DNA from: Microscillaceae bacterium
GTDB taxonomy: Bacteria > Bacteroidota > Bacteroidia > Cytophagales > Microscillaceae
Reading direction: 5' to 3'
Assembly (NCBI GenBank): GCA_012031215.1
Contig: JAAUUB010000018.1
Span: 1 to 34,448 of the forward strand
DNA: 34,448 bases
Shown here: positions 1-34,448 of the stretch, piece after piece
Layout: each line of letters begins with the position of its first letter
How positions within the stretch are numbered: position 1 is the first letter of the stretch
Program-made: the position numbers and the translations under genes
The notes under the pieces: model-generated
Databases searched by the model: none
What the model saw: only the letters and a program-made list of their open reading frames with translations
Told to the model about the DNA's origin: nothing

Positions 1-166
1 AGAACAGATTGTTAATATTGAGACGATTCGGGCGCTGACTCCTACCAATACCCCGACACCAGAACCAACAGCAACCGCCACCCCGACCCCGACAGAAACT
101 GCACCGCCGACGCCAACTCTGCCGCCCATCCGGCCACCCGCCCGCCGACCAAAAATGCCAGCCCTG
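1..166 (+). other. Probable foreign sequence at contig edge: Thr/Pro-rich linker reading frame
   Basis: Read on the + strand from base 2, the first ~40 codons give a strongly patterned linker: an ordinary segment EQIVNIETIRAL, then repeats of the type TPTNTPTPEPTATATPTPT and on to about base 120. Beyond that the frame runs through the antisense of the MFS gene and stops at 164-166. Linkers of this kind are common in extracellular proteins of Chloroflexota and some Gram-positive bacteria and unusual for Bacteroidota. The simplest reading is a chimeric join at about 115-130, in a GC-rich stretch. The alternative is that the antisense pattern is chance low complexity. Confidence 0.5.
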
Positions 167-632
167 AGCCTATATAAATGCCCATAGAATACACGCTCAG
201 GGCCGTAGCCAGGCGCTGAGGGGGAAAATAATCGGCAATCAATGGATAAGCCGCCGGCGAAAGCGCCGCCTCCCCTACACCTACCCCCACCCGGGCCAGA
301 AAAAATTGAAAATACGTTCGCACTAACCCACAGGCCGCCGTCATCAGGCTCCAGACAAAAACCCCGGCCATAATGATATTACGACGGCTGTAGCGGTCGG
401 CCAGGCGGCCAATGGGTAGGCCCAGGAGCGTATAAAAAAGGGCAAAGCTGATGCCCATCAGCAAACTGATTTGAAAATCATTGATTTTCATGTCGCGCTG
501 AATATCCTCTACGAGCAAGCTCAGTATCTGGCGGTCAATAAAGGAAGAGATGTAAGCAATCATCAATACCACGACCACATACCAGGCATACCACGTCTGG
601 ATTCGGGAAGGAGAGGCCAGTTTTTTTTCCAT
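42..632 (-). CDS. MFS transporter (Spinster-like), N-terminal part, cut at the contig edge
   Basis: This is the N-terminal third or so of a major facilitator superfamily permease of the inner membrane. The visible part shows about five hydrophobic segments, the loop motif GRLADRYSRR (residues 76-85) between helices 2 and 3, and the helix 4-5 segment RVGVGVGEAALSP. These are typical of Spinster-like and organic-anion MFS carriers; the substrate cannot be told. MEKKLASPSR is a good start, with an AT-rich leader before it. Reading is convincing to about residue 169 (base ~126). The last 27 residues do not resemble the family, and the other strand there reads as an unrelated Thr/Pro-rich linker, so the 3' end of this frame is probably an assembly artefact. 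Confidence 0.85.
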   Translation of the reverse strand: MEKKLASPSRIQTWYAWYVVVVLMIAYISSFIDRQILSLLVEDIQRDMKINDFQISLLMGISFALFYTLLGLPIGRLADRYSRRNIIMAGVFVWSLMTAACGLVRTYFQFFLARVGVGVGEAALSPAAYPLIADYFPPQRLATALSVYSMGIYIGSGLAFLVGGRVAGWAAELASAVQFLSGSGWRLLLVLVSGYW

Positions 633-758
633 TGTAAAAGATAATCATCGCAAGGCCGGGGCCTTTTTCCAGTGTAAATACAATTTGGCCTTTAAATTAG
701 TCAAAGTAAAGGAGCATGCAAGCTTTGCGGCGGGGGTCTTTCCTAAAAGGCTTTGGGG

Positions 759-872
759 CTACTCATTTCGCCGGGGCCGCTGGCTGATTTTGTAAAGCAA
801 AAAAGCGATGCCAATGATAAAATGCAAGCCCACAATGCCTCCAATCAGGATTACAAAATAATTTGTTTGCAT
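759..872 (-). CDS. Small single-pass membrane peptide, 37 residues
   Basis: A 37-codon frame starts with MQTNYFVILIGGIVGLHFII, continues hydrophobic to about residue 28, and ends in a basic tail SQRPRRNE. This is the build of a single transmembrane helix with a positively charged cytoplasmic end. It lies alone between the MFS gene and the glycosyltransferase, both on the same strand, with ~125 bases to the first and ~95 to the second. I recognise no family. The remaining bases of the 633-966 gap show nothing I can name. Confidence 0.45.
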   Translation of the reverse strand: MQTNYFVILIGGIVGLHFIIGIAFLLYKISQRPRRNE

Positions 873-966
873 AAAGTCGGATATGTAAATAAAGCATTTT
901 GAAGCAATATCATTTATTTTCGATGAATTTCAAATTTTTTTAACCGCAATGGCTAAATGCGAAGCT

Positions 967-2252
967 TCAGGTTTTGGCGCGCAAGTTTTTTTCCCTTTGC
1001 CGATACCAGTGCAAGAGGTCAATGGGGCCGGGCATCTCGTTCAGACCGCCGAGTTGCCGGGCCAGTGCGCCCGCTGCTTCCACAAGAGGGGCCTCTCCAT
1101 AGACCGAATCCCGTAAAAAATGCACCAGTTTCAAGACTTGCAGGCCATCTAATCGGGCAAAAAGATGCTTAAAATAAATGGCTTCGGTGCTTGATTTTTG
1201 GCGAACTTCGTAGTGAATGCCCCAAAACTTATCCATCGGAAAAAAATGGCGGATGCCTTCGGGCCAATGCTCGTATTGGGCTTCAAACTGGGTCTCATTG
1301 GCCGGATAGAGTTTTTTGATTTGAGAAAGCCACACGCTGAGGTCTTCAAAAATAGCCAATGGATAGGTGAGTAAATGTGAATCGTTTTGCCTGAGCCATT
1401 TTTCCTGGGCTTTGCCTGTGCCAAAGGGAACCCGGTGTGAAACCCGGGGCGAAGGATAGACGGTCGTGTGGCAAAGTGCATAATGTGCGCCTAATGAGGC
1501 TATTTTGTGTAAAAAATAAAAATCCTCACCCGCCTTGCGCCGGTTCATACCACCCGAGCGGGCATAGACATCGGCCCGCACCGCCATACTTGAACCCACC
1601 GTATGAAAGGCATAGGGATAGCCCGCCCAGCACAATGCCGCTACATAATACCGAAGAAAAAGCTCATACTGCACGATGCCTTCTCTTAAAATCGGGTCGG
1701 ACGGGAAGGGATGTTCAAAATAAATAGAAACCGAAGCGGGGGGAAGATTTTGGACAAAAATTGCTTCCAGGGCAGATAAATAATTGGGCGCAACTGCACA
1801 ATCTGCATCCAGGCAAACTATGCCCCCGTTTTGGTTTTGCGAAGCCAGGCGCATCAGGGCCTCATCCATGCCTATTTTCCGGGCCAGCCCTACCCCGGCA
1901 TCTTTGGGAGGCAAATCGGGGCATAGATAAAATGATAGCGGCGATTGGGTTGGGCATGGGTGGTCTGCCACTGCCGGGCGGCTTCCAGGGTGGCCAGATT
2001 GGCTTGCTTGACGGCTTCGGGGGCTTGACCGGAATGGTTGATAACCGTAATCACCTCTACCGGATAAAGAGTGGGCTCTGCCTTAGAAAGAGAAGTCAGG
2101 GTGCTGAGCAAATCTGGCTCATCGTGGCAGGGAATGACCACCACCAGGCGGGTATCCGGCAGGCAGGCTTCGGTCAATGCCGGGCCTTGAAAAGCAAAGC
2201 GTTTGGCATAAAACAGCGCCCGGCTCTCCAAGTTTCTCGAAATAATAGTCAT
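967..2252 (-). CDS. Family 2 glycosyltransferase, split by one apparent frameshift
   Basis: The product is a GT-A fold glycosyltransferase of about 428 residues that moves a sugar from a nucleotide sugar to an acceptor, probably a surface polysaccharide or lipid-linked glycan. The N-terminal part holds the typical strand VVVIPCHDE and ends near base 1915. The rest begins with DLPPKDAGVGLARKIGMDEA and carries the metal-binding DXD-type motif CLDADC, the acceptor-side GEDFYFLHKI and a long C-terminal region. The two frames join exactly if one C is restored to the CCCC run (minus-strand sense) at about 1917-1921, giving IYAPDLPPKDAG. I take the ATG at 2252 (MTIISRNLES) as start; an in-frame ATG at 2294 is also possible. 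There is no transmembrane segment. Donor and acceptor are unknown. Confidence 0.85.
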
Positions 2253-2355
2253 TTTTTTATGTGAATATATGGTTAATTTAGCTTCAATAGGCAACCCTTT
2301 GCCAGATTTTCTGGTCTAAGTCAAGAAACAGGTTTTTGAAAAAATATCGTCTTCC

Positions 2356-3188
2356 ATGAACACAAAAAAGCTTTTCATCACCTTATTTTCTACCCTTTGC
2401 TGGCCAGTTTTACGGCCACCCAGCAGTACCGCCAGATTAAAAATGAATCTTTAAAAAAGGGGAACACATAGAATATCTCGTACACTATGGCCTCATCCAT
2501 GCTGGCGTTGCCTCCGTAGATGTAAGCCCTAAAAATTACATCCTCAACAACCGGATTTGCTATCGAGTAGATGTGAAAGGCAATACTACCGGAGCTACTG
2601 GGGTATTGGTGCGTGTCAATGACGAATGGCGCACCTATATTGATACCGCCGCCTTTTATCCCACATCGTTTTTACCGGGCCCTCGAAGAAGGCAATTACC
2701 GACGGAAAGAACTGACCGATTTCAACCCTCTGACCAAAACGGCCGTGATGAACTATGAGGAGTATAATGTGAAAGAAAATGCGGCGGATGAGAAACGTAA
2801 GCGCGAAAGTAAAACTGTGAAAATTCCACAGTATGTGCAAGACCTCGTGAGTGGTTATTATTACCTGCGTACTTTGGATTTTAATAAGCTCACGCCGGGG
2901 CAGGTTATCACCATTCCGGGCATTCTGGAAGAAAAACTTTATGAACTCAAGATTCGCTACCTGGGCAAGGACGTGGCCAAAACTAAATTTGGCAAGATGA
3001 ATGCTCATCGCCTGGTGCCGATTATGCCCGAAAATTCCCTATTTGCGGGTGAAAGCTCCGTTCGCTTTTGGGTATCGGATGATAAAAATAGGGTTCCCAT
3101 ACGGGTAGAGGCCGATATGTTTATTGGCAAAGTAGTAGTAGAAATCAAGGATTATAAAAACATTCGCCACAACTTCAATTTTCAGTAA
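2356..3188 (+). CDS. DUF3108 domain protein, exported, with three apparent frameshifts
   Basis: This is one gene of about 277 codons read in three frames. It starts MNTKKLFITLFSTL with a signal peptide, continues LASFTATQQYRQIKNESLKKG, then EHIEYLVHYGLIHAGVASVD, and ends with the long frame closing at 3188. The pieces join if one T is added near 2397-2399, one G in the GGGG run near 2459-2462, and one C removed from CCC at 2660-2662. The order is that of DUF3108 proteins of Bacteroidota: signal peptide, E-Y-x-V-x-Y-G strand, AGxAS strand, FYRALEEG, a YYLRTLDF helix, a GKxNAHRLVP strand and a VRFWVSDD strand. The family is a predicted periplasmic beta-sheet protein of unknown role. A strong terminator follows at 3213. 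Confidence 0.8.
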
Positions 3189-3212
3189 AAACTTACTGAA
3201 GATAATTTTTTT

Positions 3213-3251
3213 GCGGGCTTGGGGTTTTTCATAAGACCCCGGCCCTTTTTT
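3213..3251 (+). terminator. Rho-independent terminator after the DUF3108 gene
   Basis: GGG-C and GGGG on the left pair with CCCC-G-G-CCC on the right, leaving one bulged T and a loop of about 12 bases. Six T follow at 3246-3251. It lies 25 bases after the stop codon of the DUF3108 gene. Confidence 0.8.
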
Positions 3252-3299
3252 ATTGAATTTTAGAAAGGATTTTGGGCATTTTCTGATTTTTTAGACCTA

Positions 3300-3361
3300 C
3301 AGGCATTTGCTTTTGCCGACTTTGGTTTATTTTGAGGCAATAAATATTGCGCAAATGCCTG
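3300..3361. repeat. Nested inverted repeats upstream of the DUF1573 gene
   Basis: CAGGCATTTGC at 3300-3310 is the exact reverse complement of GCAAATGCCTG at 3351-3361, an 11-base arm with 40 bases between. Inside lies a second palindrome, GCAAT-AAAT-ATTGC, at 3337-3350, directly against the right arm. A near-consensus promoter (TTTG at 3306, then TATTTTG at 3328-3334) lies between the arms. The arrangement suggests an operator or a regulatory RNA structure for the gene starting at 3417. Confidence 0.5.
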
Positions 3362-3416
3362 CGTTGTCCAAGCTGAAAAATTCGTTCATTTTTAAAACTA
3401 TGGATGTACAAAAATT

Positions 3417-3857
3417 ATGAAACCAATGGAACTAAGCCAATTTCTCTTTTACCTCCTGTTGAGCCTTGCCCCCGGAATGCTGGCGGCCCAAAACAAGGCC
3501 GAAGCCCTGCGCCAAGACAGCACTCTTAAATTTCCACAGTTGACTTTTGTGGCCCAACAGTACGATTTTGGGGAAATCAGAAAAGGCGAAAAAATCACCA
3601 CTTCCTTTTATTTTAAGAATACTGGCACAAAACCTCTTTATTTGCTTCAAGTGCAGACCAGTTGCGGCTGCACCGCGACCAACTGGAGCCGCGAGGCAGT
3701 GGCCCCCAATGCGGTGGGCGAAATCACTGTAATTTACGACAGCGCTGCCCAAGAAAATCAGGAAGGCCCACAGGAAAAAGCCCTACTAGTCATCTCTAAT
3801 GCCTTGAACAAAGAAGTAATTTTATTGCTCAAAGGCAAAATACTCAAACCAGACTGA
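3417..3857 (+). CDS. DUF1573 domain protein, exported
   Basis: A 146-residue protein with a signal peptide (residues 1-24, ending LAAQ) and one DUF1573 domain, an Ig-like beta sandwich related to the ASH/MSP fold and common in Bacteroidota. The family signature is complete: YDFGEIRKGEKI, FYFKNTGTKPLYL, then SCGCTATNWS, a GEITVIYDS strand and a final KEVILLLKGKI strand. The protein is expected in the periplasm or at the surface; its function is unknown. A second ATG three codons on (3426) could be the true start. It stands alone, with a terminator upstream and no linked operon. Confidence 0.88.
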   Translation: MKPMELSQFLFYLLLSLAPGMLAAQNKAEALRQDSTLKFPQLTFVAQQYDFGEIRKGEKITTSFYFKNTGTKPLYLLQVQTSCGCTATNWSREAVAPNAVGEITVIYDSAAQENQEGPQEKALLVISNALNKEVILLLKGKILKPD

Positions 3858-3940
3858 AAAACTGGCCCAATGGCCATTCCAGTTGCACACAATTGCTTTT
3901 TTTATTTTCACTTAATCCACTACAAAAACTCAAACAACAA

Positions 3941-4717
3941 ATGGAAACTCCCAAAACTGCCCTCATCACGGGTAGCACCAGTGGCATTGGGCTGGGCATT
4001 GCCGAAGTCTTTGCCCAAGCGGGCTACCAGATTTGTTTTAATGGCCTGGAAAAAAACGGAGCTGAGATAGCCGAAAGTATTGGCCAGCAATTCGGGGTCA
4101 AAACGATGTTTTCGCCGGCCAATTTGCTACAGCCCGAATCTATCCAGGAAATGGTGCAAAAGGCCACCGAAACCCTTGGGCCGATTGATGTGCTGGTCAA
4201 CAATGCCGGCGTGCAATATGTGGCTCCGGTTGATGAATTTCCGGTTGAGAAATGGAACCTGATTATCGGGGTCAATATGTCGGCGGTGTTTCTTTGTGCC
4301 AAAGCGGTTTGGCCTGGCATGAAAGCCCAAAACTTTGGCCGGATTATCAACATTACCTCGGCTCATGGCTTGCGGGCTTCCGAGTTCAAAAGCGCCTATG
4401 TAACCTCTAAGCACGGCGTTACGGGCCTGACCAAAGTACTCGCTCTCGAAGGGGCTCCTTTCAACATCACCTGCAATGCCATTTGCCCGGGTTATGTACG
4501 CACCCCCCTGGTAGAAGGGCAAATCGCCGACCAGGCCAAAGCCCACAATATGACCGAAGAAGAAGTGGTAGAAAAAGTCATGTTGAAAAAACAGGCCATC
4601 AAAAATTTCGTCAAAGTGGAAACCATTGGCAAACTGGCGCTCTTCCTGGCTTCCGAAGATGCCGGTACCATCACGGGTGATTCTATTCCGGTAGATGGCG
4701 GCTGGACCTCTCAATAA
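3941..4717 (+). CDS. bdhA: D-3-hydroxybutyrate dehydrogenase (short-chain dehydrogenase)
   Basis: The enzyme interconverts D-3-hydroxybutyrate and acetoacetate with NAD, in the cytoplasm. It is 258 residues from the ATG at 3941; the longer frame upstream reads LFLFSLNPLQ and looks non-coding. It shows the classical SDR Rossmann motif GSTSGIG (11-17), NNAG (87-90), and the catalytic set S140, Y153, K157. The four substrate-binding residues known from the Pseudomonas fragi enzyme (Gln94, His144, Lys152, Gln196) are here Q92, H142, K150 and Q194, all at the same offset of two, which makes the specific call much stronger than a generic SDR. No PHB synthase or thiolase is next to it, so it may serve 3-hydroxybutyrate use rather than polymer storage. 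Confidence 0.88.
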   Translation: METPKTALITGSTSGIGLGIAEVFAQAGYQICFNGLEKNGAEIAESIGQQFGVKTMFSPANLLQPESIQEMVQKATETLGPIDVLVNNAGVQYVAPVDEFPVEKWNLIIGVNMSAVFLCAKAVWPGMKAQNFGRIINITSAHGLRASEFKSAYVTSKHGVTGLTKVLALEGAPFNITCNAICPGYVRTPLVEGQIADQAKAHNMTEEEVVEKVMLKKQAIKNFVKVETIGKLALFLASEDAGTITGDSIPVDGGWTSQ

Positions 4718-4855
4718 TCCGGCTTATTTGGCAATTTTTGTGAGAACTTAAGTCTTCTGGCTTCAAGCTGCCTCCTTTTTATGCCAAACCTGCCCGGAGT
4801 AATTTTAAGATTTGCTTCACAATCATTATCCTTGAATCATAATTTTTTCACTCTC

Positions 4856-4885
4856 CTCTTCGGCCTTTGAAGGCCGAAGAGTTTT
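4856..4885 (+). promoter_or_regulatory. Perfect 11-bp hairpin in the leader of the MOSC gene
   Basis: CTCTTCGGCCT at 4856-4866 pairs perfectly with AGGCCGAAGAG at 4871-4881 around the loop TTGA, and is followed by TTTT. It lies 138 bases after bdhA and 14 bases before the likely start of the MOSC gene. It could be the bdhA terminator (though the T run is short) or a leader structure hiding the MOSC translation start. Confidence 0.55.
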
Positions 4886-4899
4886 GGCTTGTTCAAAAT

Positions 4900-5409
4900 A
4901 TGGCAAATCTTTCCGAAAACTCGCCCCTATCTGTATTGATGCAAAACCTGCCTCAAGTGGGCCGGGTAGAATGGATTGGGCTGCGCCCCGCCCGCGAGGC
5001 CGAATTGGTGGAGGTAGCCCAGGTAGCGGTTACGGTGGAAGAAGGGCTGGTAGGCGACCATTTTGCCAGCCGCTACGATACCAAAAGGCAGGTAACGCTC
5101 ATCCAGGCCGAACACCTCGAGGCCGTGGCCTCTATGTTGCACCGCCCTGGGGTTTCGCCACAACTCACCCGGCGCAATATTGTGGTACGGGGCATCAACC
5201 TATTGGCCCTCAAAGACAAAGCTTTTTGGATTGGGGATGTAAAACTCGAGATGACGGGCCTTTGCCACCCTTGTTCCCGGATGGAAAGCAACCTGGGGCC
5301 GGGCGGCTACAATGCTATGCGGGGGCACGGCGGCATCACCGCCCGGGTATTGCAAGGCGGACTGCTACAGCTTGGCGATGCGGTTCAGATGGATATGGCC
5401 ACCCTTTGA
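4900..5409 (+). CDS. MOSC domain protein
   Basis: MOSC domains (molybdenum cofactor sulfurase C-terminal) are predicted to carry sulfur or bind molybdenum cofactor, often in reduction of N-hydroxylated compounds. From the ATG at 4900 the protein is 169 residues and is a stand-alone MOSC domain. It shows VEEGLVGDHFASR near the N-terminus, the RRNIVVRGINLLAL segment, and the conserved cysteine motif GLCHPCSRME (C122 and C125) followed by GPGGYNAMRGHGGI. A longer frame opens with TTG at 4867, but that codon lies in the loop of the hairpin at 4856-4881, so I reject it as a start. Partner and substrate are not shown by the neighbours. Confidence 0.85.
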   Translation: MANLSENSPLSVLMQNLPQVGRVEWIGLRPAREAELVEVAQVAVTVEEGLVGDHFASRYDTKRQVTLIQAEHLEAVASMLHRPGVSPQLTRRNIVVRGINLLALKDKAFWIGDVKLEMTGLCHPCSRMESNLGPGGYNAMRGHGGITARVLQGGLLQLGDAVQMDMATL

Positions 5410-5530
5410 GTCAAAAGCATCCAGCTCTTGTTTTTGCCCCCGATTTCTCCAGCCCCTTGCCCAAAATTGGTAATAGATATTTAGGTGTTTTGAATATTTA
5501 TTTCCTTTTCTCATCTTTCTCTTGTCTGCG

Positions 5531-7972
5531 ATGCGCTATAATCCTTTCATTTTACTGCAACTTTTTTGTTGGGGCGGGCTAATGATGGCCTGCCAGCCCA
5601 CACCCGTGATTGAAAAATTTTCGGGAAAAAATATTCCCCGGGGCAATAAAGGAAAGCTAACCTGGGTGGTGGGCAAGGTGGACAAACTCTATCTCATTGA
5701 CCATCAGCAAAACGACCAAACCATTCCGCTGGAACCCGGACAAAGCAGCTACGAAATCAAACCCGAGCAAGACTACCGCTATACGCTGGTAGCCGAAAAA
5801 AAGGGGAAACAATACGAAAAAACGGTTTCGGGCAAGGTGCTCAAAAATCCGCCTTACATTGTCTTTTTTAGAGGTGCGACCCAATACACCGTTGGCCAGG
5901 CCACGCCCGCCTACCTGGAATGGAAAATAAACAATGCCGAAATGGTTTATTTGCATAAAGTAGCTGAAAATCTACCCCACGAAACCCGGGTAGAAGTGGC
6001 CCCGGACACAAGCCAATATTATGAGCTGGTGGCCATTGGCAAATATGGCGATACCGTGCGGGCATCGCACAAAATGGAGGTAACACGTTATAAATCAAAA
6101 ATATCTTTTCGCAATTTTCGCAAGGAATCTCTTCTGGTTGCCGGGATTGACAATGTGCTGGAATGGGATTTTCCGGGTGCTTCCTGGGTGATGGTAAAGG
6201 GGAAAAGGGATACCCTGGCGGCTCAAGACCAACTTCTTATCAAACCCGAACGAGGCGAAACCCAGGGGCTGCTGAAGCTTCTGGTAAAATATCCCAATGA
6301 GAAATATCCCCTGGAAGAAATCATCCGGGTAGGAATCATCCCCATCCGTATGGAATTTCGACCTTCTAAGCTTCGGGCAGGCCTGGAAGAACCCATCACC
6401 CTTTCCTGGCAGGTAGAAGGCGGAAAAGACATCCAGCTTCGGGTGGGCAATCAGGTCCTGCCCCAGCAAGCCGCCGTGGGAAAATATATCTTTACCCCCA
6501 ATACCGATACGGAAGTAGTGCTGGAAGCCAAAGATGTCTTCGGAGAAGAACATCAGATAAATTGGACCATCAAATGCGCCGCCCGCCGCCCTTTTATCAA
6601 AAATGCCATTGATTACCAACAATTTAAAGATTTCCAGCGTCAGCACGCCGTACGCCGTCCGCGCCTCCTTACCGAGATTTTTGAGGTCAACCGCGATAAC
6701 TACCCCAAACAGGTGCAGCTCAAGGTCCTGGTTACCGACACCCTGGGCAATTTTATCCGGGGCTTGGCCCCGCCTACGCTTGCGGAGGCCGAATCAAAAA
6801 AGTTCTTTCTCAACATCATTGAGACCATCCAGGGGCAGGCCTTTGCCATACAAAACTTCCGGGTGCGCGAAATCAATCAAATCACTTCCAAGCCTTACGA
6901 CATTGCCCTTTGCCTGGACTACAGCGGCTCTATGACGGGGGCCATTCTGCAACTGGAAAAGAATATCCGCCGCTTTATCAACCAAAAAGATGCCCTGGAC
7001 CGGTATTCCATCATCAAGTTTGATGACGAGCTCAAAACGGTGAGCCGGATGGAAATCTCGGAAAATAAACTTTTAGACCTTCCCTGGAACGGACTGAAGG
7101 GCTTTGGCGGGGCAACTGCCCTCTATGCGGGCATAGATGAAGCCCTGGAAAGCTTTGTGCAGGATTCTACTGAGCGGCAGAAAATCATGTTTGTCTTTAC
7201 CGACGGAGCCGAAAACTCCTCTTTTCAGCATTTCGAGACCCGGCTCTACACCCCCCTGGATGTGGTGCGCAAAGCCCGCAAACTGGGCATCAAGGTTTTT
7301 CCGATTTCCTTTGGCGAAGGGACCAATCAGGCGGTGCTTGAGGCGGTGGGCCGGCTGACGGATGGTCGTTCCTTCAATATCTATGACAATTCTGAAATTG
7401 ACTCGGTCTATACGGAACTGCCCCGTATTTTCCGCAACTATTACGAAATCACTTATACCCCGCCGCGCGATGCTTCTCTTACCAAAGAGGGCAAAACCAT
7501 CATCACGCTGCAATACAATGACCAAACCAAAACCGCCCGCAGCACGACCTATTACCAAACCCACGAAAATTTTGACTTGGACGAAGTGGCTGGCTATGTG
7601 CCAGGGACAGTACCGACCGGACGACGCAACCTGACTCCCCCGCAAGCGGTGGCATTTTTTGATTTTGACCGCTTTCAGCTGAAGCCCCGCTACACGCCCA
7701 GCATAGAAGCCATTGCCAAGTTTTTGCTGAACCGCCCCCAAGCCCAGATAGACATCCTCGGGCATACCGACCTAGTGGGCACTCCGGAAGACAATCTTTT
7801 GCTTTCGCGCCAAAGAGCCGAAGAGATTCGCCGCTTTCTTCAGGCGAAAGGCATTGCTGCCCAGCGCCTGCACATTGTGCCCATGGGCGAGCAAAAACCC
7901 GTATGGCCGATTGAAAGCCAGGAATGGCAGGCCCAGGAAAACCGCCGGATAGAAATTGTGATTTGGGAATAA
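5531..7972 (+). CDS. Lipoprotein with von Willebrand A domain and C-terminal OmpA domain
   Basis: An 813-residue predicted outer-membrane lipoprotein. The start at ATG 5531 gives a signal peptide ending in the lipobox GLMMAC, with Cys about residue 20; a TTG nine bases upstream is in frame but unlikely. Residues ~25-350 look like several beta-sandwich repeats (recurring P-G-x-x-x-Y-x-L patterns). Residues ~455-640 are a VWFA domain with MIDAS motif DYSGS at 463-467, the GFGGATALYAGI threonine segment and VFTDGAENSS. Residues ~700-813 are an OmpA/MotB peptidoglycan-binding domain: FFDFDRFQLK, then LGHTDLVGTPEDN, LSRQRAEEIRRFL and the closing NRRIEIVIWE. The design ties a metal-dependent adhesion or protein-binding module to the cell wall. 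It appears to be a single-gene unit. Ligand unknown. Confidence 0.88.
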   Translation: MRYNPFILLQLFCWGGLMMACQPTPVIEKFSGKNIPRGNKGKLTWVVGKVDKLYLIDHQQNDQTIPLEPGQSSYEIKPEQDYRYTLVAEKKGKQYEKTVSGKVLKNPPYIVFFRGATQYTVGQATPAYLEWKINNAEMVYLHKVAENLPHETRVEVAPDTSQYYELVAIGKYGDTVRASHKMEVTRYKSKISFRNFRKESLLVAGIDNVLEWDFPGASWVMVKGKRDTLAAQDQLLIKPERGETQGLLKLLVKYPNEKYPLEEIIRVGIIPIRMEFRPSKLRAGLEEPITLSWQVEGGKDIQLRVGNQVLPQQAAVGKYIFTPNTDTEVVLEAKDVFGEEHQINWTIKCAARRPFIKNAIDYQQFKDFQRQHAVRRPRLLTEIFEVNRDNYPKQVQLKVLVTDTLGNFIRGLAPPTLAEAESKKFFLNIIETIQGQAFAIQNFRVREINQITSKPYDIALCLDYSGSMTGAILQLEKNIRRFINQKDALDRYSIIKFDDELKTVSRMEISENKLLDLPWNGLKGFGGATALYAGIDEALESFVQDSTERQKIMFVFTDGAENSSFQHFETRLYTPLDVVRKARKLGIKVFPISFGEGTNQAVLEAVGRLTDGRSFNIYDNSEIDSVYTELPRIFRNYYEITYTPPRDASLTKEGKTIITLQYNDQTKTARSTTYYQTHENFDLDEVAGYVPGTVPTGRRNLTPPQAVAFFDFDRFQLKPRYTPSIEAIAKFLLNRPQAQIDILGHTDLVGTPEDNLLLSRQRAEEIRRFLQAKGIAAQRLHIVPMGEQKPVWPIESQEWQAQENRRIEIVIWE

Positions 7973-8049
7973 AACCCTAGCGGGGAAGGTGAATGCCATT
8001 ATCAAAGGCTGAAAGGGCATAGGAAAGATTTTTATAAATAAAGGCTTGC

Positions 8050-8057
8050 TAATTTTG
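8050..8057 (+). promoter_or_regulatory. Promoter -7 element TAATTTTG
   Basis: This is an exact match to the Bacteroidota -7 consensus TAnnTTTG, 18 bases before the ATG at 8076. No good -33 TTTG is seen 19-21 bases upstream, so the promoter is only half supported. Confidence 0.35.
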
Positions 8058-8075
8058 CTTAAAAATCCTGCTGAT

Positions 8076-8388
8076 ATGAAAAAACACCTTACCCTGTTCC
8101 TGCTTTTTCTCTTTTTTTGGTTTTTTTACTTTTGCACAGGCCGATACAAAGAAGGATATCAAAATAGCGGAAGAAGATATGCTAAATGATTTTCGGTTAA
8201 GCCCAGACGGAAGGTATCTGGTGCTTGTTTCCCGCGACCTGGTGGCGTGCTATGATTTGCAAAATAACACCCGCCAGACCCTCCCCAACCCAACGGTGAT
8301 GCATCAGGCAATGATTTCTCCCAGTGGCAAGTTTGTCTTGTTTGCCAGTTGGAGTGGTCGGCTCTTCAAGATGATGCGCCTTGACTGA
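8076..8388 (+). CDS. Exported beta-propeller (PD40/WD40-like) fragment, one apparent frameshift
   Basis: The start MKKHLTLFLLFLFF is a signal peptide; a frame change within the T runs at 8112-8127 restores FTFAQADTKKDIKIAEED and the downstream frame to 8388. The ~104-residue product contains one clear propeller blade, DFRLSPDGRYLVLVSRD followed by VACYDLQNNTRQTL, and the beginning of a second, MISPSGKFVLFASWSGRLF. Full propellers have four to eight blades, so this is either a remnant or truncated by another error: all three frames hit stops soon after 8388. It has its own -7 box and no operon partner. Function not recognisable. Confidence 0.6.
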
Positions 8389-8407
8389 TAAGCAGGCAAG
8401 AATAGCC

Positions 8408-8462
8408 GATGATTAAACTTGCCGAAGGAGGAGAAAGAGCCGATAGGGGCAGGCTCCTCCGG
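8408..8462. repeat. Imperfect inverted repeat between convergent genes
   Basis: GGAGGAG at about 8427 and CTCCTCC at about 8454 pair across a GC-rich loop; alternatively GAGCC and GGCTC pair inside it. It sits between two converging genes and could act as a terminator in either direction, but no good T run follows. Confidence 0.25.
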
Positions 8463-8489
8463 GCAGTTAAATGGCAGGCCCTCCCCTTT

Positions 8490-9287
8490 TTATTCCCCTT
8501 TAAAATTCGGGTTTCGCTTTTCCAAAAAGGCCCGCATGCCTTCGTGGAAATCCTCGGTTCCGGCTGATTGCCCAAAATAAGAAGCCTCTTTGAGATAGCC
8601 GGCCTCATAGCTGCTATACACCGAATTGACCGACTTGATGACCATGGCAATGGCCAGGGGGCCAGAACTGGCAATTTTTTTGAGAATTTCGCGGGTTTTG
8701 TTAAACATTTCTTCGTGGGTGGGCACTAAGTGATTGACCAGGCCCAGCTCAAGCGCTTCACGGGCCGAGAGCATGTCGCCGGTCATAATGAGTTCCAGGG
8801 TTTTGGCCTTGCCTATGCTTTGGGTGAGGCGTTGGGTGCCGCCAAAGCCAGGCAGTGTGCCAAGTTTTACTTCGGGAAGCCCAAATTTGGCCGATTCAAC
8901 CGCCACGCGCATGTGGCAGGCAAGGGCCAGTTCGCATCCTCCGCCAAGGGCATAGCCATTCACGGCCGCAATCACAGGCTTGGGGCAGTTCTCAAGCATG
9001 GCATAGACATCCTGTCCGTTCTGGGAATAGCGTTTGGCTTCAACCTCATCCAGTTGGGCCAGCTCGGCAATATCGGCTCCGGCCACAAAGGCTTTAGTAC
9101 CTTCACCCGTAACGATGGCTCCTTTTATTTCAGACGTGTAATACACCTTTTGAAAAGCCTTGCGCAGGTCTTCAACGGTGTCGCGGTTTAGGGCATTGAG
9201 CTTGGAAGCACGGCGAATGGTAACGGTTGCAATGCCTTCGTCTATTTCCAGGCTGAGGTTATTAAAATTGATTTTCTCTCTTGCCAT
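8490..9287 (-). CDS. Enoyl-CoA hydratase/isomerase (crotonase family)
   Basis: A 265-residue crotonase-fold enzyme, probably hydrating trans-2-enoyl-CoA to 3-hydroxyacyl-CoA in fatty acid or amino acid breakdown. The acyl-CoA and oxyanion-hole segment AFVAGADIAEL (66-76) and the second oxyanion-hole segment NGYALGGGCELAL (110-122) are intact. Catalytic glutamates are E119 (GGGCE) and E139 (GLPEVKLG); their spacing of 20 equals that of Glu144/Glu164 in rat mitochondrial hydratase, which favours true hydratase activity. A downstream GTLPGFGGTQRL segment is typical. It stands alone, with a consensus promoter at 9313-9343 giving a leader of about 20 bases. Chain-length preference cannot be read. 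Confidence 0.9.
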   Translation of the reverse strand: MAREKINFNNLSLEIDEGIATVTIRRASKLNALNRDTVEDLRKAFQKVYYTSEIKGAIVTGEGTKAFVAGADIAELAQLDEVEAKRYSQNGQDVYAMLENCPKPVIAAVNGYALGGGCELALACHMRVAVESAKFGLPEVKLGTLPGFGGTQRLTQSIGKAKTLELIMTGDMLSAREALELGLVNHLVPTHEEMFNKTREILKKIASSGPLAIAMVIKSVNSVYSSYEAGYLKEASYFGQSAGTEDFHEGMRAFLEKRNPNFKGE

Positions 9288-9312
9288 GATGGGTTTTGGA
9301 TTAGGTGTTTTT

Positions 9313-9343
9313 CAAAAATAAAGCCCAATCCTAAGAAATCAAA
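9313..9343 (-). promoter_or_regulatory. Full-consensus Bacteroidota promoter of the enoyl-CoA hydratase gene
   Basis: On the minus strand TTTG (9343-9340) is followed after exactly 19 bases by TATTTTTG (9320-9313), a perfect match to the TTTG-N19-TAnnTTTG consensus of the Bacteroidota housekeeping sigma factor. Transcription would begin a few bases downstream, shortly before the ATG at 9287. Confidence 0.75.
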
Positions 9344-9519
9344 CGATTGCAGGACGGTATTTTTTTGGAAAATCTGGCCCTTGCTCCGTAATTAGCATTT
9401 ATTTTGGGCCAATTGACAATTATTTAGGAGGCTTGTCCACCTTTGTTGCAAAGCAGCCAATGCCACAGGTGAAGGCGGTGCCCTTTATACTAAGATGTTT
9501 TTTTTGCATAAAAAGAAGT

Positions 9520-10265
9520 ATGAGTTCCGAGTTATTTTTGCTGAGTTTTTTGCTCTTCATGGCCATTGCCGGGCTTTACTCCACTGTGGGACACGCCGGA
9601 GCCTCGGGTTACCTGGCCCTGATGGGTTTATTATCTTTTGCCCCAGCTACTATCAAACCCACATCTCTTAGCCTAAATATTGCCGTGGCATTGCTGGCGT
9701 CGGTACGATTCATCCGGGCAGGTTATTTTGACAAAGGTTTATTTTTCACTTTTATCAGCACGGCCCTGCCGATGGCTTTTTTGGGGGGCTATTTATCAAT
9801 CCATCCTTGGTCTTTAAATATTTGGCGGGGGTATTTTTGCTGGCTTCATCCATTTTGCTGCTGGCCCGGCCTGCTTTTGCCAAGATGGCTTCCGGGGGCA
9901 AGAAAAAGGGGCATCCTATTTTGAAGATGAGCCTGGGGGCCGTTATAGGCTTTGTGTCTGGACTTATCGGGGTGGGGGGCGGAATTTTTCTTTCACCCGT
10001 GATGATAATGGCGGGCTGGACAAGCGTCAAAAATGCCTCGGGGGTTTCGGCTTTGTTCATTTTGTGCAATTCGGTGGCGGGCCTGGGCGGGCACGGGGCG
10101 GGCTTGCATAGCCTTGACCCCTACACTGGCTATTGGCTGCTGGCCGTGGGGCTGGGCGGAAGCCTGGGCACTTATCTGGGCACTTTGGGACTCGGCAATC
10201 GGGCTATTTTGCGGTTTTTGGCCACAGTATTGCTGCTGGCAGGCCTCAAGTTTATTTTCATTTAG
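9520..10265 (+). CDS. TSUP family permease (TauE/SafE), one apparent frameshift
   Basis: A polytopic inner-membrane carrier of about 249 residues, of the family that exports sulfite, sulfonates or related organic anions. The first half, MSSELFLLSFLLFMAIAGLY, carries the typical STVGHAGASGYLALMGLLS and ATIKPTSLSLNIAVA segments. The second half, from KYLAGVFLLASSILLL, repeats the fold with SGLIGVGGGIFLSPVMIMAGW and NASGVSALFILCNSVAGLGG. The halves join if one C is restored near 9805-9806. The ATG at 9520 is the best start; the longer frame from 9433 opens on a non-ATG codon. The two-fold internal symmetry matches the family. Substrate unknown. Confidence 0.82.
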
Positions 10266-10287
10266 CCAGTGGGCTGGGCAAATCGCC

Positions 10288-10316
10288 TTTGATACCCATA
10301 AATTCACCTAAGTTTG
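10288..10316 (+). promoter_or_regulatory. Promoter upstream of lolD
   Basis: TTTG at 10288-10291 and TAAGTTTG at 10309-10316, the latter an exact -7 match, are separated by 17 bases, slightly shorter than the ideal 19. The start codon at 10341 is 25 bases downstream. Confidence 0.5.
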
Positions 10317-10340
10317 CACTCTATAAAATTAATACACTTT

Positions 10341-11000
10341 ATGGCCATCATTCGGGCAAAGTCATTGCATAAATCTTATGGCGATTTAGCAGTGCTGAAA
10401 GGCATCAACCTGGAAATTGAAAAAGGAGAGATTGTGGCCATTGTGGGCGCTTCGGGAGCAGGCAAAAGCACTTTATTGCATCTCTTAGGCACGCTCGACC
10501 GCCCCGACCAGGGCCAGGTATGGATAGACGAGGAAGATGTCTTTAGCCTCAAAGGGGCCAAACTGGCTCAGTTTCGCAATCGCCACATCGGGTTTGTGTT
10601 TCAGTTTCATAATCTACTGCCCGAGTTCAACGCCCTGGAAAATGTATGTATGCCTGCATTTCTGGCGGGTGTACCGGCCCAAAAAGCCCAGGCCCACGGC
10701 CAGGTACTGCTGGAAAAACTGGGCATAGGCGAAAGAGCCACACACTTACCCGCCCAGATGTCGGGGGGTGAACAACAACGCACCGCCATTGCCCGGGCAT
10801 TGATGAACTCGCCCAAAGTAGTATTGGCAGATGAACCCAGTGGCAACCTCGACTCGCTCAATTCGCAGGCTTTGCATCGTTTGTTTTTCGACTTGCGCCA
10901 AGAGTTAGAGCAAACCTTTGTGATTGTAACCCATAACCAGGAACTGGCCGATATGAGCGACCGCAAGATACTGATGCAAGATGGCCGCCTTTCGGTTTGA
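10341..11000 (+). CDS. lolD: Lipoprotein-release ABC transporter ATPase LolD-type
   Basis: A 219-residue ABC ATPase of the LolD/FtsE/MacB class, expected to power release of outer-membrane lipoproteins from the inner membrane with a LolC/E-type permease. It shows LHKSYGDLAVLKGINLEI at the start, Walker A GASGAGKST (36-44), the family segment LLGTLDRPDQG, Q-loop Q88, signature SGGEQQ (141-146), Walker B VVLADE (160-165) with catalytic E165, D-loop GNLD and H-loop THN. The ATG at 10341 is used; the frame extends further only to a TTG. No permease gene is adjacent, which is common for Bacteroidota lolD. It could serve a different MacB-like permease. Confidence 0.82.
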   Translation: MAIIRAKSLHKSYGDLAVLKGINLEIEKGEIVAIVGASGAGKSTLLHLLGTLDRPDQGQVWIDEEDVFSLKGAKLAQFRNRHIGFVFQFHNLLPEFNALENVCMPAFLAGVPAQKAQAHGQVLLEKLGIGERATHLPAQMSGGEQQRTAIARALMNSPKVVLADEPSGNLDSLNSQALHRLFFDLRQELEQTFVIVTHNQELADMSDRKILMQDGRLSV

Positions 11001-11010
11001 GGAATAATAT

Positions 11011-11024
11011 GCAATCTTAATTGC
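11011..11024. promoter_or_regulatory. Palindrome GCAAT-N4-ATTGC upstream of the symporter kinase
   Basis: GCAATCTTAATTGC has five-base arms and a four-base centre, and extends by one more pair to TGCAAT...ATTGCA. The same arms and spacing occur at 3337-3350 before the DUF1573 gene. The geometry is that of a dimeric helix-turn-helix operator. Confidence 0.35.
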
Positions 11025-11109
11025 AATTTCTACTTGGTTTTGTGCTATCTTGCGGGCAATCCCAGAAAGCCTTTTGTCTGGCGCAAAGGCAATTTTTCCT
11101 GCAAGTAGT

Positions 11110-13862
11110 ATGTCGCAATGGTTTGTTATCAGTATTTCGGGGGGCTATTTGCTGATTTTGTTTCTCATTGCCTATTGGGGCGAACGCCGTGCCCGGGCCA
11201 ATCAGAGCCTTATCAATAATCCCTGGGTATATACCTTGTCGCTCACGGTTTATTGCACGGCCTGGACCTATTATGGCAGTGTGGGGCGGGCGGCAACCTC
11301 GGGGCTGGATTTTTTGACTACCTATTTGGGGCCTACCTTACTGATGCCCTTTTGGTGGCTGGCGATGCGCAAAATCATTCGGATTTGCCGGGCCAAACAC
11401 CTCACAACCATTGCCGATTTTATCTCATCGCGTTATGGCAAGAGCAGCGCCCTGGCGGTGGTGGTATCTTTGGTCAGTATTTTGGCCGCTACCCCTTATA
11501 TTGCCTTGCAGCTAAAAGCCATTTCGGCCAGTTTTGTGGTCATTACGCAGTCCGGCAATTTAGAGGAGCCTTCCCTTTTTTCCGATTCGGCCTTTTACAT
11601 CATGTTGGCTCTTACCCTGTTCACGGTTTTGTTTGGCACACGCAATATTGAGACCACCGAAAGGCACGAAGGGCTGGTGGCGGCCATTGCCTTTGAGTCT
11701 TTGGTCAAGTTGGTGGCTTTTCTGGCTATCGGACTTTTTGTTACTTATTCATTATTTGGAGGCTTGGACGATATTTTTGCCCAGGCCCGTCAAGTGCCTG
11801 CTTTGCAAAAGCATTTTACTTTTCAGGAAAATAACCAGGGAAGCGAGTGGTTTTTTATGCTCTTGCTTTCGGCCCTGGCTTTTATGTTTTTGCCGCGTCA
11901 GTTTCAGGTTACGGTGATCGAAAATGTGAGTATCCGCCATCTCAACCAGGCCCTCTGGCTGTTTCCGCTCTATTTGTTTTTGATAAATTTATTTGTGATT
12001 CCGATTGCTTTTGCGGGTCTTTTGCAGTTTGGCCAGCAGGATGTGGATGCCGATACCTATGTATTGGCCTTGCCCCTATTTGCGGGCCAAGAGATTCTCG
12101 CGGTGTTTGTGTATTTGGGTGGTTTTTCGGCGGCTACCAGCATGATTATTGTTTCCACGATTGCCCTCAGTGTGATGCTGAGCAATAACCTGATTATGCC
12201 ATTGATGGTGCAGATTCCGATGCTCAAAAAAGCTACGCCAAAAACCTGGTGCGGTTCATTCTTTATATTAGGCGACTAAGCATTGTGCTGATTTTGCATC
12301 TGGCTTATGTGTATTACAAGCTATTGGCCGAAGACACGGCCCTGGTGTCTATTGGTTTGATTTCATTTGTGGGCATGGCCCAGTTTGCGCCAGCTATGCT
12401 GGGGGGCATTTATTGGAAAAGCGGCAACCGGATAGGGGCCCTGGCCGGCTTGCTGGTAGGGTTTTGCGTTTGGGCCTATACCTTGATTTTGCCTAGTGCG
12501 GCGGCGGCAGGTTTGCTGAGCGATGCCTTTGTCAGGGAAGGGCTTTGGGGGCTGACTTGGCTGCGCCCGCATGCCTTTTTGGGGCTAGACAGTCTTTCGC
12601 CCGTTTCTCAGGCTTTTTTTTGGAGTCTTTTGCTTAATACCCTTACTTATTTGTTTTGTTCTGCTTTTCTGGGTCAATCTACGGCAGAAAGGCATCAGGC
12701 CGAGGTTTTTATTGATATACATAAATATTATACTGCTTATGACAACACGGTATTGTGGAAAGGCACGGCCCATATTCGCGATTTAGAAAACCTGCTTATC
12801 AATTTTTTGGGCAAAGACCGCGCCCGCCAGGCCCTTGACCAGTTTTCCAGCATTTATGGCAAAGACTGGCAGAAAAACCCGCAGGCCGATGCCTATCTCA
12901 TTGCTTATGTAGAGCGGCTTCTATCGGGCACTATTGGCGTGGCGGCAGCCCGCACCCTCATCGTTTCGGTGGTCAAAGAAGAGGAAGAAATCAGGATTGA
13001 AGAAGTCTTTGACATCTTGCGCGAATCACAGGAGCTTATCCAGCTCAACCGAGAACTGCGCGAAAAATCGCTGGCCCTGGAGCAGGCCAGCCGGCAACTA
13101 CGCACCGCCAACGAGCAACTCCAGCAGGCCGACCTCCAGAAAAATGAGTTCATCTCCACCATTACCCACGAAATGCGTACGCCCATCACTTCTATTCGGG
13201 CTTTTTCCGAAATATTATTTGACAACGACGACCTGGACATCGAGGAAAAAAAGCATTTTCTCAGCACCATTATCAAAGAAACCAACCGCATGGAGCGCCT
13301 GATTAACCAGGTGCTGGACCTTGAGAAGTTTGAGTCCGGCCGTCATAAACTCAAAGAAGAATCCCTGGATTTGAACGAAATCATTCAAGAAGCCATCGCT
13401 TCTATAAGTCAGCTTTTGCAAGAGAGAAAAATCCAGTTGGTTCTGCATCTTTACCCTCAAGTCCCCCCGGTTTGGGGCGACCGCGACCGTATCTTGCAGG
13501 TGGTGCTCAATCTGCTTTCCAATGCCTTAAAGTTTTGCCAAGATACGATTGAAGTGCAAAGCCTTTCCTTGCCCGGCTGGGTCCAGGTACAGGTACGCGA
13601 CAATGGGCGCGGCATCAAGCCTGAATTACGAGAATTGATTTTTGAGAAATTTTACCAAGCCGAAGACCAAAACATTCGCAAGCCCAAAGGCAGTGGGCTG
13701 GGCCTGGCCATTTGCAAAAAAATCGTAGAATATCACCGGGGGCAAATCTGGGTAGAAAGCGAACCGGGGCACTTCGCCCAGTTTATTTTTGAACTCCCTG
13801 TTCAAAAAACTGAGGAAGAAACACGAGCCTGGCCCGCCCGGCCAAACGTTTCAGGAGGCTAA
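11110..13862 (+). CDS. Sodium/solute symporter-histidine kinase fusion (CbrA-like), one apparent frameshift
   Basis: About 917 residues when one A is restored to the AAAAAA run at 12226-12231, which turns the join into LKKSYAKNLVRFILYI. The first ~480 residues are an SLC5/SSF transporter domain of some 12-13 helices (SLTVYCTAWTYYGSVGRAA, LTTIADFISSRYGKS). Next comes a linker resembling the STAC domain (RLLSGTIGVAAARTLIVS), a coiled coil (RELREKSLALEQASRQL), a HisKA domain with phosphoacceptor H687 in ITHEMRTPITS, and an HATPase domain with N box NLLSNALKFC, DNGRGI and GSGLGLAI. It is a membrane sensor kinase of the CbrA type, whose transporter part senses or carries a nutrient. The response regulator gene follows after 114 bases. 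Confidence 0.88.
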
Positions 13863-13976
13863 TCCGTTATTCAAGGTATATAAATAAGAACTTATATAAA
13901 CTTTGTACGAAATAGAGGGCAAACTTTGCTTTTGACCGGCAATTGGGTGCAAATTCGCTTATAAAATCTCTTTGCT

Positions 13977-14351
13977 ATGAGAAAAGTATTGATTGTGGAC
14001 GATGAGCCTAATATTCTCCTTTCCCTGGAATTTTTGATGAAAAAACAGGGCTATCTTGTCTTCATTGCCCGCGATGGAAAGGAAGCCCTCGACATCATTC
14101 AGGCCCAAAACCCCGAAGTCATCATTTTGGATGTGATGATGCCAGAAATGGATGGCTACGAAGTCTGCCAGTTTGTCAAAAATCATCCCCGCCACCACGA
14201 AAGCAAGGTAGTCTTTTTGAGTGCCAAGACCAAAGACACCGAAATCGCACAAGGCTATGCCGCCGGTGCCGACCTCTACATCACCAAGCCTTTTTCTACC
14301 CGCCACCTCACCAAGCAGGTAGGTGCCTTTTTTGAAGAGGTGGGCAAGTAA
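13977..14351 (+). CDS. Response regulator, receiver domain only
   Basis: A single CheY-like receiver of 124 residues. It shows the acidic pair D8/D9 (LIVDDEPN), phosphoacceptor D52 (ILDVMMPEMDGYEVC), S82 (FLSAKT) and K104 (YITKPFSTRHL), so all catalytic residues are present. There is no output domain, so it must act by protein-protein contact or pass phosphate on. The gene lies 114 bases after the symporter-kinase gene on the same strand, making it the likely partner. A 7-base inverted repeat TATATAA/TTATATA lies in the gap at about 13877-13898. Confidence 0.9.
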   Translation: MRKVLIVDDEPNILLSLEFLMKKQGYLVFIARDGKEALDIIQAQNPEVIILDVMMPEMDGYEVCQFVKNHPRHHESKVVFLSAKTKDTEIAQGYAAGADLYITKPFSTRHLTKQVGAFFEEVGK

Positions 14352-14443
14352 TCCCCTCCAACAATACTTCTTCTCCGGGCTTACTTTTTGCCTAAGCAAG
14401 ATTCAAAATAAATGGCTATTTTGGCCCAAAAAATCTTGTACCA

Positions 14444-15256
14444 ATGGCAAATCAACTATTAAAAGGCAAGAAAGGCATCATCACCGGAGCCCTTGATGAA
14501 AACTCCATCGCCTGGAAGATTGCGCTACGCGCCAAAGAAGAAGGGGCCGAATTTATCCTCAGCAATGCCCCCGTAGCCCTGCGAATGGGCAAAATCAATG
14601 AATTGGCCGAGCAATGCCAGACCATTGTTGTCCCAGCAGATGCCACCAAAGTTGAAGACTGGGAGGCCCTCTACGACCAGGCCCAGGACAAGTTGGGCGG
14701 CAAGCTCGATTTTTTGTTGCACTCTATCGGGATGAGCCCCAATGTGCGCAAAGGCCGCGAATACGGGGACTTGAAATACGAATGGTTTTTGCAAAGCCTG
14801 GACATTTCGGCCCTTTCCTTCCACAAAATGCTTCAGGTAGCCGAAAAAAAAGAGGTGCTTAACGAATGGGCCTCGGTTGTGGCACTTTCTTATATTGCGG
14901 CCCAGCGGGCCTTTGCCAGTTATTCTGATATGGCCCAGGCCAAAGCTGTGCTCGAATCCATTGCCCGAAGCTATGGCGAGCGTTATGGCCGCCTCAACAA
15001 AGTGCGGGTCAATACCGTTTCCCAATCGCCTACCAAAACCACCGCCGGCACTGGCATAGATGGCTTTGACGCTTTTTTTGCCTATGCCGAAAGCCTTTCC
15101 CCACTGGGCAATGCCTCTGCCGAAGATTGCGCCAATTTTGTAATTGCGCTCTTTTCAGACCTAACCCGGATGGTAACCATGCAGAACCTCTTTCACGATG
15201 GTGGTTTTTCTTCCACAGGCATTTCTGATGATATCGTGGCCCGTATGAAGCCTTAA
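14444..15256 (+). CDS. fabI: Enoyl-[acyl-carrier-protein] reductase (NADH), FabI
   Basis: FabI carries out the last reduction of each fatty acid elongation cycle, in the cytoplasm. The 270-residue product has the divergent SDR nucleotide motif GIITGALDENSIAWKIA, the LLHSIGMSPN segment, and the catalytic set Y150, Y160, K167, spaced exactly as Y146/Y156/K163 of E. coli FabI. The C-terminal part carries the Bacteroidota form SQSPTKTTAGTGIDGFD and LFHDGGFSSTGIS. The start is the ATG at 14444, 92 bases after the response regulator gene. Length and motifs are full, so it should be active. Confidence 0.95.
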   Translation: MANQLLKGKKGIITGALDENSIAWKIALRAKEEGAEFILSNAPVALRMGKINELAEQCQTIVVPADATKVEDWEALYDQAQDKLGGKLDFLLHSIGMSPNVRKGREYGDLKYEWFLQSLDISALSFHKMLQVAEKKEVLNEWASVVALSYIAAQRAFASYSDMAQAKAVLESIARSYGERYGRLNKVRVNTVSQSPTKTTAGTGIDGFDAFFAYAESLSPLGNASAEDCANFVIALFSDLTRMVTMQNLFHDGGFSSTGISDDIVARMKP

Positions 15257-15292
15257 AAAAACGATTTTTTTATTGGATAAATTTCCAATTTT

Positions 15293-16291
15293 ATGCTAAA
15301 AATGCAGGCAGTATTGGTGCGTGTGCCGGGCGGCCCCGAGCAATTATACATTGGCGAAACCTTATGCCCCGCCCCTGGTGCGGGTGAGCTGCTGGTGAAG
15401 GTAGCCGCCACCGCTCTCAACCGGGCCGACATTATGCAAAGGCAGGGGAAATATCCCCCTCCCCCCGGCGCCAGCGATATTTTGGGCCTGGAAATAGCGG
15501 GCACGGTGGTGCAGGCAGGTCCAGGAGTATCCCATTGGAAAGAAGGCGACCGCGTCTTTGGGCTTTTGCCCGGAGGTGGCTATGCTGAATATGCCCTTTT
15601 GCATCAAGACCTGGCCCTGCGCACGCCACCTTATTTTTCGGATGAGATGGCGGCGGCCATTCCCGAAGTGTTTCTGACGGCTTACCAGGCCTTGCACTGG
15701 CTGGGACAATTGCAGACCGAGGAGAAAGTACTCATCCATGCCGGGGCCAGCGGCGTGGGCACGGCGGCCATTCAGTTGGCCCGCTTACAAAAAGCCCAAA
15801 TCTGGATAAGTGCTACTGCCCACAAACACACAATTTGTCAAGATTTAGGGGCTTATCGTTGTATTGATTATCAGACCGAAGATTTTGCCGAAGTCATCCA
15901 AGAGGATACCAAGGGGCAAGGTCTCAACCTCATCATTGATTTTTTGGCCGCCCCTTATCTGGCCCGCAATATCGACAGCCTGGGCCTGGACGGTCGGCTG
16001 GTGATGCTCTCGATGTTGGGCGGCAGTGAAGTAGAAAGACTTAATCTAATCCCATTTTTTCGTAAGCGTTTACAAATCAAGGCCTCAACCCTACGCAATC
16101 GCCCCCGGCTTTATCAACAACAACTGACCGAAGAATTCTGGCAAAACAATGCCCTGCATTTTGCCCAGGGGCTTTTGCGCCCGGTGATTGACCGGGTTTT
16201 CAAAGTTGTGGAGATAGCCGAAGCCCACCGTTACCTTGAAGCCAATAAAAATATCGGAAAAGTGGTCATCAATACCCAGGAATGGCTATAA
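15293..16291 (+). CDS. NAD(P)H quinone oxidoreductase, PIG3 family
   Basis: A 332-residue zinc-independent medium-chain dehydrogenase/reductase. The N-terminal GroES-like part has the PIG3 signature LNRADIMQRQGKYPPPPGAS followed by LGLEIAGTV; the nucleotide domain has AGASGVGTAAIQLA and the C-terminal part NIGKVVIN. It lacks the structural zinc cysteines of alcohol dehydrogenases. Members reduce quinones or enones with NADPH. The start is 36 bases after fabI, so co-transcription is likely; a small hairpin ATTGGA-N6-TCCAAT (15272-15289) lies in the gap. A second ATG at 15302 could be the true start. Confidence 0.88.
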   Translation: MLKMQAVLVRVPGGPEQLYIGETLCPAPGAGELLVKVAATALNRADIMQRQGKYPPPPGASDILGLEIAGTVVQAGPGVSHWKEGDRVFGLLPGGGYAEYALLHQDLALRTPPYFSDEMAAAIPEVFLTAYQALHWLGQLQTEEKVLIHAGASGVGTAAIQLARLQKAQIWISATAHKHTICQDLGAYRCIDYQTEDFAEVIQEDTKGQGLNLIIDFLAAPYLARNIDSLGLDGRLVMLSMLGGSEVERLNLIPFFRKRLQIKASTLRNRPRLYQQQLTEEFWQNNALHFAQGLLRPVIDRVFKVVEIAEAHRYLEANKNIGKVVINTQEWL

Positions 16292-16344
16292 TGGACATAT
16301 ATTATTTTTTTGTAAAAATATTGAAGTATTTATTCCAAAGTTTT

Positions 16345-16376
16345 TTTGTGGTTTAAAATTTAAAACGCTACATTTA
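16345..16376 (+). promoter_or_regulatory. Promoter of the FNR-like regulator gene
   Basis: TTTG at 16345-16348 is followed after 20 bases by TACATTTA at 16369-16376, which differs from TAnnTTTG only in the last base. The start codon is 38 bases downstream. No FNR-type box is seen within it. Confidence 0.6.
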
Positions 16377-16413
16377 GCCTATAAAAATTTACACTAATCT
16401 AAAACTTACATTG

Positions 16414-17127
16414 ATGATGAATACTCAAATCAAGGCAGTTCCCTGTCAAGCTTGCGAGGTGCGGGGGAAATGTATTTTCTCTGACCTGGAGATGTGCTAC
16501 CTCGAGGAAGTATCGGAAGCCAAAAACTTCAATCACTACAAGAAAGGCAGTGTCATTTTTCACGAAAACAATTATCCCTTGGGCTTATATGGCGTTTTTC
16601 AGGGAAAAGTGAAGATGTATAAAACGGCCGAAACGGGCAAGGAACACATCATCCGCTTGGCCAAAGAGGGAGATGTGCTGGGCTACCGCTCGCTGATTTC
16701 GGGCGAAAAATACGAAGTTTCGGCTATGGCCTTAGAGGACTGCCACGTTTGCTTTGTGCCTAAGAATATTTTTATGGAAACCCTGCGCAAAAGCCATAAC
16801 CTAACCGAAAAGGTGATGGAATTGCTCACGAGCGATTTGCGATTGGCCGAAGAAAAAATTACCGACCTGGCCCAAAAAACCGTCAAAGAGAGGGTTGCCG
16901 AAACAATCCTGATGCTAAAACAATTCTATGGCTTGGAAAAAGACGGCAAAACCATCAATGTAACGCTCTCGCGGGAAGACCTGGCCAACCTGGTAGGCAC
17001 TGCTACCGAAACGCTCATCCGCTCACTCTCTGAATTTAAGAAAAATGAAGTCATTGACCTCAAAGGCAAAAAGATTTTGATTCTTAATTTTAAACTCTTA
17101 GAAAGAATTGCCAATAATTTTGATTGA
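16414..17127 (+). CDS. FNR-like transcription regulator with complete iron-sulfur cysteine set
   Basis: A 237-residue Crp/Fnr family regulator: N-terminal cysteine segment, cyclic-nucleotide-type beta roll (~30-125), dimer helix (~128-165) and winged helix (~170-237). Numbered from the ATG at 16414, cysteines lie at 11, 14, 20 and 113. In E. coli FNR the [4Fe-4S] ligands are 20, 23, 29 and 122: every one at the same offset of nine. C113 also sits in the equivalent motif (HVCFVP versus VCEIP). An oxygen- or NO-sensitive cluster is therefore likely. Extra cysteines are C28 and C110. The recognition helix TETLIRSL keeps the DNA-reading Glu (E199) and Arg (R203), but the FNR-specific Ser is Ile202. 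It ends at a strong terminator and is probably transcribed alone. Confidence 0.88.
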   Translation: MMNTQIKAVPCQACEVRGKCIFSDLEMCYLEEVSEAKNFNHYKKGSVIFHENNYPLGLYGVFQGKVKMYKTAETGKEHIIRLAKEGDVLGYRSLISGEKYEVSAMALEDCHVCFVPKNIFMETLRKSHNLTEKVMELLTSDLRLAEEKITDLAQKTVKERVAETILMLKQFYGLEKDGKTINVTLSREDLANLVGTATETLIRSLSEFKKNEVIDLKGKKILILNFKLLERIANNFD

Positions 17128-17182
17128 TTTACTAATAATCTTGGCTTGATTTCGTAGATACTCTCAGGGATTTTATCACCCT

Positions 17183-17217
17183 AAAACCACCGTTGAAAAC
17201 CCCTTCGGTGGTTTTTT
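17183..17217 (+). terminator. Rho-independent terminator after the FNR-like gene
   Basis: AAAACCACCG (17183-17192) pairs perfectly with CGGTGGTTTT (17206-17215) around a 13-base loop, with the T run extending to 17217. It lies 55 bases after the stop codon and separates the two Crp/Fnr genes. Confidence 0.85.
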
Positions 17218-17283
17218 GTCAATACCCGGAGCAAAAAATTTCACTTTTCTGACGTGAAACTTCGCCTCGCTTATATTTTGGCC

Positions 17284-17339
17284 TGATGAATATCATTTTA
17301 TACTTAGGCGACAATTTATATCTTTGATGCGTTATCAAA
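17284..17339 (+). promoter_or_regulatory. Two FNR-type boxes and -7 element in the promoter of the second Crp/Fnr gene
   Basis: Box 1 is TGAT-GAAT-ATCA (17284-17295), eight of ten positions of the FNR consensus TTGAT-N4-ATCAA. Box 2 is TTTGAT-GCGTT-ATCAAA (17323-17339), with perfect six-base arms but a spacer of five. A perfect -7 element TATCTTTG (17319-17326) overlaps box 2, and no -33 TTTG is seen at the right distance. The two centres are ~41.5 bases apart. If transcription starts near 17331, box 1 is centred at about -41.5, the typical place for an FNR/CRP activator. Confidence 0.5.
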
Positions 17340-17373
17340 AAGTTATCTACTAATACCGACAGGCATTACTACC

Positions 17374-18006
17374 ATGAAAACCGCACTGGAAAATCTATTG
17401 AGTACCCAAAGAGAAGAAATTACCCTGGCCCCTCGGGATTTTTTGTATCAGGAAGGCCAAGCCGCCCGGTACATCTACTGCCTTGAAGAAGGAACGGTAT
17501 TTATTTTTAAAAAAAATACCCGGGGACAAAATCTGTGGCTCAATTTCTCCCAACCCGGCCAGATCTTGGGCCTAATTGCGCTCAAAAAAACAAATTATGG
17601 CCATTCGGCCCAGGCCCTTTCCCCAGTGAAAGTCCTACGCCTGGAAGTGGCCAAAATCCGTGATTTGCTACACCAGGACATGCAGTTCCGACTTCAAATT
17701 ATGACGGAGCTTTCCCGCCAGATTAGCCTGAATGAAGACAAAGGCATCAGCCTGCATAACAAAACCCTGCGTCAGCGAATTGCGCGGATGTTTTTAGAAC
17801 TCATTCGCTCGCTCGAGTTGCCAGAATACACCGAAAATCCTACTTTACCCATTTGTTGCCCTTTTCACGAACTGGCCGACTTTTTGGGCGCTTCTCCTCA
17901 AAAAGTAGATAAAACCCTTGAAGATCTTGTGAATGAAGGCATTATCCGCAAAGATGAGGACCGCATCCGGGTGCTGAACCGCCGGGCCATTGAAGCCCTG
18001 GCCTAA
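17374..18006 (+). CDS. Crp/Fnr family transcription regulator without cysteine cluster
   Basis: A 210-residue regulator: beta roll ~15-100 (DFLYQEGQAARYIYCLEEGT, then GQILGLIAL), dimer helix ~105-135, and a C-terminal winged helix ~140-210 (CPFHELADFLGASPQKVDKTL). It has no N-terminal cysteine motif, so it is not an FNR-type iron-sulfur sensor. The residues that bind cAMP in CRP are not evident. In the recognition helix the usual Glu/Arg pair is replaced (Q and K in PQKVDK), so it should read another DNA site than the upstream FNR-like protein. Its promoter has FNR-type boxes, suggesting it is a second tier of an oxygen- or NO-responsive cascade. Ligand unknown. Confidence 0.85.
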   Translation: MKTALENLLSTQREEITLAPRDFLYQEGQAARYIYCLEEGTVFIFKKNTRGQNLWLNFSQPGQILGLIALKKTNYGHSAQALSPVKVLRLEVAKIRDLLHQDMQFRLQIMTELSRQISLNEDKGISLHNKTLRQRIARMFLELIRSLELPEYTENPTLPICCPFHELADFLGASPQKVDKTLEDLVNEGIIRKDEDRIRVLNRRAIEALA

Positions 18007-18157
18007 TCTCTCCATCTCTTTCATTTTTTTGGCTTTCTTTCGCAAAGGAGTTTGTTTGCCAGCAAATTGCGTCCTAATTTTACTTGCCCAAGCCTCATAG
18101 CCCAACCTATTTTGGCGGTCGGCAGGGCTAAATTTTTCCACTCTTTTTCGCGAAAAT

Positions 18158-18568
18158 ATGCGCATCTACGAAAGTCCTTATCTCCTGATTGATTATAACG
18201 AAAGCCAGCAGGCCCTGACCGAATCCTGGCTTTTAGATTTTACAACGCCCGTAGAAGGCGATAATTTTCGCCAGCCGCTCCAGTTGCTCCTGGATGCATT
18301 TGCCCAATATGGGGTCAAAAAATGGCTCACCGATGCCAGCGAGCAGAAAACCCTGGCCTCTGGCGACCAAATCTGGCTCGAACAAGTATTTTATCCTCAA
18401 TTGCTGGCTCAGGGGCTTAGGGCGGCTTGCCTGGTCAATACCAAAAATATCTTGGGTACGGTTCACGCAAAAAACTGGCTTCAGAACCAACAGGATGCCG
18501 ATTTGCTCATCGAGGTCTTTAATAATCGCGACCTGGCGCACGCCTGGATTCAGTCTGTTTCGGTATAA
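18158..18568 (+). CDS. Hypothetical protein, STAS/SpoIIAA-like fold
   Basis: A 136-residue cytoplasmic protein. The opening IYESPYLLIDYNESQQALTE, a central helix, then VKKWLTDASEQ, and a second helix before AACLVNTKNILG follow the strand-helix order of small Bacteroidota STAS/SEC14-like proteins, in which the WLTD-type strand is the most constant part. Sequence similarity is weak, so this is a fold-level guess. It lies 12 bases before the NAD(P)HX repair gene and is almost surely in one operon with it. Function unknown. Confidence 0.7.
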   Translation: MRIYESPYLLIDYNESQQALTESWLLDFTTPVEGDNFRQPLQLLLDAFAQYGVKKWLTDASEQKTLASGDQIWLEQVFYPQLLAQGLRAACLVNTKNILGTVHAKNWLQNQQDADLLIEVFNNRDLAHAWIQSVSV

Positions 18569-18580
18569 GCGAAAAATAGT

Positions 18581-20128
18581 ATGAAAATCTACACGGCTGC
18601 CCAAATCCGAAATTGGGACCTGTTCACTATTGCCCACGCGCCTATTGCTTCCATTGATTTAATGGAAAGGGCAGCCCAGGCATTTCTAAAGGCGCTTGAG
18701 GCCGAAAAAGAACTGGCAGGCCACCCTTGCTTTCTTATTTGTGGGCCAGGCAATAATGGTGGGGATGGACTGGCCGTCGCCCGGCTTTTGCTCGAGAAAG
18801 GGCATCCGGTTGCGGTGTATGTGGTCAATTTGGGGGCAAGCCCCTCCACTGATTTTCGTATCAATTATCAAAGACTTAAAAATCGCTGCGCCATTTTTGA
18901 GATTCGCTCGGCAGAGGACTTCCCGGTTTTGCCCCCTGAATCTATCTTGATTGATGCCTTGCTGGGCACAGGCCTAAGCCGCCCGCTAAAGGGACCCCTG
19001 GCCCGGATTGTGCAGCAGATGAATACAGGCCCGGCTTTTCGGGTGGCTGTCGACATTCCCTCGGGCTTGCTGGCCGATGAAGCTTCCGCAGAAAGAGAAA
19101 TTTTCAAGGCCGACCTGAGCATCACTTTTGAAGTGCCCAAGCTGGCTTTCCTGATGCCCGAAAACGAAACCTTTGTGGGCAAATGGCGGGTCGCTTCTAT
19201 AGGGCTACACCCGGATTTTGCCCAACAAAATCCGGCGAATTATTATTTCTCGAATGAAAAAGCAGTAAAATCATTGCCCCGTCCTCGGGCCGACTTTTCC
19301 CACAAGGGCACTTTTGGCCATGCCCTGCTCATTGCCGGTAGCCAGGGCAAAATGGGGGCCGCGCTTTTGTGTAGCCACGCCGCCCTGGCCAGTGGGGCCG
19401 GATTGGTTACCGCCCATATTCCAAGCTGTGGTTACAATATCCTCCAAACGGCCCTCCCGGAAGTAATGGTGGAAACCAATCCTGGCAAAGCTTGTCTCCA
19501 AGGCGCATTTACAGGAAATCTTCGTGAATATGCCGCCATTGGCGTAGGCTGTGGATTAGGGCAGAGCCCCGAAACCCGTCTTTTTTTGCAATCACTTTTG
19601 ACACAGTGCCAATCCCCCATTGTGGTAGATGCCGACGCAATCAATCTTTTAAAAACGGATGACCTGGATTTGCGCGCGCTTTTGCCTCCTGGCAGTATTC
19701 TCACTCCGCACATCCGGGAATTTGCCCGCCTGAGCCGACCAGCAGCCCATAGTTGGGAAAGACTGGAAATTTTGCAAAATTTCGCCCAGGTGTATGAGGT
19801 ATATGTTATACTAAAAGGACGGTATTCGGCCCTGGCTACCCCGGAAGGAGAAGTGTTTTTTAATGAAACTGGTAATTCTGGCATGGCTACGGCCGGCAGT
19901 GGTGATGTGCTTACGGGCTTGCTCACTGGTTTGCTGGCCCAGGGCTATTCTCCGCGTGAAGCGGCACTGCTGGGAATGTACCTGCACGGCAAGGCCGGCG
20001 ACCTGGCCCTTCACGCCCCGCCACCCTTTCAAAAAAGCGAAGAAACCCTCCTGGCCCGCGACCTGATTGCCCATTTTGGGGCAGCATTCCTGTTTTTGAA
20101 ACAATCATCCGTGAACAGTGAACCGTGA
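18581..20128 (+). CDS. nnr: Bifunctional NAD(P)H-hydrate epimerase / ADP-dependent dehydratase
   Basis: The enzyme repairs hydrated NAD(P)H: the N-terminal domain interconverts the R and S epimers, the C-terminal domain dehydrates the S form with ADP. It is 515 residues, usual for the fusion. The epimerase half (1-215) shows LMERAA, GPGNNGGDGLAVARLL, LIDALLGTG and VDIPSGLLAD. The dehydratase half (~230-505) shows HKGTFGHALLIAGSQGKMG, VVDADAINLL, LTPHIREFARL and GNSGMATAGSGDVLTGLLTG, with the ribokinase-type catalytic Asp in the last motif. The usual TPHPGEF is TPHIREF here. The last residues (SVNSEP) are written by the tandem repeat at 20109-20134, so the native C-terminus was probably changed by repeat insertion. 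Confidence 0.93.
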   Translation: MKIYTAAQIRNWDLFTIAHAPIASIDLMERAAQAFLKALEAEKELAGHPCFLICGPGNNGGDGLAVARLLLEKGHPVAVYVVNLGASPSTDFRINYQRLKNRCAIFEIRSAEDFPVLPPESILIDALLGTGLSRPLKGPLARIVQQMNTGPAFRVAVDIPSGLLADEASAEREIFKADLSITFEVPKLAFLMPENETFVGKWRVASIGLHPDFAQQNPANYYFSNEKAVKSLPRPRADFSHKGTFGHALLIAGSQGKMGAALLCSHAALASGAGLVTAHIPSCGYNILQTALPEVMVETNPGKACLQGAFTGNLREYAAIGVGCGLGQSPETRLFLQSLLTQCQSPIVVDADAINLLKTDDLDLRALLPPGSILTPHIREFARLSRPAAHSWERLEILQNFAQVYEVYVILKGRYSALATPEGEVFFNETGNSGMATAGSGDVLTGLLTGLLAQGYSPREAALLGMYLHGKAGDLALHAPPPFQKSEETLLARDLIAHFGAAFLFLKQSSVNSEP

Positions 20129-20165
20129 ACAGTGTGTTCATTGCTACATTGTTCATTGCCTCATT
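20109..20165. repeat. Short tandem repeats across and after the nnr stop codon
   Basis: CCGTGAACAGTG occurs at 20109-20120 and again at 20123-20134, separated by AA: a 14-base unit nearly twice. It is followed by a run of period 7-8: CATTGCTA, CATTGTT, CATTGCCT, CATT (20139-20165). The nnr stop codon (20126-20128) lies inside the second copy. Similar GTTCACTGTTCAC-type repeats are scattered in genomes of several phyla. The rest of the gap to 20363 shows nothing else I can name. Confidence 0.7.
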
Positions 20166-20363
20166 TTCCGCAAAAGGATTCCCAAAATAAGACAGACTGC
20201 AAAACAAGGACTACTTAAGTCATTGAAAATGAATAGCTTGTGCTAATGGCGAGCGTTTTGTAATGTAAGAATTTGTGAAAATTTGTGTACTTTTTTCAGA
20301 AAGTGCCCAAATCTTACACATCAAATCTATTGCTAGGTTATCACGCTAAATTCATTTTAGATA

Positions 20364-23300
20364 ATGGCTCTATTTTCTACCCTTCTCACACATTTTCGTT
20401 TTGCATTATTGATTTTTGGGCTGCTGCTGGAAATACAAAGCAGTCTCCTGGCCCAAAGCCCAGTCAGTTTTTTCAAAAGCCAGGTTACTGGCACAAGCCT
20501 TAGCAAACCCAGTTCCCTCCAATTTGGTCCGGATGGACGCTTGTATGTTTCGCAGGTGAATGGCCTCATCCGGGCTTTTACGCTGGCACGAACCGGGCCG
20601 GGGCAATATGCCGTCACGGCTACCGAAACCATTGATTTAGTGCAAAAAATTCCCAACTACAATGACGACGGCACTTTTAACCCCAATGTAAAAACCCGCC
20701 AGGTCTTGGGAATACTTGTAAAGGGTACACCCACGGCCCCGGTTTTATATGTCAGCTCAAACGACCCCCGCACCGGAGGAGGCAATGGCGACCTTAACCT
20801 GGATACCAATTCGGGTATCATCTCCAAGCTTTTTAAAAATGCCAATGGCAACTGGGAAAAATAGACCTGATTCGGGGTCTTCCCAAATCAGAACATAACC
20901 ACGCCACCAACGGCCTGCAATTGGACGAAACGAGCAACACGCTTTACATTGCTCAGGGCGGCCATGCCAACAAAGGGGCCCTTCGCACGAGCTGGCCTGG
21001 CTGCCCGAATTTGCCTACTCGGCGGCCATTCTCGAGGCTGATTTAGACTATATTGAGGCCCTTCCTACCCAGGGCACGGGCAATAATCAATACAAATATG
21101 ACCTGCCCACCCTGACGGGAACCGGTCCTTTTGGAGGGGATGATGGCAACAACCAGGCGATCTGGTGCCCGGCGGCCCGGTGCAGGTCTATGCCCCTGGT
21201 TTTCGTAATGCCTATGACCTGGTGCTGAGTGAAGCGGGTAAACTTTATACCTGGGACAATTCTTCCAATGCTAACTGGGGGGTGCCTCCCATAGGTCGCC
21301 TGGCCGACAGCCTGGCCACGAATATCTCAGAAATTGATTTTGATAACAATGTGGACAATGTGCAGGCCACCCACTACAAAATCAATGACAACCTCACGTA
21401 TTTTGACCCTTTTCACTACATCTCGCACCGGGGCTATTATGCGGGCAATTCCAACCCTACCCGGGCCAATCCGGCCATTAACCGATTTAACGGCCTTTCT
21501 CCGGTGCCCGAGGGCTTTGACTTTGGCTTTTGGCACGGAACCAATACCAAAGATGGCCTGGAAAACCGCTTTTTCCATTCTGGTCGGGCGGGCCTGCCCA
21601 AACAAAACCAAAGCCTTTTTGGGGTGATGGGCTCTACCAATGGCATTTGTGAATACCGCGCGTCCAATTTTAACCAGTCCATGAAAGGAAATATCCTGGG
21701 GGCTTCTTTCAACGGCATTTTGTATCGGGTGGTGCTCAATGCCCAAGGAACTGACATTGACCACAGTTTTCCACATAATGGCTCCGGCATCAACGGCGTG
21801 ATTCACCTGGCCGAAGGCTTTGGCAATTGGAATATTCTCGATGTAACGGCCCAGCCAGATGAGGCCATTTTTCCGGGAACCATCTGGATAGCCGAATACT
21901 CCAGCAATAAAATCACGGTGTTGGAGCCCGATGACTTTAGTGAATGCGCCCAGAATAACCCGGCGATGGCACCTGGCCTGGATTTCGACAATGATGGCTT
22001 TAGCAACCAGGACGAAATAGACAATGGCACCGACCCCTGCTCCGCGGCCAGCAGCCCCGAAGACTGGGACGGCGACCTGATATCGGATTTAAACGATAGC
22101 GATGACGATAACGATGGCCTGGCCGATGTAGTGGACGCTTTTGCCCTGGACCCGGCCAATGGTACGGATACTTTTCTACCCATTCGCTACGAATGGGAGG
22201 CCAGTGGCAGCGAACTGGCCGGCTATATCCTCAATTCCGGTTTTTCGGGACTGATGGTGAATGGAAGCAGCAATTACAAAAATCTGTATGACATTGACGA
22301 ACTAACGGTCATTGGGACAGGGGGGCTCTTCACGATTGACAACAGCACCAATGGCTCCGCCCTGGGCTTGGCCAATAACCAGGCCTATGGCTTTCAGTTC
22401 GGCTTAAATGTAGGGGCATTCCCGGGCGATTATCGCTTTCATACGGTAGTGGCCCAGCCTTTTGCCGGCGAAGACCCGGCCCTGCTCAGCGACCAAAATA
22501 TGGGAATTCATCTGGGCAAGGGCAACCAAAGCAATTATCTGAAAATGGTGGTGGATGCCAACAATGGTGCGGGCGGTATTCGCATCTTGTGGGAAGAAAA
22601 TGATATAGTACAACACAATGAATTGTATCCGGTGAATATTTTGGGTACACAGGAAGTCCATCTATACCTGAGTGTAAACCGACAAACCTTAGAAATCCAG
22701 CCTGCTTATTCCCTGGAGAATGGGCCCATGATGCCTTTGGGAGCCCCGCTGACGGTGCCCACCGATTGGCTGGAAGGCGTGGTGGCTACGGGCATCCTGG
22801 CCTCTGCCGAAACCGGAAGCCCAATGGGGGCTACCTGGGGATTTTTCCGGGTCTTGCCCGTACCCTCTACCGCACAGGCCCACATTCGCATTCAAACCGG
22901 CGATGACCTGAACACCGACACCCGTACCGCTCGGTCATTTATCATTGAAAATACGGCCCCAGACGGTCAATACATTAGCCAGGTAGTTCTGGATTTAAGC
23001 ACGGCTTTGCTGCCCGATTTGGTCTTTGACCCCGCCAATGCCATTGCAGACCAAAACCCGGCCTTGCCTTTTACCGCACAGGAGGGCGAAGCCGCAACGG
23101 GATTGGCCCAGGTTAGCTTTGCCCAGTCGCCCTCGGGCGATGTCAGCAATGGCTATCGCCAATTAATCCTGGATTTTACAGATTTTGCGCCGGGCGAGCG
23201 CCTGGAATTTTCCATTGACACAGACCCGCTTTCCCTGAAAGGAAGCAGTCCTGAAAACCCAATTGGCCAAATGGCGGGTCTGGAACTTATTGGTACACAG

Positions 23301-26300
23301 GCCATTGTGAAGTTTAACGATGGCGCTGGCTTCCTTGCCCCTTTGTACCGTGTCCCAGCCGAAGAAGCCCAAATCCAAAATATTTTGAAGCAAGAGGCCC
23401 CCGCAGCCCTGCAACTTAGGGCCCTGGATGAAGTACAAACGCCAGTTGCCACCACTCACCCGGTGCAAACCATTCGCCTGGAAGGCCGCCCGGGGGCGGA
23501 AGTACAACTGCTGGTTTTGGAAAGCGGACTTTTTGTTCAAGGTGTGCCTAACAATGGGTTTGAGGTACAGCCTTTTGAGACCAATCGGGTGCTGCAAATA
23601 GTCAGTGAGCAAAGTCTGGTGCTTTCCGTAAATGGCACTGCCGAGGTCGATATTCAGTTGACGCGTACGGAATTGCCCGAGGGTGAAACAGGCTTTCACC
23701 AGGTGGTAGCCGTAGAAAAAGAAACGGACGGGCGCACCGGTGCCTTTTCCAATGTCTTGCAATTTCATTTGTTGCCCGCCCCCCCCACTGCCAGCTTTCG
23801 GATAAACTCCGGGGGGCTGGCTTATACCACTACGGAAGGGGCCGCATTTGAAGCCGATAATTATTTTGGCACGCCCTCCAGTGTTTATAACCCGGCTACG
23901 GGACTCAGCATTGCGGGCACCGAGGAAGATGTGCTTTATAACAGTGAGCGATACGGGCACAATTTTGCCTATAATTTTCCGGTGGACAATGGCAATTATC
24001 AGGTCGTCCTGCACTTTGCCGAAGTCTATTTTGGGGTTGCCGGGCGCGGTGGCACCAATACCGGGCTGGGCAGCCGGGTATTTAATGTGAGCCTGGAAGG
24101 TCAAACGGTGTTGAGCAATTTTGACATTTTTGCCGAGGCCGGGGGCGCTGCCATTGCCCTGCGCAAAAGCTTTTATGTGAATGTAAATGATGGCAACCTG
24201 AATGTTCAGTTTAACCGCATCACCGACAATGCCAAAGTCAGCGCCATCGAAATCATTCCGGCCGGAACCAATACACCACCAATACTGGAAAACCCCCTAG
24301 CCGACCGTACGTATCCCTACGACCCCAATCTCGAGAATCCATTCAGTTTTGTTGTACCATCCAATACATTTTCCGACTTACAGGACCCAAGCCTAGCCTA
24401 TATCGCCACACAGGCCAATGGCCAGCCCCTGCCCAGTTGGTTAAGCTTTGACCCGGCCACGGCCACCTTTTCCGGCTTTGCTTCTCAGTATCAGGTAAAT
24501 CCCAATTTTGTGGATATTCAGGTAAATGCGCTCGATAGCCAGGGATTGAGTGCCAGCGATGTGTTTCGTATCACTTTTCTGGATCCTTACGATTATTACG
24601 CAGTTCGGCTCAATGCAGGCAAAACCACCGGCCCCAATGTAGTGGCCCAGAATGGGTATGTGTTTGCCAATGATGCTTATGTAACGGGAGGAACCATCTT
24701 CCATACCCCTGATTTGCAAATTGCTCACACCGAGGATGATGTGCTATACCAATCCGAACGCTTTGGCAATATGACCTACAATGTTCCGGTAGAGAACGGA
24801 GCGTATCGGGTTATTCTCCATTTTTCGGAAAATTATTTTGGGCTAAGTGCCGCCGGAGGTATTGGCAGCCGGGTGTTCCACGTGGACCTGGAAGGCCAGC
24901 GAAGGCTGAGCAATTATGACATCTTTGCCCGGGCCGGAGGCAGTGCCCGGGCCATTCGGGAAGCGCTGTTCGTGAATGTGAGCGACGGTTTGCTGAGCAT
25001 TCAGTTTAGCAATGTGAACAACAATGCCCAAATAGCGGCCATTGAAATTTTGCCCTTTGTCCCTACGCTCGAGGAAAGCCCTTTTTCTGCCCCTGCTTTA
25101 ATTGGTGCCAACCAAAGACCCGTTTTAAAACTTAATATCCCGGATACGGGTGCGCAAAGCATTTCTGCCCTACAATTCTCTACCGAAGGTACTAGCCAAA
25201 CCAGTGATATTGTGAGGGCACGCCTGCTTTTTTCCGGTGGTCAAAACAGCCTCCATCAGGCGGTTGAGCTGGCTGCGCTGGAACAACCCAATGGAGCCTT
25301 TACCCTGCAGGGCTTAGCCAGGCCCTGGCCCAAGGAGATAACTTTTTCTGGCTGGTGTACGACCTGTTTCCACAGGCCAGTCCGGGCGGGCAGGTGGATG
25401 CCCATGTGCTGGGAGCTACCAGCAGCAGTGGCACACTCAGCCCCGAATCTTTTCACGTTGGCCAAAGAGGGCGACCACTGGCGCAGCCCGAAGCAGCCCC
25501 GGGCCAGTTGCTGAGCCTCGATGGCAATAATGATTACCTGATTGTGCCGGAGGAAACCCGCTTTGATTTCACCAACCAGCTCACCGTAGAAGCCTGGATA
25601 AAAGTTTCGGTTTTTGACCGTCAATGGCAATCCATTATCACCAAAGGAAATGATGGCTGGCGTTTGCGCCGAAACAACAATACCAACAAAATCAATTTTG
25701 GACTGACAAGTAGCACTGGCAGCAACCACCAGGTCATCAGCCAAAGCGATTTGAATGATGGCGAATGGCATCACGTGGCCGGGGTCTATACCGGAAGTAA
25801 ATTGCAACTGTATGTAGATGGGGTGAAAGAAGGGGAAATCAATCTCAGCATTACCTTGCGCAATAATGACCACGCTGTGATGATTGGAGGCAATGCCCAA
25901 AACACCAGCCGTAATTTTGAAGGGCAAATGGACGAGGTGCGCATCTGGAACCAGGCCCGCAGCGAGGCCCAAATCCGGGAAAGTATGCACCTGATTGCCT
26001 CTGGCCACGAAACGGGGCTGGTAAGCTACTGGCAGCTCCGCCAAACCGAAGGAAATATGGCTTATGACTGGGTTCATGACTTACACGCAAGCTTTAGCCC
26101 CGGCATGAGCAGTGCCAACTGGGCAATCGCTACCGAACCTGTGGGTGGCGGACAATCCCTTAGCCGCCTGGCTTCCAGCCTTAGCACCGTAGATTTTGAC
26201 GGAGTGGGCCTGCAAATCCAAACCGGCGAAATCGCCCCCGACGGAATACTGGTAGTAAGCCGCCTGGAAAATATTAGCCCGGCCCTGGTGGACCCCGCCC

Positions 26301-27139
26301 CGGCGAACACTAAATTTTCCGATTATTTTATCATCCATAATTTTGGCAATACCACTGGTCTAAGCCCTATGCGCCTGCGGTTTTACCTCCCGGCGCAGTT
26401 TTTGCTCAATGCGGAGCCAAGCACTTATCAACTCCACAAACGCGCTTCTAATGCCGATGATGAAGCCTGGACAAGTTTTCCGGCCAGTGTAGTGAATCAA
26501 ACCGAAAACTATGTGGAATTTACGGGCATTACCGGATTCAGCCAGGTGCTCATCAGCAGCAGTGGTGCCACGCTGCCCGTAAGGCTGCTTTCTTTTGAAG
26601 GCCAAAGGGTGAATGCAAGCGAAGTACAGTTGCACTGGAGTACGGCTTCGGAGGAAAACAATTTGGGCTTTGAGATTGAAAAAAGCCTGGATGCCCAGGC
26701 CTTTTATCCCATTGGATTTGTGGAAGGAGCGGGCAATAGTATGCGCCTGCTGCAATATACCTACCGCGATTTTTCGGCTTCCGAAGCGGCCTACTACCGC
26801 CTTAAGCAAAAAGATACAGATGGTACACACACTTACAGCCCGGTAGTGTTTGTGGCAGCCAGTCTGGAAGACTTCGTGCGGGCTATTCCTAACCCCGTTC
26901 AGACAAATCATCTGGATAGCTGGCACTTGCAGGCAGGGGCCTTTTGGGAAAATCAAGATTTTATCCAGGCCCAGCTTATCGAGGCGGAGGGGCAAATAAT
27001 CGCCCAATGCCAAGGCAATATCCTCCAGGTAGAAAGTCAGACCCGTCAACAATTGCGACAATTATCGCCGGGTCTCTACCTCTTGAGATTGCAAAGCTCC
27101 GAGGGTCGGGTGTTAGTTGTAAAACTGGTGCGTGAATAA
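20364..27139 (+). CDS. Very large type IX secreted multidomain protein, four apparent frameshifts
   Basis: One gene of about 2,260 codons. It joins across a lost A at 20857-20861, a lost base in GGGGCCC at 20975-20981, one near 21158-21164, and a lost C at 25318-25319. Order: signal peptide (ends SSLLAQS); beta-propeller like sorbosone/PQQ sugar dehydrogenases (SSLQFGPDGRLYVSQVNGL, SEHNHATNGLQLDE, APGFRNAYDLV) to ~21940; calcium-binding thrombospondin-3-like repeats (DFDNDGFSNQDEIDNGTDP, DSDDDNDGLADVVDAF) at ~21980-22150; long beta-rich region; malectin domain 1 (~23795-24270); cadherin/He-PIG-like domain (~24275-24590); malectin domain 2 (~24597-25065); LamG (~25505-26000); beta domains; C-terminal sorting domain (~26882-27136, starting AIPNPVQ, with LSPGLYLLRLQS). 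Expected on the cell surface or secreted, binding or processing polysaccharide. No second gene is linked to it. Confidence 0.85.
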
Positions 27140-27158
27140 AACAAGCCCCCTGGGTAAA

Positions 27159-28136
27159 CTAGGCATTGGTGAGCCGCATGGAAGCTTCGGGATAGCGGGT
27201 GCCGGCCACCATTGCTACAAGAGTATCCAGGTGCTGGATTTCATCTGCGTGCAGTTGCACTTCCAGGGCCTGAAGATTCTCGCTTAGATAGGCCGGGCGC
27301 TTTGTACCGGGAATAGGGACAATGTCTTGGCCTTTGGCCAGCACCCAGGCCAGGGCCAGTTGCGCGGCCGTGCATTGCTTGTCCTGGGCCAATTGCTTGA
27401 CCTCCTGAACCATTTCCAGGTTTTTGGCAAAGTTTTCTCCCTGAAACCGAGGCGATTGGCGGCGATAATCGTCTTCGCCCAGGTCCTCAAAGCGGGTGAT
27501 TTGCCCGGTCAGAAAACCCCGGCCCAGGGGACTATAAGCCACTAGACTGGCCTTCAACTCCCGCAAGGTGGGCATGAGGGCCGTTTCAATGTCGGTGCTC
27601 CAGAGTGAATACTCACTTTGCACGGCCACAATGGGATGAACCGCCTGGGCACGGCGCAGTGTTTCTCCCGAAGCTTCCGAAAGGCCTAGATAGCGCACTT
27701 TGCCTTCTTTGACCAAATCGGCCATTGCCCCCACCGTTTCTTCAATGGGAGTGTTAAAATCAAGCCGGTGCTGGTAGTAGAGGTCAATCACCTCTGTACG
27801 CAAGCGGCGCAAACTGGCTTCGCAAGCAGCCCGCACGTATTCGGGCCGCCCATTGATGCCTAAAAACTCCTGGCCCTGGCGCACAATCCCAAATTTGGTG
27901 GCCAGCACCACCTCTGCGCGGTGCGATGAAAGCACTTTGCTGAGCAGTTCTTCGTTGTGGCCCGCGCCATACATATCTGCCGTATCCCAAAAATTTACGC
28001 CTTTCTCGAGGGCCAGGTGCAAAGTTGCGAGAGAATCGGCTTCATCAGCCTGGCCATAAAATTCGGACATGCCCATCGTACCCAAGCCCAATCGGGACAC
28101 TTTCAAATCGCTTTGACCTAGTTGTACATATTGCAT
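27159..28136 (-). CDS. Aldo/keto reductase
   Basis: A 325-residue NADPH-dependent (beta/alpha)8-barrel reductase of the AKR family, acting on aldehydes or ketones in the cytoplasm. The catalytic tetrad is D51, Y56, K81 and H123 ([21 protein letters not shown]). The segment [13 protein letters not shown] binds the cofactor phosphate. The [13 protein letters not shown] opening resembles the AKR13-type subgroup. It faces the end of the large secreted protein with a gap of 19 bases and has no operon partner. Substrate unknown. Confidence 0.9.
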
Positions 28137-28216
28137 TGCATGATGGATTTATAGAATGAAATAATTAGAAGCCAAAATACGCATTATTTCAGCAAAAGTG
28201 CCGGGCATTCTCTTTT

Positions 28217-29314
28217 TCAAAACCGATTCATTATTTCAATCACCCGAAGAATATCGTCCTCAGTATGAAAATAGGCGATGGGCAGGCTCAGTTGGGTCTG
28301 GCAAATTTGCGCGGTAAGGGGGTAGTGGGCCGGGTTCCAGCGACCAGCCAGGGCTTTTTGCCGAAAAACGGGCAAGGGGTAGTGTATGGCGGTCTGAATG
28401 CCCTGCCGAAGCAGATACTCCCGGAGGGCCTCCCGGGCCGGATGCCGAATGGAAAAGATGTGATAAACAGGCTGGGAATGAGGCAAAACCGCCGGAAGGA
28501 TAAAATCTTCGCGCAAATGGCTGTGGTAAAGTTGGGCCAGGTGGTGCTTGTGGGCATTGATTTGGTCCAGGTAAGGCAATTTCACGGATAAAAAGGCGGC
28601 CTGCAAGGCATCCAGCCGAGAATTGAGGCCCGGCTCATCGTGGTAATATTTGACCAGGCTGCCATAATTACGGGCCTTTTGCAGTTTTTCAGCCCACTCG
28701 GCACTTTGGGTTGTGATGCCGCCTCCATCGCCCAGGGCTCCCAGGTTTTTGGCCGGATAAAAACTGAAGGCCGCCAGGTCGCCCCAACTACCGGCGCTTT
28801 GCCCCAGATAGCGGGCTCCGTGGGCCTGGGCGGCATCCTCGAGCACCCACCAGCCTTTCTGGCGGGCCAGGGCCATAATGGAGGGCATTTCGGGCATTTG
28901 GCCGTAGAGATGCACAATGACTATGGCCCGGGTTTGGGGCGTTTGAGCAGCCTCGAGCGTGCGGCGGCTCACCAACATCGTGTCTGCTTCCGGCTCAACC
29001 AATACAGGTTTTAAACCCGCCTGCAAGACCGAAAATACCGTAGCGATGAAAGTATGGGCCGGTAGAAGCACTTCGCTTTGAGGAGGCAGATTCAGCACTT
29101 TGAGGGCCAGGGTGAGGGCATCTAAGCCGGAATTGACCCCAATGGCCCACTTTGCCCCACAATACCGGGCAAAGGCCTGCTCAAAATCAGCAAGCGCCTC
29201 TCCCAGCACAAACTGCCCTTTTTGAAGCATTTGCCTAAAGACCCGCTCCCACTCTTCCCATAGAAAGGCATTACTGCGGGACAAATCCTCATAAGGGAGG
29301 GCAAATGCGTTCAT
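28217..29314 (-). CDS. DegT/DnrJ/EryC1/StrS family PLP aminotransferase
   Basis: A 365-residue fold-type I aminotransferase that usually adds an amino group to a keto sugar bound to a nucleotide, for surface polysaccharides. The PLP lysine is K189 in FSFYPAKNLGALGDGG; D160 in LEDAAQAHGA contacts the pyridine ring; the substrate loop VNSGLDALTLAL is typical. Closest in style are enzymes making 3-amino-3,6-dideoxyhexoses (QdtB/FdtB type), but no sugar dehydratase or isomerase lies here, so the product is open. It is transcribed away from sucA; the glycosyltransferase at 967-2252 is too far to count as linked. Confidence 0.88.
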   Translation of the reverse strand: MNAFALPYEDLSRSNAFLWEEWERVFRQMLQKGQFVLGEALADFEQAFARYCGAKWAIGVNSGLDALTLALKVLNLPPQSEVLLPAHTFIATVFSVLQAGLKPVLVEPEADTMLVSRRTLEAAQTPQTRAIVIVHLYGQMPEMPSIMALARQKGWWVLEDAAQAHGARYLGQSAGSWGDLAAFSFYPAKNLGALGDGGGITTQSAEWAEKLQKARNYGSLVKYYHDEPGLNSRLDALQAAFLSVKLPYLDQINAHKHHLAQLYHSHLREDFILPAVLPHSQPVYHIFSIRHPAREALREYLLRQGIQTAIHYPLPVFRQKALAGRWNPAHYPLTAQICQTQLSLPIAYFHTEDDILRVIEIMNRF

Positions 29315-29365
29315 CAGGCTGATTTTTAAGTAGTTTCCCTAAAAAAGTACGTAGAAGACAGGCAC

Positions 29366-29397
29366 TTGTCAAGCGCACGAAAAAACTGGTATTTTTG
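29366..29397 (+). promoter_or_regulatory. Promoter of sucA
   Basis: TTG at 29366-29368 is followed after 21 bases by TATTTTTG at 29390-29397, an exact -7 element. A second exact -7 element, TATATTTG, lies 20 bases on (29410-29417), without a clear -33. Two start points are possible. The leader is about 55-75 bases. Confidence 0.5.
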
Positions 29398-29477
29398 CAA
29401 AAGATGGCGTATATTTGAATTAATTTCTAACATTACAACAGAAAATACCAATCAAAACGGAAAATCTCAACAAAATT

Positions 29478-32237
29478 ATGGATAAGTATTCTTATATCGC
29501 CAATGCACACGGCGAATACATTGGCCAACTTTATGAAAGCTACCTTGAAAATCCTGAGGCAGTGGACGAAAGCTGGCGTCGTTTTTTTGAAGGTTTTGAT
29601 TTTTCATTGCATTATGGCGAAAACGGCCAAAATGGCGCGGAGGTACTTTCTGCCCCTGGTGCTGTGCTCAGCGACCCCACCCTACCCGACCAGCTCAAGG
29701 AAATCAAATGCCGCAACCTGATTTTTGCTTACCGGGGCCGGGGGCATCTGGTGGCCAAAACCAATCCTATCCGCCAGCGGCGCGACCGCCGTGCCCGCCT
29801 TTCCCTGGCCGATTTTCTGCTCGATGAATCGGATATGGCCCGTGTTTTTCAATCGGGTATTTCTCTTTTTCAGCGCCCGGCTTCACTGCGCGAAATCGTA
29901 GAAAGGGCCCAATACCTTTATTGCGGCCCCATTGGCTTTGAGTTTATGTATGTCCGGGAGCCAGAAATTATTGCCTGGTTTAAAAGCAAAATTGAAAAAG
30001 ACGGCCTCACCTTTACCCCCCCCGAAAATGAGCAAAAACGCATCCTGCAAAAGCTCAATGAAGCCGTAGTGTTTGAAAACTTTCTCCACACCAAGTTCAT
30101 TGGCCAAAAGCGATTCTCTCTCGAGGGGGGTGAAAATACCATTACAGGTCTCGATGCCATCATAGACCGCAGTTCCGAACTGGGTGTGGAAGAGGTAATC
30201 ATTGGCATGGCTCACCGTGGGCGGCTCAATGTGCTGGTCAATATCATGGGCAAAACCTACGAAACAGTCTTTAAAGAGTTTGAAGGCGAACGCCCCGAAA
30301 ACCTTTCTATGGAGCTGGGCGATGGAGATGTGAAGTACCACCTGGGTTATTCCAGCATTGTAGAAACCCCCAGCGGCAAAAAAATCAATTTGCAGCTTGT
30401 GCCCAACCCTTCTCACCTGGAGGCCGTTGACCCGGTAGTGGAAGGTTATGCCCGGGCCAATATCGACACCGAATACCACGGCAATGCCGACAAGGTATTG
30501 CCTATCCTCATTCATGGGGATGCCGCCGTGGCTGGCCAGGGCATTGTCTATGAACTGATTCAGATGTCGAAGCTACCTGGCTACTATGCCGGAGGTACGA
30601 TTCACTTTGTGATTAACAATCAGGTAGGTTTCACCACCGACTTCGAGGATGCCCGCTCCAGTATTTATTGTACCGATATTGCCAAGATAACGGATTCGCC
30701 CGTTTTACACGTCAATGGCGATGATGCCGAAGCAGTGGTCTTTTGCTGCAAGCTGGCCGCGGAGTTTCGCGAAAAGTTTAACCGCGATATTTTCATCGAC
30801 ATGGTCTGTTACCGCAAACACGGCCACAATGAAAGCGATGAGCCTAAGTTTACCCAGCCCAAGCTCTATGACCTGATTGCCAAGCATCCTGACCCGCGAA
30901 AGGTATATGTCGACAAGCTCATTGAGCGCTCCGTGGACCCCAACCTGGCCAAAGAAATGGAACGCGATTTTAAGGAATTGCTCCAAAACCGACTCAATCT
31001 CGTCAAGGAAAAATCGGTAGAATACCAATTGCAAAAGCTTGAGGAAGCCTGGGAAAAACTCCGTAAAGCTACCGCCGCCGATTTTGACCATTCGCCCGAA
31101 ACGGCCATCTCCGAAGCAATCATCGAAAAAATCGGCCAGGCTTTGTGCACAGTCCCCCCCGGATTCACGCCGCTGAAGCAAATCAAGAAGCTTTTGGAAG
31201 CCCGCCAGGAAATGTTTTTCAAGAGCAATATACTCGATTGGGCCTCGGCAGAACTCCTGGCCTACGGCTCGCTCCTGGCCGAAAACAAGATTGTGCGCAT
31301 CAGTGGCCAGGATGTGGAAAGGGGCACTTTTTCGCACCGCCACGCGGTACTGACCGACGAGGTCTCAAATGAACCTTATGTGAGCCTGGATTACATTCAG
31401 GAAAAACAACAACGCCTCCGCATTTACAATTCGCTTTTATCAGAATATGCCGTGCTGGGCTTTGAGTTTGGCTATGCCCTGGCCGACCCCGATGCCCTGG
31501 TGGTTTGGGAGGCGCAATTTGGCGATTTTGCCAATGGTGCCCAGATTATGATAGACCAATTTATCACCTCTTGCGAAAGCAAATGGAATCGGATGAGCGG
31601 GCTGGTGATGCTGCTGCCCCACGGCTACGAAGGCCAGGGCCCCGAGCACTCCAACGCCCGCCCGGAGCGATTCTTGCAACTGGCCGCCGAATACAATATC
31701 ATTGTGGCCAATATCACCAAGCCAGCCAACCTCTTTCACCTTTTGCGCCGTCAATTGGCCTGGCCTTTCCGCAAGCCCCTCGTGCTGATGTCGCCCAAAT
31801 CATTGCTGCGCCATCCTTTGGTGGTGTCGCCCATGGAAGATTTCACAAAAGGAGGCTTCAAAGAAGTATTCAGTGATGAGTTTGTTGAGCCGAAGCAAGT
31901 CAAAAAAGTATTGCTTTGCTCCGGGAAAATCTACTACGACCTGCTGGAGCGGCAACAAAAAGAAAAGCGTAAAGACATCGCCATTGTACGCATAGAACAA
32001 TTGCATCCCTTCCCGGCCAAACAAGTGCATTTCGAGATTGGCAAATATGCCAATGCCAAGGTGTTTTGGGTACAGGAAGAACCGCTCAATATGGGTGCCT
32101 GGTCTTTTATCCAACGCGAATACCAATATGACCAACTGACCGTGGTGTCGCGCAAGGCCAGTGCTTCGCCAGCCACCGGCTACTCAAAAAATCATGCCAA
32201 AGAGCAGGAGGAGATTATCCAAATCTGCTTTGCCTGA
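29478..32237 (+). CDS. sucA: 2-oxoglutarate dehydrogenase E1 component
   Basis: The E1 subunit decarboxylates 2-oxoglutarate with thiamine diphosphate and passes the succinyl group to the lipoyl arm of E2, in the TCA cycle. The 919-residue length is normal. The N-terminal segment SYIANAHGEYIGQLYESYL and FFEGF helix are those of OGDH E1. The ThDP domain holds GMAHRGRLNVLVNIMG (~243), HGDAAVAGQGIVYE, INNQVGFTTD and HVNGDDAEAV. The second transketolase-type domain holds GTFSHRHAVLTDE and LLPHGYEGQGPEHSNARPER. The protein is intact, an exception among the long genes here. odhB follows after 72 AT-rich bases without a hairpin, so the two form an operon. Confidence 0.97.
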   Translation: MDKYSYIANAHGEYIGQLYESYLENPEAVDESWRRFFEGFDFSLHYGENGQNGAEVLSAPGAVLSDPTLPDQLKEIKCRNLIFAYRGRGHLVAKTNPIRQRRDRRARLSLADFLLDESDMARVFQSGISLFQRPASLREIVERAQYLYCGPIGFEFMYVREPEIIAWFKSKIEKDGLTFTPPENEQKRILQKLNEAVVFENFLHTKFIGQKRFSLEGGENTITGLDAIIDRSSELGVEEVIIGMAHRGRLNVLVNIMGKTYETVFKEFEGERPENLSMELGDGDVKYHLGYSSIVETPSGKKINLQLVPNPSHLEAVDPVVEGYARANIDTEYHGNADKVLPILIHGDAAVAGQGIVYELIQMSKLPGYYAGGTIHFVINNQVGFTTDFEDARSSIYCTDIAKITDSPVLHVNGDDAEAVVFCCKLAAEFREKFNRDIFIDMVCYRKHGHNESDEPKFTQPKLYDLIAKHPDPRKVYVDKLIERSVDPNLAKEMERDFKELLQNRLNLVKEKSVEYQLQKLEEAWEKLRKATAADFDHSPETAISEAIIEKIGQALCTVPPGFTPLKQIKKLLEARQEMFFKSNILDWASAELLAYGSLLAENKIVRISGQDVERGTFSHRHAVLTDEVSNEPYVSLDYIQEKQQRLRIYNSLLSEYAVLGFEFGYALADPDALVVWEAQFGDFANGAQIMIDQFITSCESKWNRMSGLVMLLPHGYEGQGPEHSNARPERFLQLAAEYNIIVANITKPANLFHLLRRQLAWPFRKPLVLMSPKSLLRHPLVVSPMEDFTKGGFKEVFSDEFVEPKQVKKVLLCSGKIYYDLLERQQKEKRKDIAIVRIEQLHPFPAKQVHFEIGKYANAKVFWVQEEPLNMGAWSFIQREYQYDQLTVVSRKASASPATGYSKNHAKEQEEIIQICFA

Positions 32238-32309
32238 TGGTTTGAGGGTCGTTTGAATTTTTTGAATTTTATAAATTTTTTTTTCTAAAAACCTAAGCAA
32301 CTTATCTTC

Positions 32310-33862
32310 ATGACGGTTGAAATAAAAATCCCGGACGTGGCCGAATCCATCACCGAGGTAACCATCGCCACCTGGCTCAAGCAAACGGGCGATTACGTCG
32401 CCCTCGACGAAGCCCTTTGCGAAGTAGAAACCGACAAAGCCACCCAAGAACTCTTTGCCGAGGCTGCGGGCATCCTCGAAATCCTGGTAGAAGCGGGCGA
32501 AACCGTAGATGTAGGGGCCGTGATTGCCCGCATCAGTACCAATGGGGCCAGTGCTACGCCTTTATCCGCCCCGGCCATGGAAGCCATTCCTGCTCCTTCG
32601 GAAATGGCCAGCCAACCCGAAAGCAACGGCCCTGCCGAAATCATAGAAATGCGCGTGGAGCCATTTGCCGAATCCATCACTGAGGTCGTGATTGGCACCT
32701 GGCTCAAAGCCGAAGGCGATTTTGTGGAAATGGACGAAGGCCTTTGCGAGGTGGAAACGGACAAAGCTACCCAGGAACTGCCCGCCACGGCCAGTGGTAT
32801 TTTGCACATCGTTGCCACCGAAGGCAGCACCCTGAAAATAGGCGACCTCATCTGCAAAATTGAAAAAGCCCAAAGCGGCGCAAAAACCACTACCCCCAGC
32901 CCTTCTCCCAGTTCCTCCGCCACAAACGCCACGCCGACAAGCACCGAAACCAGCTACGCCACCGGAACGCCTTCTCCCGCTGCCGCCAAAATACTGACCG
33001 AAAAAGGCATTGACCCGACCTCGGTCAAAGGCACGGGGGTAGAAGGCCGCATCACCAAAGAAGATGCCCTCAAAGCCGAAAAACCTGCCCCCACCCCGCC
33101 CCCCTCCAGCGTCACTCCGGCAAAAACGCCCGAAAGCCCCAAAACCCCAGCCCCCGCCGGCGAGCGCACCCAGACCCGCAAGCGCATGAGCCAATTGCGC
33201 AAGACTATTGCCCGCCGCCTCGTGGCCGTAAAAAACGAAACGGCGATGCTCACTACCTTCAATGAGGCCAATATGCAGCCCATTATGGACCTGCGGAACA
33301 AATACAAGGAGGCTTTCAAAGAAAAACACAAGGTAGGACTGGGCTTTATGTCTTTTTTTGCCAAAGCCTGCGCCCAGGCCCTGATGGAAATTCCGGAGGT
33401 GAACGCCCAGATTGACGAAAACGAAGTCGTATATCACAATTATGTCGACCTGTCGGTGGCCGTTTCTACCGAAAGGGGGCTGGTAGTGCCCGTGCTACGC
33501 AATGTAGAAAAATGAGCTTTGCCGAGATAGAACAGGGCATCGTGGACCTGGCTGTAAAAGCCCGCGATGGCAAGCTGGCTATCGAGGATATGCAGGGGGG
33601 CACCTTTACCATCACCAATGGCGGTATCTTTGGCTCTATGATGTCCACCCCGATTATCAATGCGCCCCAGTCGGCCATCCTGGGGATGCACAATATTATC
33701 CAACGCCCTATGGCTGTCAATGGTGAGGTCAAAATTCTGCCGATGATGTACCTGGCCCTTTCCTACGACCACCGCATCATTGATGGCAAGGAAGCCGTGA
33801 CCTTTCTCGTTGCAGTCAAGAAATACCTTGAGGAGCCCGAAAGGCTGCTGTTTGGGGTGTAA
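32310..33862 (+). CDS. odhB: Dihydrolipoamide succinyltransferase (E2 of 2-oxoglutarate dehydrogenase), two lipoyl domains, one apparent frameshift
   Basis: E2 moves the succinyl group from E1 to CoA. About 517 residues when one A is restored to AAAAA at 33508-33512, giving [14 protein letters not shown]. Two lipoyl domains are present: 1-77 with lipoyl K43 and 112-187 with K152, both in the identical context [12 protein letters not shown]. Then a linker rich in Pro/Ala/Thr, the E3/E1-binding domain ([20 protein letters not shown], ending GRITKEDAL), a second linker, and the catalytic domain with [13 protein letters not shown] holding the His and Asp of the active site. OdhB usually has one lipoyl domain, so the second is unusual. 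The gene lies directly after sucA. A strong terminator follows at 33896. Confidence 0.92.
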
Positions 33863-33895
33863 ATAAGCTGCCCATTTGCCTTTGTACAAACCCAG

Positions 33896-33935
33896 TAAGT
33901 AGCGGTGAGCCAGGTCTTATCGCTACTTATTTTTT
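33896..33935 (+). terminator. Rho-independent terminator of the sucA-odhB operon
   Basis: TAAGTAGCG (33896-33904) pairs perfectly with CGCTACTTA (33921-33929) around a 16-base loop, followed by six T (33930-33935). The stem begins 33 bases after the odhB stop codon. Confidence 0.85.
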
Positions 33936-34101
33936 ATACTGCTATGAAAAGATTGCATAAAGGCATAAGAAGGGGAGATTTTTTCCAAAAGCTGAAAGGT
34001 CCTTAAACAGACGAAGAAAGTAGCACTTCGGCTATGGTGCTCCCATCGATACTCCGTTCAGAAGATGACGGCTGCTCTTCTCCATTGTCCACAGCCCCTA
34101 T

Positions 34102-34448
34102 TCAAAGAGCAGATTTTAAGCGGGCCTTTTCCTGCTGCCAGGCTTTTTTGCGGTCGGGGTCCTGGGGTTTTTCCAAATATTTCCCGAATGCTTCGGCATA
34201 GGCCGGATGTTCGGGAAAATAGAGCCGGGTGATTTTTTGGTAAGGGGTCAGGTAAAACAAAAAAATGGTGGCCATCCACACCAGGCTCCGGGCCAACACC
34301 CGGCGGTAGTGCCGTATCCACTCTACTTCGGTCGCCAGCCGATATTGAAAAGCATCACCAAGAGCAAGGCAAGCATTCCCATTAAGGCATAGCGCAAAAA
34401 TAATTGGCCTCAGGCCAGAGCATCCACTTGAAGGTAAGTCCAAGCCCA
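34102..34448 (-). CDS. Membrane protein, C-terminal part, cut by the contig end; two apparent frameshifts
   Basis: The end of a predicted inner-membrane protein. Reading from the contig edge: LTFKWMLWPEANYF, then LRYALMGMLALLLVMLFNIG (one helix), then EVEWIRHYRRVLARSLVW, a second helix ATIFLFYLT, and a soluble charged tail ending QQEKARLKSAL. The pieces join by adding one base to the AAAAA run at 34396-34400 (T run in gene sense) and one near 34328-34333. I recognise no family; the WRP-x-x-EW-x-RHYRRVLARS segment is a good search handle. Between it and the terminator at 33896 lie ~165 bases with no supported gene. Confidence 0.6.
   Translation of the reverse strand, partial: GLDLPSSGCSGLRPIIFALCLNGNACLALGDAFQYRLATEVEWIRHYRRVLARSLVWMATIFLFYLTPYQKITRLYFPEHPAYAEAFGKYLEKPQDPDRKKAWQQEKARLKSAL

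Follow-up and report, generated by a model that had tools for sequence, protein, structure and literature searches.

Two adjacent genes of the Crp/Fnr family lie on the + strand of the 34,448-nt stretch of Microscillaceae DNA that was analysed (hereafter the window). The first (16417..17127) codes for a regulator of 236 amino acids that is FNR-like by Pfam and by its alignment to solved FNR structures, and which we propose as an activator. The second (17374..18006, + strand) codes for a Crp/Fnr-family regulator of 210 amino acids (Pfam cNMP_binding, 6.5e-15; HTH_Crp_2, 3.1e-11), here called crp2 and proposed as the target of the first. An intrinsic-terminator-like hairpin with a T run (17189..17212, + strand) lies between both genes; the consensus scan returned this one hairpin against a mean of 0.1 in shuffled sequences, and the segment 17180-17222 folds at −14.3 kcal/mol (z −3.55). 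Because the hairpin splits the FNR-like gene from crp2, it fits with crp2 having a separate promoter of its own.

The crp2 promoter, read on the + strand, contains box 1, TGATGAATATCA (17284..17295, centre 17289.5), an FNR-type site of the form TGAT-GAAT-ATCA that is backed by its conservation and by a spacing preference. A gap of exactly 23 nt (17296..17318), the length of which is constant in relatives, separates it from TATCTTTG (17319..17326), an exact match to the −7 element TAnnTTTG of the Bacteroidetes primary sigma factor. Box 2, TTTGATGCGTTATCAAA (17323..17339, without assigned strand), overlaps this element and is a perfect 6-bp inverted repeat with a 5-nt spacer, TTTGAT-GCGTT-ATCAAA, of unproven function. 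Re-reading the sequence confirmed the coordinates and letters that the original prediction had given for both boxes and for the −7 element. Activators of the CRP and FNR type occupy the class II position when centred at −41.5. In Flavobacterium psychrophilum, passages of one study place the sigma-A box TAnnTTTG at −12 to −5 (PMC9723704). With the same placement, the predicted transcription start (+1) falls at 17331 on the + strand, 43 nt upstream of the ATG, box 1 extends from −47 to −36 with a predicted centre at −41.5, as had been claimed, and box 2 is centred exactly on the predicted +1. The 23 nt that separate box 1 from the −7 element contain no TTG in the window promoter, and a clear −33 element is therefore absent from it, in line with the earlier claim. 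A TTG does occur in the −33 zone at 14 of 53 and 8 of 64 sites in two sets of loci, so this element is not absent everywhere; at crp2, we infer that box 1 replaces the −33 contact.

Elsewhere in the window (9433-10265, 11050-13862, 21165-27139 and 32310-33862), adjacent ORFs lie in different reading frames, overlap one another and look by eye like parts of one protein, for example a dihydrolipoyl transferase at 32310/33512, which suggests assembly indel errors or broken genes.

Conservation of the crp2 promoter

The crp2 protein was searched against 57 genomes of the order, and the 30 loci returned were sorted by reading into nine short Crp-like (crp2-type) genes, nine FNR-like genes including that of locus L023, and twelve response-regulator fusions. 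The promoter comparison covered L023 and the nine crp2-type loci, namely L001 (the window), L002, L003, L004, L005, L008, L015, L018 and L019. All nine crp2-type promoters have TGAY-N4-RTCA at a distance of exactly 23 nt upstream of the −7 element, which reads TAnnTTTG in seven of them and TAnnTTTA in two (L018 and L019). The original prediction stood or fell with the presence of its boxes in relatives, and box 1 is kept at the same distance throughout this set; we regard it, from this comparison, as a real conserved element at the predicted class II position. The eight crp2-type relatives are only 23-34% identical to the crp2 protein, the orthology of the weaker ones being unsure, and the gene order FNR-like then crp2 is retained in L003, L004, L005 and L008. 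Judging by protein identity, crp2 is less conserved and changes faster than its neighbour: it shares 34, 29 and 26% identity with its best homologues in genomes G006, G003 and G009, against 74, 71 and 70% for the FNR-like protein.

Spacing preference and association with the FNR-like gene

We compared 30 spacings of the pattern TGAYN4RTCA-N9 to N38-TAnnTTTG. In the genome to which the window belongs (its own genome, G000), 7 of 15 matches fall at spacing 23, where 0.5 would be expected under equal spacings (binomial 2.3e-7). Within a family sample of 15 genomes, presence of the FNR-like gene being scored as a protein match at E<=1e-20, spacing 23 accounts for 59 of 257 matches in the ten genomes with the gene and for 1 of 75 in the five without it (Fisher 1.6e-6, with versus without), counts that pool related genomes of differing size and are inflated by repeats in G012. 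Summed over the rows for the 57 genomes of the order, the 42 that have an FNR-like match hold 145 sites and the 15 that lack one hold 5 (one each in G014, G033 and G048, two in G015), with the proviso that outside the family response-regulator fusions are among the 1e-20 matches. In a phylum sample, 60 of 148 genomes hold sites; added up, the rows give 248 sites, compared with 11 for the reversed pattern, which is an imperfect control; since the reversed-pattern counts are not zero, some of the sites are chance matches. The site is thus held at a constant distance from the core promoter, as at class II promoters, the value of −41.5 itself being predicted.

Four genomes of genera g8 and g9 (G007, G008, G013 and G014) have no FNR-like match at 1e-20 and contain 0, 0, 0 and 1 sites, and the regulon may have been lost or replaced in them. 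In the window's own genome, the 16-mer TTGATGGCCGTATCAA is found on either strand at G000:C51:12042, C150:20414 and C231:10724 and is possibly part of a repeat.

A profile search of genome contigs with the FNR-like alignment returned 80 loci, mostly from closely related Flavobacterium, and at least one composite site is present around the FNR-like gene in 63 of them and none in 17. The bases outside the core TGAY-N4-RTCA are A...T at 60 of 64 sites in these contig-search loci, again mostly related Flavobacterium, and at 14 of 53 sites in the remaining loci.

The form of the site was itself a point of choice. The canonical TTGATN4ATCAA was considered as the site; its 13 exact occurrences in the own genome show no excess over spacers 3 and 6, and 50 listed of 66 own-genome sites divide into 21 with N3, 10 with N4, 5 with N5 and 14 with N6. 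For want of enrichment the canonical site was dropped in favour of TGAY-N4-RTCA tied to the −7 element. Box 1 differs by two letters from the canonical form and is not among the three matches with one mismatch in the window (chance mean 1.34).

Genes downstream of the sites

Seven sites in the own genome lead into genes, namely crp2, a gene for a Usp protein (Pfam 3.7e-45) and five others. These code for HemN (its equivalog model above cut-off), a protein of cytochrome c assembly (Pfam Cytochrom_C_asm, with the CcmC model below cut-off), a membrane protein that includes a cytochrome c domain, a TerF-like fragment located at the end of a contig and a 146-aa protein without hits. Among relatives within the family, sites precede hemN in G006, G009 and G010 and, in the first two of these, the assembly operon as well (both recognised by eye); in G009 a site also precedes the gene for CcoG (equivalog above cut-off), and in G010 one precedes the gene for a heavy-metal P-type ATPase. 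Genes were listed for 45 of the 80 contig-search loci. At 22 of these 45 loci, the first ORF after the site, counting long ORFs only, starts ME(M/N/V)QQFYYDNK and lies some 200-290 nt downstream. The one ORF of this type that was tested, in L208, where it is truncated at the locus end, is subunit I of a cbb3 oxidase (COX1 4.7e-109) and scores 573 bits against the CcoN model, just under the cut-off of 583. Other gene products tested behind sites are heavy-metal P-type ATPases (L156 and L174), RIC (L161, above cut-off), Usp (L189) and cytochrome c (L158). Less expected are a CitMHS/sodium:sulfate-type transporter (L106), MlaE (L188) and a protein without Pfam hit (L108), which may be chance or real targets. 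A resemblance of the L100 product to small heat-shock proteins, seen by eye, has no Pfam or NCBIfam hit behind it, and we leave this protein unnamed. Genes such as hemN, those of the cbb3 oxidase, ccoG and those of P-type ATPases are typical low-oxygen genes of FNR/FixK regulons. A scan of related genomes for the same box before respiratory genes, as originally suggested, finds it at the same distance before hemN, ccoG and, in Flavobacterium, cbb3 oxidase genes, and we consider that crp2 very probably belongs to the same FNR-like regulon.

The FNR-like protein and its signal

The FNR-like protein contains the Pfam domains cNMP_binding (PF00027, 4.6e-21) and HTH_Crp_2 (PF13545, 2.2e-16), both above cut-off, and from residue 7 onwards it can be aligned with FNR chains of known structure (5cvr group, 5e-25). 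All four positions of the FNR cluster ligands are cysteine and in register, as C-x2-C-x5-C followed by a later VC(F/E)(V/I)P. The Fnr subfamily of NCBIfam is its best hit (2e-30), but at 105.9 bits against a curated cut-off of 228, which is why we use the term FNR-like and do not name the protein Fnr. Across nine FNR-like proteins of the family (alignment A1), C-x2-C, the later cysteine, which belongs to the beta-roll, and the recognition helix GTATETLIR are invariant. Relative to the E..SR of FNR, this helix keeps E and R and has I in place of S (ETLIR), and the outer bases of the box vary. The original prediction had placed an FNR-like activator next to crp2, and both the four cysteines in register and the way the sites track the presence of the FNR-like gene support this. 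Taken together, these comparisons make the FNR-like protein the likely binder of box 1, and we put the probability that it activates crp2 through this box at roughly 0.85. We also considered that the FNR-like gene is autoregulated through the same element and rejected it, as its 120-bp upstream region holds no composite site.

If crp2 is activated in this way, oxygen is quite probably the signal. In the N-terminal motif (window 16444-16473), the third cysteine is the variable ligand position: it follows at x5 only in L119-L121, at x6 in L126 and at x7 in L127-L128 (loci compared, L119-L142), is absent at that place in L122-L125 and others, and is lost in G003, G005, G009, G012 and beyond. Several relatives that lack it still keep the box, and a cluster would need to be bound differently there. 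This variability is one argument for a second reading, in which the adjacent FNR-like protein does bind box 1 and senses NO, redox state or a ligand instead of oxygen through a 4Fe-4S cluster. The presence of RIC, an iron-sulphur repair gene, behind the site in one relative points the same way, as does the carbon sensing that passages of a study on Flavobacteriales and Saprospiraceae predict for CRP/FNR homologues (PMC8510549). Against it stands the complete set of cysteines at the four ligand positions of the window protein. The low-oxygen character of the hemN, cbb3 oxidase, ccoG and P-type ATPase genes also argues for oxygen, and we consider a different signal unlikely.

Box 2 and the proposed feedback

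The original prediction read both boxes together as a two-step cascade with activation and feedback. The activation half is well supported by the nine conserved promoters and by the recurrence of such gene pairs described below; the feedback half does not hold in relatives, where the palindrome of box 2 is absent at the same place in all eight other crp2-type promoters, and box 2 is rejected there as a conserved operator. Its 5-nt spacer departs from the four of FNR, and its first four letters are dictated by the −7 element. No clear spacing preference is apparent either, the own genome containing 25 TTTGAT-N2-10-ATCAAA sites across nine spacings, with 2 at N5, 4 at N6 and a maximum of 6 at N9. 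We further collected, from the loci retrieved, class II sites for which the sequence downstream was available; keeping one copy per distinct 43-mer left 115. The −7 element continues as TTTGAT at 6 of these 115 sites, and TTTGAT-N3-8-ATCAA extends across it at two, crp2 (N5) and a Usp gene on contig C28 (N6), both in the own genome. The Usp promoter (G000:C28:10376-10432; L099, about 477-533) combines the class II element with TTTGAT-N6-ATCAAA across the −7 element.

These two sites speak weakly for a further reading, in which box 2 would be a genuine operator confined to the lineage of the window, on which crp2 or the FNR-like protein would sit over +1 and exert negative feedback. The perfect 6-bp arms are centred exactly on the predicted +1. 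However, the two spacers differ (5 and 6), the repeat is missing from the eight other promoters, and, although TTTGATN5ATCAAA itself appeared in 0 of 2000 shuffles of the intergenic region, 28% of them contain some perfect 6-bp inverted repeat whose spacer measures 3-7 nt. A lineage-specific operator therefore seems doubtful to us; box 2 is curious, insufficient to be called an operator, and feedback through it is unproven.

Alternative binders of box 1

Binding of box 1 by crp2 itself would make the promoter autoregulatory. The box does lie in the promoter of crp2 and is kept in nine crp2-type promoters, and in G001, a genome that is 86% complete, a crp2-type gene carries the box although no FNR-like gene was detected at 1e-20. 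However, the same element stands before further genes, among them hemN and those for Usp and cbb3 oxidase, and it occurs once in G002 and four times in G011, genomes in each of which the crp2 query found only the FNR-like gene, so crp2 is not a likely binder. The recognition helices of crp2-type proteins, compared by eye and unaligned, also differ although the box is constant, whereas the GTATETLIR of the FNR-like proteins is invariant. We consider autoregulation very unlikely and retain the FNR-like protein as the candidate activator. A chance palindrome beside a chance −7 element is hardly credible: the half sites are short, and among 2000 dinucleotide-shuffled versions of the 246-bp intergenic region 0.6% contain TGATN4ATCA alone, but the composite TGAYN4RTCA-N23-TAnnTTTG turns up in 0 of 2000 (window-wide mean 0.003, 300 shuffles) and is kept in nine of nine crp2-type promoters at constant distance.

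Second regulators at other loci

We surveyed the 80 contig-search loci for further Crp-family genes, taking ORFs that start with ATG and code for 150 aa or more. Five loci carry more than one Crp-family ORF close to the FNR-like gene, and in four of them (L151, L152, L157 and L158; not L171) the additional ORF has a class II element within 400 bp upstream. L151 and L152 correspond to G009 and G003 again, and L157 and L158 are further Bacteroidetes MAGs. In the latter two (L157 1803-3364 and L158 3995-6451), the gene after the FNR-like gene is a second Crp/Fnr gene that looks like a different Crp/Fnr subtype and likewise carries the class II element. The element before these extra ORFs supports a recurring step from FNR to a second regulator, L157 and L158 adding two further genomes. 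As for crp2 itself, it matches DNR (3dkw, 8.4e-9) only as one of 51 sequences, and no denitrification gene was recognised by eye among the window ORFs; we rejected its assignment as a DNR for lack of specific support.

Discussion

The conserved box, its fixed distance of 23 bp, the common gene set and the association with the FNR-like gene, all seen by genome comparison, lead us to propose the following mechanism. When oxygen is scarce, the FNR-like protein would carry an iron-sulphur cluster and dimerise, and the dimer would bind box 1 at −41.5. There it could contact RNA polymerase and so replace the missing −33 contact, allowing the TAnnTTTG promoter to fire and crp2 to be made. The second regulator would thereby become part of the FNR-like regulon, alongside hemN, Usp genes and those for cytochrome c assembly (joined in relatives by cbb3 oxidase genes), and might relay the signal to further targets. 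We infer the cluster, the oxygen response, the binding, the polymerase contact, the direction of regulation and the role of crp2 alike.

A broader hypothesis can be drawn from these data: across much of Bacteroidota, a rigid class II activator of the FNR type may replace the −33 element of TAnnTTTG promoters, always from 23 bp away, and so define a low-oxygen regulon; in several lineages it would drive a fast-evolving second Crp/Fnr regulator, and the lineage of the window would have gained an operator at +1 (box 2, also at the Usp gene) that closes a feedback loop. We offer this combination tentatively and think it improbable as a whole. The promoter signature is strict and searchable, so that a candidate low-oxygen regulon could be listed for a given Bacteroidota genome, and the element offers a direct test of activator action at TAnnTTTG promoters. 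In such a regulon, crp2 would represent a second layer of regulation, with rapid change from one genus to the next. No title or abstract among the matches listed in open-licence PMC papers concerned an FNR regulon of Bacteroidota, and the matches listed there included no description of the 23-nt element, which may exist elsewhere.

Several known systems resemble the one proposed here. E. coli-type FNR class II promoters have a palindromic TGAT-N4-ATCA core centred at −41.5 and serve targets such as hemN. The crp2 system shares the core, a predicted centre at −41.5, a regulator with C-x2-C-x5-C and a later cysteine, and hemN as a target. It differs in that the Bacteroidetes −7 element TAnnTTTG replaces the −10 element TATAAT, that the outer bases of the box differ from TTGAT and that the serine of ETISR is isoleucine (ETLIR). 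The −7 element is the same as in the TAnnTTTG sigma-A promoters of F. psychrophilum, in which cbb3 oxidase and haem synthesis genes are raised at low oxygen according to passages of the same study that placed this element; the names Fnr and Crp do not occur in its main text, and those passages name no activator box (PMC9723704). MalR-type regulators, as used in PMC8510549, are likewise Crp/Fnr-family proteins of Bacteroidota; passages of that study predict carbon sensing, in contrast to the FNR cysteines and the set of low-oxygen genes that go with the regulator considered here. A parallel to the proposed gene pair lies in Fnr-to-Dnr cascades, where an oxygen regulator also induces a further regulator of the Crp/Fnr family. 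The step from ANR to DNR in Pseudomonas is a comparable cascade. In Dinoroseobacter shibae, passages of one study describe induction of DnrE and DnrF, further Crp/Fnr-family regulators, by the oxygen regulator FnrL (PMC5398030). In contrast to such cascades, the two genes of the pair are neighbours here, an arrangement seen in no fewer than three genera of the family (G000, G003/G012 and G009).
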